Shown here piece after piece: positions 1 to 64,000 of a DNA stretch of 64,000 nt (position 1 is the stretch's first letter; each line of letters opens with the position of its first letter). The translations under genes were made by a program, and so were the position numbers. A model generated the notes under the pieces. The model was not told the DNA's origin. It worked only from the letters and a program-made list of their open reading frames with translations, and did no database searches. Source of the stretch: Cyclobacteriaceae bacterium. Lineage in GTDB: Bacteria; Bacteroidota; Bacteroidia; Cytophagales; Cyclobacteriaceae. The DNA lies in NCBI GenBank assembly GCA_016787725.1, contig JAEUTZ010000016.1:62001-126000 (forward strand). The letters run 5' to 3'.

Positions 1-1011
1 AAGATGGGCGAATTGGGATTTATGGGAATGATGGTGGACCCTGTCTACAACGGGGGTGGCATGGATACAGTTTCGTATGCCTTGGCGATGGAGGAGATCT
101 CCAAGGTGGATGCTTCTGCTGCTGTGTGCATGTCGGTAAACAATTCGTTGGTGTGCTGGGGCCTGGAAAAATTTGGAACAGCAGAACAAAAGGAAAAGTA
201 TTTGAAGCGACTGGCTGCCGGAGAGGTTATCGGTGCTTTTTGTTTATCGGAACCCGAAGCCGGTTCGGATGCAACCAGCCAGCGGACAACGGCTGAAGAT
301 AAAGGAGAGTACTACCTGTTAAACGGCACAAAAAACTGGATCACCAATGGGAAAAGTGCCAGTGTTTATCTGGTGATCGCCCAGACCGATGCCACCAAGC
401 GTCACAAAGGAATCAATGCGTTGATCGTAGAACGAGGCATGGAAGGATTTATAGTGGGGAAGAAGGAAGATAAAATGGGGATCCGCGGATCGGATACACA
501 TTCTCTCATGTTTACCGATGTAAAAGTGCCAAAGAAAAATCGTATTGGCGATGATGGTTTTGGTTTCAGTTTTGCGATGACAACCTTAAACGGTGGCCGT
601 ATTGGTATTGCTTCTCAGGCATTAGGGATTGCTGCCGGAGCCTACGAGTTGGCGCTTAACTACTCAAAGGAAAGAAAGGCGTTTGGTAAACACCTGGCCG
701 AGCATCAAGCCATTCAGTTTAAGTTGGCGGACATGGCTACCAAAATTGATGCAGCTCGCCTGTTGGTTTGGCAAGCCGCTTATTTAAAAGATCAAGGGAA
801 GGATTTTGTGAAAGCTGCGGCCATGGCAAAACTTTACGCCTCGCAAATTGCACAGGAAGTAACCACCGAAGCTGTCCAGATTCATGGCGGCTATGGGTAT
901 GTGAAAGAATTTCACGTAGAGCGGCTGATGCGCGATGCGAAAATCACCCAAATTTATGAGGGCACGACAGAGATTCAGAAGATGGTAATCTCCCGCGAAC
1001 TGCTACGTTAG
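1..1011 (+). CDS. Acyl-CoA dehydrogenase, 5' end outside the window
   Basis: Flavoenzyme that introduces the alpha-beta double bond of acyl-CoA in fatty-acid or amino-acid degradation. The reading frame is open from the first base, and 336 residues are present against about 380 for the family, so roughly 45 N-terminal residues lie upstream. The ATG at base 4 is internal. Visible family marks are the FAD/substrate segment CLSEPEAGSDA, the middle-domain WITNG motif, the FGKHLAEHQAIQ helix, and the C-terminal IYEGTTEIQ motif. The Glu of that motif (fragment residue 320) matches the catalytic base of short/medium-chain enzymes. The sequence ends ISRELLR, a normal terminus. Seven bases separate its stop from the convergent downstream gene, and I see no terminator between them. 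The chain-length preference cannot be read from the sequence. Confidence 0.95.
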   Translation, partial: KMGELGFMGMMVDPVYNGGGMDTVSYALAMEEISKVDASAAVCMSVNNSLVCWGLEKFGTAEQKEKYLKRLAAGEVIGAFCLSEPEAGSDATSQRTTAEDKGEYYLLNGTKNWITNGKSASVYLVIAQTDATKRHKGINALIVERGMEGFIVGKKEDKMGIRGSDTHSLMFTDVKVPKKNRIGDDGFGFSFAMTTLNGGRIGIASQALGIAAGAYELALNYSKERKAFGKHLAEHQAIQFKLADMATKIDAARLLVWQAAYLKDQGKDFVKAAAMAKLYASQIAQEVTTEAVQIHGGYGYVKEFHVERLMRDAKITQIYEGTTEIQKMVISRELLR

Positions 1012-1018
1012 GGTTGGT

Positions 1019-4000
1019 TTACTGATCTGCCTTCACGAATTTTTGAGTGATGGTGCCGCCATCGGCTAATACCAAACGGAGGAGATACATTCCCTGAGCC
1101 CATGCATCAACCGGATACTCGCGTTGGAGACCTTCTTCCAGCAGCTGAATGGATTCCTTCACAAGGATTCTTCCCTGGGTATTGATAATTTGAAGTTGGG
1201 CATTTCCTCCGGCTTCGCCTTGAATACTCACCTTCAACGATCCGTTGCGGATCGGATTCGGATAGGCAATGAGTGAAACTCCAGGAGTTGGCTCAATCCC
1301 GGTAACGGGTCCTTGAATGCTCAAATTATCAATGGCCCAACCCCATCCATTCTTCTCTCCATCGGCAGTAAGCCGGAAGCGAATAATCACGTTATCACCG
1401 GCTGCAAATTTTCCTGACCCGGTAAGGTTTACCAGGCGCGACCGGTATTGACTTGGATTGCCACTTCCTCCGGCATCAAAGGCATTTTTCCACGGCAAGG
1501 CTGCGAGGGCCGAGTAGGGATCCAAAAAAGTCTGCCATGTCACCCCATTATCTTTTGATCCTTCCACTACCACCAAATCTTTGACAGAGGCTCCGGTATA
1601 TTCAACAATCGCGATCTCGTCAAAAATCATATACGGATTGCTCGCGCTAATGGTGATGGGCTTGGTCAAGGTATAGGTGTAATTGGAAGTGTTGCTGGTA
1701 AGACCAAACCCATTCGGATACGGGTGCGTACTTTGAATGGCTGCATTGGTAAAGCCCGAAGGTTGTGTAATGGAGAAAAAGTTTCCAACAAAGTCGCCCG
1801 TGCCTGAGTTGAAGTCAGTGCTATATTGTGCCATCGGTGCACCGAAGTTCACGACCGGCACCTGGAAGAATGTTGCGGCAGGCAGGGTTGTTTCATTGCC
1901 GGATTTGTCCTTTGCACGAATCCTGTATTCAATCTTATCGGTGGTTACTAACCCACCGAAAGAAATCTCCAGGGTGTATTGTTCAGTGCCATCCATAACG
2001 GGTAAATCTTCAGTGATTATTGTTCCGTTGTTGACTTTATAGTCTACCTCCAGTGCATCAATACCAGCAGCGTCAGTTACTTTCATAGGCAAGGATAACG
2101 TAGGGGACACAAGCACAAGGTAGTCGCTGTGATTATGTAAAATCACCGGGGGGATATCATCAATTTGAATCTTCAGATTATCAATGGCCCAACCCCATCC
2201 CACAACTAATTGATCGGTTAATAAACGGAAACGAATTACAATTTCATCGTTGGCTACGAAGTTTCCGTTCGACAGCATATCAATAGTACGGGTGCGGAAC
2301 AGAGTGGGATCCCCGGCTGCATTCGAGTTGGGTGGATTGCCACCGTCTGTGCTGCTATTAAATTTCGAAAGCCAGACCGCCTGGGCACGGGAGTCATATC
2401 CATCGACTAACGGTTTCCAGGTGCTTCCACCGTCTTTTGATCCTTCTACAATGACATAGTCCCAAAAATCATCGTCTCCGAATACAGAACCCTCTTCTCC
2501 TGGCTCCACCAATACAATTTCATCAAACTTTAGAAGCGCTTCCGTTGATTTCAATTTGATCGGGATGCGTAACTGGTAAATGAAATTGCTTGTAAAACCA
2601 GAACCTGTTCCCGCAGGATAGGGGTGTGTGGTATGAATAGCACCGTTTGAAAATCCGGCCGGAGTTATGATGCTGAATTGTGTATCCCCAAAAAAATCCG
2701 CAGAAGCAGAATTGAAATCATTGGAGTACGAATCTTGAGTAGCTGCGAGACTCACTACATTTATATCGATAAAGCCTGTCGGAGAAGGTTTTGCGGCCGT
2801 ATTTTGAGCAACGGAGCTGTCCTTCGCCCGAATTCGATAGCTGATCTTATCGCCATCTTGCAAAACAGGTAATGCAATTGCAACGAAGTAGGTCGAGTCG
2901 GTGTCCGTCACCAGCGTCATAGGAACTGCGGGTTGATCCACGTCATTAATTCTATAATCAACAAGGGCTTCTAAGATTCCGATGTTATCAGAGATAATGG
3001 CCTCCACCTCCAATTCGGTTGCATCGGACTGTAGAAAGGGGGGTGGTGTGTGGTTGATAAACGGAGCCTGTGAATCGGGTCCGGCTTCAAAGAAGTAATA
3101 AAAGTTAAATGGCGGTTCACCATCTTCGGCAAGGATACCGGGTTTGCTGATGATTCGGTTCAAGTTGTCCTTAACTGTAATATAGTATCCGTATTCAACG
3201 GCCGAACCTGTATTGGGAATGTTGACAGAAAATTCATTGGGATTCCCTGTGGGTGTCATGGCAAGGGTAGTGAATGTTGCGCCATCGGTCGTGTAATTCA
3301 GCTTCACTTCCCCGCTATTGTAACCATAAGCAGCACCCGTTTGGTCTTTTGTATCTGCCAGAATGGTGGCTTTTACCTCATAGGGTGTAGTAACATTTTC
3401 TGTATTTGGAAGCCGAGTATGAACAATTCGTGTATGAACCCAGCCCTGGTCCGCTAAAATTTTCATCGTAACCGGCCCTGGATTTTGAACAACCTCAGCC
3501 GTGCCGATTTGCGGAGTCATTAATGCATTGACGGAACCGTTATAGGTATTCTCATCCAAATGGGCAATGCTGGAGCCCGCCTGAAATGGATTAGGCGCGT
3601 AAACCAATGCCCGGTTATCGGTAGTAGAGCCTTTTGTTAGCTGAGGACTCTTAAACCAAATGCCCCCGCTGGTAAGTTGCGTTTTCAAGGCTGCGGAAGG
3701 CGGTGGAAAATTGGCTACTAAATTTTGCTCACCTGTATTTTCCAGAAAATGATCATAGATCACATGAAGGCCGGAGAATATACTGGAGATATTTCCATTG
3801 TCTCCTTCTACCGTATATCCTCTGGTTATTCCTAACCCGTGGCCAATTTCGTGAAGAACAACCGTTATAAAATCAGTCTTTCCGGCTTGGGGAGTTCCAT
3901 TCAGGTCAAAAGACCAACTGGGATAGGCACTATTAAATTGGGCGAACACATCGGGATCTTCTGGATCATTGAATTCCTGATTGGCCATTTTTTCGGCCAG

Positions 4001-4432
4001 GGCTACGGGATACCAGGTAAGGATGCGCTGTGCGCCATCAAAATCGCGGATGTAGGTACCCGGGCTCGCACCACCTAATACACCCGCTGATCCGATCGCT
4101 TGCCAAACCGCTGTAACGCGAATCGGCACGGAGCTTTCAATGAGCGAAGACCAGATATCCACTGCTTTCTGGAAAGCGGCCTGTGCTTCGGGTGTAAAAC
4201 CAATGTATGTTACCTCAAAGGTGGTGGTACTTGTCTTGGCTATTTTGCTGTCCTTCCAGTCGATGTATGCCTGTGGGGGGTCAACAACCAGGTGTTGATC
4301 GTGAGGTAAACTGTAACAAACAATGTCCCGCTTCCCCTTAATTTGCTGTTGCGGTGGGAGTTGTTTATTCAATTGTCCCTCCACGCTCAAGGAAATCATC
4401 CCGCAAACAACGGCAGCCAACACCTTTTTCAT
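1019..4432 (-). CDS. Secreted metalloprotease-like protein with T9SS sorting domain
   Basis: Exported 1137-residue multidomain protein. It has a signal peptide (residues 1-20, ending SVEGQ) and a region of about 70-340 that contains HEIGHGLGITR (H194, E195, H198), a zinc-metalloprotease motif. The expected third His of a metzincin (HExxHxxGxxH) is not present at the usual place, so peptidase activity is plausible but unproven. Two Ig/fibronectin-like segments alternate with two related modules, about residues 570-755 and 870-1037. Each module starts with a DFNS motif and ends in WGWAIDNL. The C-terminal ~95 residues (AYPNPIRNG and QGMYLLRL) form a type A T9SS sorting domain, so the protein is predicted to cross the outer membrane and be anchored or released. 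It stands alone, converging on the acyl-CoA dehydrogenase gene. Confidence 0.88.
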   Translation of the reverse strand: MKKVLAAVVCGMISLSVEGQLNKQLPPQQQIKGKRDIVCYSLPHDQHLVVDPPQAYIDWKDSKIAKTSTTTFEVTYIGFTPEAQAAFQKAVDIWSSLIESSVPIRVTAVWQAIGSAGVLGGASPGTYIRDFDGAQRILTWYPVALAEKMANQEFNDPEDPDVFAQFNSAYPSWSFDLNGTPQAGKTDFITVVLHEIGHGLGITRGYTVEGDNGNISSIFSGLHVIYDHFLENTGEQNLVANFPPPSAALKTQLTSGGIWFKSPQLTKGSTTDNRALVYAPNPFQAGSSIAHLDENTYNGSVNALMTPQIGTAEVVQNPGPVTMKILADQGWVHTRIVHTRLPNTENVTTPYEVKATILADTKDQTGAAYGYNSGEVKLNYTTDGATFTTLAMTPTGNPNEFSVNIPNTGSAVEYGYYITVKDNLNRIISKPGILAEDGEPPFNFYYFFEAGPDSQAPFINHTPPPFLQSDATELEVEAIISDNIGILEALVDYRINDVDQPAVPMTLVTDTDSTYFVAIALPVLQDGDKISYRIRAKDSSVAQNTAAKPSPTGFIDINVVSLAATQDSYSNDFNSASADFFGDTQFSIITPAGFSNGAIHTTHPYPAGTGSGFTSNFIYQLRIPIKLKSTEALLKFDEIVLVEPGEEGSVFGDDDFWDYVIVEGSKDGGSTWKPLVDGYDSRAQAVWLSKFNSSTDGGNPPNSNAAGDPTLFRTRTIDMLSNGNFVANDEIVIRFRLLTDQLVVGWGWAIDNLKIQIDDIPPVILHNHSDYLVLVSPTLSLPMKVTDAAGIDALEVDYKVNNGTIITEDLPVMDGTEQYTLEISFGGLVTTDKIEYRIRAKDKSGNETTLPAATFFQVPVVNFGAPMAQYSTDFNSGTGDFVGNFFSITQPSGFTNAAIQSTHPYPNGFGLTSNTSNYTYTLTKPITISASNPYMIFDEIAIVEYTGASVKDLVVVEGSKDNGVTWQTFLDPYSALAALPWKNAFDAGGSGNPSQYRSRLVNLTGSGKFAAGDNVIIRFRLTADGEKNGWGWAIDNLSIQGPVTGIEPTPGVSLIAYPNPIRNGSLKVSIQGEAGGNAQLQIINTQGRILVKESIQLLEEGLQREYPVDAWAQGMYLLRLVLADGGTITQKFVKADQ

Positions 4433-4522
4433 AATTCAAAAAAGTTAGATCTTAAAAATAAGAAGAATTGACTTGTATTCCGAGTCCGCAGGAAGGGTAA
4501 TCAAAAAAGCAGAATCAAACGC

Positions 4523-5854
4523 TCAAATTAAATTCCGGGCCTTCAATTCCAGGTATTTATTGATTGTGTTGACGGTCAGTTTTTCGGGGCTGGTTAAAAT
4601 GGATTGAATGCCGTGTTTGTGCAATTCTTTTACAATCAGTTTTTTTTCATAACTGAATCGTTCGGCAATGGCTTTGTGATAAACTTCTTTCAACGTGGTG
4701 GCCGTTTGATCGGTAAGCTGACGTAACTCTGTGTTTTCAAAAAAAATGACCACCAACAAATGGGCTTTGCCCAGGCTGATCAGATACGGTAATTGGCGGT
4801 GCAGCCCGTGAATACTTTCGAAATTGGTGAATAATAAAAGCAAGCTTCTTTGCGAAATGGTTCTGCGAATGGTTGAATACACTACTGAAAAATCGGTTTC
4901 GAGGTAGGCGGTTTTTTGATTGTACAGCACTTCCTGAATGGTTGCCATTTGGTTATTGAGCCGGGCGGCAGGCAACAAGCTTCCAATCTTATCCTGAAAG
5001 GTGATTACTCCCGCTTTATCGGATTTTTTAATGGCAATGTTTGAAATCACCAGGGTGGCATTGATCGCGTAATCCAATAGGCTCATTCCCTCAAACGGCA
5101 TTTGCATCACCCGGCCTTTGTCAATGAGGGAGTACACCTGTTGGCTGCGTTCGTCCTGATATTGGTTTACCATCAGCCGCGACTTGCGGGCCGTGGCTTT
5201 CCAGTTTACGGTGCGATAATCATCCCCGCTTACGTATTCCTTGATCAGTTCAAACTCCTGGTTGTGCCCGATACGTCTGATTTTCTTTATGCCGGTTGCC
5301 GTAAGCCGGTGGCTGATCGCCAGTAATTCGTACTTGCGCATTTGAATGTAGGAGGGGTATACCGGAACTACTTTGTCCGAAGAGAACCGAAACCTGCGGG
5401 CTACCAGGCCAAGGCGGGTGCTAACCAAAACGTTTACGGATCCAAATGCATACTCGCCACGTTTCACCGGCCGCAAATGGTACTTAATAGTGTGTTGGGT
5501 GCCGGGTTCCATAAACAAATTGAATTCAAGATCTCTGCGCTGAAACTGATGCGGGATTTCATCAAATACACGAAGCCAAATGGGTACCGTGTAGAAACTT
5601 TCCAGATAAATGGAAATTTCATTTTCATCCCCATTGGAAAGTTTATCGGCCAGCATTCGCTCGCCTCGTAATCCGCGTCTTACCCGAAACAGGAGTAACA
5701 GGTCCGTGAGAAGGACTGCGAAGAGCAACACGAATAACATTTTTGAAATGTTATAACCTGCTCCGAGTACAAAGGTGAATATAAACACACAGACCACCCC
5801 ACCGATTGCAAGAAAGAGCCTGTTTCCTAAATATAAATCGCGAATGACTTTCAC
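4523..5854 (-). CDS. DUF58 domain protein
   Basis: Membrane-anchored 443-residue protein with two hydrophobic segments at about residues 14-34 and 36-53, followed by a cytoplasmic or periplasmic part carrying the DUF58 hallmark DYRTVNWKATARKSRLMV (about residues 210-230) and a von Willebrand A-like C-terminal half. Family knowledge: DUF58 proteins are almost always encoded beside MoxR ATPases and are thought to be their partners. The start abuts the stop of the upstream moxR-like gene with no spacer, so the two are very likely co-translated. It is the last gene of the minus-strand block that begins at the SpoIIM gene. Confidence 0.9.
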   Translation of the reverse strand: MKVIRDLYLGNRLFLAIGGVVCVFIFTFVLGAGYNISKMLFVLLFAVLLTDLLLLFRVRRGLRGERMLADKLSNGDENEISIYLESFYTVPIWLRVFDEIPHQFQRRDLEFNLFMEPGTQHTIKYHLRPVKRGEYAFGSVNVLVSTRLGLVARRFRFSSDKVVPVYPSYIQMRKYELLAISHRLTATGIKKIRRIGHNQEFELIKEYVSGDDYRTVNWKATARKSRLMVNQYQDERSQQVYSLIDKGRVMQMPFEGMSLLDYAINATLVISNIAIKKSDKAGVITFQDKIGSLLPAARLNNQMATIQEVLYNQKTAYLETDFSVVYSTIRRTISQRSLLLLFTNFESIHGLHRQLPYLISLGKAHLLVVIFFENTELRQLTDQTATTLKEVYHKAIAERFSYEKKLIVKELHKHGIQSILTSPEKLTVNTINKYLELKARNLI

Positions 5855-6832
5855 TTAGCGCGGTACTTCAATTTTATTGACAATCTGAGTTACCACTTCA
5901 TCTGCATCCACGCCTTCCATTTCTTTTTCTGGGCTCAGCATGATTCGGTGCCGTAAAACTGGTAGAGCGATGGTCTTGATATCCTCCGGGTTCACAAAGT
6001 CACGACCATGAATCATGGCAAAAGATTTTGATCCCATTAAGATGGCCAAGGAAGCCCGTGGGGATGCACCGAGGAAAACCATTGGGTTGTTGCGGGTCTC
6101 CTGGATAATTTGGGCTATGTAGGTTACCAGATTTTTTTCTATGTGCACATGGTGAGCAAATTGCCGGAAGCCCTGAATTTGATCAGCATTTAACAGCGGG
6201 TTTACTTCTGCAAGCGGTTGAAATCCTTTCCGGTCGTGGTGGCGTGAAAGAATTTCAATTTCCTCGGTTTGTGTTGGATAGTCCACCGCAATTTTAAAGA
6301 GGAAGCGATCGAGTTGTGCTTCGGGCAGGCGGTAGGTTCCTTCCTGCTCAATGGGATTTTGAGTAGCCAGCACCAGGTAAGGGCTTCGCATTTTATGAGT
6401 ATGGCCATCAATGGTCACCTGGCGTTCCTCCATCACTTCAAACAAAGCAGCCTGTGTTTTGGCTGGCGCGCGGTTGATTTCATCGATCAGCACAATGTTT
6501 GAAAAGATGGGTCCGGCTTTAAATTCAAACTCTGATGTCTTGAGATTGTACACCGATGTGCCTAACACATCCGAAGGCATTAAGTCAGGGGTGAATTGAA
6601 TGCGTGAAAAATCAACAGAGATGATGCGGGAAAGTAATTTGGCAGTCAGAGTCTTCGCCACACCGGGCACGCCTTCAATCAATACGTGTCCGTCTGAGAG
6701 AATGGCTGTGATCAAAAGATCAATCATGTTCTCCTGGCCCACAATGACCTTCCCGATTTCGGCTTTAATTTTTCTCACCTGTTCATTTAAGGCGGTTAAA
6801 TCTACCCGGTTGTGAAATATTGGCTCTTCCAT
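5855..6832 (-). CDS. MoxR family AAA+ ATPase
   Basis: 325-residue AAA+ ATPase of the MoxR group, a chaperone-like family implicated in maturation or metal loading of partner proteins, often with von Willebrand A domains. Walker A GVPGVAKT is at residues 54-61, Walker B IVLIDE at 113-118 followed by INRAPAKTQAALFEVMEER, and sensor 1 is VLATQNPIEQEGTY. The length is normal for the family. It is followed without a gap by the DUF58 gene and preceded by the DUF4350 gene with 9 bases between, which indicates one transcript. Confidence 0.96.
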   Translation of the reverse strand: MEEPIFHNRVDLTALNEQVRKIKAEIGKVIVGQENMIDLLITAILSDGHVLIEGVPGVAKTLTAKLLSRIISVDFSRIQFTPDLMPSDVLGTSVYNLKTSEFEFKAGPIFSNIVLIDEINRAPAKTQAALFEVMEERQVTIDGHTHKMRSPYLVLATQNPIEQEGTYRLPEAQLDRFLFKIAVDYPTQTEEIEILSRHHDRKGFQPLAEVNPLLNADQIQGFRQFAHHVHIEKNLVTYIAQIIQETRNNPMVFLGASPRASLAILMGSKSFAMIHGRDFVNPEDIKTIALPVLRHRIMLSPEKEMEGVDADEVVTQIVNKIEVPR

Positions 6833-6841
6833 AAGGTTTGG

Positions 6842-8023
6842 TTATTTCTTCTGATAAAACTTTTCAATGGTTTGATTTAAGGCCAGGAGTTCCTCAGCCG
6901 AGATTTTTTCTTTATTGGAAATGGAGTTGATTATTGAAAGCAAGGCTCTTACCGTGTTTTCGGGTACCCCTGACTTACGAGTGAGTATTAAAATAAACCC
7001 CTCATCACGATGTTGGGTATTAACCAGGTAGTTTGAACGGACATGCTCAAAGAAGAATTGGATTTTCTTGTCAGCAATATTTTTATGATCACTGCGCTGG
7101 TAATATAAATTACCTATGGTAGCAATAAACTCCAACGTGGTATTTTGTAAAGGTTTGATGATGGGAATAATTCGCTGCTTGCGCTTGGCTTCGAACAGCA
7201 TGAATAATAACAGTGAGATAAGCGTGAGGTAGTAAGCCCAACGCAACGGCTCATTGGTGAGAATAAAGCGCAGGGGAGTGGCTGCTTCCATCCGTCCAAG
7301 GTGATAGAACTCGGTCCAAATAGTTTTCTTTTTTGGCAGGTAGGATAGCAAGGCCGAAGCAAACTCATGATTCCTGGAATTGAGCAGATGAATGTTCGTA
7401 AACACCAACGGTGTACAATTCACAAGGATGGAGCCCTGTCCCTTTTTAATCCGAATGGCAATGGGTTGATGATAATCGTTTTTTGCCAGGGTGGTAGCTG
7501 CAATGGAATCAACATCGCTGATGTAATTATTGATGTTGGCTTGTTTGTAAGGGAAAAGTCGTGTTGAATCCATCACGCTACCCACAAAATGAAGAAAGAC
7601 CGAATCATTTTGTTCAAATTGATTCTCGCCTTCAAAGAATGTGTCACTGGTGTACAATCCCAATGTGTCGGCAAAAGGCCCGTAGAAATGATTGGCGGAG
7701 ATGAAAATATTTCCTCCAGTTTCCGCATAGGTTAATAACATATCGGTATCCTCCCGTCCTGGCGAAAAGCTGGTACTGAGGAGGAACAGATTTTCACCAC
7801 TTTTCAATGAGTCATTTAATTCATAGAGCGTTTGATAAGAATTCTTAATCGGGGCACCAAAAATCTCCGGCAAAAGCTGATTGAGTGCATAGGCCCCATA
7901 CGGGTTTTTATCATCATGTGAAAGGGTAATGCTCCAGTCATATTGTTTGCTTTTCATGAGCATCAGCAGGACCAGCAAGCCCAACAGAGTTCCAATGTAG
8001 GTGATGTATTTCCAGTCCTTCAT
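6842..8023 (-). CDS. DUF4350 domain protein
   Basis: 393-residue membrane protein. One membrane helix is at about residues 6-24, then a presumably extracytoplasmic domain (DUF4350, a fold related to glutamine-amidotransferase-like domains) with NPYGAYALNQLLPEIFG near its start. A second helix lies around residues 253-272 (AYYLTLISLLLFMLFEA), and a basic cytoplasmic tail follows. Its ATG overlaps the stop of the DUF4129 gene upstream by four bases (ATGA at 8020-8023), so translation is probably coupled. No catalytic function is known. Confidence 0.85.
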   Translation of the reverse strand: MKDWKYITYIGTLLGLLVLLMLMKSKQYDWSITLSHDDKNPYGAYALNQLLPEIFGAPIKNSYQTLYELNDSLKSGENLFLLSTSFSPGREDTDMLLTYAETGGNIFISANHFYGPFADTLGLYTSDTFFEGENQFEQNDSVFLHFVGSVMDSTRLFPYKQANINNYISDVDSIAATTLAKNDYHQPIAIRIKKGQGSILVNCTPLVFTNIHLLNSRNHEFASALLSYLPKKKTIWTEFYHLGRMEAATPLRFILTNEPLRWAYYLTLISLLLFMLFEAKRKQRIIPIIKPLQNTTLEFIATIGNLYYQRSDHKNIADKKIQFFFEHVRSNYLVNTQHRDEGFILILTRKSGVPENTVRALLSIINSISNKEKISAEELLALNQTIEKFYQKK

Positions 8024-8787
8024 AGTATTTTCTCTCGCCAGAAGGAGAATGTGTTTTTTATTTTTTGATACTGCTCTTCGGTTATCGCAAAGTTTCCATA
8101 CCAGGCATAGTCAAAATAATAGCTGAGTTCATTCAATCCGGTTTTGAGCTCCCCGGGTTGTAATTCGGCCACATAGTCGTGATTGGTTTTCCCCGGTGCA
8201 AAGTCGATCAGGTGGTGATCAGACAACAGCTTCAGGGAATGCAGAAACACAAGCCGGGTAGCCAGGCGGTACTCTTTTTTGTCGGTAGCCTCTTGTATCA
8301 GCGTGTCAAAATCCATTGCATGAATGTTTTCATGAAATACCTGATATGGCAGTTTACCGGTGTCTGCTCCTGAATAAAACACGCGGAAGGCATTTACTTT
8401 CAGGATCATCATGATCAGGATAATGATTGCGATCAATAAACCCGTATACATGAGAAACCGGCCCAGGTTGGTGGTCGTTGCCTTTTCAAACAAGGAGGAG
8501 AAAATCCAGTTGAGCCAGCGCAAAAAGCGATCCCATAAGGATTCGGCTACCGTTGGCGGTTGCGTATAATTAAGATCTTGATCCGCCTTTAAACTATCCA
8601 CCCGGGCTTTGGAAAAGTTTCGGTGTATTATCCGGAGTGTATCGGCAGGCCCGGCAAAATCGGGATCTTCCAGATCTTCGTTGTGCGCACGATCGGATGC
8701 AAGGGAGTCGAGCACAATCCGACCCTCCTTGGCATGACCAACTGAAGTTACCAAAAACAAAAAAAATACTAAGCAAAGGATGCGCAA
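8020..8787 (-). CDS. DUF4129 domain protein
   Basis: 255-residue protein with a signal peptide (residues 1-19, ending VGHAK), an acidic linker, a membrane helix at about residues 108-128, and a C-terminal DUF4129-type region containing RLATRLVFLHSLKLL and the ending YFDYAWYG..F...EY. DUF4129 occurs in transglutaminase-like and MoxR-associated membrane proteins; its role is not known. It overlaps the DUF4350 gene by four bases and follows the multipass gene by 11 bases. Confidence 0.82.
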   Translation of the reverse strand: MRILCLVFFLFLVTSVGHAKEGRIVLDSLASDRAHNEDLEDPDFAGPADTLRIIHRNFSKARVDSLKADQDLNYTQPPTVAESLWDRFLRWLNWIFSSLFEKATTTNLGRFLMYTGLLIAIIILIMMILKVNAFRVFYSGADTGKLPYQVFHENIHAMDFDTLIQEATDKKEYRLATRLVFLHSLKLLSDHHLIDFAPGKTNHDYVAELQPGELKTGLNELSYYFDYAWYGNFAITEEQYQKIKNTFSFWREKIL

Positions 8788-8798
8788 CTTGTCTCTGA

Positions 8799-9791
8799 TT
8801 AATAACGTTCTTCAGGCCGGGTATCTGGTTTGGATTCACCCAGGGTCTCAATTTGACTCATCAATCCGCGAGCTTCTTTTAATTCGACCAGGTTAAAGTA
8901 TTGGAATGCAATGCCGATGTTGGGCAATGAATATAAAAGCATTTGAGCCATGTAATAAAGGGTAAAGAAAACCATGGACCAGATCTTCATAGAATCTGAA
9001 AATTCCATAGGCGATCCGGTGGATACAGAGTGCATGGAGGAAGTAAAAAGAATGATGTAATAGGGAATCAGAAAAATGTAGGACGACACACCCATGATGA
9101 GTTGCAGTACGAAAATCAATCCAAAGGTACTCCACCACTTTCCGTTGTTCACCAACCGAAAGGAGCGAACAATGGCCTCCAAGAAATTCTTCTTTTCATA
9201 GGATTGGATGAAATACGTGAGAGAAGCACTAAAGATGAGATACACAATCCCGCCAACGAATAGCAATACACCAACGAATACAAGGAATCCGGAGATGGCC
9301 CCCAGCACTACAACCGGTATCAACAGAATAATATAGGCCAGAATGAGAACCAGAAAAAACAACAAGGTGGTACCCAGGTAGGTCCAAAAGGCATGGCGCA
9401 CCCGGTCCCACACTTCGGATACCTCTATCTGATTGGATTTCTTTTCATCGTACAGAATCAAATAGCAGTTAATGGTAGCTATGGTGACAATAAAGCTGAT
9501 GAAAAGAAATACAAACATCAGAATGAATTGTAACCAGAAGTTGACCGACAAGAAATAGTCGCCAAAAGCCTCCGGATTACCCGTTGCGGATTGTAACCCG
9601 GTTGATAGGGTCATCAACTCACCCATAAAGGCGCCAATCAGAAGGCTACCTACCAACACCGAAGGGCCGGCAATGAATAAGATTGATTTACCCAGTGATT
9701 TGAAGTTCTGGCGGATGAACTCGAATGTGGCGTTCATCTTTTGGCTGAAATCGCGGGCCCGTTGAAGTTCGATCGCTTTAAATTCTTCCAT
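8799..9791 (-). CDS. Multipass membrane protein of the SpoIIM/MoxR cluster
   Basis: 330-residue protein with about six hydrophobic segments (for example SILFIAGPSVLVGSLLIGAF near residue 40, and FLVLILAYIILLIPVVVLGA near residue 150) and no signal peptide. I do not recognise a specific domain. Proteins of this shape are common between SpoIIM and DUF4129 genes in Bacteroidota. The start lies 14 bases inside the SpoIIM gene, which argues for translational coupling and a shared complex. Confidence 0.75.
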   Translation of the reverse strand: MEEFKAIELQRARDFSQKMNATFEFIRQNFKSLGKSILFIAGPSVLVGSLLIGAFMGELMTLSTGLQSATGNPEAFGDYFLSVNFWLQFILMFVFLFISFIVTIATINCYLILYDEKKSNQIEVSEVWDRVRHAFWTYLGTTLLFFLVLILAYIILLIPVVVLGAISGFLVFVGVLLFVGGIVYLIFSASLTYFIQSYEKKNFLEAIVRSFRLVNNGKWWSTFGLIFVLQLIMGVSSYIFLIPYYIILFTSSMHSVSTGSPMEFSDSMKIWSMVFFTLYYMAQMLLYSLPNIGIAFQYFNLVELKEARGLMSQIETLGESKPDTRPEERY

Positions 9792-10737
9792 TGCGTTTTA
9801 ACTGAATCGGATAAAGGATAAAATAGTAGATCATGAGCAGGGCAGATGCACCAATAATACCAGTCTTGATGCCCCAATGCATAAAGGCATACCGCGTAAC
9901 AAACGATTCGATAAACCCAGCCAGGATAAAAAACGGAATCAGTCCCACGACAATTTTTAAGCCTTTGATGGCACCGGCTTTAAAGGAGGCAAGTCTTGAA
10001 TAGGTGCCAGGGAACAGCAGACTGTTGCCCATTAAGAAACCGGCTGCTGCCGCAATCACAATCGATGACAATTCAATTGTGCCATGCAACAGGATTACCG
10101 GTAGTGCCTGGCTGAGTTGACTTTCCTGATAGAAAAACATCACAAACGTTCCTACCATTAGGGCATTGTAAAAAAGAAAAAGCCCGGTTCCCAGCGAGAA
10201 AAATACACCAAACACAAACACCCGAAGCGAAACCATGATGTTATTGAGGGTGATCCCTACGAACATGTCCATCTCGCTACCATCAGAATAGACATGGGTG
10301 GGGTTTCCGTTTTTAATATTCTCCAGGGTCATGTTCACATAGCCATCTCCCAGAATCAGACGCACAAAGGTATCATCATAGGCAGCGGAAACGGCTCCGA
10401 TTGTGCCCGCCACCACAAACAGGAGAAAGGCATAAAGCAATTGTTTTTGGGCACTGTACAACACGGCCGGCAACTCTTCTTTCCAAAAAAGAAGAAACCG
10501 GTTTTTATCCTCCTTTTTATTTTGGTAAATCTCACCATGAATTTTGCTGGCTAGCGAATTCAGGTACTGTGTAGTACGACTAGTAGGATATTGTGTCCGT
10601 GCGAAACTAAGATCATCCGTTACCTGAATGAACAGTTCCGCCAGTTTATCGGGCGAGGAGCGATCTTGATTGTTTACAATCTTCTCAAATTCCTCCCACC
10701 GGGCTTTATTGCGATTTACAAAGGATGATTCCCGCAT
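9778..10737 (-). CDS. Stage II sporulation protein M-like membrane protein
   Basis: 319-residue integral membrane protein of the SpoIIM family (PF01944). In Bacillus the family works with SpoIID/P in engulfment, but here there is no sporulation context, so the name is only a family label. An N-terminal soluble helical part (FVNRNKARWEEFEKIV) is followed by five to six membrane segments; the diagnostic LHGTIELSSIVIAAAAGF segment lies near residues 218-236. It is the first gene of the minus-strand block running down to DUF58, and the ATG is preceded by the U-tract of the dipeptidase terminator. Confidence 0.88.
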   Translation of the reverse strand: MRESSFVNRNKARWEEFEKIVNNQDRSSPDKLAELFIQVTDDLSFARTQYPTSRTTQYLNSLASKIHGEIYQNKKEDKNRFLLFWKEELPAVLYSAQKQLLYAFLLFVVAGTIGAVSAAYDDTFVRLILGDGYVNMTLENIKNGNPTHVYSDGSEMDMFVGITLNNIMVSLRVFVFGVFFSLGTGLFLFYNALMVGTFVMFFYQESQLSQALPVILLHGTIELSSIVIAAAAGFLMGNSLLFPGTYSRLASFKAGAIKGLKIVVGLIPFFILAGFIESFVTRYAFMHWGIKTGIIGASALLMIYYFILYPIQLKRNGRI

Positions 10738-10782
10738 AAAAAAGAAGTTGGAAGATAGGACTTACGTCTTTTCCTTCCAACT
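10738..10782 (-). terminator. Rho-independent terminator after the dipeptidase gene
   Basis: Read on the minus strand, an AGTTGGAAG arm pairs with CTTCCAACT (arms at 10774-10782 and 10746-10754) and is followed by TTCTTTTTT. The U-run ends at the ATG of the SpoIIM gene, so transcription of the cluster must start in or just beyond this hairpin, or read through it. Confidence 0.65.
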
Positions 10783-10818
10783 ACCCGGATCCAGAATAAC
10801 GAGTATGAAATTTTTCAG

Positions 10819-12060
10819 CTATCCTTTCGCGGCTGCTTCCACCTGATTCCACACTCGCCAAACATTTTTATAGCAGATTTTAGCAATATCCTCTTCCGTA
10901 TAGCCGCGTTTTAAAAGCACGTAAATCAGGTTGGGGTATTGCGAAACATCTTTCAACCCGGTGGGCAAGCTATCACCCACTCCATCGTAGTCGGAGCCAA
11001 TGCCTACATGATCAATACCGGCCAATTTCACCACGTGATCAATATGGTTGGCAACAATTTCTACATCCGCATAAAGAGAAGGATTGTTCTTTCGGAAATC
11101 CTCCACAATTGGCTGGGCCAAAGAGTCGCTTTGTTTTAATCCTTTTTCATTCAACAAAACTTGGAGTTTTTTTCGGTTGATTTCATTTCCTGCACGCACC
11201 GTTGAATCAAGAAAGGCTGAACCAAAATTGATTTGGATAACGCCCCCGTTTTTGCCCAATGCCTTGATCATGTCATCATTCATGTTCCGTTGAAAATCCG
11301 GAGTAAAAGCCCGGCAACTGGAGTGAGACGCGATTACCGGGCTCTTGGTTAGCTTGATCACATCAAAAAAAGCACTGTCGGAGACATGGGAAATATCCAC
11401 CATAATTCCAACGCGATTCATTTCTTTAACTACTTCTTCTCCGAAGGGACTTAACCCATTCCAGGTGCGGGTGGTATCATAGGATGAATCGCAGATTTGA
11501 TTGTCTTTGCCATGCGTGAGCGTTATGTATCGAATCCCACGCTCGTGAAAGTACTTGATGTTGGCAAGATCATTTCCGATCGGGGCGCCATTTTCCATAC
11601 CCATGGGCAACGAGATCTTCCCCATGGCAAAATTAGCTTCCACTTCGGCCGGTGTATTTGCCATGGCAAACTTGTCCGGGATCTGCTCGGCAATTCCGCG
11701 CACCATATTAATTAACGAGTCAGCCAGCGCTTTGCCATTATCGGGTTGCCACTGGTAGGAGGAGGGGATATAAATTGACATAAAGGGCGCATCGAGGCCT
11801 CCTTTTTTGGCGCGTTCATAATCGAAATCACCTTCGGTGGTGGCAATGGGAATGCCCATATATTCCCGCTCCACGCGGAAGTTTTTCATTTTCAACCGGT
11901 AGGGCAAATCAACATGGCCATCGGTAATGATGTATTGATGCGCCAGTTCATTGGCATAGGCACGCAGTTGTTCATCATTCATCCGGTCTACCGGTTTCTT
12001 CTCCGCACAACTAAAAATGAGCAAGCCCAGGAAGAGAATCCATATTCGCGATTGTTTCAT
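10819..12060 (-). CDS. Membrane dipeptidase (peptidase M19), lipoprotein
   Basis: Zinc dipeptidase of the renal dipeptidase family, which cleaves dipeptides including those with D-residues. I start it at 12060, not at the longer possible start 12099, because the downstream start gives a clean lipoprotein signal (MKQSRIWILF, lipobox ending at Cys18). The mature enzyme should be anchored in the envelope. Metal-binding motifs are visible: DGHVDLPYR, then DISHVSDSAF, VIASHSSCRAF and VGIGSDYDG. The length of 413 residues fits the family. The gene lies between the SpoIIM cluster and the divergent RDD gene and ends in its own terminator, so it is probably a separate unit. Confidence 0.93.
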   Translation of the reverse strand: MKQSRIWILFLGLLIFSCAEKKPVDRMNDEQLRAYANELAHQYIITDGHVDLPYRLKMKNFRVEREYMGIPIATTEGDFDYERAKKGGLDAPFMSIYIPSSYQWQPDNGKALADSLINMVRGIAEQIPDKFAMANTPAEVEANFAMGKISLPMGMENGAPIGNDLANIKYFHERGIRYITLTHGKDNQICDSSYDTTRTWNGLSPFGEEVVKEMNRVGIMVDISHVSDSAFFDVIKLTKSPVIASHSSCRAFTPDFQRNMNDDMIKALGKNGGVIQINFGSAFLDSTVRAGNEINRKKLQVLLNEKGLKQSDSLAQPIVEDFRKNNPSLYADVEIVANHIDHVVKLAGIDHVGIGSDYDGVGDSLPTGLKDVSQYPNLIYVLLKRGYTEEDIAKICYKNVWRVWNQVEAAAKG

Positions 12061-12113
12061 CGTTTTGAGATCTGTTAGGTTGGAGACGAAGGTACGCATT
12101 ACGCTAAATCATT

Positions 12114-12121
12114 TACTTTTG
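12114..12121 (+). promoter_or_regulatory. Candidate -7 element before the RDD gene
   Basis: TACTTTTG fits the Bacteroidota -7 consensus TAnnTTTG and lies 35 bases before the RDD start codon. No convincing -33 TTTG is seen at the usual spacing. Confidence 0.4.
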
Positions 12122-12156
12122 CTTTGAACATTGGTCAATAAAAAGGAGCAGCGGTC

Positions 12157-12867
12157 ATGCCAACCATTCAGGTACGTACAACACAAAATGTTTTTATTCA
12201 TTATCCAGTAGCCAGCGTGGGCGATCGGATTTTGGGCTATTTAATAGACCGGATTATTCTCATTGCTTTCGCAATAGCCGTGGGGACCATTTTTTACAAC
12301 CTGGAAGTAAACGAGCAATGGATTTGGATTGTGGTGATTGGTATTCCATTTATCCTTTACTCAGTACTCTTCGAAATTTTTATGAATGGCCAAACCCCGG
12401 GAAAGCGGGTGATGAACATCAAAGTGATCCGGCTTAATGGCACGCCCGCTACGGTGGGTGATTTTATTTTACGATGGATTTTTGCGTTGATCGATTTTGG
12501 AGTATTAGGTGGAGCCATCGCGGTGATCCTGGTAGCGGCAGGCGGCAAAGGCCAACGTCTGGGCGATATCGTGGCTGGAACAACTGTAATCAAACAGGTT
12601 GAGCAAAGGGAGATTACTGCTCAGGAAGTTTTTGTTGTCGCTGAGAAAAATTATGAGCCCGTCTTTAGCCAGGCCTTGCAACTAACAGAGCATGACATCG
12701 ATTTAATTCAACGAGCGCTGGAGGTCAATCGCGATCTGGGAAATGCGAAACCCATGCTGGCCGTAACAGAAAAAGTAAAGCGTCAATTAGGGATTCAAAC
12801 CGACCTGCCACCGGTAAAATTTTTGTACACGCTGATCAAGGACTTTCATCACCTCACTTCGCGATGA
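12157..12867 (+). CDS. RDD family membrane protein
   Basis: 236-residue protein. The first half is an RDD domain with the characteristic VGDRILGYLIDRII start (Arg-Asp pair in the first helix), a FEIFMNGQTPGKRVMNIKV loop and three to four membrane segments. The second half is a soluble helical tail. RDD proteins are small membrane proteins, some linked to ion or osmolyte transport; no substrate can be inferred. In many Bacteroidota RDD genes sit next to SpoIIM genes, and here they are divergent with the dipeptidase gene between them. The stop overlaps the start of the decayed cytochrome b5-like gene (ATGA at 12864-12867). Confidence 0.9.
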   Translation: MPTIQVRTTQNVFIHYPVASVGDRILGYLIDRIILIAFAIAVGTIFYNLEVNEQWIWIVVIGIPFILYSVLFEIFMNGQTPGKRVMNIKVIRLNGTPATVGDFILRWIFALIDFGVLGGAIAVILVAAGGKGQRLGDIVAGTTVIKQVEQREITAQEVFVVAEKNYEPVFSQALQLTEHDIDLIQRALEVNRDLGNAKPMLAVTEKVKRQLGIQTDLPPVKFLYTLIKDFHHLTSR

Positions 12868-13098
12868 ACACCATGGGGGAAATTGCGCCTGCCCGGTTAG
12901 CCTTGCGAAGCGGTCAGGATACGCCTGAAATCTGGATTGCCTGTCGGGGTAGGGTATGATGTAACGCACTCACACTTGTGGCCCGAGGGGATACCACGAA
13001 CAATGGGCGGGGCGGGATTTACGCACGAATTGAAGGAGGCGCCCCAGACAGAAGAAGTTTTTGAAAAGTTTCACATTATCGGTCGTTTAAAACGATAA
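12864..13098 (+). pseudogene. Decayed cytochrome b5-like heme/steroid-binding domain gene
   Basis: A short protein of about 76 residues is recovered only by joining three frames. The ATG at 12864 overlaps the RDD stop. The first frame reads to IWIACRGRV and hits TGA at 12957. The next frame reads YDVTHSHLW. Another frame from 12989 reads GYHEQWAGRDL. The previous frame then resumes from about 13021 with THELKEAPQTEEVFEKF and ends at TAA 13096-13098. Joined, this follows the known short cytochrome b5-domain proteins (PEIWxAxxGxxYDVTxSRLW, then HWAGxDLTxEL, then APHTExVFEKF). Three indels (about 12957, 12985 and 13021) are needed, so it is a pseudogene unless the assembly is wrong here. Confidence 0.75.
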
Positions 13099-13142
13099 CC
13101 TAGATTGATTTTATAACTTGCATAACATAAACGATCACGGAT

Positions 13143-13985
13143 ATGGTACTCGTTGCGGATAGTGGTGGTTCTAAGATTGACTGGCGGTTTTTGAAAAAGG
13201 ATGGCACAATTGGCCAGGCGCACAGTCCGGGGTTTAATCCCTATTACCAGCCGTTGGATCACCTCCATAAAATCGTAGCGGAGAATCTGGTGCCGCACGT
13301 AAGCGAGCCGGTCGATAAAATCTTTTACTACGGCACGGGTGTCTCGTCAGAAAAGAATCAAATTGTTATCCGCGATGCTTTCGCCCGGTATTGGCCGAAG
13401 GCGTGCATCGAAATTGGATGGGATTTGCTGGCAGCAGGACGCGCACTGTGTGGGCGGGAGCGGGGCATTGCCTGTATTTTGGGTACCGGTTCCAATTCCT
13501 GTTTGTACGATGGTGAAAAGATTATCGGTAATGTGGCCAACCTGGGTTGGATTCTGGCCGATGAAGGATCGGGTACCTACATTGGCAAACAGTTTATATT
13601 CGATTATTTCCGAAACGAGATGCCGGCTACCCTGGCCGAACAATTCAAAGCCCGGTTTCCCTTTTCTCGCGAGGAGGTTTTGGAAAAAGTTTATCAGGGT
13701 GAAAAGCCCGGTGCCTTTCTGGCCAGTTTTGCCAAATTTATTTTCCAGCATTTAAAAGAACCTTACTGCTACAAGTTGGTATACGACAGCTTTTCTGATT
13801 TCTATCAGAACAACGTGATGAAGTACGAGAACTATCAGAATACTAAAGTACATTTCACCGGTTCCATCGCATTTTATTTCAGCGATATCTTACGACAGGT
13901 AGCGAACGATAAGGGGATCACCGTCAAAAATATTCTCGAGGGCCCGATTGCCGGCCTCACGCTCTTTCATCAAAAAGACCTTTGA
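13143..13985 (+). CDS. BadF/BadG/BcrA/BcrD-type ATPase, N-acetylglucosamine-kinase-like
   Basis: 280-residue ASKHA-fold protein. Phosphate-1 loop VADSGGSKIDW is at residues 4-14, the second loop ILGTGSNSCLYDG near residues 117-129, and the adenosine/sugar segment GWILADEGSGTYIGK follows. Family members include eukaryotic-type N-acetylglucosamine kinase and the ATPases that activate 2-hydroxyacyl-CoA dehydratases. No radical-activase cysteines are visible and no dehydratase genes are nearby, so a sugar kinase role is more likely. The C-terminal segment ILEGPIAGLTLFH is typical of the kinases. Confidence 0.85.
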   Translation: MVLVADSGGSKIDWRFLKKDGTIGQAHSPGFNPYYQPLDHLHKIVAENLVPHVSEPVDKIFYYGTGVSSEKNQIVIRDAFARYWPKACIEIGWDLLAAGRALCGRERGIACILGTGSNSCLYDGEKIIGNVANLGWILADEGSGTYIGKQFIFDYFRNEMPATLAEQFKARFPFSREEVLEKVYQGEKPGAFLASFAKFIFQHLKEPYCYKLVYDSFSDFYQNNVMKYENYQNTKVHFTGSIAFYFSDILRQVANDKGITVKNILEGPIAGLTLFHQKDL

Positions 13986-14056
13986 TACCCTTTCCGGCCA
14001 ACGTGCAATAAATTGCTCGATAAATTTGCCCATGGTCAATTGATCCTTATTTCAGC

Positions 14057-14623
14057 ATGCATTTGATTGAGCCCTTTTCGAATTGGCTACGGTATTACGA
14101 TTCTTCCCAGGATGAGCACTCGCCTTTTTATGGCAAAGAGTACAATTACGATTTGTATACAGAAACGATTTATGGTTACTTTATCGATCCGGCCTGGGAT
14201 TCCTTCGGCTCTGAAACCCTTTACCTGAAAACCTTGTATGCCGATTATCAGAATGGCTTTGTGGTACTGGAATTTATTGGCGAATGGAATGATACTCTCC
14301 ACAACGACATCATGACCTTGAAGCGCGACTTTCTGGAGCTGCTGATGTACAAGGGGATTAACAAATTCATATTGATTGGTGAGAACATCCTGAACTTTCA
14401 TGGATCGGATGATTTGTATTATGAAGAGTGGTTTGAGGAGATAGAAGACGGTTGGATTGCGGCCGTAAGTTTCCCCGAACATATCCAACACGAGCTAACC
14501 CGCTACCGCATTGATTGCTATATCAACATGGGGGGAACCTTACAAATTGATCATTGGCGTACCCTGCATCCTGCTAAGTTTTGCGAGTGGGTTAATCAGT
14601 TGATCGTACGGAGATTAAATTAG
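14057..14623 (+). CDS. Conserved protein of unknown function
   Basis: 188-residue soluble protein, acidic and aromatic-rich, with no signal peptide or membrane helix. It begins MHLIEPFSNWLRYYDSS and has a central FVVLEFIGEWNDTLHNDI segment resembling the beta-alpha start of a STAS-like or small alpha/beta fold; this is a guess from pattern only. It is 71 bases downstream of the kinase-like gene on the same strand, and 13 bases separate its stop from the convergent SprT-like gene. I do not recognise a family. Confidence 0.7.
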   Translation: MHLIEPFSNWLRYYDSSQDEHSPFYGKEYNYDLYTETIYGYFIDPAWDSFGSETLYLKTLYADYQNGFVVLEFIGEWNDTLHNDIMTLKRDFLELLMYKGINKFILIGENILNFHGSDDLYYEEWFEEIEDGWIAAVSFPEHIQHELTRYRIDCYINMGGTLQIDHWRTLHPAKFCEWVNQLIVRRLN

Positions 14624-14636
14624 TTTTTCTGATCGC

Positions 14637-15263
14637 TTAATACAAAAGCGAGAGTTGGGCATGTCTCACAGGCACATCGGCTGGCACCAAAAATTTACGT
14701 CTTGATTTTACTTCCAGGCAAAGTACCCGCGTGCGTTGAAGTTTCCCTTTTTTAAACCAGCGTCCGTTCAGATCAAAGACACTTCCTTCCGGTAAGTCGG
14801 ATAAGAGGGTGACGTTTGCTGCCCTCGGATCCTGCTTGCGCAGAACCTGGGTGAGTGCGCTGTCGGAATAAGTCGATGCCATGGGATTCGCCATGTGCCG
14901 TTCAAGTTCCGCCAGGAGTTCCCTCGGAAAAATGGAAGGAAGCATCATCGGTCTGAGTAATTCCTGAAACGTGCGTTTCCATTCCCGTCCATGCGCCTCG
15001 GCCCGGAAAGCATGCACTTGGTGTACCCGCAAGTGGGCCACTTCATGAACATAGGTTATCAGAAACTCAAGCGGGTGAAGGTCGCGATTGATGGAGATGC
15101 GAGGGGTATGCCCATGCCGGCAGGTGAAGTCGCCCGATTTGGAGATCCGTTTCTTACTCAACTGAAAGTGGAAGGGGTTTTCTTCCCAGAGCCGGAGACA
15201 ATACGCCACTGCCGGGGAGGGCAGGTGCTGAACTAACAAATCGCGAAACGTACCTGAATTCAA
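14637..15263 (-). CDS. SprT-like zinc metalloprotein
   Basis: 208-residue protein with HEVAH at residues 73-77 inside ITYVHEVAHLRVH, preceded by PRISINRDLHPLEF. This is the arrangement of SprT-like domains (as in bacterial SprT and eukaryotic Spartan). The C-terminal half, with VFDLNGRWFKKGKLQRTRVLCLE, lacks a recognisable zinc ribbon. The function in bacteria is not established; a metallopeptidase role is inferred from the motif. It lies downstream of the small lipoprotein gene, with a terminator between them. Confidence 0.8.
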   Translation of the reverse strand: MNSGTFRDLLVQHLPSPAVAYCLRLWEENPFHFQLSKKRISKSGDFTCRHGHTPRISINRDLHPLEFLITYVHEVAHLRVHQVHAFRAEAHGREWKRTFQELLRPMMLPSIFPRELLAELERHMANPMASTYSDSALTQVLRKQDPRAANVTLLSDLPEGSVFDLNGRWFKKGKLQRTRVLCLEVKSRRKFLVPADVPVRHAQLSLLY

Positions 15264-15271
15264 ACTGATGC

Positions 15272-15304
15272 AAAATAAAAAAGGCTTTAGATCTCTAAAG
15301 CCTT
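15272..15304 (-). terminator. Rho-independent terminator of the small lipoprotein gene
   Basis: A perfect 10-bp stem, AAGGCTTTAG at 15281-15290 with CTAAAGCCTT at 15295-15304, has a 4-base loop and on the minus strand is followed by TTTTATTTT. It sits 26 bases after the lipoprotein stop and just before the SprT-like start codon. Confidence 0.85.
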
Positions 15305-15329
15305 CCCGGGAACAATCTTTGCAGATTGA

Positions 15330-15512
15330 TTACTGTGCAGCAGTTGAATCAGTAGCAGTAGAATCAACTACGGTAGCAGCTGAATCAACAACCGTCTGAA
15401 CTTCAGTAGCGACAGAGTCAGCCGCAGCAGCAGCTTCTTCTTTTTTAGCACCGCAAGCGACCATTGCTACTGCAAAGCCACACACGATAAGAGATGCAAC
15501 AATTTTTTTCAT
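15330..15512 (-). CDS. Small Ala/Val/Thr/Asp-rich lipoprotein
   Basis: 60-residue protein. The signal peptide MKKIVASLIVCGFAVAMVAC ends in a lipobox Cys at about residue 20, followed by a mature part of only 40 residues made almost wholly of A, D, S, T, V, E and Q. VVDSAAT/VVDSTAT repeat in it. Such short low-complexity lipoproteins are frequent in Cytophagales genomes and have no assigned role; an abundant envelope lipoprotein is a guess. It has its own -7 element and a strong terminator, so it is monocistronic and perhaps highly expressed. Confidence 0.8.
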   Translation of the reverse strand: MKKIVASLIVCGFAVAMVACGAKKEEAAAAADSVATEVQTVVDSAATVVDSTATDSTAAQ

Positions 15513-15537
15513 AGTTTACAGGTTTTGAATTAGGCCG

Positions 15538-15545
15538 CAAAATTA
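15538..15545 (-). promoter_or_regulatory. Candidate -7 element of the small lipoprotein gene
   Basis: The plus-strand CAAAATTA reads TAATTTTG on the minus strand, an exact TAnnTTTG match 25 bases before the ATG. Confidence 0.55.
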
Positions 15546-15579
15546 CACTTTCTAGGCGTTTTTTAAACCCCGGATTCTA

Positions 15580-15601
15580 AATTATTAGAGAATTATTAGA
15601 G
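15580..15601. repeat. 11-bp perfect tandem duplication
   Basis: AATTATTAGAG occurs twice head to tail in the AT-rich leader between der and the small lipoprotein gene. It places extra AT-rich DNA upstream of the lipoprotein promoter. Confidence 0.7.
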
Positions 15602-15649
15602 AAAAAGGTCTGGATTTTACCCAAATTTTCGGGTGCAATCGTTTTCTAC

Positions 15650-16957
15650 TTATTTTTTTCTAAAAAACAACCGGATCGGCACCCCCTCAAAGTCAAATTT
15701 TTCACGAAGTCTGTTTTCTAAAAACCGGATGTACGCGGGCTGAATGTACTGTGGTAAATTACAAAAGAAGGCAAAGGCTGGAGCCTTGCCCGGAACCTGC
15801 GTGATGTACTTTATCTGGATCAGTTTGCCCTTGAGGGCGGGTGGTGGATAATGAGCAATTTCGGGAAGCATGGCATCATTGAGTGCCGAGGTGGGTATTC
15901 TTTTTGTCTTATTATTGAAAACTTCCACCGCTTTTTCCACGACCTGAAAGATCCGTTGTTTGGTGAGCACGGAGGCAAAAATCATCGGAATGTAATCGAT
16001 GGGTGCCAGTTTCTCAAGCATCTCCTTTTTAAACGTATCTGCAGTCTTGGTATCCTTTTCAATCAGGTCCCATTTATTCACCATGATTACAATTCCTTTA
16101 TTCTGCTTGTGGGCCAACACGATGATGTTTACGTCTTGTGATTCGAGGCCCCGTTCAGCATCAATCAGCACGATGCAAACATCGCTTTCCTCCAACGCCC
16201 GCAACGAACGCAATACAGAATAAAACTCAACATCCTGAGTCACTTTTGTTTTCTTTCGGATACCGGCCGTATCAATCAGGATGAAATCGTTGCCGTACAT
16301 TTTATACCGCGAGTGGATGGCATCGCGTGTCGTGCCGGCTTCATCCGTTACAATGCTTCGTTCTTTTCCCAACAACACATTGAGGAACGAAGATTTTCCA
16401 ACGTTGGGCCTTCCCAGAATGGCTATTTTGGGGATGCCCGCATCCGGATCTTCCACCCCTTCTGAAGGTAATAATTTTACCAGGGCATCCAGCAACTCAC
16501 CTGTGCCCGAGCCGTTTTCGGATGAAATGGGGTACACCTCGCCCATGCCCAATCCATAAAACTCACTGGCTTCCGATGCTTTGTTGGGTGTATCCGCTTT
16601 GTTCGCAGCAATGAGCACCGGCTTCTTCGACATGCGGATGATCTTGGCAAACTCTTTATCATACCCTGTTAATCCATCTTTGCAGTCCAACATAAAGATC
16701 ACCACGGTGCATTCATCCAGGGCCAGTTCCACCTGACGTCTGATTTGGGATTCAAACTTGTCATCCGAACCGGTAACATACCCTCCGGTGTCAATCACGG
16801 TAAAATACTTGCCCGTCCATTCGGCATGACCATAGTGCCGGTCGCGGGTAACGCCCGGCATATCATCCATAATGGCCTGACGTTGTTCTACCAACCGGTT
16901 AAAAAAGGTTGATTTACCCACGTTGGGTCTCCCCACGATCGCTACGATGTTTGCCAT
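15650..16957 (-). CDS. der: Ribosome-biogenesis GTPase Der (EngA)
   Basis: Essential double GTPase acting on 50S subunit assembly in the cytoplasm. Two G domains are visible: GRPNVGKS at residues 8-15 and again at about residue 180, each with its DTGG or DTAG switch region, and NKAD and NKWD specificity motifs. The C-terminal KH-like domain ends RLFFRKK. At 435 residues it has the usual length. It lies 73 bases downstream of era on the same strand, an arrangement common in this phylum. Confidence 0.97.
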   Translation of the reverse strand: MANIVAIVGRPNVGKSTFFNRLVEQRQAIMDDMPGVTRDRHYGHAEWTGKYFTVIDTGGYVTGSDDKFESQIRRQVELALDECTVVIFMLDCKDGLTGYDKEFAKIIRMSKKPVLIAANKADTPNKASEASEFYGLGMGEVYPISSENGSGTGELLDALVKLLPSEGVEDPDAGIPKIAILGRPNVGKSSFLNVLLGKERSIVTDEAGTTRDAIHSRYKMYGNDFILIDTAGIRKKTKVTQDVEFYSVLRSLRALEESDVCIVLIDAERGLESQDVNIIVLAHKQNKGIVIMVNKWDLIEKDTKTADTFKKEMLEKLAPIDYIPMIFASVLTKQRIFQVVEKAVEVFNNKTKRIPTSALNDAMLPEIAHYPPPALKGKLIQIKYITQVPGKAPAFAFFCNLPQYIQPAYIRFLENRLREKFDFEGVPIRLFFRKK

Positions 16958-17030
16958 TACTCAATAAATGAATTTAAACGTGCAAAGGTGCCAAATCCTT
17001 TTCAATTCACCTCATTGGCAGGGTTGCTGG

Positions 17031-17909
17031 CTAATCATTAAAGTACCCGAATTGCCTCAGCTTCAATTTTTGTTTACGCCAGTTGTCGGCCACTTTTACG
17101 TGGGTTTCCAGGAATACTTTTTTTCCAAAGAATAATTCGAGCGCCTTGCGTGCATCGGTCCCCACTTTCTTTAATGAGCTACCCCCTTTGCCGATCAGAA
17201 TTCCTTTTTGAGAATCGCGTTCAACATAAATGGTGGCACGAATACGGATGATCGATTCCTCTTCTTTAAAACTTTCAATGCCCACTTCGCTGCTATACGG
17301 AATTTCCTGTTCGTAATGCAGAAAGATTTTTTCGCGGATGATTTCGGAAGCAAAGAATCGTTCGCTGCGATCGGTCAATTCATCTTTTGGATAATAGCCA
17401 GGATGTGCTGGTAAGTAATTCTTGATGGTGGTGAGCAGCAGGTCCAGATTGGTTCCGGCTTTGGCGGAAACCGGAATAATTTCTTTAGCGGCAATCAGGT
17501 TTTTCCAGTACTCAATTTTATCAGTCACTTGCGATCCTTTCGCCAGGTCAATTTTATTCATGATCAACAGAATGGGAGTACGGATTTTTTTGAAGAGCTC
17601 AAACAATTTCTCATCGTACTTTTCTTCCAATTCAACGATCAACAGGATCAGGTCAGCATCCTCCAGGGAAACCCTAACAAAGCCCATCATGGTTTCCTGA
17701 AGTTCATATTTTGGTTCCAGAATGCCCGGGGTATCCGAATACACAATCTGAAAATCATCACCATTGAGAATGCCCATGATGCGGTGACGGGTAGTTTGGG
17801 CCTTGGCGGTAATAATGGATAAATTCTCGCCCACCAGCTTATTCATCAGGCTGCTTTTGCCCACGTTGGGCTTGCCGACAATACTCACAAATCCGGCTCG
17901 GTGGGTCAT
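17031..17909 (-). CDS. era: GTPase Era
   Basis: Essential GTPase that binds the 3' end of 16S rRNA during 30S maturation. I choose the start at 17909 (MTHRAGFVSIVG), as usual for Era; the longer frame from 17966 would add 19 residues not expected in the family. The P-loop GKPNVGKSS, the switch DTPGI, the NKID specificity motif and the C-terminal KH domain with GILIGKGGSSLKKVG are all present. 292 residues. Confidence 0.97.
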   Translation of the reverse strand: MTHRAGFVSIVGKPNVGKSSLMNKLVGENLSIITAKAQTTRHRIMGILNGDDFQIVYSDTPGILEPKYELQETMMGFVRVSLEDADLILLIVELEEKYDEKLFELFKKIRTPILLIMNKIDLAKGSQVTDKIEYWKNLIAAKEIIPVSAKAGTNLDLLLTTIKNYLPAHPGYYPKDELTDRSERFFASEIIREKIFLHYEQEIPYSSEVGIESFKEEESIIRIRATIYVERDSQKGILIGKGGSSLKKVGTDARKALELFFGKKVFLETHVKVADNWRKQKLKLRQFGYFND

Positions 17910-18056
17910 AAAAGATGTATGCGTTGCAAGATTATCGATTTCCTTGGCTCTGGCCAACCTGTTCATCCCAATTGCTGTCTATTATCATAAATAGAAATAC
18001 CGGAAGTTATTGTCATAGCTCGAAAAAATGGGTAACTAAATTGCGATTCATCTCGT

Positions 18057-19844
18057 GTGATAAAGCAAATCATCATACTTACCCTATTTATAACCTTCCC
18101 GGTGATGTACTCATGGGGTCAGCACCATGATTCAATATCGGGGAAATGGGTCACCAAAAAGGCATTTCAGCAAGGGTTACGGTTAATTTCGACTAACGAG
18201 GCAGACACCGTACTAAATGAAAAAAGTAGTGACGCCTATTCCGAGTTCAGCGGCCGGATCATCAGACGAATCGAGGTTGACCGCATTGGCTTTGAGAAAT
18301 CAATATATGACACCGCAAAAAAAGTGGCTAAGTGGGTAACGAAATGGTCGAATACACTACACGTGGATACCCGTAACGGTATTGTTCGGAAGCATCTCTT
18401 TATAAAACCGTATGAGAGATTAAATCCTTCCAAGCTTGCCGATAACGAACGTTTTTTGCGCGATAAAGATTTTATTCTTGATTGCCGAATAATTATTACC
18501 CCGGTTGATGGTACCGATTCTGTAGATGTACTCATCATCACCCGCGATGTATTTAGTATTGGCGGAACATTAGGGGGGTCTCCGCCTAAGAAAACCAAGT
18601 TTGGAATATACGATGCTAATGTGGATGGCCGCGGGCAGCGAGTTGAGTTTAACTCCTTGCTCGACCAGGGACGCTCTCCGATGTACGGGTATTCATTATT
18701 GTACCGGAAAAGCAGTGTACTTGGAAGTCTTGCCAATCTGGAATTGGGCTATTCACAAATAAATACAGGGGTTAGTGTAGGGGATGAGGATGAATTTGCC
18801 TTTTTCGCACGGCTCAACCGGCCTTTGGTTTCGCCTTATACCCGATTGGCGGGTGGTTTGGAAGCGAGCCGGAATTGGTCGGAAAATGTACGTTCCAGAC
18901 CGGACTCCGTCTTCTTAAAGTACAACTATGATATTTTTGATAGCTGGTTGGGATATAATATTGGAATCAACAAGAAGTTTGAAGATCGCAATCGGCAGTT
19001 TTTAGCCTTCCGCTATATCAATGGATATTATTTAGATCAACCGGATCAGGAGCAATATCTGGAATTGCGAAGGTATAATAACCTCTTTGGATACTTAGCT
19101 GAGTTTACGCTCTATCGGCAGAATTTTTACAAGACCCGATATGTTTTTGGTTTTGGGCGCACCGAAGATATTCCATACGGATTTACTGTTGGGGTTACAG
19201 GCGGGTATGTTCGTCAGGTACATGTGGAGCGCCCTTATGGTGCCGTTAAGTTTAATTACGGATTTGCAAGTAAGAAGGGCAACTTTCTTCGCTTTCAATT
19301 GGAAACAGGAGCGTACTACCGCAATCGGGAGCCAGAAGACGTTGTGTTAACCATAGGAGCGACTTACTTTACCCGATTGCTTCAGTTCAATCGGTACAAG
19401 ATGCGCGCGTTGCTATCGGCAACGTATTCACAACTCAGTAATCATCAGGTGCTGGAGTGGCTTCGTGTTGGCAAGTATGAGATAGCAGGATTAAGCACCG
19501 ACAGTTTGTACGCAGATAAAAGGTTGGCTTTACATGGTGAGACTACCTTGTATACACCCGGGTCCTTGTTGGGCTTCCGGTTCGCCCCGTTTGCAGCTTT
19601 GGATGTTGTCTGGGTGGATTGTATTTCTAGTGTTCGGCCCACCGACTTATTGTGGGGATACAGTGCTGGTATTCGTACCCGGAACGAAAACCTCATTTTT
19701 GGTACGATGGAAATGAAAATGACCTATATACCGGAAGATGAGTATGGAAGAAGTAAATTTGTTTTTGGGTTCCGGCAAAACCTGCGGGTAAAAAATACAG
19801 GTTCGTTTGTGAAAGCACCTTCGTTGGTGCGGTATAATAATTAG
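18057..19844 (+). CDS. Outer-membrane beta-barrel protein, BamA/surface-antigen-like
   Basis: 595-residue secreted protein starting at a GTG (signal peptide ending SWGQ, residues 1-21). Residues ~65-175 look like a POTRA-type unit (SGRIIRRIEVDRIGF, then a segment ending DVLIITRDVF). The rest is an alternating-hydrophobicity barrel rich in Tyr and Gly, with strands such as GYSLLYRKSSVLGSLANLEL. The length is shorter than BamA (about 800), so it is not the essential assembly factor. It is co-oriented with the next gene, only three bases apart, so the two are probably one unit. Confidence 0.75.
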   Translation: MIKQIIILTLFITFPVMYSWGQHHDSISGKWVTKKAFQQGLRLISTNEADTVLNEKSSDAYSEFSGRIIRRIEVDRIGFEKSIYDTAKKVAKWVTKWSNTLHVDTRNGIVRKHLFIKPYERLNPSKLADNERFLRDKDFILDCRIIITPVDGTDSVDVLIITRDVFSIGGTLGGSPPKKTKFGIYDANVDGRGQRVEFNSLLDQGRSPMYGYSLLYRKSSVLGSLANLELGYSQINTGVSVGDEDEFAFFARLNRPLVSPYTRLAGGLEASRNWSENVRSRPDSVFLKYNYDIFDSWLGYNIGINKKFEDRNRQFLAFRYINGYYLDQPDQEQYLELRRYNNLFGYLAEFTLYRQNFYKTRYVFGFGRTEDIPYGFTVGVTGGYVRQVHVERPYGAVKFNYGFASKKGNFLRFQLETGAYYRNREPEDVVLTIGATYFTRLLQFNRYKMRALLSATYSQLSNHQVLEWLRVGKYEIAGLSTDSLYADKRLALHGETTLYTPGSLLGFRFAPFAALDVVWVDCISSVRPTDLLWGYSAGIRTRNENLIFGTMEMKMTYIPEDEYGRSKFVFGFRQNLRVKNTGSFVKAPSLVRYNN

Positions 19845-19847
19845 ATC

Positions 19848-20735
19848 ATGAAAAAATTAGTACTTATTATATTAATTGGGCTGGCTGCCATGCCTGCGTG
19901 GGCGCAAAAGAAAAAGGGCCGCATTCAGCCGGGTCGAATCTATGAACCGGGAGAAACCCTGTATGCTCCGCGCTTTGGATTCTCAGCGGTCGTGCCGGCA
20001 GGATGGGAAGGTTTGTTGCCGCGGGAAAGCGAAGTGTTTCTGTTAACCACTACCACCGCCACCTATGGTGAGATTTTTGTTTTCGGCCGGGAACAAGGCA
20101 CGTTGAGTATCCTACACGACTCCTGGCAAAAAGGAGTAGCGCTGTCAGAGACCATCAACCTGAAAGCAGTGAATGCCACTATTCAGGGAGATCTACTTAC
20201 TGCGGATGTTGTGGCTACCGGGGAATTCATTAATAAAGGGTTTCAGGGATTTGCTGTGGCGCGTTGTAATCCTGCAGGACCGTGTGTGATTACCCTCCTG
20301 GTAGCTCCACCCCAGTATTTTCAATCGGTGAAAGCCACGGTAACGGATTTTATGAAGGCAAGTTCTTTTGATTCACCTAATTCATATTCACCGTATGCCG
20401 ATTTCGATTGGACTGAGTTTTTGGCGAACAAAGTACTGATGAGCTACGAATCGGTACGGGGTGGGAATGCTGAAAATCGAATCCACCTCTGTCAGGACGG
20501 TACCTTTGAGGCAACTATTAAAAAGTCCGGCATGTTTAAAAGTGAAAATGCCGACTACCGTGGCAATAGTACCGGAACCTGGTTGGTGAGCGGCAAAGGA
20601 GCGCAAACGATGATCACCTTTAGCTTTGCTAAAAACAAGCATGTACCACTCGAGGCACCGTTGTTAATTAAAGATGAAAAGATTTATAGCAACAATGTGC
20701 GGTATTTTGTTGGCCAATCTGACCGCTGCAAGTGA
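19848..20735 (+). CDS. Secreted protein of unknown function
   Basis: 295-residue exported protein with signal peptide MKKLVLIILIGLAAMPAWAQ. After it comes a domain starting at PRFGFSAVVPAGWEGLLP that resembles the PsbP/serine-protease-associated type of small secreted fold (pattern only). A second part from about residue 180 contains CQDGTFEATIKKSGMF and TWLVSGKG, a layout like lipocalin-type copper-resistance or META-like barrels. No catalytic motif is seen. It follows the barrel gene by three bases and is convergent with the M48 protease gene with no spacer. Confidence 0.65.
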   Translation: MKKLVLIILIGLAAMPAWAQKKKGRIQPGRIYEPGETLYAPRFGFSAVVPAGWEGLLPRESEVFLLTTTTATYGEIFVFGREQGTLSILHDSWQKGVALSETINLKAVNATIQGDLLTADVVATGEFINKGFQGFAVARCNPAGPCVITLLVAPPQYFQSVKATVTDFMKASSFDSPNSYSPYADFDWTEFLANKVLMSYESVRGGNAENRIHLCQDGTFEATIKKSGMFKSENADYRGNSTGTWLVSGKGAQTMITFSFAKNKHVPLEAPLLIKDEKIYSNNVRYFVGQSDRCK

Positions 20736-22163
20736 TCAGTGGGGGCGATAGGGTCGGGCTTTGACCACCTTGATTGCCTGACCTTTTTCCAACGATCGCT
20801 GGTGGGAAAGGTTGTTTATCAGGGAAGTAAACTCAGGATTCAATCGATTCTGGGTCCGCTCCGACACACTTGCAAGGGTTTCATTCTCGCCAGAACGTGC
20901 GATGTGCATTTCAAAAATCAAAACGCCTTCTTTTTCCTGGTCTGTCGAATTTCGGAAACTGCATACCGATTGATGCATTGTGTTCCTGAGGGCCAGCGTA
21001 CTCATGCCGGCCAACTGGATTACATTATTTTTAAAATCCAACCAAACCAATTCCACAAGGGCTTCATTTTTTCCATTTGTTGTTTTCATACGGAGGATAT
21101 AAGCAGGCAGTGAGTGGAGGGTGGTGTCATGGGCGGCAAGTACCTGGGTGCCTTCGGTTCTTACTGCCTTTTCTTTCGCTTCTTCGCCCAACGCATGGGG
21201 TGTCTTCTTGCCATCGGTTAATCGCAATGCTACCAGGCCGTCTCCTTTCTCAGCAAAAGCAGCGACCACAGTTGGTTTGTTGATGGTTTTCCAGGCGGAG
21301 GGAATGATCCAGGAAAAGCCAAGATCCGGTTGAATGAATACACTGTTTGAAAAAACACCCTGTTGCGGATTGTTGCCAAAGCACAATCCATTAAACCGGC
21401 TGAGAAACTGCGATTGTGATTTTGCAATGGGGGAAGGATTTACCGGTTTGTATTTGGGAGCCGAGGATCGGATTGCAGATTCGCGGGAAGGCGTATAAGG
21501 ATGATCACTGAAGTAACTGTGTTGTTCCGCTTGGCCAGTCATCAGTTCAATTTCTTTTGACAACCGATTCAACGCATCGGCCAGTGCAGCAGGGTTGTAG
21601 CCGGCACTGGCTGTCAACTGAACGCCAAACCGATCGGCTTCGGATTCATGACCCCGGCTATAGTTGGCAATGAAAGCTTTGCTGGTAAGTTCAATCGGAG
21701 CGTTGAGAACGTTGCCCAACTGGGTTCCCGTTACGGTATTAATCAGATTGCCGGGAATCTTCAACAGGTTGGGAACAATACCTTTCTTCATCTGCTTTAC
21801 CGAATGACGTTGCATGACGTGAATAATTTCGTGGGCGATGATGCCGGCCAGTTCGTCTTCCGTTTGAACGATGGGTAAAATTCCCCGGGTTACATAGATG
21901 TATCCGCCCGGTAAGGCGAAAGCATTGGGTTCGGGTGAATCCGCCAGGAAGAACTTAAACTCGAATGGATTTTTCGTTAAACGCGAGACTAATTTTTGCC
22001 CGATGTTGCTCACCAATTGTTGGAGCGAATCGTGGCGATAAAGTCCGATCTCTTGTTCTACCATCAGCGCATTTTCAGCGCCTAATTTCTTATCCAGCGA
22101 AACATCCTGCGCAAACAAAATGCCCGCCCTGAGTACGATACCCAGTAACACGAGTTTTTTCAT
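20736..22163 (-). CDS. M48 family metalloprotease, periplasmic
   Basis: 475-residue exported zinc protease with a signal peptide (residues 1-19, ending ILFAQ). Catalytic HEIIH is at residues 111-115 within GIIAHEIIHVMQRHSV, and the third ligand Glu is in RGHESEADRFG near residue 173. This is the BepA/YfgC-like arrangement of periplasmic proteases in outer-membrane quality control. The C-terminal ~200 residues, in place of TPR repeats, form another domain starting SNSVFIQPDLGFSWIIP. That domain resembles the GFSAVVPAGW region of the convergent neighbour at 19848, so the two genes may share a domain. The substrate is unknown. Confidence 0.88.
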   Translation of the reverse strand: MKKLVLLGIVLRAGILFAQDVSLDKKLGAENALMVEQEIGLYRHDSLQQLVSNIGQKLVSRLTKNPFEFKFFLADSPEPNAFALPGGYIYVTRGILPIVQTEDELAGIIAHEIIHVMQRHSVKQMKKGIVPNLLKIPGNLINTVTGTQLGNVLNAPIELTSKAFIANYSRGHESEADRFGVQLTASAGYNPAALADALNRLSKEIELMTGQAEQHSYFSDHPYTPSRESAIRSSAPKYKPVNPSPIAKSQSQFLSRFNGLCFGNNPQQGVFSNSVFIQPDLGFSWIIPSAWKTINKPTVVAAFAEKGDGLVALRLTDGKKTPHALGEEAKEKAVRTEGTQVLAAHDTTLHSLPAYILRMKTTNGKNEALVELVWLDFKNNVIQLAGMSTLALRNTMHQSVCSFRNSTDQEKEGVLIFEMHIARSGENETLASVSERTQNRLNPEFTSLINNLSHQRSLEKGQAIKVVKARPYRPH

Positions 22164-22186
22164 GCCTGCCTTGATTGAGGAAGAAC

Positions 22187-22852
22187 TTATTTATCGTTAT
22201 AATAAAATCCGGTGTCTTTCAATAAGCCAAAATTCAGCGAGAAATAGAATACGTTGGCATCCACTGCGGAGTACACAACACCTAAATCATCGGAGGGCTG
22301 ATACCCTTCTTTGAAAAAGGGAGTCAGGTAATATTTGAATTTCAACGTGGCCCCATAGGGTAATTGAATGCCGGCCATTAAACTATGATTAAGGGCGGGC
22401 ACCCGGTCGGAGAACCAGATGGTTGCCTTGTCTTCCTTCTCATCATTGATGAAGATCTTCTCCTTATAATGGATAGGAAATTCCAATTCATATCCCAAGA
22501 AAATGAACTTGTCGGAGAGGTTACCGATTTTGACGCCTACGGGGATACCAAGGTTGTAGGTTCTTGCTTTGATTTTAACATTGGAGTTCGTGGGCTCTTT
22601 GTAAATAAGACCTATGTTGCGCACCGATAATCCCGTGAATAACCCAAAGTTTTCGGATTGATCGATGTTCACCCAGTTTTGAATGTTAAAAACAGGAGAG
22701 AACCGCAGCACACTGCTTTGATCACTTCCATTGCTGGTGATGTCGGCAAAGGAAAAGATGAGTTCACCGCTGGTGGTAGTATATACCTTTTTGTCTTGTG
22801 CGAAAACAACGGTTGTCAAAAGGAATAAACAAACGAAAGGGACTGATTTCAT
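22187..22852 (-). CDS. Secreted outer-membrane beta-barrel-like protein
   Basis: 221-residue protein with signal peptide MKSVPFVCLFLLTTVVFAQ. The mature part alternates polar and hydrophobic residues, typical of a small barrel (GLFTGLSVRNIGLIY, KFIFLGYELEFPIHYKEK), and ends with an aromatic strand VFYFSLNFGLL. No domain name can be given. It lies 23 bases upstream of the M48 protease gene on the same strand, so the two may be co-transcribed. Confidence 0.6.
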   Translation of the reverse strand: MKSVPFVCLFLLTTVVFAQDKKVYTTTSGELIFSFADITSNGSDQSSVLRFSPVFNIQNWVNIDQSENFGLFTGLSVRNIGLIYKEPTNSNVKIKARTYNLGIPVGVKIGNLSDKFIFLGYELEFPIHYKEKIFINDEKEDKATIWFSDRVPALNHSLMAGIQLPYGATLKFKYYLTPFFKEGYQPSDDLGVVYSAVDANVFYFSLNFGLLKDTGFYYNDK

Positions 22853-22876
22853 AACCTAAAATGTATGTGAGTAAAT

Positions 22877-23485
22877 CTATTTTAACCGGAAGTTAAGACT
22901 GCCGCCCAGGTTAAATTGCCAGATGGTCGATCCGGTAGACACACCGGCTCCACTGCCACCCGTACCGAAGTAAAAACCACCGCCTGCCCACTGAACCGGG
23001 GAAAGCAATTGGGCATGTAAGCGGAGACTTACTTTTTCGGAGGCAGTAATGCGTACACCTAACCGGCCCCCAATAGCAAATTTGGTAACACTTTCCGAAT
23101 CGAGCGATGCATCCGGGTTGGACCAGGCGGCCCCCAAATCCACAGAACCAAATCCGCTGATCTTATCATTGACCGGTGCATATCGTGTTCCACCCAGCAT
23201 CGCATAGTTAATACCGACTTTGCCATCATATCGTCTATCAAATCCCTGGTAATAGACATCGGTTTTCAGGTTCTGATAAATTAATTCAATAGCGGAAGTT
23301 TCGCTTAAACCGAATTCCAAACCCGCACCCCACTGAAACCCATCCTGAATTTTCCCGCTACCGTATTCGGTATCAAACTTATCGGCAAACGTGTAACCCT
23401 CAAAGGTGAGGAGCGTAACTGTAGGCTGGGCCCAGGCGGTTACCGAAATACCGATGATGGTGACGAGTATAAATAGTTTTTTCAT
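22877..23485 (-). CDS. Small outer-membrane beta-barrel protein
   Basis: 202 residues from the chosen start at 23485, which gives signal peptide MKKLFILVTIIGISVTAWAQ; the longer frame to 23560 would bury the signal peptide. The mature part has barrel-like strands (GFQWGAGLEFGLSETSAIEL) and ends WQFNLGGSLNFRLK, a proper C-terminal outer-membrane strand. It fits the OmpA-like or OmpW-like size class. A -7 element lies 21 bases upstream. Confidence 0.65.
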   Translation of the reverse strand: MKKLFILVTIIGISVTAWAQPTVTLLTFEGYTFADKFDTEYGSGKIQDGFQWGAGLEFGLSETSAIELIYQNLKTDVYYQGFDRRYDGKVGINYAMLGGTRYAPVNDKISGFGSVDLGAAWSNPDASLDSESVTKFAIGGRLGVRITASEKVSLRLHAQLLSPVQWAGGGFYFGTGGSGAGVSTGSTIWQFNLGGSLNFRLK

Positions 23486-23505
23486 AGCGCATTTTTTTTG
23501 GCACC

Positions 23506-23513
23506 CAAAAGTA
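23506..23513 (-). promoter_or_regulatory. Candidate -7 element before the barrel gene
   Basis: CAAAAGTA on the plus strand reads TACTTTTG on the minus strand, an exact TAnnTTTG match 21 bases before the chosen ATG. It also supports the shorter start. Confidence 0.55.
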
Positions 23514-23615
23514 ATAAATATTAAACCACCATTCCTGAGATCATTATATGATTTTATCATGCGGTTTTAATTCTAAAAACCTCTATTTTCGAGCCCAAAA
23601 CATATTCTAATAAAA

Positions 23616-24080
23616 ATGAAAAAACTAGTATTTATGGCAGCCTTGTTTATCTCTGCGGTAGCAACTGCCCAATCGAACAAAGAAGATATTGATTTCATTC
23701 AATCCATTTACGGCAAGGAGAAGAAGACCATCGTAGCGGACTTCATTAAAGTGGAAGGAGCCCAAAAAGATGCGTTCTGGAAGCTTTATGATGAGTATGA
23801 AGGAAAACGCAAACAACTTGGACAAAAACGAATTGCCTTATTAGAGCGGTATGCAAACAGTTATGCTGATATTGATGATGCCACTACTTCCCAAATCGTT
23901 AAAGAAACGGCTGCTTTGGGTTTGGAAACCGATAAGTTGATTTCTACCTATCATAAAAAATTAGAGAAAGCTGTAGGAGCAAAACCTGCGGCTCAGTTTT
24001 TTCAGTTAGAGTCTTATTTTCTCAGTGCTATCCGCACGGCCATTTTTGAGAGCATTCCATTTATAGGCGAGTTGAAATAG
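23616..24080 (+). CDS. Secreted helical protein of unknown function
   Basis: 154-residue protein with signal peptide MKKLVFMAALFISAVATAQS. The mature part is charged and predicted all-helical, with FWKLYDEYEGKRKQLGQKR in the middle. This resembles the CpxP/Spy-like or Bacteroidota 'sensor of ECF' type of small helical periplasmic proteins in layout, but the LTXXQ motif of CpxP is absent. A strong terminator follows, so it is probably monocistronic. Confidence 0.65.
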   Translation: MKKLVFMAALFISAVATAQSNKEDIDFIQSIYGKEKKTIVADFIKVEGAQKDAFWKLYDEYEGKRKQLGQKRIALLERYANSYADIDDATTSQIVKETAALGLETDKLISTYHKKLEKAVGAKPAAQFFQLESYFLSAIRTAIFESIPFIGELK

Positions 24081-24101
24081 AGTTCGCTCACAATAATTAA
24101 T

Positions 24102-24131
24102 AAAAAGCCATCGATCGGGATGGCTTTTTTT
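24102..24131 (+). terminator. Rho-independent terminator
   Basis: AAAAAGCCATC pairs with GATGGCTTTTT around a short loop and is followed by a T-run, 22 bases after the stop of the 154-residue protein gene. Confidence 0.88.
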
Positions 24132-24156
24132 CTTGATTCATGCCGTAATTTCAGGG

Positions 24157-25341
24157 ATGATGGTTCGATGCCGAACAGGGTTGTTATTTGGGTTGATGTT
24201 AAACGCTTCCGTCTATGCGCAAGGACCCGATTCTTCGAAGGTGGACTTGATTGACGTTGTGATCGGGAGAAAAAATCTGCAAAAAACCAATCCGATCCGG
24301 TCCGGCAGGAAGGTTTACTTCTCGTTGTTTCCAGCTGCCACCACCATACCAGGCGGAGGCCGGGCTGTTGTCACATCCGTCAGTGCTGCTTTTTACTTGG
24401 GCGATCCCACTGAAACCAATTTATCCAACGTCTATTTAATACCTTATACGAACCTGTCCGATCGCTATGGCATTTATCTACGACCCAACATCTGGGTATC
24501 GAAAAACACCTATAACTTCATTGGTGATTATCGCCTGGCACACTTTCCACAATATTCCTGGGGCTTGGGAGGTGATTCACCCGAATGGGCAGAATCGTTA
24601 ATCGATTCGGATTATGTACGCTTTTACCAAACCGTCTTGCGAAAAATTAAGGGAGCCTGGTTTATTGGCCCGGGCTATGCGTTGGATTATCATTATAATA
24701 TCAGCGAAAGCGGGTTTACAGGCGAACGTGGCCACCTTGACCGCTATGAAGAAGCAACACTCACCTCTACCACCTCTTCAGGCTTTACCTTTAATTTCGT
24801 TTACGATGCACGCATTAACGCCATCAATCCACCGGATGGAGCCTATGTGTTGTTGAGTTATCGTTGGAATGACAAAGCCCTGGGTAGTACTTATACCAAT
24901 CATAGCCTCTTTGTGGATGCCAGAAAATACTTTTCACTAAGCCATACTCGGAGCCACATCCTTGCTATCCGCAGTTATTATTGGACCATCATAAATGGCA
25001 ATGTTCCGTATCTTGATTTACCGGCTTCCAATTGGGCACCTGCAACCGGTATTGCCAGCCGGGGCTTTCAATCAGGACGATATCGATCCAATGCCATGGT
25101 GTATGCAGAAGGGGAACAGCGGTACCAACTCACCGAGAATGGCCTGATAGGGTTTGTCGCGTTTATGAATGTTTCGTCCGCCTCGGAGTTCGATACGCAA
25201 CAGTTTAAAATCTGGCAAGTAGGAGCAGGGGCAGGCATTCGGATTAAATTCAATAAATATTCAAATTCCAACCTGGCTGTAGACGTAGGGTTCAGCCAGC
25301 ATTACTGGAGCGTCTGGCTGAATATCGGGGAGATGTTTTAA
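24157..25341 (+). CDS. Outer-membrane protein, surface-antigen (BamA C-terminal)-like barrel
   Basis: 394 residues from the ATG at 24157. The longer frame would start at a TTG inside the terminator tail, and the ATG gives a better signal peptide (MMVRCRTGLLFGLMLNASVYAQ). The mature part is a barrel with AATTIPGGGRAVVTSVSAAFYLGD near the start, RGFQSGRYR (an R-G-F motif like that of the BamA/Omp85 barrel loop, cf. RGF/VRGF) near residue 310, and a C-terminal strand ending GFSQHYWSVWLNIGEMF. No POTRA domain is visible. It is probably a member of the bacterial surface antigen group without a periplasmic part. Confidence 0.72.
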   Translation: MMVRCRTGLLFGLMLNASVYAQGPDSSKVDLIDVVIGRKNLQKTNPIRSGRKVYFSLFPAATTIPGGGRAVVTSVSAAFYLGDPTETNLSNVYLIPYTNLSDRYGIYLRPNIWVSKNTYNFIGDYRLAHFPQYSWGLGGDSPEWAESLIDSDYVRFYQTVLRKIKGAWFIGPGYALDYHYNISESGFTGERGHLDRYEEATLTSTTSSGFTFNFVYDARINAINPPDGAYVLLSYRWNDKALGSTYTNHSLFVDARKYFSLSHTRSHILAIRSYYWTIINGNVPYLDLPASNWAPATGIASRGFQSGRYRSNAMVYAEGEQRYQLTENGLIGFVAFMNVSSASEFDTQQFKIWQVGAGAGIRIKFNKYSNSNLAVDVGFSQHYWSVWLNIGEMF

Positions 25342-25387
25342 GTCTTGAAATGAATAATGAATAATAGTTTTAGCTTGACACGCTCGT

Positions 25388-25395
25388 TATCTTTG
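25388..25395 (+). promoter_or_regulatory. Candidate -7 element
   Basis: TATCTTTG matches TAnnTTTG and ends 17 bases before the ATG of the gene at 25413. A TTGACA lies closer upstream than the usual -33 spacing. Confidence 0.45.
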
Positions 25396-25412
25396 TTTAC
25401 CAATGCAACTGT

Positions 25413-26534
25413 ATGCGGATTACTCTACTAATTTGCCTTTTGTTGACTTCAGGAATTGCCACCGCCCAGGTTTTTTCCAATAAAGAAGTAGGCAAGAAAA
25501 ATGAGGCGCTGGCGGATAGTTTGAAAGAGGCGGAATACCCGTATGTGCTCCCCATTTTGGGGGCCAAGGCTACCAAGGCGGGGTATAGCTTGCCCTATTC
25601 AGCAGGGGTTAGTGTGCAATACTTTGGATCGAAATCGGATATTGTTATTGAAAACCTGATGGTTGGTTTTAACAATGGAACCATGTATGATTTGGACGGG
25701 CTGGTAAGGTTTGATGATTCCCGGGCCACCGCAGAAGCGATTACTGTACGTCCGGATGTTTGGCTTTTTCCCTTCTTAAATGTGTATGGAATTTTTGGAA
25801 AAGCGGCTGCCACCACCGAAGTCAATTTTGGTGTTTGGGTACCCGATTCAACGGGGGTAGACAAGGAAATTTTATCGACCGGCACTATAGTTGATTTTAA
25901 TACGACCACTTTCGGATTGGGCATGACACCAACCATTGGTGTGGGAGGTGGATTTCTGGCTCTTGATATAAATATGGCCTGGGTGGATGTACCCCAGCTA
26001 AGTAAACCGGCCCGGTCATTTGTATTTGGCCCCCGCTTTGGTAAATCGTTTAAACTAAAAAATCCGGAGAGCAACATAGCCGTATGGGTGGGTGGTTTTC
26101 GCGTATCGATTGCCAGCAGAACCGATGGTTCGCTTGACTTAGCTGAAGTATTTCCAGAAGGGGGTGGTGAAATTGGAATAAAGATTGATCAGGGCATTGT
26201 GAAAGTTGGCGATGCTCAAGACCAGGTTGATATCTGGTGGAACAATTTGCCTCCCGCGCAGCAAAACAATCCGGTTAACAAAGCCAAATATGAAGCCGCC
26301 AATGCCGCCCTGGCCCGTGCAGGAGAAATTCTAAATTCTGCCGATCAGGCGCTCAATACAATCTCAAATTCTACCGTACAATATTCCATGGATAAGCGAG
26401 TAAAAGATCCGTGGAATTTTATTGTGGGCTCACAATACCAGGTACATAAACACCTCATGTTTCGGTTTGAAGTCGGATTCCTGGGTTCACGTAACCAGTT
26501 TATGGGTGGGTTGCAATATCGGTTTGGCTTGTAA
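25413..26534 (+). CDS. Secreted outer-membrane-like protein of unknown function
   Basis: 373-residue protein with signal peptide MRITLLICLLLTSGIATAQ. It has barrel-like strands, many of them Gly-rich (GLGMTPTIGVGGGFLALDIN, RSFVFGPRFGKSF), an Ala/Asn-rich helical insert around residues 290-315 (KYEAANAALARAGEIL), and a final strand GGLQYRFGL. It may be a transporter-like barrel; no family can be named with confidence. It abuts the convergent porin-like gene with no spacer. Confidence 0.65.
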   Translation: MRITLLICLLLTSGIATAQVFSNKEVGKKNEALADSLKEAEYPYVLPILGAKATKAGYSLPYSAGVSVQYFGSKSDIVIENLMVGFNNGTMYDLDGLVRFDDSRATAEAITVRPDVWLFPFLNVYGIFGKAAATTEVNFGVWVPDSTGVDKEILSTGTIVDFNTTTFGLGMTPTIGVGGGFLALDINMAWVDVPQLSKPARSFVFGPRFGKSFKLKNPESNIAVWVGGFRVSIASRTDGSLDLAEVFPEGGGEIGIKIDQGIVKVGDAQDQVDIWWNNLPPAQQNNPVNKAKYEAANAALARAGEILNSADQALNTISNSTVQYSMDKRVKDPWNFIVGSQYQVHKHLMFRFEVGFLGSRNQFMGGLQYRFGL

Positions 26535-27263
26535 TTATTTTTCTTCCGCACTTTTTTTTGCGGCTCGTTCCTGAGCCTTGCCAACACCAATGGGTATACC
26601 CACGGCCAGGTAGAGGGATGTATTATATTGTTGGGGGCTGGTATCGTCAATTACCACATCCACCAGGCCATAATAATAACGAAGGGTCAGATTCATTCCG
26701 TTACCTGCCATCAGACGATACCCAACACCACCGACCAATCCAAAATCAAGTTGGTGAATCTCTTTGCGGATATCCCGTTTGTATTCCAGTTCATCGTTGT
26801 TGATTTCATTGGTAAAGAAATCGTTGGCTTTGTTGCGCAGGGAAGGCATGATTCCGCCTATGGCATAGAAGTGCTTGTTGAATTTGTATTTCATTGCAAA
26901 CGGTACATTGAAGTAATTGATTTTCCGTTGTACGGCTCCGCCAACGAATGCATTATCCAAATCAGGGTCGTTGAGGGAGTACACCGGCAGGGCATCGGCA
27001 CCCAGTGTCGATTTTACCAAAACACCCGTGTGAAACAGCCAGTTTGGGTTTTTGGTTTTGATATCAAAATAGAAGCCGATGTTAAAATTACCCTGCATTG
27101 ATCCCGACTCGAGGCCGCGGAGATCAGGAAAATTTACCCCACCATCCAGGCCAAATTCTACCTTGCCACTGTTCAGTTTATCGCCTAACAGCAACGAAAT
27201 CAGCACCTGTCCCTGGCCGGTGGTTGTAATGGTCAGAAGAAACAGAATAAGGAATAATCTCAT
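26535..27263 (-). CDS. Porin-family outer-membrane beta-barrel protein
   Basis: 242-residue protein with a signal peptide (residues 1-18, ending TGQGQ). It looks like the PorT / outer-membrane beta-barrel (PF13568) family by layout: FGLDGGVNFPDLRG at the start, KINYFNVPFAMKYKFNKHFY in the middle, and LTLRYYYGLVDV near the end. A short Ala/Lys/Glu tail (RAAKKSAEEK) follows the last strand, which is unusual for a barrel that should end in an aromatic residue. Its function in transport or adhesion is unknown. Confidence 0.7.
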   Translation of the reverse strand: MRLFLILFLLTITTTGQGQVLISLLLGDKLNSGKVEFGLDGGVNFPDLRGLESGSMQGNFNIGFYFDIKTKNPNWLFHTGVLVKSTLGADALPVYSLNDPDLDNAFVGGAVQRKINYFNVPFAMKYKFNKHFYAIGGIMPSLRNKANDFFTNEINNDELEYKRDIRKEIHQLDFGLVGGVGYRLMAGNGMNLTLRYYYGLVDVVIDDTSPQQYNTSLYLAVGIPIGVGKAQERAAKKSAEEK

Positions 27264-27278
27264 ACTTCAAATAACTTT

Positions 27279-27286
27279 CAAAAGTA
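27279..27286 (-). promoter_or_regulatory. Candidate -7 element of the porin-family gene
   Basis: CAAAAGTA on the plus strand reads TACTTTTG on the minus strand and lies 15 bases before the ATG at 27263. With the element at 27353 it makes a divergent promoter pair. Confidence 0.55.
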
Positions 27287-27352
27287 ACAGATTTCAATTG
27301 TTCTTGTCACGATGTTCATCACTTCATCATTTCTGATGTTCACTGGATTCGG

Positions 27353-27360
27353 TAATTTTG
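27353..27360 (+). promoter_or_regulatory. Candidate -7 element of the lipoprotein gene
   Basis: TAATTTTG, an exact TAnnTTTG match, lies 21 bases before the ATG at 27382. It supports that start over the longer frame beginning at 27358, whose start codon lies inside this element. Confidence 0.5.
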
Positions 27361-27381
27361 GTTTTTGCAAAATACCGGAGC

Positions 27382-28260
27382 ATGAAAAACTCGATTCTAC
27401 TGGCCTTGATTTTATTAATGGCGGCCTCTTGTCAGAAAAGTAAACCCGTTGAAGACGATTTAATTTCGACCACCTTTGAAGCGGAGCGCAATCGCTTTTT
27501 CATGGCGATTCAATCTCCGGCCGAAGTGGCCGCCCGGTTGCAGGACACAGGCGCTGCCTATAACCCGGGCTTAATGAATGATCCGTTGTATTATTCATCC
27601 TATACTTCCAATGAAGTAAAAGCAGCCGCCAACCTGGGCATTTATCTATCCGACTTGAATTACAGCATTGCTTACAAGCAAAGCGCCACTTCCAGGGAAT
27701 TATTCCAAGCAGTGGATGAATTAAGTAAAGTGGTGGGCATTGAGCAGCGTGTCTTAGGTTTTCTAAGGATGCGGTATGAGCAAAACATCCATCAGAATGA
27801 TTCGGTCAAGGAAGTGGTTGACGAACTGTTAAAAAACTCGTTGGTAGGACTACAAGGTACGGATCGTGAAAAATTTGTCGGGATTGTGATGGCCGCCTAT
27901 CAAATCGAAAACCTGCATCTCGCATTAGGCATTATTCAAACGTACCCAAAAGATTTATTGCCCGAAGATGCACGCACGCTGGTATTGGTTCCGGCCTTTC
28001 AACTGATTTTGGCACAGCAGGAGAATCTGGAAACCATTTATGCTTTTCTGAAAACTATTGCCGATCCAACCAACCCGGAAAAGAATCCAAATTTTGGATA
28101 CTACGCTACCGCGTTTGAAGAACTAATAGCCGTATACAAACGGCTTGATGTTGCGGATAAACTTGCTACTAATCAAGGAGGTGCGCTCATGACTGATGCG
28201 GTCGTGAACGAACTGATGGAGAAGGTTAGTGCGATCCGAAATAAAGTAGTGGGGTTGTAA
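27382..28260 (+). CDS. Helical lipoprotein of unknown function
   Basis: 292 residues from the ATG at 27382, which gives a lipoprotein signal (MKNSILLALILLMAAS, Cys17). The mature part is all-helical and soluble, with SPAEVAARLQDTGAAYNPGL and SNEVKAAANLGIYLSDL near the N-terminus. The layout matches proteins seen often in Cytophagales with no assigned function. It is divergent from the porin-family gene. Confidence 0.68.
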   Translation: MKNSILLALILLMAASCQKSKPVEDDLISTTFEAERNRFFMAIQSPAEVAARLQDTGAAYNPGLMNDPLYYSSYTSNEVKAAANLGIYLSDLNYSIAYKQSATSRELFQAVDELSKVVGIEQRVLGFLRMRYEQNIHQNDSVKEVVDELLKNSLVGLQGTDREKFVGIVMAAYQIENLHLALGIIQTYPKDLLPEDARTLVLVPAFQLILAQQENLETIYAFLKTIADPTNPEKNPNFGYYATAFEELIAVYKRLDVADKLATNQGGALMTDAVVNELMEKVSAIRNKVVGL

Positions 28261-28272
28261 CGCTATTCTATT

Positions 28273-29370
28273 CTATTCTGAACTTATAGGTGCGGAAGGG
28301 TTCGTTTCTTCCGCAGGAACAATCCAACCGGTTATTAATTTATACCCCAGCGTAAGGACAATGGCACCGGTAAAAAGCCCTATGAACCCGGACATAATGA
28401 ATCCACCAATCGCACCCAGAAAAACAACTAACATAGGTGCAGGAGCTCCTTTTCCAAGCAAAATCGGCTTTAAAATGTTATCCACCACGCCAACAAAAAT
28501 CATCCAGATGGTCAACAAGGTTGCGGTCAGTGTATCGCCATGGCCCCAGATATAAATGATTACACCAATCGAGACGGGCAGTAATCCGAGTTGGATGATG
28601 GCCAGGATCAGGCACACTAAAATCCACAGCCCCGCCAATGGAATACCGGCCAGGACAAAACCAATCCCGGCTAACAGCGATTGGATAATGGCTACGCCCA
28701 ATACTCCTTTCGCTACATTTCGAACCGTGAGTTCAGCCATTTCAGTCATTTTCGCTCCCGCACTACCGGCTATCCGTATTAAAAGCGAGCGGGCAAAATC
28801 ACCGGCTGGTTTGGCATAGCCCAATAAGAAACCGCTGATGATGAGGGATAAGAAAAACATCACCAGGCCGGTTGTGGTATTTTTTAACAGATCAAATAAT
28901 TTCAGCAATACCGACTTCACCTCTTCGGTATGTTGACCGATCAGGGCAGTTAAATTTTTAGACGCATCCGTCCAGTATCCATAAATTGTAGCTCCAACCA
29001 CCGGCCAGTCTTTTACATTCTCAGGGGGTGGTGGTATGTGCAAGGTTCCTGCGCGATAGGCTGCGCCTAATTCCTTAAACTCACCCACAGTGGCAAACAA
29101 CAACCAAACGGCTGGTCCCAGAATAATCAATACCATGAGGATAGTGATAATGGTGGCTGACCACCCATTTCTATTCCCCAATTTGCGGGAGAGACCTTTG
29201 TGCAAGGGATATAACGTGATGGCAATTACCGAGCCCCAGACAAGCGGTGTAATAAAAGGCTCGAGGATGCTGAAACACCACACCAGTAATAAGGCAAGGG
29301 CAAGCAACTGGATGGCGTAATGAATGACCGGGTTATAAGGTATTTCAGAGGATTTGGTTTCGGAGCTCAT
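28273..29370 (-). CDS. AI-2E family transporter (PerM/TqsA-type)
   Basis: 365-residue inner-membrane protein with seven to eight helices. An N-terminal pair (about residues 14-50) is followed by a charged soluble stretch and then a C-terminal bundle containing the AI-2E hallmark segments GIPLAGLWILVCLILAI and VGVVDNILKPILLGKGAP. The family includes TqsA (autoinducer-2 export) and Na+/H+ antiporters. The name is only a family label, and no luxS is in the window. Confidence 0.92.
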   Translation of the reverse strand: MSSETKSSEIPYNPVIHYAIQLLALALLLVWCFSILEPFITPLVWGSVIAITLYPLHKGLSRKLGNRNGWSATIITILMVLIILGPAVWLLFATVGEFKELGAAYRAGTLHIPPPPENVKDWPVVGATIYGYWTDASKNLTALIGQHTEEVKSVLLKLFDLLKNTTTGLVMFFLSLIISGFLLGYAKPAGDFARSLLIRIAGSAGAKMTEMAELTVRNVAKGVLGVAIIQSLLAGIGFVLAGIPLAGLWILVCLILAIIQLGLLPVSIGVIIYIWGHGDTLTATLLTIWMIFVGVVDNILKPILLGKGAPAPMLVVFLGAIGGFIMSGFIGLFTGAIVLTLGYKLITGWIVPAEETNPSAPISSE

Positions 29371-29527
29371 ACGATTTCTCTAAATTAATTGTGAAGCTAT
29401 GGTAATGCATTTATTAAATGTAAGTAGTGCAGACTAAAATGTTCTTGCCAGCGTGTGATTTGTGCCATATTTCCTTCCACTTTTTTACGTTATTTGCACA
29501 ACTTTCGAAAAAAACTATTTAATCTCT

Positions 29528-30154
29528 ATGAAAAAACTAATTGTTGGTAGCCTCACGGCTTTTCTAATGTGGGGTTGTTACCCTGCAGGACCGGAGTATG
29601 TGGAGGACCTGGATGTAGTATACACCACCTTTGATGACCAATTTGATTTTGCAGGTAAAGGCACCTATGCCATACCCGATAAAATTGTGGTCGATGTAGA
29701 AATTGATGATGGGGACACAACCTATCAGTTTATGAAAGATGTATTTGCGGCACCCATCCTTAATGCCATTAAATCAGAGATGAATGCATACGGCTGGCAA
29801 GAAGTAAATCCTTTGACCACCCAACCGGATGTGGTAATCATGCCTGCTGCGATTAGCTCAACTACATACTTCTATAGTTATTGGTATGATTGGTGGTACG
29901 GGGGCTGGGGTGGCTGGTATGGGGGTTATTGGGGTTGGTATTATCCACCCTATTATACGATCAGTAGTTACACTACCGGATCGTTGATCATTACTATAGC
30001 TGATCCGGACGCTGACGATAGTCCAATCCAACGGTCGCAGGCTGCCTGGGTCATGGTGGCCAACGGGTTATACACGGGGGCCTATGATATTGGTCGTGTA
30101 ACCGCAGCCATTGACAAAGGCTTTGCTCAATCACCGTATCTGAAAACCAATTAA
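29528..30154 (+). CDS. DUF4136 lipoprotein with a Trp/Tyr/Gly-rich insert
   Basis: 209 residues from the ATG at 29528, whose signal (MKKLIVGSLTAFLMWGC) ends in a lipobox Cys; the longer frame from 29462 lacks a signal. DUF4136 is a small beta-rich envelope domain of unknown role. Between its strands lies a very aromatic stretch of about 35 residues (around 118-150, with WYDWWYGGWGGWYGGYW) that has almost no other residues. An OM-barrel gene follows 10 bases later and a second DUF4136 gene comes next but one, so the three make a small envelope cluster. Confidence 0.82.
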   Translation: MKKLIVGSLTAFLMWGCYPAGPEYVEDLDVVYTTFDDQFDFAGKGTYAIPDKIVVDVEIDDGDTTYQFMKDVFAAPILNAIKSEMNAYGWQEVNPLTTQPDVVIMPAAISSTTYFYSYWYDWWYGGWGGWYGGYWGWYYPPYYTISSYTTGSLIITIADPDADDSPIQRSQAAWVMVANGLYTGAYDIGRVTAAIDKGFAQSPYLKTN

Positions 30155-30164
30155 TGCTTTCACT

Positions 30165-30761
30165 ATGAAAAAGATAATTCTTATAGTTACGATTTGTTTG
30201 ATCTCGGTGGGAGCCTTGTTTGCACAGAGCAATACCACGTTTACCTATTCCATGGGGTTTGGTACCGGAGACTTAGGAGACTTTATTCAACAAGCGAGTT
30301 TCCGGGGCGTCAATCTTGATTTCCGGAAAATGGTTCAACCTAATGTGGGTGTAGGTTTCGGGATTGGTTGGAATGTATTCTATGAAGCTAAAGACGATGA
30401 TTCCTATACAGTTGGCAATTCTACATTGAGCGGAAAGCAGTATCGCTATAGCAATCATATTCCCATGGTCGTAAACGGGGCCTATTTCCTAAAGCCCGGT
30501 GAAACTCTTAATCCCTTTGTCGGGCTGGGCATTGGCACAATGTATACCAGACGAAATACGGATATGAATCTCTACACAGTGGAGCAGGAAGCATGGAATT
30601 TCCTGTTGCAACCAGAGGTAGGATTTCAATACATGGTCAATGACGCTACAGCCATTACGGTATCGGGCAAATTTAATTCTGGATTTAAGGCAGGCTCGGA
30701 ACTGGAGTCCGCCCAATCCTTCTTCGCTTTGAATATAGGGTTCTCTTTTATTGGTAATTAA
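30165..30761 (+). CDS. Small outer-membrane beta-barrel protein
   Basis: 198-residue protein with signal peptide MKKIILIVTICLISVGALFAQ. Barrel-like strands include NVGVGFGIGWNVFYEA, a conserved-looking NPFVGLGIGTMYTRR, and a terminal strand FFALNIGFSFIGN. The size fits eight-stranded barrels of the OmpA/OmpW type. It lies between two DUF4136 genes and ends in a terminator. Confidence 0.7.
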   Translation: MKKIILIVTICLISVGALFAQSNTTFTYSMGFGTGDLGDFIQQASFRGVNLDFRKMVQPNVGVGFGIGWNVFYEAKDDDSYTVGNSTLSGKQYRYSNHIPMVVNGAYFLKPGETLNPFVGLGIGTMYTRRNTDMNLYTVEQEAWNFLLQPEVGFQYMVNDATAITVSGKFNSGFKAGSELESAQSFFALNIGFSFIGN

Positions 30762-30780
30762 AACCTTAAATCGATAATAA

Positions 30781-30821
30781 GTTGGCCGTATCAGAATACC
30801 TGGTGCGGCCAATTCTTTTCT
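30781..30821 (+). terminator. Probable rho-independent terminator
   Basis: TTGGCCG pairs with CGGCCAA across an imperfect inner stem and is followed by TTCTTTTCT. It lies 20 bases after the barrel-gene stop and 20 before the next DUF4136 gene. Confidence 0.65.
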
Positions 30822-30840
30822 AACTACACGAACCCTACTC

Positions 30841-31413
30841 ATGAAAGCATCTTTTTCTACGATTATACTACTGGCCGTTTATTCTTTGTTCTCCTGCCAG
30901 GGTGTACAAACTTTTTCAACTCAAGCCAAAGGGGTAGATCTTAACACATATAAAACCTATGCCTGGATAAAACCCAGCGATCCGGATGGGGATTTCAGAA
31001 GAGATGATAAGATTTATTCAAAACTGATCCTGGAACTGGCCAATGCAGAACTTCTTAAAAAGGGATTTGTGCTCGACACGTTGCAACCCGAAGCCGTCTT
31101 CACCTTCGACACCCGGGTGCATGAGCAATCGGGTTACAGTCAGGGTCCGCTTCCGAATGCAGGGTTAGGGTACGCGTATGGTGGTTATGGATATTATGGT
31201 GGATTCTATGCACCTATTCCGGTATCTTCAGGCGCCTCGCGGCATGAATACGAAGAAGGGTTACTTTATATTGATATGTTTGATGCCAAGACCCGCGTTC
31301 CGGTTTGGGGGGGTTGGGCCAAAGCCAAACTCACCGCTAAAAGTGATGTGGAAGCCGATGTTCGCAAAGCCGTGAAGGATATCTTCGTTCGTTTGCGCGT
31401 TCGTCATAACTAA
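30841..31413 (+). CDS. DUF4136 lipoprotein
   Basis: 190-residue lipoprotein: signal MKASFSTIILLAVYSLFSC with Cys19, then GVDLNTYKTYAWIKP, the conserved start of DUF4136. A Gly/Tyr-rich insert (YAYGGYGYYGGFYAPIP) lies near residues 112-128, and the C-terminus is KAVKDIFVRLRVRHN. It is a paralogue of the genes at 29528 and 48267. The insert is shorter than in the 29528 protein and absent from the third. Its stop lies 35 bases from the broken antiporter remnant on the other strand. Confidence 0.84.
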   Translation: MKASFSTIILLAVYSLFSCQGVQTFSTQAKGVDLNTYKTYAWIKPSDPDGDFRRDDKIYSKLILELANAELLKKGFVLDTLQPEAVFTFDTRVHEQSGYSQGPLPNAGLGYAYGGYGYYGGFYAPIPVSSGASRHEYEEGLLYIDMFDAKTRVPVWGGWAKAKLTAKSDVEADVRKAVKDIFVRLRVRHN

Positions 31414-31447
31414 GTATGAAAATAGTTTTATCAAAGCTGACATTAGC

Positions 31448-31933
31448 AAGGCGATTCCATCATTCAATCCGCTTTCCACATTAATGGTTTGCCGAATGCG
31501 CTGGGGTACTTGCTGCCCGGTTACAACTGCCTGGCCGAGGGCGGCATCCGTTGGGGAGAGAATGAAGGCCATCAGAATAAGCGTCCAGGCTTTCTCTTCA
31601 GGAAAGAGCGGAATGGATCACCGCTCCCAGAAGCATGGTAAGAGGAAGCCCAATGCCGAGTAACCGGATGGGGAGCGACCGATCCAACTTCAACTTTTCA
31701 CGATCAATGGTGGAAGCATCAATAAACAGCACCAGGATCAACGTTAACTCGGCCAGAACTTTTACCAACCCCGCCTTGGGCCCCTCCTTCAGAATTTCAA
31801 TAGGGAAAAAGCTAACCAGCAAACCCACCAAAACAAAAACCATGGGTGCCGTAATAATGGATTGTTCGGCCCGCTTTGAGATGATGCTGTACCCTAAGAT
31901 CAGCACGGCCATGAAAAAAAATCGGATGATCAA
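31448..31933 (-). pseudogene. Truncated, frameshifted cation:proton antiporter (CPA1/NhaP-like) remnant
   Basis: The first ~110 residues read in one frame from the ATG at 31933 (AVLILGYSIISKRAEQSIIT, then LFIDASTIDREKL) and stop at TGA near 31596. The next frame continues FPEEKAWTLILMAFILSPTD, then AALGQAVVTGQQVPQRIRQ and TINVESGLNDGIA, which is the family's core motif. About 165 of some 400 residues remain; beyond LNDGIA (31448) the homology ends near the DUF4136 gene. One frameshift plus loss of the C-terminal half makes it a pseudogene. Its ATG lies four bases past the stop of the DUF2490 gene, so it was probably the second gene of that operon. Confidence 0.8.
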
Positions 31934-31937
31934 CCAT

Positions 31938-32717
31938 TTAGTTTACCGGTGTAGCTTGATTAAAGTACAATTTATATTTTGCCTGAATAACATTGTCCGT
32001 GCTGATAAATTCACCCTCCAGTTCATTTCGCGAAGACTGCAGGGTAAAACTTACTTCAAAGCGATGCTTATAATTTAAGCGGTACCCGAGGCCGGTTTGG
32101 CCTCGTCTGCGATTAGCGTAACGCTCATCCACTTGTTGATCGTAGACAAAGAACTCTTCCAGGTGAAGAAAGGCACTCCACAAATTATCGGAGGAGAGAT
32201 TGGGCCCGTTCAGACAAAGAAACAGTTCGGCTCTTAGCCGCGTGCGGTTGCTGATGTCCCAGTCGTTGGCTTCAATTTGCCGGAATGCCCGGGTCTGATG
32301 CCGCCAAACAAGCCGGGTTTCAAAGCGCCTGTTTTGTGTAACGTAAAACCGCGCTCCGATCATGGGACTGATCTCAAAGGAACTGGTACCTTCCTGTTGG
32401 TTGGTATAACCCAATGGAATTTCACTCAGGAAATCAAGTTTTCGGAACAACGAATATTCAAAAGTCGGACTGATGCTGATATTCCGCCATTTCCCTTCCT
32501 GGCTTAATAAGGTCTGATAAGAAGCTGTGTTTTCCAGTAAGTACCGGTTGGCAAACGGATACGAAGTTTGGAAGTCGAGCCAGAGTTGGGTATCGGACTG
32601 TGCCCGAAGGGAAAACGTGGAAGATGCAATGACCAACATCAAACCCCAGTTTCGAATTAACCAGAACACGGGCATCCGTTTGAAAGGAGATTTTGCATTT
32701 GGAGACGTACGCTTCAA
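31938..32717 (-). CDS. DUF2490 outer-membrane protein
   Basis: 259-residue protein. A signal peptide is present but the start is uncertain: the likely start is Met15 (MPVFWLIRN, start at 32675), since 14 basic residues precede it. The mature part begins SDTQLWLDFQTSYPFANRY, the DUF2490 signature, with strands such as LWRHQTRAFRQIE-type segments and FEVSFTLQSS, and ends YKLYFNQATPVN. DUF2490 proteins are predicted barrels of unknown function. It is intact between two remnants. Confidence 0.8.
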   Translation of the reverse strand: MKRTSPNAKSPFKRMPVFWLIRNWGLMLVIASSTFSLRAQSDTQLWLDFQTSYPFANRYLLENTASYQTLLSQEGKWRNISISPTFEYSLFRKLDFLSEIPLGYTNQQEGTSSFEISPMIGARFYVTQNRRFETRLVWRHQTRAFRQIEANDWDISNRTRLRAELFLCLNGPNLSSDNLWSAFLHLEEFFVYDQQVDERYANRRRGQTGLGYRLNYKHRFEVSFTLQSSRNELEGEFISTDNVIQAKYKLYFNQATPVN

Positions 32718-32726
32718 ACAATAAAA

Positions 32727-32994
32727 TTACAACAAGGTAAGTTGTATTCGGCTTTGAAAGAAGTGGGTGCTTCCGCAGAGGTTGAACCGATCCAGCACTC
32801 GTATCCATTGGCCATTCAAAGCAGGATTGGCTTCGTCTTGAATAAACTTTAATTACACGCTCAGGTTTCCCATACCGGTAGTTCAGGCCTATGTGTAAGA
32901 CGGTTTGATCCTCCGGAGAATGAATGGGCAGCCAACCAATGCGCACCGCCTCTTGCCAATCAGACGTCTGTTTTTTTGAAAGCCAATTGGCGAT
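32727..32994 (-). pseudogene. Porin gene remnant, probably phosphate-selective porin (OprO/P)-like
   Basis: On the minus strand one frame reads IANWLSKKQTSDWQEAVR and continues WLPIHSPEDQTVLHIGLNYR to YGKPE, then loses homology. A second frame from about 32868 reads LKFIQDEANPALNGQWIRV, then LDRFNLCGSTHFFQSRIQL, and stops at TAA 32727-32729. The first block resembles the mid-barrel region of OprO/OprP porins. The second looks like a C-terminal outer-membrane strand. No start codon, only about 85 residues and a frame change mark it as a remnant with a large internal deletion. It lies between the DUF2490 gene and the 3' end of glgX. Confidence 0.6.
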
Positions 32995-33009
32995 TCAATC
33001 TTATCCGAA

Positions 33010-35052
33010 TCAGTTTACCAGGATCACAACCGAAAATGCATTTACGGTATAGGTTGATTCTGTAACAGCAGGGGCCTTTCCCCATTCGGTTATATCCTCG
33101 GGAGTTGGTCGGTTGGTATCAATCCATCGCTTCCAGAGTGTCACGGGTCCGATGCTGACTTTGGGCAATTCAAAGGTAAGTGGCTCCGAATAGGCATTGA
33201 TCATGAAGTGCATAGCCAGGGTGCCACTCAAGGCTTGTACGGTAAAGGCAATGCTGTGCGAATGATCGGCCCAATCCGGCTCATTCACCTTAACCCCATG
33301 CCAGGTGATCAGCCGTTGATCCATCAGTTCCCTTAAACTCATGGCATACTCCGCCTTTGATAAATCGCGGGCGAGCCGGTAGTCGAGCAAAAGTTTTACA
33401 AAGCGAAACAGGTCAGCATGTTTTTTTACCAGGCTCCAATCAAACCAGCTTAACACATTGTCCTGGCAATAGGCATTGTTATTTCCCTGTTGGGTTCTGC
33501 GCACTTCATCGCCCATTAAAATCATGGGGGCGCCCACCGAAAGTAAATTGATGGTAAAAAAGTTCTTGATTTGCCGGTTGCGCCACGCTTCAATGTCCGG
33601 GTTGGAAGTGGGGCCTTCCTCGCCACCGTTCCAACTCAGGTTGTCATTGCCGCCATCGCGGTTTTCTTCACCATTGGCTTCGTTGTGTTTCTCATTATAG
33701 GATACCAAATCGTTGAGGGTAAAACCATCGTGACAGGTAACGAAGTTGATGCTCTGTTCGGGTTCGCGTTCCTGATGGGCAAATAAATCCGGACTTCCCA
33801 CCAGGCGGGTAACAAACCGTTTCACTACTCCGGAATCGCCTTTCATAAAACTCCGCACATCGTCTCTGAATTTGCCGTTCCATTCCTTCCAGCTGTCGCC
33901 AATGAAATTACCTACCTGGTAAAGTCCGGCAGCATCCCAGGCTTCGGCAATCAGTTTGGTGCCGGCCAACACCGGGTCGGATTCAATGTCCCACAGGATG
34001 GGTGGATTTTCAATCGGCCGTCCATGTTCATCGCGTGATAATATGGACGCTAAATCAAACCGGAATCCATCTACGTGCATCTCCTTTACCCAGAAGTGCA
34101 AACTATCGATGATCATTCTGCGCACAATGGGATGGTTGGCATTGAGTGTATTGCCACACCCGGAATAGTTGGCGTAATGAGTTTTATCTGACTCCAACGT
34201 ATAATAAATGCTGTTATCAATGCCGCGGAATGAATAGGTGGGGCCACCTTCACCACCTTCGCCTGTGTGATTGAAGACCACATCCAGAATCACTTCAATT
34301 CCGACCCGGTGAAAGGCTTTGACCAGGTCGCGAAATTCGTCCAGGGTCTTGAGTGGATTATTTGTGCTGCCATAGCCCTGATGGATGGCAAAGAACGAAA
34401 TGGGGCTATACCCCCAGTAGTTACTCCTTCCTTCCTGTGTCACGCGGTTGTCAAATTGAAAGACGGGCAACAACTCTACAGCAGTAATTCCCAATTCGGT
34501 GAGGTAGGGGATTTTTTCAATCAGGCCGCTATACGTTCCTCGTTTGGCAGCAGGTATTCCGGAATTGGGATTTTTGGTAAATCCTGCCACGTGCATTTCA
34601 TAAATGACGGTTTGTGCAAAAGGTCGTTTGGGATGCTGGTCGTTTTCCCAATCATATTGATGAAGATCGCACACCACACTCTTCATGGGTATGGAGGTAT
34701 CCTTTTTGTTTGTTGGCGTGACAGTCGCTTTGCCGTAAGGATCCAACAAAAAGCACTGCGGATCAAACCGGTGCCCCTTCATTACATCATGCGGCCCACT
34801 GATGCGGTAGGCATACAATTGTCCCGCCTGTACGTGGGGTACAAACCCATGCCAATAGTGATAGGTTTTGTTCTGAATGGGATCAAGGGTGATCACCTGA
34901 CTCGGTTTTACATCCTCAGCGTGATCAAATAATACGAGATCAACCTGTTCTGCATTCTTTGAGAACAGACAAAAGTTAACACCTCCGGCCATCAGGGTTG
35001 GCCCGATGGGAAAAGGTTGGCCGGGTTGAGTTTCTACACGTTTCGCCTTCAT
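33010..35052 (-). CDS. glgX: Glycogen debranching enzyme GlgX (GH13)
   Basis: 680-residue cytoplasmic isoamylase-type enzyme that hydrolyses alpha-1,6 branches of phosphorylase-limited glycogen. The N-terminal CBM48 region (PIGPTLMAGGVNFCLFSKNA) precedes the TIM barrel. Catalytic residues are visible: nucleophile D333 in GFRFDLAS, acid/base E370 in LIAEAWDAAG, and D442 in FVTCHDGFTLNDL; VILDVVFNHTGEG is conserved region I. The length is normal. It stands alone on the minus strand. No other glycogen genes are adjacent, though a second GH13 enzyme lies at 48846. Confidence 0.94.
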   Translation of the reverse strand: MKAKRVETQPGQPFPIGPTLMAGGVNFCLFSKNAEQVDLVLFDHAEDVKPSQVITLDPIQNKTYHYWHGFVPHVQAGQLYAYRISGPHDVMKGHRFDPQCFLLDPYGKATVTPTNKKDTSIPMKSVVCDLHQYDWENDQHPKRPFAQTVIYEMHVAGFTKNPNSGIPAAKRGTYSGLIEKIPYLTELGITAVELLPVFQFDNRVTQEGRSNYWGYSPISFFAIHQGYGSTNNPLKTLDEFRDLVKAFHRVGIEVILDVVFNHTGEGGEGGPTYSFRGIDNSIYYTLESDKTHYANYSGCGNTLNANHPIVRRMIIDSLHFWVKEMHVDGFRFDLASILSRDEHGRPIENPPILWDIESDPVLAGTKLIAEAWDAAGLYQVGNFIGDSWKEWNGKFRDDVRSFMKGDSGVVKRFVTRLVGSPDLFAHQEREPEQSINFVTCHDGFTLNDLVSYNEKHNEANGEENRDGGNDNLSWNGGEEGPTSNPDIEAWRNRQIKNFFTINLLSVGAPMILMGDEVRRTQQGNNNAYCQDNVLSWFDWSLVKKHADLFRFVKLLLDYRLARDLSKAEYAMSLRELMDQRLITWHGVKVNEPDWADHSHSIAFTVQALSGTLAMHFMINAYSEPLTFELPKVSIGPVTLWKRWIDTNRPTPEDITEWGKAPAVTESTYTVNAFSVVILVN

Positions 35053-35215
35053 ATCGGATCAAATTCGAGCGGAAATCTACTATAGAAAGTTACTTTTATT
35101 CATGATATAAATCAGCGAATCCGGTAATATTCCTTAGTCCCATATTTTGCTGGATTCCGTACCTTCAGGCAATCATCTGAATGTAATTCGGCAGCATCAA
35201 AATCACATCAGCAGC

Positions 35216-35791
35216 ATGAACTCCTTTCAAGACACTCTGAAAAAGTACCTCGATATTTTTGCCGGCCAGGAAATGTATTTCGTGAACGACACGCGGAACC
35301 TGGCGCTGTTTCAAAAGAATCCGCAAAACACAAATGCAGACGACATCCGGACAAAAATCAGTGCCATCCGCGATGATCCCGGTCTGCAGCAACTTGGCAA
35401 CACCGATGAACTCGTCAGTCATATTTTAAGTCTCAAGATCGATGATCGCCTAATGCGGGGAGATCTAACCGTGGTGGAGGACATTGCCCATGCAACCATC
35501 CAGGGTAAACCAACCTATTTATTGCATTTTGCATCGGTGTATTGCAACTATCACCGACCCGAGGTTTTCCCGATTTACAGCGATCAGTACCTGGCCTTTT
35601 ACAAGCGCTATATTGTAGAACATAAACTTCCGTTGAAGCCTGAAGGGTTGAACACCTATGATTTGTACACGAAAGCACTGAACGACCTGGTCGCACGTCT
35701 GGGATTGAAAGGCAAAATGAATTACTTGCAACTCCGGAAATTCGCCTGGTTATATGCAGAGAAGGTGCTGGCAGAGTCAAACGGGAGTTGA
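35216..35791 (+). CDS. Conserved protein of unknown function
   Basis: 191 residues from the ATG at 35216; a longer frame from a TTG at 35147 adds 23 residues without any signal or motif. Soluble and charged, with FQDTLKKYLDIFAGQEMYF at the N-terminus and a Tyr/His-rich middle (LLHFASVYCNYHRPEVFPIY) that looks like a defined fold. I do not recognise a family. It precedes the beta-CASP gene by 24 bases on the same strand and may be co-transcribed with it. Confidence 0.7.
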   Translation: MNSFQDTLKKYLDIFAGQEMYFVNDTRNLALFQKNPQNTNADDIRTKISAIRDDPGLQQLGNTDELVSHILSLKIDDRLMRGDLTVVEDIAHATIQGKPTYLLHFASVYCNYHRPEVFPIYSDQYLAFYKRYIVEHKLPLKPEGLNTYDLYTKALNDLVARLGLKGKMNYLQLRKFAWLYAEKVLAESNGS

Positions 35792-35815
35792 TCGGAAAAT
35801 AACCACATTCAAGGG

Positions 35816-37210
35816 ATGAAAGTAAAAGTGTTAGGCGCAGCCGGAGGTGAAGTAACCGGTTCGTGCTATTTAGTTCAAACGGATCAGGCTTCTGTACTGA
35901 TTGATGCGGGGATGTTTCAGGGAGGTAAAGCCTCGGAGGCAAAAAATAAAATACCCGCAGGGGTAAGAGTAAAAGAAATTGATGCGGTTCTACTTACCCA
36001 TGGCCACCTCGATCATACCGGGCGTGTGCCCTTGCTGGTAAAGTATGGATACAATGGTCCGATATTTTGTACGCAGCAAACGATCGATTTGGCAGCCATC
36101 ATCCTTCAGGACTCGGCCCGTCTGCAGGTAGCGGATGCCGTGCGGCAAAATCGGAAACAGTGGCGCAAAGGAATGCCTTTGGTAGAACCATTGTATAATT
36201 CTGAGCATGTAGAGTTAATGAAAGAACTAAACCAGCCGGTAGCGTTGAACCAACCCGTAAGAGTGGCACCGGGAATCACCGCCCGGTGGATGGAAGCTGG
36301 TCATATGTTGGGCTCGGGAAGCATTGAACTTACTGTTACTGAAAAAGGAAAGCGTAAGGTGGTGATTTTCTCCGGGGATTTGGGTCCTCTGAGTTTACCG
36401 TTGTTGAAGCCCTTCGAACAACTTTATCAGGCGGATCTGGTGATCATGGAATCTACCTATGGCGATCGCGATCACAAAACGTTTGACGATACGCTGGCAG
36501 AGTTTGAACGCATCGTAAAGCAAGCGCATGCTTCGGGTGGAAAAATGTTGGTGCCTACCTTTGCAGTAGGCCGGGCACAACAAATCATTTATCACCTGGC
36601 CGACATGTTTCATGATAAACGAATTCCGGCTTTCCCTGTGTACCTCGACAGCCCGATGGCGTTGGCCGCATTTGATGTGTATCGAAATCACCAGGAGATG
36701 TTGGATGACGAGTATCACACCCTCCAGCGAAAAGGAGTATTCCCGTTAAGTGCCAGCTATTTTATTCCCAGCGCAACAGCCGAGTCTTCAAAGAAACTCA
36801 ATGAGGTAAAAGGTCCGTGTATGATTTTGGCCGGTGCCGGCATGTGCAATGGTGGCCGCATCCTCCATCACTTGTCGCACAACCTGGGCAATACAAACAC
36901 CCATGTGTTGATTGTGGGGTATCAATCCCAAGGTTCGCTGGGGCGGCAATTGGTTGACCGGGTTCCCCGCATCACCATTTTTGGTGAATCCAGAAAAGTG
37001 TTGGCCCAGGTACATACCCTCAATGGGTTTAGTGCCCATGCCGGGCAAACGGATTTATTGAAGTGGTTCTCCACCTTAGCACCCGCAAAGCCTAAGGTAA
37101 TGCTCACCCATGGGGAAGAGGGTCCCCGAACTGAGCTCTCAAAATTGATCAGGAAAAAGTATAAATTGAATGCCCTCTTGCCAAAAATTGGGGATAGCAT
37201 AGAACTTTAA
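35816..37210 (+). CDS. Metallo-beta-lactamase fold RNase-like protein (beta-CASP, RNA specificity domain)
   Basis: 464-residue cytoplasmic hydrolase of the group related to archaeal and bacterial RNase/CPSF73-like enzymes. HxHxDH is seen as THGHLDH (H62, H64, D66, H67). Later His/Asp ligands lie in GHMLGSGS and FSGDLG. The beta-CASP core is at about residues 185-330, with the RNA-metabolising motif GFSAHAGQ near residue 404 and a C-terminal TH-GEEGPR. Family members act as exo/endonucleases or as uncharacterised hydrolases; the RNA substrate is inferred only from domain composition. Confidence 0.93.
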   Translation: MKVKVLGAAGGEVTGSCYLVQTDQASVLIDAGMFQGGKASEAKNKIPAGVRVKEIDAVLLTHGHLDHTGRVPLLVKYGYNGPIFCTQQTIDLAAIILQDSARLQVADAVRQNRKQWRKGMPLVEPLYNSEHVELMKELNQPVALNQPVRVAPGITARWMEAGHMLGSGSIELTVTEKGKRKVVIFSGDLGPLSLPLLKPFEQLYQADLVIMESTYGDRDHKTFDDTLAEFERIVKQAHASGGKMLVPTFAVGRAQQIIYHLADMFHDKRIPAFPVYLDSPMALAAFDVYRNHQEMLDDEYHTLQRKGVFPLSASYFIPSATAESSKKLNEVKGPCMILAGAGMCNGGRILHHLSHNLGNTNTHVLIVGYQSQGSLGRQLVDRVPRITIFGESRKVLAQVHTLNGFSAHAGQTDLLKWFSTLAPAKPKVMLTHGEEGPRTELSKLIRKKYKLNALLPKIGDSIEL

Positions 37211-37220
37211 CTACACGAAG

Positions 37221-39368
37221 ATGAAACCTAGTTTTGTATTTTATAGTATTCTATTTCTTTTATTGCCCGAAGCAGAGACGTTTGCTCAATGGCCGAAAGA
37301 AATTGTTGCGAAAAGCGGTGCCGTAATTACCATTTATCAACCGCAACCTGAATCCATGCAGGGCAATATCCTTAAGGGTCGGGCTGCTTTCTCAGCTGTT
37401 GAAACCGCAGGAGCGGAGCCGGTATTTGGCGTGTTTTGGTACTCCTCCACCATGATGACCGATCTCGACACACGGACGGTTACCCTGGAGAGCATCAATA
37501 TTGAGGAAGTGAAACTTCCCGGTATTGAAGACTCACAGAAACTGGAGAAATTAAAAATGCTCCTGGAACAGGAGATTCCGCAATGGAACCTGACCAGTTC
37601 GCTGGATGACATTACCGCCACCATCGAGCTGGAGCAGTCCGTCAGCAGTGAAGATCTGAAGAACGATCCCCCCACGATCTACTATGTAAAGGAACCGACC
37701 ACCCTGGTATTACTTGATGGTGAACCGAAACTTCAGGACGACAAAGAAATAAAGATGAAGCGGGTAGTGAACACTCCCTTTCTGATCGTTGAGAACCCAG
37801 AAGACAAAAAGTATTATTTGTATGGTGGACAATTCTGGTATAGTTCTTCCAACCTGAAAGAAGGATATCAACCGGTATCCCCGTTACCGAAATCCATCGC
37901 TGCCCTCGATCAACAGGTAAAGAAAAAGCAATCGGAAAAAGTTCCGACTACCGAAACCGATCCGCCTGCCATTTTGGTAAGTGTGAAACCGGCCGAACTT
38001 CTTCAGTCCAAAGGCGAAGCCAATTTTTCAAATATAGAAGGTACCTACCTGCTCTATGTTTCCAATTCAGACGATGACATTTTCAAATTCATGAATGACC
38101 AGCGTTACTATGTGTTGCTCTCAGGGCGGTGGTATACGGCCATGAAATTGGAGGGTCCCTGGTCGTACGTGGCTGCCGATCAACTTCCGAAGGACTTTGC
38201 CAACATTCCGGAAGGATCGGCTAAGGACAACGTGTTGGTGAGTGTGGCCGGCACGGCTGCCAGCCAGGATGCCATTCGCGATGCCCAGGTGCCACAAACC
38301 GCCAAGGTAGATCGCAAGACCGCCACGTGTACGGTAACGTATGATGGCGAACCCAAATTTGAAAAGATTGAAGGCACCGCGCTGGAGTTGGCCATGAATA
38401 CCAGCAGCACGGTGTTGAAGTCGGGAAGTAAATATTATTGTGTTGATAAGGGCGTTTGGTTTGTTGCTAGCAATGCGAAAGGTCCATGGAAGGCGAGCGA
38501 TGAACGACCGAAGGACGTGGATAACATTCCGGCTAGTTCTACCGCGTACAATGTAAAATATGTGTATGTATATGATTCAACTCCGGACGTAGTTTATGTC
38601 GGATATACCCCAGGGTACATGGGGTGCTATGTGTACGGGCCAACGGTGGTGTATGGTACCGGGTACTATTATTCACCGTGGTATGGACCCTATTATTATC
38701 CACGGCCGGTTACGTATGGATTTAGTATGCACTATAATCCGTGGACGGGATGGAGCATGGGCTTTCACTACAGCAGCGGTTGGTTTCATTACAGCATGTA
38801 CGGTGGTGGCGGCTATTGGGGTCCGCCCTATCATCGGCCACCTTATTATCCACCCTATCGCGGGGGTATGTATGGAGGCCGAGGACCCACCTATATAAAC
38901 GGAGACGTCAATATCAATGTGGATCGGTCCAACAATATCTACAACCGCAGAAACGATGTGAACACCAACGATGTAAGACGTGGTAAGAATAGCGGCAATC
39001 CTTCCGTTTCCACCCGCGATCAAAATCGGCAGCCTTCGGTTTCTAATCGTGATAACCAGGCAACTCAGAATCGCCCGCAGGCCGGTCAGCAGCCGGCCAA
39101 CAACGGTCCGCAAAGAAACAACGATGTGTATTCCGACAAGAGCGGGAATGTATACCAGCGCAGCAATGATGGTAACTGGAACCAACGCAACGGAAACGAA
39201 TGGAACAAGACCCAGCAACCCGCCAACATGGACCGCGATTATCAGAACCGGCAACGCAGTGCCCAGCAGAACTCAAACTTTCAAAACATGAACCGAGGCG
39301 GCAACATGGGGGGAAGTTACCAGGGTGGGGCAACCGGAGCACGTGGAAGTGGCGGCAGACGGAAATGA
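37221..39368 (+). CDS. Large exported protein with aromatic-rich and Asn/Arg/Gln-rich C-terminal regions
   Basis: 715-residue protein with a signal peptide (ending EAETFAQ, about residue 22). The first ~450 residues contain repeated units of the type KYYLYGGQFWYSSSNLKEGYQPV, which recur as YVLLSGRWYTAMKLEGPWSYV and YCVDKGVWFVASNAKGPWK; three copies of a W-Y-G-PW repeat near residues 206, 297 and 415 are visible. After about residue 450 comes a Tyr/Gly/Pro/Trp-rich segment (PYYYPRPVTYGFSMHYNPW), then an Asn/Arg/Gln-rich tail without a clear T9SS sorting domain. Similar proteins are annotated in databases as carbohydrate-binding family V/XII, a label I cannot confirm from motifs. It follows the beta-CASP gene by 10 bases. 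Confidence 0.8.
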   Translation: MKPSFVFYSILFLLLPEAETFAQWPKEIVAKSGAVITIYQPQPESMQGNILKGRAAFSAVETAGAEPVFGVFWYSSTMMTDLDTRTVTLESINIEEVKLPGIEDSQKLEKLKMLLEQEIPQWNLTSSLDDITATIELEQSVSSEDLKNDPPTIYYVKEPTTLVLLDGEPKLQDDKEIKMKRVVNTPFLIVENPEDKKYYLYGGQFWYSSSNLKEGYQPVSPLPKSIAALDQQVKKKQSEKVPTTETDPPAILVSVKPAELLQSKGEANFSNIEGTYLLYVSNSDDDIFKFMNDQRYYVLLSGRWYTAMKLEGPWSYVAADQLPKDFANIPEGSAKDNVLVSVAGTAASQDAIRDAQVPQTAKVDRKTATCTVTYDGEPKFEKIEGTALELAMNTSSTVLKSGSKYYCVDKGVWFVASNAKGPWKASDERPKDVDNIPASSTAYNVKYVYVYDSTPDVVYVGYTPGYMGCYVYGPTVVYGTGYYYSPWYGPYYYPRPVTYGFSMHYNPWTGWSMGFHYSSGWFHYSMYGGGGYWGPPYHRPPYYPPYRGGMYGGRGPTYINGDVNINVDRSNNIYNRRNDVNTNDVRRGKNSGNPSVSTRDQNRQPSVSNRDNQATQNRPQAGQQPANNGPQRNNDVYSDKSGNVYQRSNDGNWNQRNGNEWNKTQQPANMDRDYQNRQRSAQQNSNFQNMNRGGNMGGSYQGGATGARGSGGRRK

Positions 39369-39492
39369 TTTATCACTTTGGAATCATGCCCCATTCGGCC
39401 TTTATCACGAATATTAAATTGGAGAAAACCTATCTGGAACAGGCATTGGAATTCGAAAAGGAGTTGAAAACCATCAACGAAAACCTGCAAAG

Positions 39493-39520
39493 AAAATGGC
39501 CGGGGGTACCCGGCCATTTT
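39493..39520. terminator. Bidirectional hairpin terminator
   Basis: A perfect 12-bp stem, AAAATGGCCGGG with CCCGGCCATTTT, has a GGTA loop. T-rich flanks occur on both strands, so it serves the convergent genes at 37221 and 39542. Confidence 0.9.
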
Positions 39521-39541
39521 GTTTAGTCTATTTCTCAATCA

Positions 39542-40036
39542 TTAATTCTTAATCAACGCGGAGGGGGCAGGCGCTTTTTTGTTCGCCTTTGCTTTATCAG
39601 CCAATGACTTGTAGAAGAACAGCCGGATGGTCTCACCGTCTGCGAGGGTCAACGCTGCGGTCATTCCGTTTACCACATCGCGTAATTCTGATTTTAGTGT
39701 TCCTTCCGGGCTCATATACGTTGAGCTAAGCTTTTTATCGAATTCATCGTAAGAACCATCCACCTTTTGAATTTGCAGTTTGCTGCTGATCTTTCCGGAC
39801 GCAACATCAATTTTTCCTAAAAAGCACTCTGAATAGCCATCGTGTTGCAGGCTGATAATGACATCATGGGTTCCATCAGCCACCGCATTGGCACCGCGGT
39901 CTTTAAATAATGCATACCACTGGTCATAGCAATCTGCGGATTTAGCGGCCGAAGCAGCGGTGGGCTTGGCGGCCGGGTTTTGTGCCCACAAACCAACACT
40001 GATCAAACTGATCAGAAAAGTAAAAAGTAGTTTCAT
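39542..40036 (-). CDS. Secreted protein of unknown function
   Basis: 164 residues from the ATG at 40036, giving signal peptide MKLLFTFLISLISVGLWAQ; the frame extends to 40087 but the added 17 residues precede the signal. The mature part opens with an Ala/Lys/Pro-rich stretch, then CYDQWYALFKDRGANAVADG and a small beta-rich domain with HDVIISLQHDGYSECFLGK, and ends in a basic Lys/Ala/Pro tail. No family is recognised. Confidence 0.68.
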   Translation of the reverse strand: MKLLFTFLISLISVGLWAQNPAAKPTAASAAKSADCYDQWYALFKDRGANAVADGTHDVIISLQHDGYSECFLGKIDVASGKISSKLQIQKVDGSYDEFDKKLSSTYMSPEGTLKSELRDVVNGMTAALTLADGETIRLFFYKSLADKAKANKKAPAPSALIKN

Positions 40037-40243
40037 AATGGATTCGTTATAGAAACCGAAATTAAGCCTTTTTTTAACTCCGATCAAAACCAGGGCAACA
40101 GGATAACTTTAAATTCAAGTTTGTAGCACCCGGCAAACAAATGGAAGAAAAAAAAGTGTAATAAAAATCATCTGCTTTCCTGCCATCTACTAACTTACTT
40201 CATTCTACATCTTACTACCTTTCGAACTCGAAATCCGGTACCT

Positions 40244-41392
40244 ATGATATTTCCAAGAGCAAAAGCAGGATTGATGGCAAGCCTGGCCATTGGTATTACC
40301 CTAATCGGTTGTAGCAACAAAGAAACCGTCATTCTGCCCCCAGTAAAAGTCAATGTGGTAAGGGCCATCCAAAGCGATGTTCCGATGTACGAAGAATTTG
40401 TGGCCCAGGTCTTTGGTCAGGCCGATGTGGATATCCGCACACGGGTAGAAGGCTGGGTAACTTCTGTGCATTTTAAGGAAGGTTCCACCGTTCAGAAGGG
40501 GGCGCTGCTGTATACCATCGATGACATTGAATACAAAAACCGGGTAGATCGGCAGGCCAGTGAAGTAGCCCGTGCAAAAACGGAACTGGTGCGCGCGCAA
40601 AATGACCTCAGCCGGGTAAAGCCGTTAACGGAGCTCAAGGCACTTAGTCAGAAAGATCTCGACAATGCACAAGCTTCTTACGAAGCTGCAATCGCGCAGG
40701 TGAAAGCGGCCGAAGCCTCCCTCGAAAATGCCCGCGTGGAATTAGGCTATACCCGGGTGTATGCACCCTTCGATGGAGTGGTGGGAATTTCCAACGTACG
40801 GGTAGGCGATTATGTAAGCCGCGCTGGAGGAACTTCCGTGCTCACCACGGTGTCCAATATTGGTGGCGTGCGGGTTCGGTTCCAGATCAGCGAACGGGAA
40901 TACCTACGCCTGGCTCAAATGACACAAGCCGAGCTCGCTTCTGCCAGCAAAAATGTTCAGTTAATTCTGGCCGATGGCACACTGTATCCGGAGAATGGAC
41001 AGGTGAATTTTGCCGATCGCGAAATCGATCCGAAAACCGGAACATTAACCATCGAAACCACCTTCCCAAATCCGAAAGGCTTGCTCCGTCCGGGGTTGTT
41101 TGTGAAGGCAAGAGTGCTGTTGAAATCGTTACCTAACTCCATCCTGATTCCCCAACGGGCCGTGTTTCAGCTTCAAACCCTGAACCAGGTGTTTACGGTT
41201 ACGGATTCCAGCACGCTGAAAGTAACCGTGGTGGAGGTAGGTCCTAAAATCGGAGATGGTTGGGTGATCACGAAAGGACTTAACGCGGGCGACCCGGTAG
41301 CCGTGATCGGTACCGCGGCCCTTACCCCCAATTCCAAAATTGAGGTGGTGGAAATGAAATGGCCCGAAACGGAAAAGAACAATCAACAGTAA
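40244..41392 (+). CDS. RND efflux periplasmic adaptor lipoprotein (AcrA/MexA family)
   Basis: 382-residue membrane-fusion protein linking the inner-membrane pump to the outer-membrane duct. Signal with lipobox ASLAIGITLIGC (Cys23). The barrel-sandwich halves start QVFGQADVDIRTRVEGWV and LGYTRVYAPFDGVVGIS, the latter a conserved adaptor motif. Between them is a helical hairpin rich in Ala/Glu (RAKTELVRAQNDL). The C-terminal membrane-proximal domain ends near residue 375. It is the first gene of a three-gene efflux operon, 18 bases before the pump gene. The 157 bases upstream carry no regulator gene. Confidence 0.94.
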   Translation: MIFPRAKAGLMASLAIGITLIGCSNKETVILPPVKVNVVRAIQSDVPMYEEFVAQVFGQADVDIRTRVEGWVTSVHFKEGSTVQKGALLYTIDDIEYKNRVDRQASEVARAKTELVRAQNDLSRVKPLTELKALSQKDLDNAQASYEAAIAQVKAAEASLENARVELGYTRVYAPFDGVVGISNVRVGDYVSRAGGTSVLTTVSNIGGVRVRFQISEREYLRLAQMTQAELASASKNVQLILADGTLYPENGQVNFADREIDPKTGTLTIETTFPNPKGLLRPGLFVKARVLLKSLPNSILIPQRAVFQLQTLNQVFTVTDSSTLKVTVVEVGPKIGDGWVITKGLNAGDPVAVIGTAALTPNSKIEVVEMKWPETEKNNQQ

Positions 41393-41410
41393 TTAACCCA
41401 CCTCCCGGAT

Positions 41411-44400
41411 ATGAGTGAATTTTTTATTCGAAGACCCATTGTAGCGATGGTAATTTCCATCCTGATGGTGATCATGGGGTTAATTACGTTGCGGGGCATT
41501 CCCGTTTCCAAATACCCGGAAATCACACCCCCCATGATTCAGGTTACTACCTTATTCAATGGTGCGAATGCGGTGAACGTAGAACAGGCAGTGGCTACCC
41601 CCATTGAACAACAAGTGAATGGTGTTGAGGAGATGTTGTACATGAAGTCCATCAATGCAGCCGATGGCTCTTTGACGTTGCAGGTTTCCTTTGAGGTTGG
41701 CACCGATCTGGACAATGCCAACATGCTCACGCAAAACCGGGTGTCGCAGGCCAGCGCCAAAATGCCGAATGAAGTAAAGGCCTTTGGCGTGACCACAAAA
41801 AAATCATTGGTGTTTCCACTGATGCTGGTGTCATTGACCTCGCCCGCAGCTACCTATGACGGACTTTTTCTGAACAACTATGCCAACATCAACATTGTCG
41901 ATCAGCTAAAACGACTGAAAGGGGTGGGTGATGTGATTCTTTTTGGCGGAGCCGATTACTCGATGCGGGTATGGTTAAAGCCGGATCAGCTCACCAAACT
42001 GAACCTAACGGTAAACGATGTGGTGAATGCCGTTAAAAAACAAAATGCGATTTCTCCGGGCGGTAAGTTTGGTGCTCCGCCCACTCCGAAAGGGGTTGAA
42101 TACACCTACAGTGTGCTCTTGCAGGAGCGGCTGGTAACAGAAGAAGAATTCGGAGACATCATTGTGAAATCGGATGAGAAGGGTTCTATTATCCGGCTCA
42201 AAGACATAGCGCGCCTCGAATTAGGAATGGAGAACTACAATTCCTTTAGCCGCCTTAATAGCAAATCTGCCAGCACCATTGTTGTGTATCAGATGCCCGG
42301 CTCCAATGCATTGGACGTTGCCGCCAGTGTACAGAGTACGATGGCCGAATTGAGCACACGCTTTCCCGAAGACCTGAACTATGACATTTCGCTGAATACG
42401 ACCCGGGCTGTTTCCGTAGGGATTGAAGAGATTATTCACACCCTGTTCGAAGCGGTCGTGCTCGTAATTCTCGTGGTGTTCCTCTTCCTGCAAGACTGGC
42501 GCGCCACATTGATCCCGTTGTTAACGGTGCCGGTATCGCTGATCGGTACATTCATCATCTTTCCCTTGTTGGGATTTTCAGTGAACGTATTGTCTTTGTT
42601 GGGGCTGGTGCTGGCCATCGGGTTGGTGGTGGATGATGCTATTGTGGTGGTAGAGGCAGTCATGCACAACATCGAACATGGCATGAATCCGAAGGAGGCC
42701 ACCCAAAAAGCAATGAAAGAGGTGGGGGGACCAGTTGTAGCCATTGCGCTGATTCTTGCGGCTGTGTTTGTGCCGGTGGCGTTTGCCGGGGGGATTACCG
42801 GAAGATTGTATCAGCAGTTTGCGATCACCATAGCCATCTCCGTGTTGTTCTCCGCCTTCAATGCCCTCACGCTGAGTCCAGCGCTGAGCGCAATCTTGTT
42901 AAAACCAAAAAAGAAATCTACGGGTTGGCTGCAGCGATTCTTCGATGCCTTCAACCGCATGTTTGACAAGTTTACATTGGGCTACACCGGAGTAGCCGGC
43001 ATCGTGGCCCGCAAGTCGATCCGGTCCGTGATCATTATTGGAGTGGTGCTGGGCGTAACCGCCTTGTTAGGCCGCAACATTCCGGGCGGATTTGTTCCAG
43101 AGGAAGACGAAGGGTACTACCTGGTTAATATTCAGTTGCCAGATGCAGCCTCCATGGAACGTACGGATGAGGTTGCCCAGAAGATTGAAAAAATTATTAA
43201 CGAAACAGAAGGCGTTGCGTACTCAACCATGGTGGTGGGGTACAGTATGCTCACCCAATCTTTTTCAACCAACAATGCCTTTGTATTCATTTCCCTGGAA
43301 CCCTGGGAAGAACGGGAGAAAACAGCCAAGCAGCTCATTCAACAAACCAACCTGGCCTTCCGGAATATTTCGGAAGCAACGGCTATCGCCTTTGGTCCGC
43401 CTCCAATTGAAGGGTTAGGTACTTCGGCCGGGTTCACGTTACAGCTGCTGGACCGGTCTGGCAATACACCCCAGTACCTCGATCAGCAGGCCCGCAATTT
43501 CATAACCGAAGTCAGGAAGCGACCCGAAATTGCCAACGCGTTTACGTTATTTCGATCCAACGTACCCCAAAAGCAAATTGTGATCGATTATGACAAAGCC
43601 GAAAAGCTGAACATCGATCTCACGGAAATCAACAGTACGATTTCGGCCTATCTCGGTAGCAGTTATGTCAATGATTTCAACCGGTTTGGTCGCCAATACA
43701 AAGTATTTGTGCAGGCGGAAGCTGAAGACCGTCTTACCCCGGATGACATTGCCCGCTATTATGTGCGCAGCCGAACGGGTGAGATCATTCCGTTGAATAC
43801 GCTGGCCTACGTAAATGATATCAGTGGCCCTGCGTACACCAACCGGTTTAACATGTTCCGTGCGGCCGAAATTTCAGGCGCTCCTGCCGAAGGGTATAGT
43901 TCTTCGGATGCGCTGCGTGCCCTCGAAGAAGTGGCGGCCACCCTCCCCAAAGAGCTGGGCATTGCGTGGAGCAACATGTCGTACCAGGAAAAAGCAGCCG
44001 AAGGAACCGGCAGCACCATGTTTCTCATGGCTCTGGTGTTTGTGTTCTTGATTCTGGCGGCTCAGTATGAGAGTTGGAAACTGCCGTTCAGTGTCTTGCT
44101 GGGTGTGCCCGCAGCAATTTTTGGTGCCTTCCTTGGATTGTGGCTGGGTGGATTGTGGAGCACAAGTTATGTGAACAATGTGTTCGCACAAATCGGGTTG
44201 GTGATGTTGATTGGCTTGACGGCCAAGAACGCGATTCTGATTGTGGAGTTTGCCAAACTGCTGCACGAAGAGCAAGGCAAACCATTATTTGAAGCGGCTC
44301 TTGAGTCGGCAAAGTTGCGCTTGCGTCCTATCTTAATGACTTCCTTTGCCTTCATGTTGGGTGTGGTTCCGTTGTTAACGGCCTCCGGTGCAGGGGCAGA

Positions 44401-44554
44401 AGCAAGGAAGGTGATGGGCATGGCCGTATTCAGCGGCACCCTGATTGCTACCATCATTGGGGTCATTGTTGTACCGGGATTGTTCGTGCTGATTGAAAGC
44501 ATTGGAGCAAAAAAGAAACCCGATTCTGTTTCACCTTCTGAACCGGCTCATTAA
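41411..44554 (+). CDS. RND efflux pump, HAE-1 family (AcrB/MexB type)
   Basis: 1047-residue inner-membrane proton/drug antiporter with 12 helices. The proton-relay aspartates of helix 4 are in GLVVDDAIVVVEA (D408 and D409, equivalent to AcrB D407/D408), and Lys939 in GLTAKNAILIVEFA matches AcrB K940. The N-terminus MSEFFIRRPIVAMVISIL is typical, and the periplasmic docking and porter domains lie at 40-330 and 560-860. The substrate range cannot be read. It lies two bases upstream of the outer-membrane factor gene. Confidence 0.96.
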   Translation: MSEFFIRRPIVAMVISILMVIMGLITLRGIPVSKYPEITPPMIQVTTLFNGANAVNVEQAVATPIEQQVNGVEEMLYMKSINAADGSLTLQVSFEVGTDLDNANMLTQNRVSQASAKMPNEVKAFGVTTKKSLVFPLMLVSLTSPAATYDGLFLNNYANINIVDQLKRLKGVGDVILFGGADYSMRVWLKPDQLTKLNLTVNDVVNAVKKQNAISPGGKFGAPPTPKGVEYTYSVLLQERLVTEEEFGDIIVKSDEKGSIIRLKDIARLELGMENYNSFSRLNSKSASTIVVYQMPGSNALDVAASVQSTMAELSTRFPEDLNYDISLNTTRAVSVGIEEIIHTLFEAVVLVILVVFLFLQDWRATLIPLLTVPVSLIGTFIIFPLLGFSVNVLSLLGLVLAIGLVVDDAIVVVEAVMHNIEHGMNPKEATQKAMKEVGGPVVAIALILAAVFVPVAFAGGITGRLYQQFAITIAISVLFSAFNALTLSPALSAILLKPKKKSTGWLQRFFDAFNRMFDKFTLGYTGVAGIVARKSIRSVIIIGVVLGVTALLGRNIPGGFVPEEDEGYYLVNIQLPDAASMERTDEVAQKIEKIINETEGVAYSTMVVGYSMLTQSFSTNNAFVFISLEPWEEREKTAKQLIQQTNLAFRNISEATAIAFGPPPIEGLGTSAGFTLQLLDRSGNTPQYLDQQARNFITEVRKRPEIANAFTLFRSNVPQKQIVIDYDKAEKLNIDLTEINSTISAYLGSSYVNDFNRFGRQYKVFVQAEAEDRLTPDDIARYYVRSRTGEIIPLNTLAYVNDISGPAYTNRFNMFRAAEISGAPAEGYSSSDALRALEEVAATLPKELGIAWSNMSYQEKAAEGTGSTMFLMALVFVFLILAAQYESWKLPFSVLLGVPAAIFGAFLGLWLGGLWSTSYVNNVFAQIGLVMLIGLTAKNAILIVEFAKLLHEEQGKPLFEAALESAKLRLRPILMTSFAFMLGVVPLLTASGAGAEARKVMGMAVFSGTLIATIIGVIVVPGLFVLIESIGAKKKPDSVSPSEPAH

Positions 44555-44555
44555 T

Positions 44556-45929
44556 ATGAAGAAGTTAGTTTTTATTATATCCATGTTGTGGTTGGCAGGG
44601 TGTGCTGTGGGTCCTAAATATTCCAGGCCGGAAACCAAAAAACCGGAAGCCTATGTGCAGGCACCTACGAAAACGGATTCCATCACCAACCTGAAGTGGT
44701 GGGATGTGTATGAAGATACGGTGCTGCAATCCTTGATTCAGGTTGCGATCGATTCCAACCTCGACCTGATGACGGCCGTGGCACGCGTGGATGAAGCAAA
44801 AGCTATCCTGGGATATAATCAAGCCAACCTCTTTCCCTTTTTGGATTATAGTGCACGCGGTCGGGCTTCTGATTTTCGTTCTACGGCTGAAGGTGCAGGG
44901 GTAACCTTCCCGCAAAGTTCTGTGGCATTGTTGGGCAACGTTTCCTGGGAAATCGACTTATGGGGCAAACTGCGCCATGCAAACCGGGCTGCCTTTGCCG
45001 ATCTCATCGCCACCGATGAAGGGCGGAAATCAATCTACCTAAGTTTAGTCGCCCAGGTGGCTGAATTGTATTTTACCCTGCGCGGGTTAGACGAACGATA
45101 CAGCATTACCCAACGCACTTATGAAACCCGCATGGAATATTTGCGGATCATCACGCTGCGGTTTGAGCGAGGTGAAACCTCCGAGCTGGATAAGCTGCAG
45201 GCCGAACAAATTGCGGCTGGCTCGCACGCACAACTGTTTAGTCTGGAGCGGGCCATCATTGCTGTTGAGAATGCCATCAATGTTTTATTAGGTCAGACGT
45301 ACGCACCCGTTGCCCGGGGGTTGCGGAACGACCAACAGCAGTTGCCGGTGGAGATCCCAAGCGGATTGCCTTCTGAACTATTGGAGCGCAGACCGGATAT
45401 TCGTTCGGCAGAACAACAGCTGGTAGCACAAACAGAACGCGTAGGCATTGCCGTAGCCTTGCGGTTTCCCTCCTTAAGTCTTACAGGCCTATTGGGAGTA
45501 GCCAGCCCCGACATTTCCAATTTGTTTTCAGGAGATGCCGTGCTGGGCTCAGTAACCGGACAATTAGCCGGGCCGATATTCCGGTTTAATCAGAACAAGC
45601 GCAGGGTGGAAGCGGAGCGAGCGAAAGCCATGCAGATGGGATATCAGTATGAGAAAACCATCTTGGTAGCATTTGCTGAAGTAGAAAATTCACTGGCGGA
45701 AATCCGCACTTACCGCAACGAGTTTGCTGCGCGCCAAACGCAGGTGGCGGCTACTGAGCGCTCTTTATTACTATCAAAAGCCTTGTATGACAATGGATAT
45801 ACTTCGTTCCTGCAAGTGCTGGATGCCGAGCGCGAATTATACAATTCGCAATTTGAGAAATCGCTGGCCTTACAAAGTCAGCTGATCTCAACCGTTCGGT
45901 TGTATAAAGCCCTGGGCGGTGGATGGTAG
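44556..45929 (+). CDS. Outer-membrane efflux factor lipoprotein (OprM/NodT family)
   Basis: 457 residues from the ATG at 44556; a longer frame starts inside the pump gene at 44493 but lacks a signal. Lipobox at MLWLAGCAVGPKY (Cys16), then the family motif KWWDVYEDTVLQSLIQVAID. Two repeats, each with a long helix of about 60 residues, follow, the second with LLERRPDIRSAEQQLVAQTE. The ending YTSFLQVLDAERELYNSQF is characteristic. It completes the tripartite exporter. Confidence 0.95.
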   Translation: MKKLVFIISMLWLAGCAVGPKYSRPETKKPEAYVQAPTKTDSITNLKWWDVYEDTVLQSLIQVAIDSNLDLMTAVARVDEAKAILGYNQANLFPFLDYSARGRASDFRSTAEGAGVTFPQSSVALLGNVSWEIDLWGKLRHANRAAFADLIATDEGRKSIYLSLVAQVAELYFTLRGLDERYSITQRTYETRMEYLRIITLRFERGETSELDKLQAEQIAAGSHAQLFSLERAIIAVENAINVLLGQTYAPVARGLRNDQQQLPVEIPSGLPSELLERRPDIRSAEQQLVAQTERVGIAVALRFPSLSLTGLLGVASPDISNLFSGDAVLGSVTGQLAGPIFRFNQNKRRVEAERAKAMQMGYQYEKTILVAFAEVENSLAEIRTYRNEFAARQTQVAATERSLLLSKALYDNGYTSFLQVLDAERELYNSQFEKSLALQSQLISTVRLYKALGGGW

Positions 45930-46390
45930 CCCACAAGACTGGAATTCCGATGGAAAGCAACACCGAAAATCTCAATCCGGAAGCGAATCCGGAGCAAAAG
46001 GAGAAGAAGAAAGGTAAAAAGCAGATTCAGCTGGAGCGCACACGGACAGCCTTTGAGCGGCTGCAACTGGCCTGGGTCCGCACCAGTCTTACGATGTTAA
46101 CCATCGGTGTCGGTTCCTACGAATATTTTTATAACCGACTGGAGAAAGGACAGGCCCCGTTGCTGAATTTGATTACCGGCCGGGAGTTGGGATTGTTTTT
46201 GATTTTGACCGCTTTTAGCATGTTGTTGTTCGCCACCGTTCAGCACACAAAAAATATGTCCTCACTTAAGAAGACCTATCCGGAGATGCGGTTCTCAGTA
46301 GCCCTGGTATTATCGTACTTGCTGCTTGCATTATCTTTCTTTTTAGGATTTATGGTGTCAATAAAGTATGGCTATCATGTCAATGTATAG
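45923..46390 (+). CDS. DUF202 family membrane protein
   Basis: 155-residue protein with a charged N-terminus and three helices. The DUF202 hallmark RTRTAFERLQLAWVRTSLTM occurs at about residues 34-53, and helices follow near 52-70, 86-107 and 125-147. The ATG overlaps the stop of the efflux factor gene (ATGGTAG), which suggests translational coupling; an internal ATG at 45950 gives an equally plausible start. The role in efflux is unknown. Confidence 0.8.
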   Translation: MVAHKTGIPMESNTENLNPEANPEQKEKKKGKKQIQLERTRTAFERLQLAWVRTSLTMLTIGVGSYEYFYNRLEKGQAPLLNLITGRELGLFLILTAFSMLLFATVQHTKNMSSLKKTYPEMRFSVALVLSYLLLALSFFLGFMVSIKYGYHVNV

Positions 46391-46441
46391 TGTCAGGAAG
46401 CAAACATCTCAGCGCAGGGATTGGATTTTAAAATTATAGCC

Positions 46442-47185
46442 ATGAAACACGTTATTTTTTTGCTCCTGTTTTTCATAAGTCTGGCAGTTCATGCGCAATC
46501 TGTGCGCGATACAACCGGCCTGAAAAATGGGATCAAGGTCGATCTTACCTCTTATTGGCTATACCGAAATGCCGTAGTGTTTACGTATGAACGGGTTCGT
46601 AACCCGCAGCAATCGTGGGGTATTACAGCCGGAATCCAGCAATTACCGGGTCTCGGAACGTTGGCGGATAATGTAAAAGTGATCCGGGAAACGAAAGCCC
46701 GTGGTCTTAAGTTGGGCGCGGAATACCGATTCTATTTACAGAAAGAAAACAAATTCGAGGCTCCGCATGGCGTTTACATCGGGCCGTACGTGTCCTTTCA
46801 CAATTATGCCAACGACCGAGACATAGAAGTAGACAATAATGGGGTAATTGAAAATGCAACCCTCAGCACCGATCTGAATATCCTGAACATAGGGGTTCAG
46901 TTGGGCTATCAGTTTCTGATCAACAACCGATGGGCCGTTGATCTCGTATTTGTCGGACCTTCTATTTCGAACTATAGTTTCAAGTCAACCATCGAAGGGA
47001 ATTACACCTTCGATCCGGATAACGTCAACAACGAAGTGATTCTGGGTCTCATTGACCGATTTCCCGGTTTTGAAAAATTCTTGAATGAAGGGGAAATTAC
47101 TTCCAAAGGAAAATTAAATCACTGGGGCTATGGGTACCGGTACCAATTGCAGGTAGGGTATTTCTTTGGACGCAAGAAAAAGTAA
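46442..47185 (+). CDS. Secreted outer-membrane-like protein of unknown function
   Basis: 247 residues from the ATG at 46442 (signal peptide MKHVIFLLLFFISLAVHAQ); the frame from 46421 adds seven residues and no motif. Barrel-like features: LTSYWLYRNAVVFTYERV, GVYIGPYVSFHNYAND, WAVDLVFVGPSISNYSF, and a terminal GYRYQLQVGYFFGRKKK. The layout resembles DUF3575-type small barrels. It lies 51 bases after the DUF202 gene and may close the same operon. Confidence 0.68.
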   Translation: MKHVIFLLLFFISLAVHAQSVRDTTGLKNGIKVDLTSYWLYRNAVVFTYERVRNPQQSWGITAGIQQLPGLGTLADNVKVIRETKARGLKLGAEYRFYLQKENKFEAPHGVYIGPYVSFHNYANDRDIEVDNNGVIENATLSTDLNILNIGVQLGYQFLINNRWAVDLVFVGPSISNYSFKSTIEGNYTFDPDNVNNEVILGLIDRFPGFEKFLNEGEITSKGKLNHWGYGYRYQLQVGYFFGRKKK

Positions 47186-47229
47186 CCGTTGACCCGCGAT
47201 CTTAAATACTATTGGGGCTTGCAGGTACT

Positions 47230-47529
47230 GGCCGAGATTTTCGCCTATTTTCCTCACCAGTTTTTTTCCGGCTTCGTGGCAGATGGTGATCGATCCGGTA
47301 CTTTTCTCGGTATTGTACATCACCACCAAAGCCGGACTGGAACGAAACCGGAAAAAGATGTTGGATGGCGGCCAGCCTGCTGGTGGCGCAAGCCATTTTC
47401 AAGGTGTTCAATTTTCCGGTGATCGAGGCTGTCTCCAAACTGCTGAACATTACTTTTTTTACGATCATCGTTGGGTTTCTGATCGCGCAGATTTCTTCTG
47501 CCCGTGTAGTAAGGAGAGAACCACAATAA
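47230..47529 (+). pseudogene. Frameshifted remnant of a potassium-channel family (Ion_trans_2) protein
   Basis: One frame reads LTSFFPASWQMVIDPVLFS and continues VLYITTKAGLERNRKKM. After a one-base shift near 47365 the next frame reads LLVAQAIFKVFNFPVIEAV and continues SKLLNITFFTIIVGFLIAQ to ARVVRREPQ and TAA at 47527-47529. Joined, these give three hydrophobic segments with an LEKNRK-like loop, as in the N-terminal part of bacterial two-TM potassium channel proteins. The pore motif (GYG) and the rest are missing. The frameshift and truncation imply decay. The family call is from memory of the pattern and is moderate only. Confidence 0.5.
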
Positions 47530-47732
47530 AGAAGCCTTTAGACGTTGGTTGGTTAGGGAAATCGTTTCGGGTCGCATGGCTCAGAAGAAAGCCAGTCAAC
47601 TATGGGTAAGCGACATTACTTAAATTCGTATCCATCAGTCTTAGGTTGCTTCCCAGCAGAGCCCTCGTCTGTTTCACTTAACAATTTCAATATCTTAAAC
47701 CGTATTCATTTATTTTTACTGACACAGTTTAT
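47530..47732. other. Non-coding stretch between the channel remnant and the tandem array
   Basis: No ORF with a recognisable family on either strand; AT-rich toward its 3' end. No hairpin or promoter stands out. With the flanking remnant and arrays it forms the 1.08-kb gene-poor interval 47186-48266, the largest in the window. Confidence 0.6.
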
Positions 47733-47754
47733 AGAATAGACCCAGAATAGACCC
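47733..47754. repeat. 11-bp tandem duplication next to the 44-bp array
   Basis: AGAATAGACCC occurs twice head to tail and ends one base before the 44-bp array. Eleven bases is one quarter of the array period. Confidence 0.75.
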
Positions 47755-47755
47755 C

Positions 47756-48107
47756 GGGGTAGTACCTAACACGATACGGGAGAGTACCAACTACGATGCG
47801 GGGTAGTGCCTAACACGATACGGGAGAGTACCAACTACGATGCGGGGTAGTACCTAACATGATGCAGGAGAGTACCAACTACGATGTGGAGTAGTACCTA
47901 ACACGATTCGGGAGAGTACCAACTACGATGCGGGGTAGTGCCTAACACGATGCGGGAGAGTACCTACTACGATGCGGGGTAGTACCTAACACGATACGGG
48001 AGAGTACCAACTACGATGCGGGGTAGTACCTAACTCGATTCGGGAGAGTACCAACTACGATGCGGGGTAGTACCTAACACGATTCGGGAGAGTACCAACT
48101 ACGATGC
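47756..48107. repeat. Tandem array of eight 44-bp units, each two related 22-bp halves
   Basis: The unit start (GGGGTAG or a variant) recurs at 47756, 47800, 47844, 47888, 47932, 47976, 48020 and 48064, exactly 44 bases apart. Each unit holds two 22-bp halves: one with GGGGTAGTACC, the other with GGGAGAGTACC, each ending in an ACGAT motif. The halves match at 16 of 22 positions. A degenerate ninth start follows at 48108. Units differ by a few point changes but never in length. Stop codons occur in every frame on both strands, so it is non-coding. The function is unknown. Confidence 0.95.
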
Positions 48108-48120
48108 AGGAAAGTAGGGA

Positions 48121-48164
48121 ACCCACTCAAGGCAAAAGAGTTAACATACCCTCTCAAGGCAAAA
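48121..48164. repeat. Pair of 17-bp direct repeats, 27-bp spacing
   Basis: ACCCACTCAAGGCAAAA at 48121 and ACCCTCTCAAGGCAAAA at 48148 match at 16 of 17 bases, immediately after the array. No gene is present here. The remainder to 48266 holds only the leader of the DUF4136 gene, with a weak TACCTTCG -7-like element about 35 bases before the ATG. Confidence 0.7.
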
Positions 48165-48266
48165 AACCAGAGATCAGCAAAAGCATTCAGCCACCAGTTC
48201 TTGATTAAATCGCAAAAGACTTTTTAACTACCTTCGAACCATAAAACTTGATAACCCAATCGTTTA

Positions 48267-48821
48267 ATGAGGACTTTACTGGCATTTTTTTTCGGATCTG
48301 TTATTGCCCTGCAGGCACAGTCTGTTAAAACCGACCGCGACACCCAAACGGATTTCACCAAATTCAAAACCTATGCCTGGCTGGCACCGGGCGACAGTGT
48401 ATTGAATCGCGAACGCATCGACAAAGTCTATGGCGGCACCATCACCTACGCGGCTAATCAGGAACTCAAAAGCCGGGGCTTTACCCTCGATGCTGCGAAT
48501 CCGGATGCCATATTTGTCTTTTATACCAGCGTACACGAAATCACCACGTACTCACAAAGTCCTACACTCAGCGTGGGTGTAGGGGTGGCCGGGCCGGGCT
48601 ACTATGTTGGGGGTTCTGCCCCGGTTGCCGGTGGTAAGATTACCGCCACAACGCAGGAAGACGGCACCCTGAAATATGCCATGTACGATACCGAAACCAA
48701 AAAGCAGGTGTGGTGGGGCATGGCGGAAAAAAAATTTAAAATGTCAGACGACATTCAGAAGTTGCTGATGGACAACACCGCCAAAATTTTTGCCAAATAT
48801 CCGGTAAAGAAGAAAAAATAG
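48267..48821 (+). CDS. DUF4136 protein
   Basis: 184-residue exported protein. Signal peptide ends near ALQAQ (residue 18); there is no lipobox Cys, unlike its two paralogues, so it should be soluble in the periplasm. The DUF4136 start TDFTKFKTYAWLAPGD is clear. A Gly/Val-rich segment (SVGVGVAGPGYYVGGSA) lies where the others have Tyr/Trp-rich inserts. It is the third DUF4136 gene of the window, the first gene after the 44-bp array and 24 bases before the GH13 gene. Confidence 0.85.
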   Translation: MRTLLAFFFGSVIALQAQSVKTDRDTQTDFTKFKTYAWLAPGDSVLNRERIDKVYGGTITYAANQELKSRGFTLDAANPDAIFVFYTSVHEITTYSQSPTLSVGVGVAGPGYYVGGSAPVAGGKITATTQEDGTLKYAMYDTETKKQVWWGMAEKKFKMSDDIQKLLMDNTAKIFAKYPVKKKK

Positions 48822-48845
48822 CCTGAGCATGATCCCCCCGATGTA

Positions 48846-50303
48846 ATGCATCCGCACGCTTCCTTATATCAGATCAACACGCGGGTATGGTTAACCGAAC
48901 TTTCAGCTACCCTGCACCGCACGGCCACGCTGGATGACATCCCGGACGCTTCCTGGGATCAGCTTGCTGAGCAGGGGTTTGACTGGATCTGGCTTTTAAG
49001 CGTATGGACTACCGGTGAGCGTGGCCGCCAGGTTTCCTGCACCAATCAGGGTTGGCGAAAGGAGTTTGAAGAAACGTTGCCGGATTTGCAGGAAGCCGAT
49101 ATCGGAGGTTCAGGGTTTGCCATAGCCGATTATCATGTACACCCGGCTTTAGGCGGAGATGCATCGTTAAAACGGCTCCGCGAAAAGCTTCATCAACGCG
49201 GCCTTAAGTTGATGCTCGATTTTGTTCCGAATCACCTGGGTCCCGATCATCCCTGGGTTCAGGCGCAGCCCGACTATTTTATTTCCGGTACCAGGGCTGA
49301 CCTGAAAAACAATCCGCACAACTATGGCAAGTTCGGCAAGACGATTTTTGCTTATGGCCGTGATCCTTACTTTTCCGGATGGCCCGACACAGTGCAGTTA
49401 GATTACAGCAAACCGGAGGTAGTTGCAGCGATGCAACACGAGCTGATCCGCATGGCCGGTCAGTGCGATGGGGTGCGATGTGATATGGCGATGTTGATCC
49501 TTCCTGAAGTGTTTGAAAAAACCTGGGGTCGAAAAGCACAACCGTTTTGGCCGGAGGCAATCCGGGCGGTGCGCAAGCAACATCCGGACTTTTGCTTTAT
49601 GGGGGAAGTTTACTGGGACATGGAGTGGACTTTGCAACAAGAGGGTTTTGATTACACCTACGACAAGCGATTGTATGACCGGTTACGCGAAGGCCGGGCA
49701 AAACCGGTGCGGGATCATTTCGCGGCCGGACTTGAATATCAAAATAAATTGGTGCGATTTCTTGAAAATCATGACGAAGCCCGCGCAGCAACAGCGTTTG
49801 ATTTTCGAAAACATCTTGCCGCAGCCATCATCACGTATTTGGCTCCGGGCTTGCGCTTCTTTCATCAGGGACAGTTGGAGGGCAAACAGAAGCGCATCTC
49901 ACCGCATTTGATTCGTGGACCGCTCGAAACAATTGATTCGGGGGTGCATCTGTTTTACAGCGACTTGCTCTCCCTGCTCAGGCAACCGCTGTTTCATGCC
50001 CAGTGGCAATTGGTACCGTGCCAACCCGCCTGGGACGGAAATGGGAGTTGGGACTCCTACCTGGTTTTTGCCTGGGAAGAACAGGCCGGGCGGAGAGCGT
50101 TGGTGGTGGTAAACTTTGCGCCACATGCCAGTCAATGTTATGTGCGCCTTCCTTACACGGAGGTAGCGAATCGCCATGTCGAGTTCCGCGATCTGATGAG
50201 TGTAGCGCTGTACTACCACGAAGGAAATGAAGTTCTTTCACGAGGCATCTACTTCGATCTGCCGGCCTGGGGTTATCATGTTTTTGAAGTCAGCGCCAGT
50301 TAG
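48846..50303 (+). CDS. GH13 alpha-amylase family glycosidase, cytoplasmic
   Basis: 485-residue enzyme without a signal peptide. The TIM-barrel motifs are present: LMLDFVPNHLG (region I), nucleophile D213 in GVRCDMAML, acid/base E254 in CFMGEVYWD, and D310 in LENHDEARA. The Arg two residues before the nucleophile is kept. A small C-terminal beta domain (ALVVVNFAPHASQCYVRLPY) follows. The specificity (amylase, sucrose phosphorylase-like or transglycosidase) cannot be decided. It precedes the symporter gene by one base, so they are probably co-transcribed. Confidence 0.9.
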   Translation: MHPHASLYQINTRVWLTELSATLHRTATLDDIPDASWDQLAEQGFDWIWLLSVWTTGERGRQVSCTNQGWRKEFEETLPDLQEADIGGSGFAIADYHVHPALGGDASLKRLREKLHQRGLKLMLDFVPNHLGPDHPWVQAQPDYFISGTRADLKNNPHNYGKFGKTIFAYGRDPYFSGWPDTVQLDYSKPEVVAAMQHELIRMAGQCDGVRCDMAMLILPEVFEKTWGRKAQPFWPEAIRAVRKQHPDFCFMGEVYWDMEWTLQQEGFDYTYDKRLYDRLREGRAKPVRDHFAAGLEYQNKLVRFLENHDEARAATAFDFRKHLAAAIITYLAPGLRFFHQGQLEGKQKRISPHLIRGPLETIDSGVHLFYSDLLSLLRQPLFHAQWQLVPCQPAWDGNGSWDSYLVFAWEEQAGRRALVVVNFAPHASQCYVRLPYTEVANRHVEFRDLMSVALYYHEGNEVLSRGIYFDLPAWGYHVFEVSAS

Positions 50304-50304
50304 C

Positions 50305-51159
50305 ATGATCACCACCCTTTTTAAAATTTCATTGGCCATTTTCATTGCGAGTAATTTGCTTGACCTGGGTCTGCGCCTGAATCCAAAGGAGGCCTGGCAA
50401 GGGTTGAAGAATTATTCCTTTGTCGGACACACACTGTTCTGGGGTTTTGTAGTCGGGCCCGCCCTGGGGTATGGGATCACGTATGTTCTTCCGTTAGAAG
50501 CTCCTTATGCGATGGGCTTGCACTTACTCAGCATGACACCCGGGGCCCCGTTTCTTCCGATGGTGATGCGTAAAGCGCATGTGGACCTGGGCTACACGGC
50601 AGCCTTCATGGTATTGGTTTCTTTTACCACTGTGTTGTTGATGCCCATTCTCGTACCCTGGATGCTCACGGGATTAGCCATTCAATCGTGGACCATCGCC
50701 AAGCCCTTGGTGCTGGTGATGTTAATTCCTTTTTTGATCGGGATGGGCATTTTGTATTTCTATTCAGGATTTGCAATCCGCATTCAACCGGTTGTCAAGA
50801 AAACCACAACCCTGTTTGCCATCATCGCGTGTTCTTTGTGTGTGTTGGTATACGGAGAAGGCTTGTTGGGGATTGACCCGGGTTGGGCCTTGGTATCGCT
50901 GATTATTTTTTTCTTCCTCATCACAGCCTTGCCTTATTGGTTTGGAGTTGGACTGCAAACTGATCAAAGACTGGTGCTGAGCATGGGCCTGTCCACCCGC
51001 AACCTGGGGGCCACGGTTGCACCTTTGCTTGTGGTGGCTCACATCGATCAACGGGCCATCATCATGGTAGGATTGGGTTTGCCCTGCATGTTGCTCTTTG
51101 CCTGGGTTTCTATGAAATGGTTTGGCCGCAGCACCGCGGTATCTACACCAACAGGGTAG
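50305..51159 (+). CDS. Bile acid:sodium symporter family protein
   Basis: 285 residues from the ATG at 50305, one base after the GH13 stop; a longer frame from 50227 lies inside the GH13 gene and is rejected. Eight to ten hydrophobic segments, with LLSMTPGAPFLPMVMRKAHVD and STRNLGATVAPLLVV, the latter a family-typical crossover motif. The family includes bile-acid and organic-anion symporters; a bacterial substrate is not known. Its 3' end overlaps the convergent ackA gene by 17 bases. Confidence 0.85.
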   Translation: MITTLFKISLAIFIASNLLDLGLRLNPKEAWQGLKNYSFVGHTLFWGFVVGPALGYGITYVLPLEAPYAMGLHLLSMTPGAPFLPMVMRKAHVDLGYTAAFMVLVSFTTVLLMPILVPWMLTGLAIQSWTIAKPLVLVMLIPFLIGMGILYFYSGFAIRIQPVVKKTTTLFAIIACSLCVLVYGEGLLGIDPGWALVSLIIFFFLITALPYWFGVGLQTDQRLVLSMGLSTRNLGATVAPLLVVAHIDQRAIIMVGLGLPCMLLFAWVSMKWFGRSTAVSTPTG

Positions 51160-52339
51160 CACACTGCCAGGCAATCTCCAACTCTTCATTGGTGGGAATC
51201 ACCAGAATTTTGGCAGGAGAGTCTTCCTTATTAATCTCGTAAATGCCCTTCCCTCCGGCCTCGTTTTTCTTCTCATCAAGGTGTATGCCCAGGTATTCGA
51301 GCTGGCTGGAGGCTAGCTTTCGGGTGAGCGAATCATTTTCTCCGACTCCGGCCGTGTACACGATCGCGTCCAACCCATTCAACACGGCTGTAAATGAGCC
51401 GATGTATTTTTTGATGTGATACGCATACATCTCGTAAGCCAGGATGGCTTGCTTATTTCCTTTCTGATACTCGACTTTTACATCGCGCATATCACTGTGC
51501 CCGGTCAGGCCCAGCATCCCGCTCTTTTTATTCAATAGGGTATTTACCTCATTCAAACTGTACCCCAATTGATTGACGAGGTGAAAAATCACGGACTGAT
51601 CAAGATCCCCGGTGCGGGTACCCATAATCAACCCGTTCATCGGCCCCAGGCCCATGCTGGTGTCAATGCACATCCCATTTTTAACAGCACTCATGCTGCA
51701 CCCGTTGCCCAGGTGGATGGTGATAATTTTTGACGCTTTCTTGTTCAGGTAGTCAATCGCGCGTTCGGAGACATACTTATGGCTGGTGCCATGAAACCCA
51801 TAGTTGCGGATACCCTGCTTTTCATAAAATTCATTGGGGATGGCAATGCGGTAGGCAACGGGCGGCATGGTTTGATGAAAGGCCGTATCAAATACGGCCA
51901 CCTGCTTTGCACGTGAAAAGATCTGGGTCGCCACTTCAATGCCCAGGTAATTGGGAGGATTGTGAAGCGGAGCTAGGGGAAATAACTTCTTAATTTTTTC
52001 CATCACCTCCGAGGTGATCACCATCGTTTTTGAAAAACTCTCTCCCCCATGCACTACGCGATGGCCCACCACCTCTATCTCCTTTGGATCGCGAATCACT
52101 CCGATTTCTGAATCGGTTAATAATCCCGACACGGCCTTCAATCCGGATGCGTGGTCGGGGATGGGTATACTTTCCTTCCGCGCAAGTTCCTTACCCCTGA
52201 TATATGCTTTGTGATGAATGGACGCACCGGCCAAACCAATGCGATCCACCAACCCGGAACAAACCACGGCAGCTTCCGGCATGCGAATGAGTTGATATTT
52301 GATGGAGCTGCTTCCAGAGTTGATGACGAACACGTTCAT
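51143..52339 (-). CDS. ackA: Acetate kinase
   Basis: 398-residue cytoplasmic ASKHA kinase, acetyl-phosphate + ADP to acetate + ATP. The N-terminal phosphate loop is FVINSGSSSIKYQLI. The active-site motifs YGFHGTSHKYVSERA, IITIHLGNGCSMSAV, DTSMGLGPM and GTRTGDLDQ are present, and GVGEND is near the C-terminus. It lies 11 bases after the pta stop on the minus strand, forming the standard pair. The 17-base tail overlap with the symporter is convergent. Confidence 0.97.
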   Translation of the reverse strand: MNVFVINSGSSSIKYQLIRMPEAAVVCSGLVDRIGLAGASIHHKAYIRGKELARKESIPIPDHASGLKAVSGLLTDSEIGVIRDPKEIEVVGHRVVHGGESFSKTMVITSEVMEKIKKLFPLAPLHNPPNYLGIEVATQIFSRAKQVAVFDTAFHQTMPPVAYRIAIPNEFYEKQGIRNYGFHGTSHKYVSERAIDYLNKKASKIITIHLGNGCSMSAVKNGMCIDTSMGLGPMNGLIMGTRTGDLDQSVIFHLVNQLGYSLNEVNTLLNKKSGMLGLTGHSDMRDVKVEYQKGNKQAILAYEMYAYHIKKYIGSFTAVLNGLDAIVYTAGVGENDSLTRKLASSQLEYLGIHLDEKKNEAGGKGIYEINKEDSPAKILVIPTNEELEIAWQCATLLV

Positions 52340-52350
52340 GAAACCGCGGA

Positions 52351-54438
52351 TTATTGTTGGGCCTGAATGGCGGTAATGACCACGGTGTTAAACACATCAT
52401 CCACAGTACACCCCCGACTTAAGTCATTCACGGGTTTGTTCAATCCTTGCAGCATCGGGCCGATGGCCAGAGCCCCGGTTTCCCGTTGCACGGCTTTATA
52501 GGTATTGTTCCCCGTATTCAAATCCGGGAAAATCAAAACACTGGCATGGCCGGCTACTTCGGAGTTGGGTAGTTTCTTTTTTCCCACAGAAGGATCTACC
52601 GCAGCATCATATTGAATGGGTCCTTCCACTTTTAAATCCGGGCGCCTTTGTTTTACCAATTCGGTTGCCTTCCGCACCTTGTCTACATCTTCCCCTTCAC
52701 CCGAAGAACCGGAAGAATAGGAAAGCATGGCAATTTTCGGTTCGATCCCGAACATCTTGCTGGTCTCGGCTGAAGAAATGGCGATATCCGCCAGTTGTTC
52801 GGAGGTGGGGTTGGGATTAACGGCACAGTCTCCAAATATGGAAACCCGGTTGGGTAAGCACATGAAGAAAACGGAAGACACGGTGGTAATGCCGGGTTTG
52901 GTTTTGACAAACTGCAAGGCCGGACGAATGGTATGCTGTGTGGTGTGGGCCGCTCCGGATACCATACCATCGGCTTCGCCCTTGTATACCATCATGGTGC
53001 CGAAGTAGGAAACATCCAACATTAAATCACGCGCCATTTCGATCGACAGGTTTTTGTTCTTGCGTAACTCATACAAGGTTTGCACATACTCCGAGTAACG
53101 TTCTGAAGCTGCCGGGTTTACAATCTTTACTTTGTCTTTATCCCATTCAAGATTCAATCTCTTAAACGAAGATTGAACAGCATCGGCATTACCCAGAATA
53201 GTCAAGTCCACCACATTTTGTTTCACCAGGGCATCGGCCGCGATCAGGATGCGGTCGTCATCCCCTTCCGGCAACACGATGTGTTTCTTGTGTTCTTTTG
53301 CACGCTTCACCAGTTGGTATTGGAACATGCGAGGGGTAATGCCGGTGGCCCGAAAGGAAATTATTTTTTTCTCGAGCGCTTTCACATCCACATGCTTGTC
53401 GAACAAACTAATGGCAAGGGCAATCTTGTCTTTATTTTCCAGTGAAATTCTGGATTGGGTATTCGCTACCCGGGTTACCGTTTTAAACGTACCACTCTCC
53501 ACGGCAATGATTGGCACGACCGTCTCCAACCCCTCAATCAGTTTCATGATGGTGGGTTCGGGAACCAGGCCGCCCGTCAGGATTATCCCGGCAATTTTCT
53601 CATAGTTTCTGGAGATGTTGGCTTGCAAGGCTCCGATAATAAGATCACCCCGGTCGCCCGGAGTAACAATTAACGTGTTCTTGCTTAATCGCGTTAAGCA
53701 ATTGTGCAATTGCATGGCGCCTACAATGGAGGTGTTCACTGGATTGGAAAGCAAGTGTTCGCCAAAAAGAATTTTACCCCCTACGGATTCATAAATTTCT
53801 TTCAGGGTAGGGTTGCCCAGGTCTTTGTGGCTCGGGATGGAGGTGACGATGATGCTTGCCGGAAGGGCTTTTGCCATTTGTGTCCGGATCTCTTCTTCCT
53901 GTTCGGGATTGATTTTGTTAGCAACCACCGTAAGCACCTGTACACCTTCATCCGTAAATCCTTTGGTGGTGGAGACGGCCGTATCTACAATTTCCTGTAC
54001 CGATTTTCCTTCGCCCTTCACAATGATGGCGGCCGGGATTCCCAGGTTTTTGGCAATGGAAATGTTTCCGTCAAACTCAATGTTCGTGCTGCCCCCCATA
54101 AAGTCGGTTCCCTCTACTACAACAAAGTCATGACGCTCCTGCAGTTTCTTAAACCGGTCAATAATGAAGTCAATCACAGAGGCTTCCTTACCGGCATTAA
54201 TTTGCCGCACCACCTGGTTGCGGTTAAACACATACATATCCTCGTAGGGCAGGTTGATCTTGAAATGACTGGCCATCATCTCCAGATGATTGTCTTTTTC
54301 CGAGCTTTCGCGACTAATGACAGGCTTGAAGTAAGCAATCTTTTCAGTCTTTGCGGCCAACAGATTCATCAGTCCTAACGCTATGATGGATTTGCCGGCA
54401 TAGGGTTCTGTGGTGGTGAGGTAAATTGCGTTTGTCAT
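52351..54438 (-). CDS. pta: Phosphate acetyltransferase (long, three-domain form)
   Basis: 695-residue enzyme converting acetyl-CoA and phosphate to acetyl phosphate. The N-terminal P-loop-like domain (TTEPYAGKSIIALGLMNLL) and a middle DRTGG domain (about residues 215-330) are regulatory in E. coli-type Pta. The C-terminal catalytic domain begins at IVLPEGDDDRILIAADAL and continues through GMVSGAAHTTQHTIRPALQ and YDAAVDPSVGKKKLPNSEV. It precedes ackA and probably shares its transcript. The start, not further extendable, gives a normal length. Confidence 0.97.
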   Translation of the reverse strand: MTNAIYLTTTEPYAGKSIIALGLMNLLAAKTEKIAYFKPVISRESSEKDNHLEMMASHFKINLPYEDMYVFNRNQVVRQINAGKEASVIDFIIDRFKKLQERHDFVVVEGTDFMGGSTNIEFDGNISIAKNLGIPAAIIVKGEGKSVQEIVDTAVSTTKGFTDEGVQVLTVVANKINPEQEEEIRTQMAKALPASIIVTSIPSHKDLGNPTLKEIYESVGGKILFGEHLLSNPVNTSIVGAMQLHNCLTRLSKNTLIVTPGDRGDLIIGALQANISRNYEKIAGIILTGGLVPEPTIMKLIEGLETVVPIIAVESGTFKTVTRVANTQSRISLENKDKIALAISLFDKHVDVKALEKKIISFRATGITPRMFQYQLVKRAKEHKKHIVLPEGDDDRILIAADALVKQNVVDLTILGNADAVQSSFKRLNLEWDKDKVKIVNPAASERYSEYVQTLYELRKNKNLSIEMARDLMLDVSYFGTMMVYKGEADGMVSGAAHTTQHTIRPALQFVKTKPGITTVSSVFFMCLPNRVSIFGDCAVNPNPTSEQLADIAISSAETSKMFGIEPKIAMLSYSSGSSGEGEDVDKVRKATELVKQRRPDLKVEGPIQYDAAVDPSVGKKKLPNSEVAGHASVLIFPDLNTGNNTYKAVQRETGALAIGPMLQGLNKPVNDLSRGCTVDDVFNTVVITAIQAQQ

Positions 54439-54677
54439 GAGGAATTAAGTCTAAAGATAGGGATCAACAGGATTACTCGTTCACCAAGATGACGCGTTTG
54501 TTGTCCTTTCGGAATGACAATCGTCATAGTATGTTTTTAAAATTTAATTCCCCCCAACAAGTGTAGATGCAACCGATTGAGAACAGGGGTTAATTCAATA
54601 TCTTGTAGGGATCGAATGAGTACAGTCATTTTCATTATTTCAGGGGAAGGCCACTTTTAGAATTAGAATCCTTATTT

Positions 54678-55634
54678 GTGACGCACCAAATTTTTCATTT
54701 AAAATACCGGATACTCATAGCCGCAGGATTTGAACTCCTTTTATCGTGTGCTTTTGCGCAGGATCTGGATCCTCGCGCTTATGTCCGCTTACCGGAGAAG
54801 ACCAATACTTTGATTACTGGATTTTCTTATTCATACGGAGGCGTTGTTACGGACCCTACCTTGCCGATTCAAGATCTGAAAGCAGACGTTCAAGCCGTCT
54901 CCCTGGGGTATGCGCATACCTTTAATTTGTTGGGGCTTACCTCACAGGTGTTGGTAGCCCTGCCGTATTCGTGGGCTCAGGTTTCGGGCAAGGTAGTAGG
55001 GCAGCCAGAAAGCATTAAACGATCAGGATTTGCTGATACCCGGCTGCGACTTTCCGTTCTCGTGCATGGGGCACCTTCGGTGGGGTTGCAGGATTTTTTA
55101 AAAGCCCCGAGAGAAACTATTGTGGGTGTTAGTGTGAGTGTGGTGGCACCTACGGGCGAGTTTTTTCCGGACAAGCTGATCAACCTGGGGACTAACCGTT
55201 GGTCGTTTCGTCCGGAACTGGCGATCTCGCACCCTTTGGGTAGGCGGTGGCTCATGGATGTGTATTCAGGCATCTGGTTTTTTACAAACAATGATTCGTT
55301 TTATCCCGGAACCTCCCTTCGCACACAAAAACCCATGGGCACATTCCAAGCGCATTTAAGTTATAACCTTACACCCCGGCACTGGGTGGCATTTAATGCA
55401 ACGTATTATGTAGGCGGAACATCGTCTGTCAACGACCTGTACAATGATGACCGGCAATCGAATGTCCGGGTTGGTGTAACGGGAGTCGTACCGGTTGGGA
55501 AGCGCAACTCCTTGAAGCTGGCGGCCAGTACCGGTGCAGTGGTTCGCATCGGTCAGGATTTTACATCATTGTCCATTGGCTGGTCTCGCTCCTGGTTTGG
55601 TAAAGGGGAGGCCAGCGCCTCCACATCAGAATGA
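54678..55634 (+). CDS. Outer-membrane transporter-like protein (MetA-pathway family)
   Basis: 318-residue barrel protein starting at a GTG, with signal peptide ending SCAFAQ (about residue 27). It has the look of the 'MetA-pathway of phenol degradation' family (PF13557): RSGFADTRLRLSVLVHGAP, the SVSVVAPTGEFFPDKLINLG segment, and WSFRPELAISHPLG. The family is annotated as transporter, but the substrate is unknown. No promoter motif is convincing in the 239 bases before it. The hemolysin III gene follows 15 bases later. Confidence 0.8.
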   Translation: MTHQIFHLKYRILIAAGFELLLSCAFAQDLDPRAYVRLPEKTNTLITGFSYSYGGVVTDPTLPIQDLKADVQAVSLGYAHTFNLLGLTSQVLVALPYSWAQVSGKVVGQPESIKRSGFADTRLRLSVLVHGAPSVGLQDFLKAPRETIVGVSVSVVAPTGEFFPDKLINLGTNRWSFRPELAISHPLGRRWLMDVYSGIWFFTNNDSFYPGTSLRTQKPMGTFQAHLSYNLTPRHWVAFNATYYVGGTSSVNDLYNDDRQSNVRVGVTGVVPVGKRNSLKLAASTGAVVRIGQDFTSLSIGWSRSWFGKGEASASTSE

Positions 55635-55649
55635 AGTACAACATCATCC

Positions 55650-56300
55650 TTGATGGAAAAAATAATAACTGAACGTTTCCAATCACTAGGTGAAGAAATC
55701 GCCAATAGTGTAAGCCATGGAGTCGGGGCTCTGGCTGCGATAGGAGTAACACCTCTGCTTATCATAAAGGCGATACCGCTGGGTGTTGCTGCCATCGTGG
55801 GTGTAAGCGTCTTTGGTGCGACTATGATTGTATTGTATGTGGCATCCACCTTGTATCATGCCTTTCCGCAAAATCGGGCTAAACGTGTCTTTCGGATTTT
55901 TGATCACAGTGCCATCTTTCTGTTAATAGCAGGAACCTATACTCCATTTACCTTGATTGCACTACCGGCTGCCTGGGGCTGGCCTCTTTTTGGAATTGTG
56001 TGGGCCCTTGCAGTTGGAGGTGTAGTGTTAAAGTCAGTCGCATCGGTAAAAGCCGGAAAATTCTCTACGGCACTGTATGTGAGTATGGGGTGGTTGGCGG
56101 TGGTTGCGGCAAAACCATTATATGATGCGTTGCCGGGCTGGGGGCTGTTTTGGTTATTGACCGGTGGGGTGATGTACTCGGCAGGCATCCTGTTTTTTGC
56201 CTATGATCACCGCGTTCGGTACCATCATTTCATCTGGCATTTGTTTGTCATGGCTGGTACAGGGTGTCACGTGGTGGCAGTGTTGGTGTATGTGCTTTAA
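55650..56300 (+). CDS. Hemolysin III family (PAQR-like) membrane protein
   Basis: 216-residue protein with about seven helices. The family's conserved motifs are EIANSVSHGVGALAAIG, YHAFPQNRAKRVFRIFDHSA, FLLIAGTYTPF and the terminal HFIWHLFVMAGTGCHVVAV. The His/Asp/Ser residues in these motifs are the predicted metal ligands. The name is historical: hemolytic activity is not shown for most members. Co-oriented with the gene upstream. Confidence 0.9.
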   Translation: MMEKIITERFQSLGEEIANSVSHGVGALAAIGVTPLLIIKAIPLGVAAIVGVSVFGATMIVLYVASTLYHAFPQNRAKRVFRIFDHSAIFLLIAGTYTPFTLIALPAAWGWPLFGIVWALAVGGVVLKSVASVKAGKFSTALYVSMGWLAVVAAKPLYDALPGWGLFWLLTGGVMYSAGILFFAYDHRVRYHHFIWHLFVMAGTGCHVVAVLVYVL

Positions 56301-56351
56301 AATCGTTTTGGATGATGCTAAGATTAATACATAACCAGCACCATCGAGAGA

Positions 56352-57431
56352 TTAACCCAACCACAGATCCACCGGCTTTTTAACAACCGGTGTAAACGGA
56401 AGTTCTATTTTTTTTCCTTGCCGGGCAGAGGCATAGGCAGCGTAAATTACCTCCAATACGGCCCGTCCTAGCTCGCCCGTTACCATCGGCTGCTTGTTGT
56501 TGCGCACACAATCGATAAAGTGTTTCAGTTCGTGCGGATATCCCTGATTAAAGGCCTCTTCAAAGATTGGGAAACTCCAGCCTGCGGTGGTGTCGGCTTT
56601 CTCCATGGCATACCCGAATCCCTTTTTACTGTAAGCAAGAGCAGCATTGCCCCGAAACAAGTCGGCATACATCAGGCCTTCGGTACCATATACTTCACAG
56701 TGATCGTCCATGCCACCGTGCCGGGCCCAACTATTTTCGGCAATGCCAATCGTACCGTTTTCAAACTCAACAATCACCACGGAGTTGTCTTCTCCTTTTG
56801 TCCGGCCTTTGTGCAAAACAGTGGACATGGTAGCCAGCACACTTTTTACTTTCATGTTGTTCAGCATCCAGAAAAACCAACCAAACGCATGGCATCCCAT
56901 GTCCATCAATACGCCCCCACCGGCCAGGTTCACATCATAAAACCAATCGGAGTGTGGGCCCGAATGTTTCTCGGCCTGTTTGAGCATATAAATGTTTCCG
57001 ATGGCCCCTTCTTTGGTGAGGCTACGCACCCGTTCATATTTTGGAGCAAAGCACAACTCTTCAGCATACATCAGTTTCACACCTTGCTGTGCACATACGT
57101 TGATCATTTCGTCCGCCTCTTCGAGGGTGATGGCGAGCGGCTTTTCAATGATGATGTGTTTCTTTGCACGGGCTGCTTTTAAGGCTGCCTGAGCATGTAA
57201 GAAATTGGGCAAACAGATATCCACAACTTCACAGCCCGATTCAGCTATGATTTTATCCAAGGAATCATACCAGGCCTTAATATGATGCTTTTCGGCAAAC
57301 GCTTTTGCCTTGTTCAGGTCCCGGCTGTATACGGCCACCACTTCGGCTTCGGGCACAAATCGTTCATAACTCTCAAGGTGGATATCAGAGATAAAGCCAC
57401 AGCCCAGGATGGCCACTTTTGTTTTGTTCAT
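56352..57431 (-). CDS. Gfo/Idh/MocA family oxidoreductase
   Basis: 359-residue NAD(P)-dependent dehydrogenase. Rossmann motif VAILGCGFISDIHLESY is at residues 7-23, the EKPLAITLEEAD motif follows near 95-110, and the C-terminal substrate domain has MDMGCHAFGWFFWML (catalytic-type His) and GIAENSWARHGGMDDH. Family substrates are sugars and derivatives; none can be assigned. The gene is isolated, with no sugar-uptake gene nearby. Confidence 0.92.
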   Translation of the reverse strand: MNKTKVAILGCGFISDIHLESYERFVPEAEVVAVYSRDLNKAKAFAEKHHIKAWYDSLDKIIAESGCEVVDICLPNFLHAQAALKAARAKKHIIIEKPLAITLEEADEMINVCAQQGVKLMYAEELCFAPKYERVRSLTKEGAIGNIYMLKQAEKHSGPHSDWFYDVNLAGGGVLMDMGCHAFGWFFWMLNNMKVKSVLATMSTVLHKGRTKGEDNSVVIVEFENGTIGIAENSWARHGGMDDHCEVYGTEGLMYADLFRGNAALAYSKKGFGYAMEKADTTAGWSFPIFEEAFNQGYPHELKHFIDCVRNNKQPMVTGELGRAVLEVIYAAYASARQGKKIELPFTPVVKKPVDLWLG

Positions 57432-57605
57432 ACGCTTTAAGGGTTAACGAAGTACATTTTCAACGGCTGCAATTTTACATTCTGACAGGAAAAAGCAAAG
57501 GAATATCATCAGCTCTTTCTTCACCAGCAACTCCGGTATTCTTTCACCTATGGTGTAATCGGTGATTTGGTTATCGCCTTAATTTGCTGGTTCACGGTGG
57601 GGTCA
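57432..57605. other. Intergenic region without a recognised gene
   Basis: 174 bases between the oxidoreductase start and the downstream end of the AsmA-like gene on the same strand. No ORF, hairpin or strong promoter motif is seen. Confidence 0.4.
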
Positions 57606-59456
57606 TCATCTTCCAGCTTTCGATTTCTTCTTGGCTTCCTGATGGGTTTTTCGATTCTCTTTGGACATGATCATGGTTTCTTTCAAACCATTTAACGAAG
57701 ACTTAATCAGCACATTGACAAACCCTTTCGTCATGTCACGTTCAATACGGAACTGAACCTCACGGGGAGGTAAATTTGCGGATACCGGATTGCTGGAATT
57801 TAACACGGTATTGGCGGTTAAAGCAATGATTGCACTCTTCCACTTCGCCTGGTTGTTCAACTCCAGATCAATCACCAGGTCGTGGTATAGGAATTTCATC
57901 ATGCCGGTAGCAAAGGTTTGTTCGGCCACACCGGAGAATGATATTTCATCCACTACGCCTTCGTTAATTTTGGCAGGCGTATAGGCCTGGATTAACGGAT
58001 TGAGATCGGGCATATTGAATTTATCAAAATGAACATCAAATAGAAACCGCGGCCGGTTGTAGGGAAAAGTAAGGATTGCATCAAAATGAATTTTATTGTT
58101 TATGTAAGCTGAGACATTTATCTCCATGTTGGATTTCGGATCCTGATTGGTAATGTTTTTTGCCACGAAGGCTGCGCGGTTGATACTGACTTTGACTAAA
58201 CTGCTGTCTGTTTTTCGTTCCGTATTATCCAATGTAATGTTTGTGGCTTTTACCTCGTTGATGTGCACGGGTAAGGGAATGGTGCTGATGGTTTGTCCCA
58301 GGTAGGCGGGCCTCCGCGCAGAATCGATGGGCTTGGTTTTGTCTTTGAAAATCGCGGCTTTAATCTGATCGAGAGCGATCTCTTTCACAAGCAACTTTTT
58401 GGAATAGATGAGGGAATCAAAGTTCACAGCGTTTATCGCAAGCGTACCGATGGTGCCTGAAAACTCAGTGTGTTGAAATTGATAATCCTGTTGAATGACG
58501 GCATGACTAACGTTTGGGGTAACGCTAATGTCCTTCAGAATGACAGACTGGTTCTGATAAGAAAGATCGAATGCGCTCATGGAAACCCGGAAGAGACTAT
58601 CAGCTGTTTGCATGTCGAGCGCCTGAAGCCGTGTATGGATATCCTGGAATTGATACGTTAACGTATCGATGGTAAAACGCAGGTCAAGCGAGTCGATACC
58701 AATATTAAAGTCAATAAAGTGTACACTTTGAATAGGTCCTTTTTTTAAAGTGCCATGGAAATCCCCTATGGAAAGACTCACCGCGCTTAAAATAGTTTGG
58801 TATCCACCGAAGTGTTTGCTCACGATCAGGTTGTGTATGGCCATTGATAACTTTTCAATCTTGAATTCACGTAGTTTATGGGAGTTGATGCTATGAAAGG
58901 AAGCGTCTGTCAGTTCAAACTCCAGTAGCTCAAACGACTCGATGGGACGCTCGGTACTTTCCTGAGCCGGGGTTACAGAAGTGCTATCCATAAACGGTAA
59001 AATGATATTTCGTTTCCCGTTCAACTGGAATTCGATTTCCGGCTTCGAGATAATTATTTTGTTTAGCAACAACCGGTTTTCTCTCAGCAACGTGCGTAAG
59101 GCAACCCCTTCCAGGGCAATGGTTTCCGCCTTCAGACTCAAGGAACTGTTGATATAGGGGTAAACTTTTAACGGAGTGGTGCGGGGGAAAACGGAGGCGT
59201 TGATTACCTGGATGCTTCCACTAAAGATGTTTACCCTGATTTTATCAAACTTTAATTCGTACACATCGGAGATGACACTGGCATTAAAGCTATTGACCAG
59301 CGACTCGGAAAGGAGCCGCGTAAAATTCCGGTAAATATAAATCCCCGCAACGATGAGAATAAGTAAAAGGGAGGCCAATATAATTTTGGCAATGGGCCGC
59401 TTCTTTTGAGCCTCGGGCGGATTTGTGTCCATGGAATGCAAAATTTCTTCTTTCAT
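57606..59456 (-). CDS. AsmA-like single-pass membrane protein
   Basis: 616-residue protein anchored by one helix (about residues 23-44, ILASLLLILIVAGIYIYR) and followed by a long beta-rich periplasmic part in the style of AsmA/TamB bridge proteins: repeated short amphipathic strands, FDKIRVNIFSGSIQVINAS, and VDEISFSGVAEQTFATG near the end. It lacks the long C-terminal AsmA motif seen in its divergent neighbour and ends in a Lys-rich tail (HQEAKKKSKAGR). The start could also be Met9 (59432). It may move lipids between membranes; this is inferred from the family only. Confidence 0.65.
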   Translation of the reverse strand: MKEEILHSMDTNPPEAQKKRPIAKIILASLLLILIVAGIYIYRNFTRLLSESLVNSFNASVISDVYELKFDKIRVNIFSGSIQVINASVFPRTTPLKVYPYINSSLSLKAETIALEGVALRTLLRENRLLLNKIIISKPEIEFQLNGKRNIILPFMDSTSVTPAQESTERPIESFELLEFELTDASFHSINSHKLREFKIEKLSMAIHNLIVSKHFGGYQTILSAVSLSIGDFHGTLKKGPIQSVHFIDFNIGIDSLDLRFTIDTLTYQFQDIHTRLQALDMQTADSLFRVSMSAFDLSYQNQSVILKDISVTPNVSHAVIQQDYQFQHTEFSGTIGTLAINAVNFDSLIYSKKLLVKEIALDQIKAAIFKDKTKPIDSARRPAYLGQTISTIPLPVHINEVKATNITLDNTERKTDSSLVKVSINRAAFVAKNITNQDPKSNMEINVSAYINNKIHFDAILTFPYNRPRFLFDVHFDKFNMPDLNPLIQAYTPAKINEGVVDEISFSGVAEQTFATGMMKFLYHDLVIDLELNNQAKWKSAIIALTANTVLNSSNPVSANLPPREVQFRIERDMTKGFVNVLIKSSLNGLKETMIMSKENRKTHQEAKKKSKAGR

Positions 59457-59704
59457 TATTCAAGAACGGCTGAAGCTAAGGGTAAGAGGAATAATCTAGT
59501 TAATCTCGTCATTCATATGTCCTTTCCCAACAAAAGCCCAACGAATGATTTTTTTCAGGAAGTCCCTCACAGAGTAAAATTGAGAATAATTGATTTCTTA
59601 AGCGATGATAAAAGTCATTGATTGTTAGGTTTTAGGATGGCCTTCTTGGATGTTTAGCAAGCCAAGGGTTGCTTTGATGATCTTAACCTATAGATCTTTA
59701 CAAC
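59457..59704. other. Shared upstream region of two divergent AsmA-like genes
   Basis: 248 bases that must contain the promoters of both genes. I see no ORF and no perfect TAnnTTTG element. It is AT-rich near 59570-59640. Confidence 0.4.
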
Positions 59705-62700
59705 ATGGAAGCCAACCGAATTTCAATCGTTAAACGTATCCTGAAGATCTTCCTGATTGGAACGGGGATCACTTTCCTTGTTTTTGGTATTGTTACCTGG
59801 GTAGTTGTAAAGAAGAAGAATGATTGGCTTCTTAACCAGATCCACGCGTATGTAAAGAATTCCCAATCCGGTCAATTGAACATCACCGCGCTCGATTTGA
59901 AATTGTTCCGCAACTTCCCCCGGGTCACCCTTGAACTCAGTGGAATCACCTATTATGAACATTGGGATTCGGTTCGGACTGCCGAAGAGCAACCGATTTT
60001 AAGGGCAGAGCAACTTTTTGTAGCCCTGGAACTGTTGCCTCTGCTCCGCGATGAATTAAACATTGAGGCAGTGAGTCTTAACGAGGGTCAGTTTTCCATC
60101 GTGCAATACTCCGATGAGTCGCTGAACATTCAGCGGGCCTTGGTCCAACCGACCAAACTTTCGGCAGCGAAAGTCAATTCTGCTACCACACCCATCCCTG
60201 GGGTGCCTCAACAAAAAAGTGAACCGGTTAAACCACCTCCGGTTTCTCAATCCAGTCAAGGATTGCAGATCGAATTGGAATCGCTGGAGATTAACAACCT
60301 GTTGGTAACCATCAACTTTCATGGACAACCTCTCGCTGGCATTCAGCTCCAACAGCTCGAAGCAAGTCTGGTTCATGCGGGCTCGAGTATTTATGCCGAA
60401 GTCCTGGCGAAGCAATTCATTCAAAGGCTGTCTGTGAAGAACACTTCCTTGCCACCCGGAGAAATTACCCTGGCTGCTGAAATCCAGTATGAATTGAAAA
60501 CAAAATTGCTGACAATCTTTACGGGAGCCATTACCTACAATGACTTTTTGGCCACACTGCATGGCTCCTATCAGCATTCCGGGAACTTTCCTGTGGAACT
60601 CGCGATAGATGCATCCTCCAACGATTTGGAATTGCTCTCAACTCTACTGAAGCCTGAGGTGTTGAGGGCCAACCCGGATATTTTAGAACAAGGAGATATT
60701 TATTTTAGGGGACGTGTGTTCGGAGACGTAAAGGCCCAACAGCCTCAATTTGATTTTACAATCGGATTAAAGGACCTTAGGTTCGAGTTGCCGCAACAAG
60801 CCGGAACGATTAGTCAGGTTGGGTTCGAAGGTCAGATTCAGTCGGGCACCGCCTCAGACTATTCCAGCGCCAGTATTCGCATTCATAATTTGCGAGGAAA
60901 TCTGCCCGGAGGTTTTTTGAAAGGCCAGTTCCGGCTGCAAAATTTTGTGACGCCTTATTTGCAGTATGAAGTTCAGGCGAAGGTAAAACTGGATAACTAT
61001 GATCAGGTCTTTCCGATAGAATCGGTGAAGAATCTGAAAGGCGCTCTTTCCATGGAAGCCAGCTTTGACGGGCCTATCAAGCACTTTGCCGGACACCCGA
61101 TGGATAGCAGCCGTACCAGTTCGATGGTGTTGGAAGGAGTCTCCTTTACGGTTACTAAATCGAACAAAGCAGTAAGTGGATTATCGGCAAAAATTGAAAA
61201 CCGTAAAAACCAGGCCACCATTCAAAGCCTCTCCTTCGTTTATGGCGAAAGTGAATTGCTGGTAAATGCTACGGTAAACAATCTGCTCTATTTTATTGTA
61301 GATCGTGAAAATGAAATTGAGGCAACCGGTTCCCTACGATCACAAAAACTGCATACCCGGGACTTTATTCTGGATACCCTGCTAACGGCCCAGGTTCAGG
61401 AGCAGGTGCGTGATTTGGCCTTTGACTTTGAATTGAAGACAACCACGCTTCCCGACTCCATGAATTTCACAATGCCGGCCATCGACTTCACCATAAAAAA
61501 TCTTTCAGCCAAACTGGATCAATTACCGGATCTCAAACAAGTGGATGCTGAAGTTGAATGGCGACAATCTCCGGAAGGCTCGGTTTGGACCGTGTCCGGA
61601 TTTCAGGCTGTGCTGCCGCATGGGCACGTGGCGGTGGGCGGGGATTTGACGGTTCCAAAAATAGGCCCCTGGAGATTTAATGCGAAGTTGAAGTTACAGG
61701 AATTTCCATGGACCTATGTTCGGGAATTAGTGGCCGAAATAAAAGAGGAGGCGGAACCGCAGGCCAAAACCCTTTCGAAGAATGAAATGGATTTATTAAC
61801 GGCAGACCTGGATCTATCCGCAGCGGTCATCACCTACCCTTTTGATATTGTCAGTCTGACGGTGCGCGACAGTCGTGCAGCTTATTCGATGCCGCAATCG
61901 GAAACCATTTCCGCAGAGAACATTGACATGACCTTGAACCATTTCTATTTCCTGCATCCGGAAAATTCAGGTGCTCTTTCAGGACTAAAGGAATTGCAGG
62001 GCGTGATCTCAATGAAAAAGCTCAAGATACCTGCCTTTAAACCCTTTGATATTACGATGACCGGGCAAGGTCAATCGGATCAACTTGTCCTTAATTTCTT
62101 ACGAAGTTCACCCGAAGCTGACCTTCAGCAAGGACAGTTGGAAATCGATTTAACCAATAAAGTGTGGAACTATCATCTTCAATTTCACACGAAGCAGGCG
62201 AACCTGCGCTTCTTTATTGAGAAAGTTTCCACGCGCAACCTGATGGACGGCTACATTGATTATTCGCTTGATTTGAAAGCGCAAGGTTCCACATGGCCAA
62301 CGATTCGGCAGAGCCTGGTAGGTTCGATTGAATTGGATGGTAAAGACCTGCATTTGTATGGTGTCGATATCGATGATGTACTTAGAAAATATGAGAAGAG
62401 TCAGAATTTTAACTTAACAGATCTGGGAGCGGTGGTAGTAGCAGGGCCGGTCGGATTAGCCGTTACCAAGGGATCAGACTTTGTATCACTGGCCCAGGTA
62501 AATCTGGATTCAACACAACAGACAATCATCAAGACCTTGTATGCAGGGTGGAAATTTAAAAACGACCAATTCATAACACAAGATGTTGCCTTTGCAACAC
62601 CCTTGAACCGGATTGCCTTTGATGGACGGATCGATTTTGCGAGTGATTCAATTCCAGGTCTTACCATTGCGGTGGTCGATAAAAATGGATGCAGCCTGAT

Positions 62701-62860
62701 GGATCAGAAGTTATATGGCAACCTTAATAATCTTCAGCATGGCAAACTCAACATCACAAAAACCCTGTTCGGCTCTGTCATTAATTTTGTCAATGCGGTG
62801 GTGGGCAGGGACTGCAAACCGGTGTATAAAGGAAAGGTTCCGGCTCCGGTAGGGAAGTGA
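59705..62860 (+). CDS. AsmA family protein
   Basis: 1051-residue protein. One N-terminal helix (residues 15-36, IFLIGTGITFLVFGIVTWVV) is followed by the AsmA start (NITALDLKLFRNFPRVTLEL) and a very long stretch of beta strands. The C-terminal AsmA-like region contains LMDGYIDYSLDLKAQGSTW and GSIELDGKDLHLYGVDIDDV. A Pro/Ser/Gln-rich linker lies near residues 165-185. AsmA/TamB-type proteins are thought to bridge the inner and outer membrane for phospholipid transport. The divergent partner at 57606 is shorter. Confidence 0.85.
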   Translation: MEANRISIVKRILKIFLIGTGITFLVFGIVTWVVVKKKNDWLLNQIHAYVKNSQSGQLNITALDLKLFRNFPRVTLELSGITYYEHWDSVRTAEEQPILRAEQLFVALELLPLLRDELNIEAVSLNEGQFSIVQYSDESLNIQRALVQPTKLSAAKVNSATTPIPGVPQQKSEPVKPPPVSQSSQGLQIELESLEINNLLVTINFHGQPLAGIQLQQLEASLVHAGSSIYAEVLAKQFIQRLSVKNTSLPPGEITLAAEIQYELKTKLLTIFTGAITYNDFLATLHGSYQHSGNFPVELAIDASSNDLELLSTLLKPEVLRANPDILEQGDIYFRGRVFGDVKAQQPQFDFTIGLKDLRFELPQQAGTISQVGFEGQIQSGTASDYSSASIRIHNLRGNLPGGFLKGQFRLQNFVTPYLQYEVQAKVKLDNYDQVFPIESVKNLKGALSMEASFDGPIKHFAGHPMDSSRTSSMVLEGVSFTVTKSNKAVSGLSAKIENRKNQATIQSLSFVYGESELLVNATVNNLLYFIVDRENEIEATGSLRSQKLHTRDFILDTLLTAQVQEQVRDLAFDFELKTTTLPDSMNFTMPAIDFTIKNLSAKLDQLPDLKQVDAEVEWRQSPEGSVWTVSGFQAVLPHGHVAVGGDLTVPKIGPWRFNAKLKLQEFPWTYVRELVAEIKEEAEPQAKTLSKNEMDLLTADLDLSAAVITYPFDIVSLTVRDSRAAYSMPQSETISAENIDMTLNHFYFLHPENSGALSGLKELQGVISMKKLKIPAFKPFDITMTGQGQSDQLVLNFLRSSPEADLQQGQLEIDLTNKVWNYHLQFHTKQANLRFFIEKVSTRNLMDGYIDYSLDLKAQGSTWPTIRQSLVGSIELDGKDLHLYGVDIDDVLRKYEKSQNFNLTDLGAVVVAGPVGLAVTKGSDFVSLAQVNLDSTQQTIIKTLYAGWKFKNDQFITQDVAFATPLNRIAFDGRIDFASDSIPGLTIAVVDKNGCSLMDQKLYGNLNNLQHGKLNITKTLFGSVINFVNAVVGRDCKPVYKGKVPAPVGK

Positions 62861-62937
62861 TCGTTTAGGCAAACTGCCGTGATGCAATTTGCATGCTGAG
62901 TTGATCAAAACCCGTTCAACCCTTACCTTACGAAACT

Positions 62938-64000
62938 ATGATCGATTCAATTCAGCATTTCTTTGAGGGCGCCTCCGATTTAGTACGGTTTGCCGTAGTT
63001 ACAGCATTGATACTCCTGACACCCAAAATTTTTGAACGGATGCGGTTACCGGGGGTATTGGCTTTGATCCTGGTGGGAGTATCGTTTGGCCCGCGAGGCC
63101 TGCATTTATTCAAGCAGAATGGGGAGGTCCTTATGTTCTTTGCCGTGCTGGGAAAGCTGTTGCTGCTGTTCTTTTCGGGTCTGGATATTGAGGTGGATGA
63201 ATTGCGAAAAAATGCCGGTAAGGCATTGCGGCTGGCGGCCCTGTGTTTTGGACTTCCAACCGTGGCAGGGGTGTTGATCGGGTATTTCTTTGACTATTCG
63301 ATGTTGTCATCGCTTATGATCGGAGTCTTGTTTTCCTCGCACTCCATCATTGCCTATCCGATTTTAACCCGACTGGGATTGACCAAAATTGAACCGGTAG
63401 CCGTGACGGTAGGCGCTACTGCGATGACCGACATCGCCTCTTTGATCCTGTTTGCCATCTGTTTGCCCATCCACACAACAGGATTCCTCCTTGGCCAATT
63501 TACGCTTCAGGTGGTATACATCGTGATTTTCATACCCGTCATCATCTACAGCTTCCGGTGGCTCGGGCATCAGGTGTTCAGACATTTAGGTACCGATCCG
63601 GCCCAGCAATTGATTTTCCTGCTGTCGGTCGTAGCCATTGCCGCCCAAGGCGCTGAGTGGGTAAACATCGATCCGATTGTGGGTGCATTTCTTGCCGGGT
63701 TGGCCGTCAGTTCAACCCTGCCCGACAAGGGAATCCGGACTCAGCTCGACACACTGGGTAATACGTTGTTCATCCCCGCATTCTTTATTTCGTTAGGTGT
63801 ACTCATTGACCCGGCTGCGATCTTGACGACCATCCGGCAACATGCAGGGCTTGTCGTGGCGGTGATTGCCTCGTTAGCGGCTACCAAGATGCTGGCAGCC
63901 TGGCTGGCCGGAAAACAGTATCACTATTCGCCCACGACCCGCATCCTGATTGGCTCTCTGACGATTCCACAGGTTTCATCAACGCTGGCCGTGGCCCTGG
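62938..64000 (+). CDS. Cation:proton antiporter (Kef/CPA2 type), 3' end outside the window
   Basis: The frame is open from the ATG at 62938 to the end, giving 354 residues with about ten hydrophobic segments. Typical CPA2 features: LPGVLALILVGVSFGPRGL, LLLLFFSGLDIEVDELRK, LFSSHSIIAYPILTRLGLTK, TVGATAMTDIASLI (with the functional Asp) and IDPIVGAFLAGLAVSS. The C-terminal part, where a RCK or Usp domain may follow, is not in the window. It lies 77 bases after the AsmA stop. Confidence 0.9.
   Translation, partial: MIDSIQHFFEGASDLVRFAVVTALILLTPKIFERMRLPGVLALILVGVSFGPRGLHLFKQNGEVLMFFAVLGKLLLLFFSGLDIEVDELRKNAGKALRLAALCFGLPTVAGVLIGYFFDYSMLSSLMIGVLFSSHSIIAYPILTRLGLTKIEPVAVTVGATAMTDIASLILFAICLPIHTTGFLLGQFTLQVVYIVIFIPVIIYSFRWLGHQVFRHLGTDPAQQLIFLLSVVAIAAQGAEWVNIDPIVGAFLAGLAVSSTLPDKGIRTQLDTLGNTLFIPAFFISLGVLIDPAAILTTIRQHAGLVVAVIASLAATKMLAAWLAGKQYHYSPTTRILIGSLTIPQVSSTLAVAL

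Follow-up and report, generated by a model that had tools for sequence, protein, structure and literature searches.

Satellite repeats in bacteria generally serve as typing markers and are regarded as neutral. The nearest published case that we found to the array described here is BrickBuilt from Porphyromonas gingivalis, a minisatellite of 23-nt repeats that lies inside a MITE (PMC4596501). By that account, its arrays stand between a leader and a tail with inverted repeats, the ends resemble those of IS5-family elements, 19 copies are present in ATCC 33277, and a relative, MITEPgRS/464, is built on a 41-nt repeat (PMC4596501). Insertion sequences that choose repeats as targets have also been described: five IS families, IS256 included, are reported to target REP palindromes (PMC1525189), and IS256-family insertions appeared random in one survey (PMC3942029). 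In the open-licence literature, we found no prior report of satellites as IS256 targets, nor any work joining Chryseolinea, genome and tandem repeats.

The array that we followed up lies in a 64-kb window, by which we mean the whole stretch of DNA analysed. Like BrickBuilt as described in its report, it belongs to the Bacteroidota, is intergenic, has no spacers and has a unit of about two or four DNA turns (23 nt in BrickBuilt, 41 nt in MITEPgRS/464), with a repeat sequence private to the species and linked to IS-like inverted repeats. Unlike the BrickBuilt of that report, the array stands outside an IS256-type end, most loci have array sequences of their own and one intact IS is embedded in an array. 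The IS lineage appears to home to an intergenic repeat in the way that REP-targeting IS are described to do (PMC1525189). Unlike REPs, which are palindromic and defined by sequence, its targets are non-palindromic satellites of differing sequences and a common period. The Transposase_mut protein, 24-bp inverted repeats and 8-bp duplication of a copy in genome G069 match the IS256 family and p-MULT 1 as presented in PMC3942029, whereas in the genomes seen here the lineage was non-random, unlike the insertions of that survey. The IS1202-family dif-site hunters, judging from their description (PMC10132070), are comparable in their 1.5-kb length, their ends of 24-26 bp and their position next to a defined structure, but both transposase family and target differ. 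The satellite itself is real and ordinary-looking; its setting is unusual, and what merits further attention is the genus-wide class of shared period and the link to the IS.

The satellite and its locus

The window locus contains the following features:

46442..47185, + strand: upstream outer-membrane protein (OMP) gene (DUF3575; domain scan)
47160..47511, + strand: remaining 5′ part of a potassium-channel gene (2-TM), spread over two frames (matched by the G067 protein in tblastn, E 2.9e-21)
47643..47743, + strand: decayed right IS end, without transposase gene (short BLASTN matches to IS tails of the genus)
47720..47743, + strand: terminal inverted repeat at the right end of an IS256-family element, outer end towards the array (24-mer recurrence; intact G069 element)
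47744..47754, + strand: repeat of the terminal 11 bp of the IS end, lying between that end and the array (TRF period 11 x 2.0; unit table)
47755..48107, no strand: satellite of eight 44-bp units, each of two diverged 22-bp halves, without spacers (TRF, unit table, autocorrelation)
48267..48821, + strand: downstream DUF4136 protein gene, 160 bp past the array (domain scan)

The array gave the only TRF row in the whole 64-kb window (47755-48107, period 44, 8.0 copies, 93% matches, 0% indels, score 615), which confirms the eight 44-bp units without length change reported by the first-pass annotation. Its autocorrelation was 0.93 at lags 44 and 88 and 0.70 at lags 22 and 66, and stayed at 0.19-0.26 at lags 11, 21, 23, 33, 43 and 45. 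The unit table bore out the description of two diverged halves of 22 bp, the first and second being 70.5% identical; among the units, second halves were nearly fixed (98% alike) and first halves variable (90% alike). ACGAT, said to be kept in each half, was present in 14 of the 16 halves, but unit 3 carried ATGAT and unit 7 TCGAT. The suggestion that the sites would lie on the same helix face stands locally but not over the whole array: because 22 bp exceeds two turns (10.5 bp per turn) by 1 bp, they drift by about 1.5 turns across the 16 halves, by simple arithmetic.

Head-to-tail units without spacers, in non-coding DNA, identify the array as a minisatellite and a candidate VNTR. A coding role was rejected, as the first-pass annotation had already argued, owing to the 5-7 stops found in every one of the six frames, and CRISPR was likewise rejected on the unit table, which contained no unique spacers between repeats. 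A REP/BIME or structured RNA was also discarded: on both strands, 100 of 100 shuffles gave folds no poorer than that of the array (z +2.3 and +2.6). Rfam gave two matches between window positions 46500 and 49000, both under the gathering score and neither overlapping the array. By eye, CTCAAGGCAAAA is present twice to the right of the array, at 48127-48138 and 48153-48164, 26 bp apart. A AACCAGAGAYCAGCAA-like, partly heptameric sequence follows both arrays of the source genome (window 48160-48180 and L005 3869-3915; seen by eye and as a 14-bp TRF row).

The left edge of the array, formed by the IS256-type end and its 11-bp copy, and the broken gene at the site had been missed by the first-pass annotation. 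Eleven base pairs separate the array from the decayed element, whose 24-bp end at 47720-47743 reads TGACACAGTTTATAGAATAGACCC, and the two 11-bp copies (47733-47754) together make up a 22-bp unit that keeps the phase of the array. This IS copy has a single end and no visible target duplication, and a search of the source genome (G000) for related transposases gave none at E<=1e-40. We do not count an orfA-like peptide at 47525-47620 as a feature, since neither Pfam nor NCBIfam matched it meaningfully.

The start of the channel remnant overlaps the end of the OMP gene. Its 3′ half is missing in the window, where the IS end and the array occupy its place. The channel gene is intact in G067 (Ion_trans_2, PF07885, E 2.7e-11) and in G030 (83% over 213 aa, without gap or stop), and in both genomes this two-helix potassium-channel gene sits between the OMP gene and the DUF4136 gene with no array, which indicates that the array at the window locus is derived. 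Among the DUF4136 loci fetched (L047-L055, L100-L102), none carried such a satellite beside the gene, TRF finding either nothing or only 7-10-bp units; the channel gene was not found in L049-L051. The five neighbouring proteins scanned in the window (OMP/DUF3575, DUF202, DUF4136, alpha-amylase and SBF family) did not include a replication initiator.

A genus-wide period class of satellites

The source genome (4.21 Mb, 27 contigs) contains a second array of 15 units of 44 bp (C27:237.1-237.8 kb), approximately 69% identical to that of the window. Since each array is internally uniform, each was probably homogenised separately, and the C27 array retains a half-unit of the window type at its left edge, which suggests that the two have shared ancestry. 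BLASTN within this genome found nothing shared between the flanks of the two arrays. Of three genes compared for synteny around the C27 array, only that at L005:4885-5688 was found in nine fetched relatives. To the left of this array lies a weak transposase-like fragment (HTH_28, E 4.7e-5; IS481, E 5e-4), with both matches below the curated cut-offs.

The first-pass annotation had proposed searching relatives for the unit, and the refuting condition that it set came out divided: none of the 62 other genus genomes searched contained the sequence of the unit, but six of them had arrays with units of its length. A 44-position profile run on 63 genomes of the genus returned 23 unit matches at E < 1e-10, all of them in the source genome, the best match elsewhere having an E of 0.017; the filters of this search were stricter and 100 candidates were scored in each genome, so that weak relatives could have escaped it. 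The 62 other genomes (Chryseolinea-like, Cyclobacteriaceae) thus gave no match to the profile. BLASTN covered 58 genomes, namely the source, 35 other genus members and 22 of the order, and none of the 57 others matched at E<=1e-3. An exact 24-letter unit pattern had no match in two contig collections (genome and viral), in which records close to the source may be absent. Phage and plasmid sequences did not match the unit either, and a phage or plasmid origin was rejected on that account. Among the genomes searched, the unit sequence therefore appears to be private to the source species. The three nearest relatives of the DUF4136 neighbour, 74-75% identical, come from two Cyclobacteriaceae MAGs and one Chryseolinea MAG, and the genus is probably Chryseolinea-like.

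Arrays with a unit length of about two turns were found in G062, G012, G069, G028, G026 and G035. The window array belongs to this genus-wide class, in which the unit spans about two helical turns (20-22 bp) and the sequences are mostly unrelated. Units are often AB dimers of 40-44 bp: the dimer lag exceeded the monomer lag by >0.05 in 7 of 14 arrays (window, C27, L159 at 8730, L161, L162, L167 and L169). When units were compared across arrays, p<0.05 was reached by 16 of 231 pairs, several of which came from a single locus or genome, so deep kinship of the arrays is unsupported. A heptamer origin of the 21-bp units was discarded, given that lags 7 and 14 were not clearly above those of column-shuffled units (maximum z 1.9, 14 arrays). 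A 10-11-bp sub-period was not clear in the same number of arrays, the largest z being 2.0, in one array.

The earlier observation that length is conserved while bases drift holds for the window and for other arrays of the genus. Nine arrays cut at their exact period accumulated 339 substitutions relative to the consensus with 0% TRF indels, a count that omits the indel or mixed-period arrays (L180, L174 at 19614, L159 at 8730 and L113 at 1370), the other L159 and L113 arrays, L138 and the two-unit L161. In the open frames over arrays, substitutions had no clear third-position excess, which makes a coding constraint unlikely. Two loci of G012 have the IS end, spacer and array in common, and the alignment of their array parts contains four gaps, of 84, 21, 21 and 21 bp, indicating change by whole units.

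In samples of the genus amounting to 1.66 Mb, we found 10 arrays of at least 100 bp, five of them in the 20-22/40-44 class. The remaining five had periods of 81 and 15-90 (both in long open frames), 127, 152 and 15/30/45. No class array of at least 100 bp was present in the G081 and G024 samples (400 kb each), and no array of 100 bp in the outgroup samples (400 kb). A 400-kb sample of contig C20 of G069, chosen clear of its IS site, contains long arrays of 21, 21, 21 and 20/40 bp together with one of 127 bp (L172, L174, L180), and none of them has an IS end within 2.5 kb. Three of the 21-bp arrays lie in open frames of 150-300 codons, again without a clear third-position excess. In L201 (G081:C1:1220518-1220847), a 152-bp unit is present in two copies, 96% alike, with no open frame through them.

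An IS256 lineage in or beside the arrays

One IS256 lineage lies in or beside arrays of about two turns far more often than expected by chance. IS sites were located with the 246 bp to the left of the window array as query, the last 6 bases of which touch the array, and with a 24-mer pattern of the IS end that takes in no array sequence. Allowing 0-3 mismatches, the 24-mer was present in 7 of the 63 genomes of the genus and occupied 13 places there. L128 and L134 have matching flanks, and one of them is at the end of a contig, so we counted the two as a single site; adding L113 and L114 from BLAST gave 14 sites in 8 genomes. At 11 of these 14 sites, flank periodicity was at least 0.57 at lags 20-22/41-44, with best-flank scores of 0.60-0.97; L109, L135 and L114 had no such periodicity in their flanks. 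TRF itself called an array at 10 of the 11 linked sites, L137 being counted from its periodicity score. L136 was counted by its left flank (0.73), its right score (0.57) coming mostly from beyond the array.

Of 6000 random 350-bp windows from the genus, 0.42% had a periodicity of at least 0.5, as did 2.5% of 483 windows without a long open frame, and the best of four adjacent random windows reached 0.57 in 20 of 3000 cases. When the window was excluded, the binomial probability of 10 linked sites out of 13 was 2e-14 at the 2.5% background and 2e-8 at 10%, the latter allowing for the several flanks tried. In these figures the sites are not fully independent, as the G012 pair is one duplicated unit, and the 2.5% background corrects in part for the tendency of both IS copies and arrays to favour non-coding DNA. 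Seven control loci that have at most a tail segment in common with the lineage (L106, L107, L108, L110, L112, L115 and L117) carried no TRF array at score 40. Seven more distant IS256 copies (L251-L257, 49-57% identical), some with flanks cut by contig ends, had no array of 21-22-bp units.

Two of these distant copies adjoin arrays of other kinds: L253 (G073:C74) lies between 26-fold and 6-fold heptamer arrays, and L255 (G012:C4) lies 66 bp from a 26-fold AGTT array. L251, L252, L254, L256 and L257 had no such short-unit array adjoining them, the left flank of L254 being missing on its contig. Arrays also exist apart from the element: the C27 array of the source genome and four stretches of G069 C20 have no IS end within 2.5 kb.

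The intact element of G069 encodes a Transposase_mut protein of 403-408 aa (PF00872, E 2.8e-101; L136), which is flanked on both sides by variants of the 24-bp end. It lies in contig C20 within a 21/42-bp array, with about five units to the left and one to the right (17 of 21 matches), and is bordered by an 8-bp target duplication, CAGAGTTA. The G069 copy thus combines the Transposase_mut protein, terminal inverted repeats and 8-9-bp target duplication of the IS256 family, and we assign the element beside the window array to this family on the likeness of its end. A second two-ended copy, L129, had no target duplication by eye, so that a duplication was visible in one insertion only. The array was outside the element at 10 of the 11 linked sites. 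At G069:C10, it was joined to the IS from inside, running into it and overlapping its sequence by 9 bp. At L132, a 7-bp duplication of the IS end was noted by sight.

A 3′ tail segment of approximately 55-68 bp is 76-81% alike between L106, L108, L110 and L117 on one side and L113, L133 and L136 on the other. It is common to these IS256 ends and to an IS that differs from them elsewhere; in L117, the two frames of that other IS resemble IS3 by eye.

Origin of the array and competing readings

Starting from what was observed directly, namely the array and its diverged counterpart on C27, the neighbouring IS end, the disrupted gene, the class of shared period and the association with the IS, we lean towards reading the array as an intergenic, non-coding minisatellite of the genus-wide period class, acquired with an IS256-family insertion in a channel gene. 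The array would have arisen or arrived in the source lineage together with the insertion into the potassium-channel gene, gain and loss of whole units by recombination or slippage would keep it uniform, and the IS would prefer arrays as targets rather than make them. The window array probably has no function of its own. Regarding the direction of cause, the intact G069 element, with array units on both sides and an 8-bp duplication, implies that there the array came first. The window array is derived, so an IS hitting a pre-existing array cannot simply hold at that locus. The evidence there suggests either that array and IS moved together, as in the G012 pair, or that the array grew at the IS end, for which the in-phase 11-bp duplication and the G069:C10 junction are the basis. 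Our preferred though unproven reading is target preference with co-movement; the overlap at G069:C10 tells against it, as it suits an array born at an IS junction. The single visible target duplication and the lack of 21-22-bp-unit arrays at the seven distant IS256 copies also weigh against our reading, as does the absence of indels in diverged arrays, which is more length constancy than we ourselves expected for neutral DNA.

Such a birth, in which slippage at the junction, or transposition that aborts or involves one end only, would expand a short stretch into a satellite, is distinctly unlikely. It would account for the channel gene of G067 and G030 being free of an array that is found here only with the IS end, for the duplicated last 11 bp in phase just before the array, and for the L132 duplication and G069:C10 overlap. 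However, the intact IS of G069:C20 entered an array that was already present, some arrays have no IS end, and by eye most units contain no IS sequence. A minisatellite forming the interior of a non-autonomous transposon with inverted-repeat ends, in the manner of BrickBuilt, is very unlikely, even though the published system (PMC4596501) is described from the same phylum with a 23-nt unit, no spacers, an intergenic location and IS-like ends. Because the array stands outside the IS256 end, this IS could not carry it as its own interior, and at 10 of the 11 sites the ends would move the wrong side. The window locus contained one IS256-type end only, facing away from the array, and three variants of this end, scanned with up to 5 mismatches on both strands of the fetched loci, never enclosed an array. 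A leader and tail common to copies, a BrickBuilt trait, did not emerge from the flank searches of the source genome, which missed the flanks of the C27 array; the two arrays of that genome have no common flank by BLASTN.

We consider it rather unlikely that the array is architectural or protein-binding DNA, in which a nucleoid or regulatory protein reads sites about two turns apart and selection keeps the spacing while the bases drift. The 339 substitutions without TRF indels in nine arrays, the recurrence of 20-22 bp and of AB dimers (7 of 14) among mostly unrelated sequences and the improbability of a coding constraint all agree with it. Against it, the species have no motif in common (16 of 231 unit pairs at p<0.05), no 10-11-bp sub-period stood out (largest z 2.0, one array), relatives lack an array at the same locus and the source arrays have a period of 22 rather than 21 bp, so that the phase drifts. 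Iterons are often 19-22 bp long, and short tandem repeats are prone to assembly error. Even so, an assembly artefact or plasmid-like iterons are hardly credible sources of the array: the source genome holds a diverged second array with its own uniform units, and the flanks are unique, the window lying within a 402-kb contig of a 4.2-Mb genome. The resemblance to iterons raised in the first-pass annotation found no support, the five scanned neighbours having no initiator and the site consisting of a degraded channel gene and an IS remnant.

A wider proposal, possible though doubtful, is that the IS256 lineage recognises satellites by their two-turn periodicity and not by sequence, and that the genus maintains period-locked satellites of free sequence under a constraint on spacing. 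If true, bacterial transposons would have a structural target in tandem repeats of 21-22 bp. The mostly unrelated arrays with their near-two-turn period, the whole-unit length change in one alignable pair and the single transposon lineage adjoining them, from a family reported to insert at random, make it possible to test whether the periodicity of repeats is read by a transposase of bacteria or by some host protein that the transposase follows.
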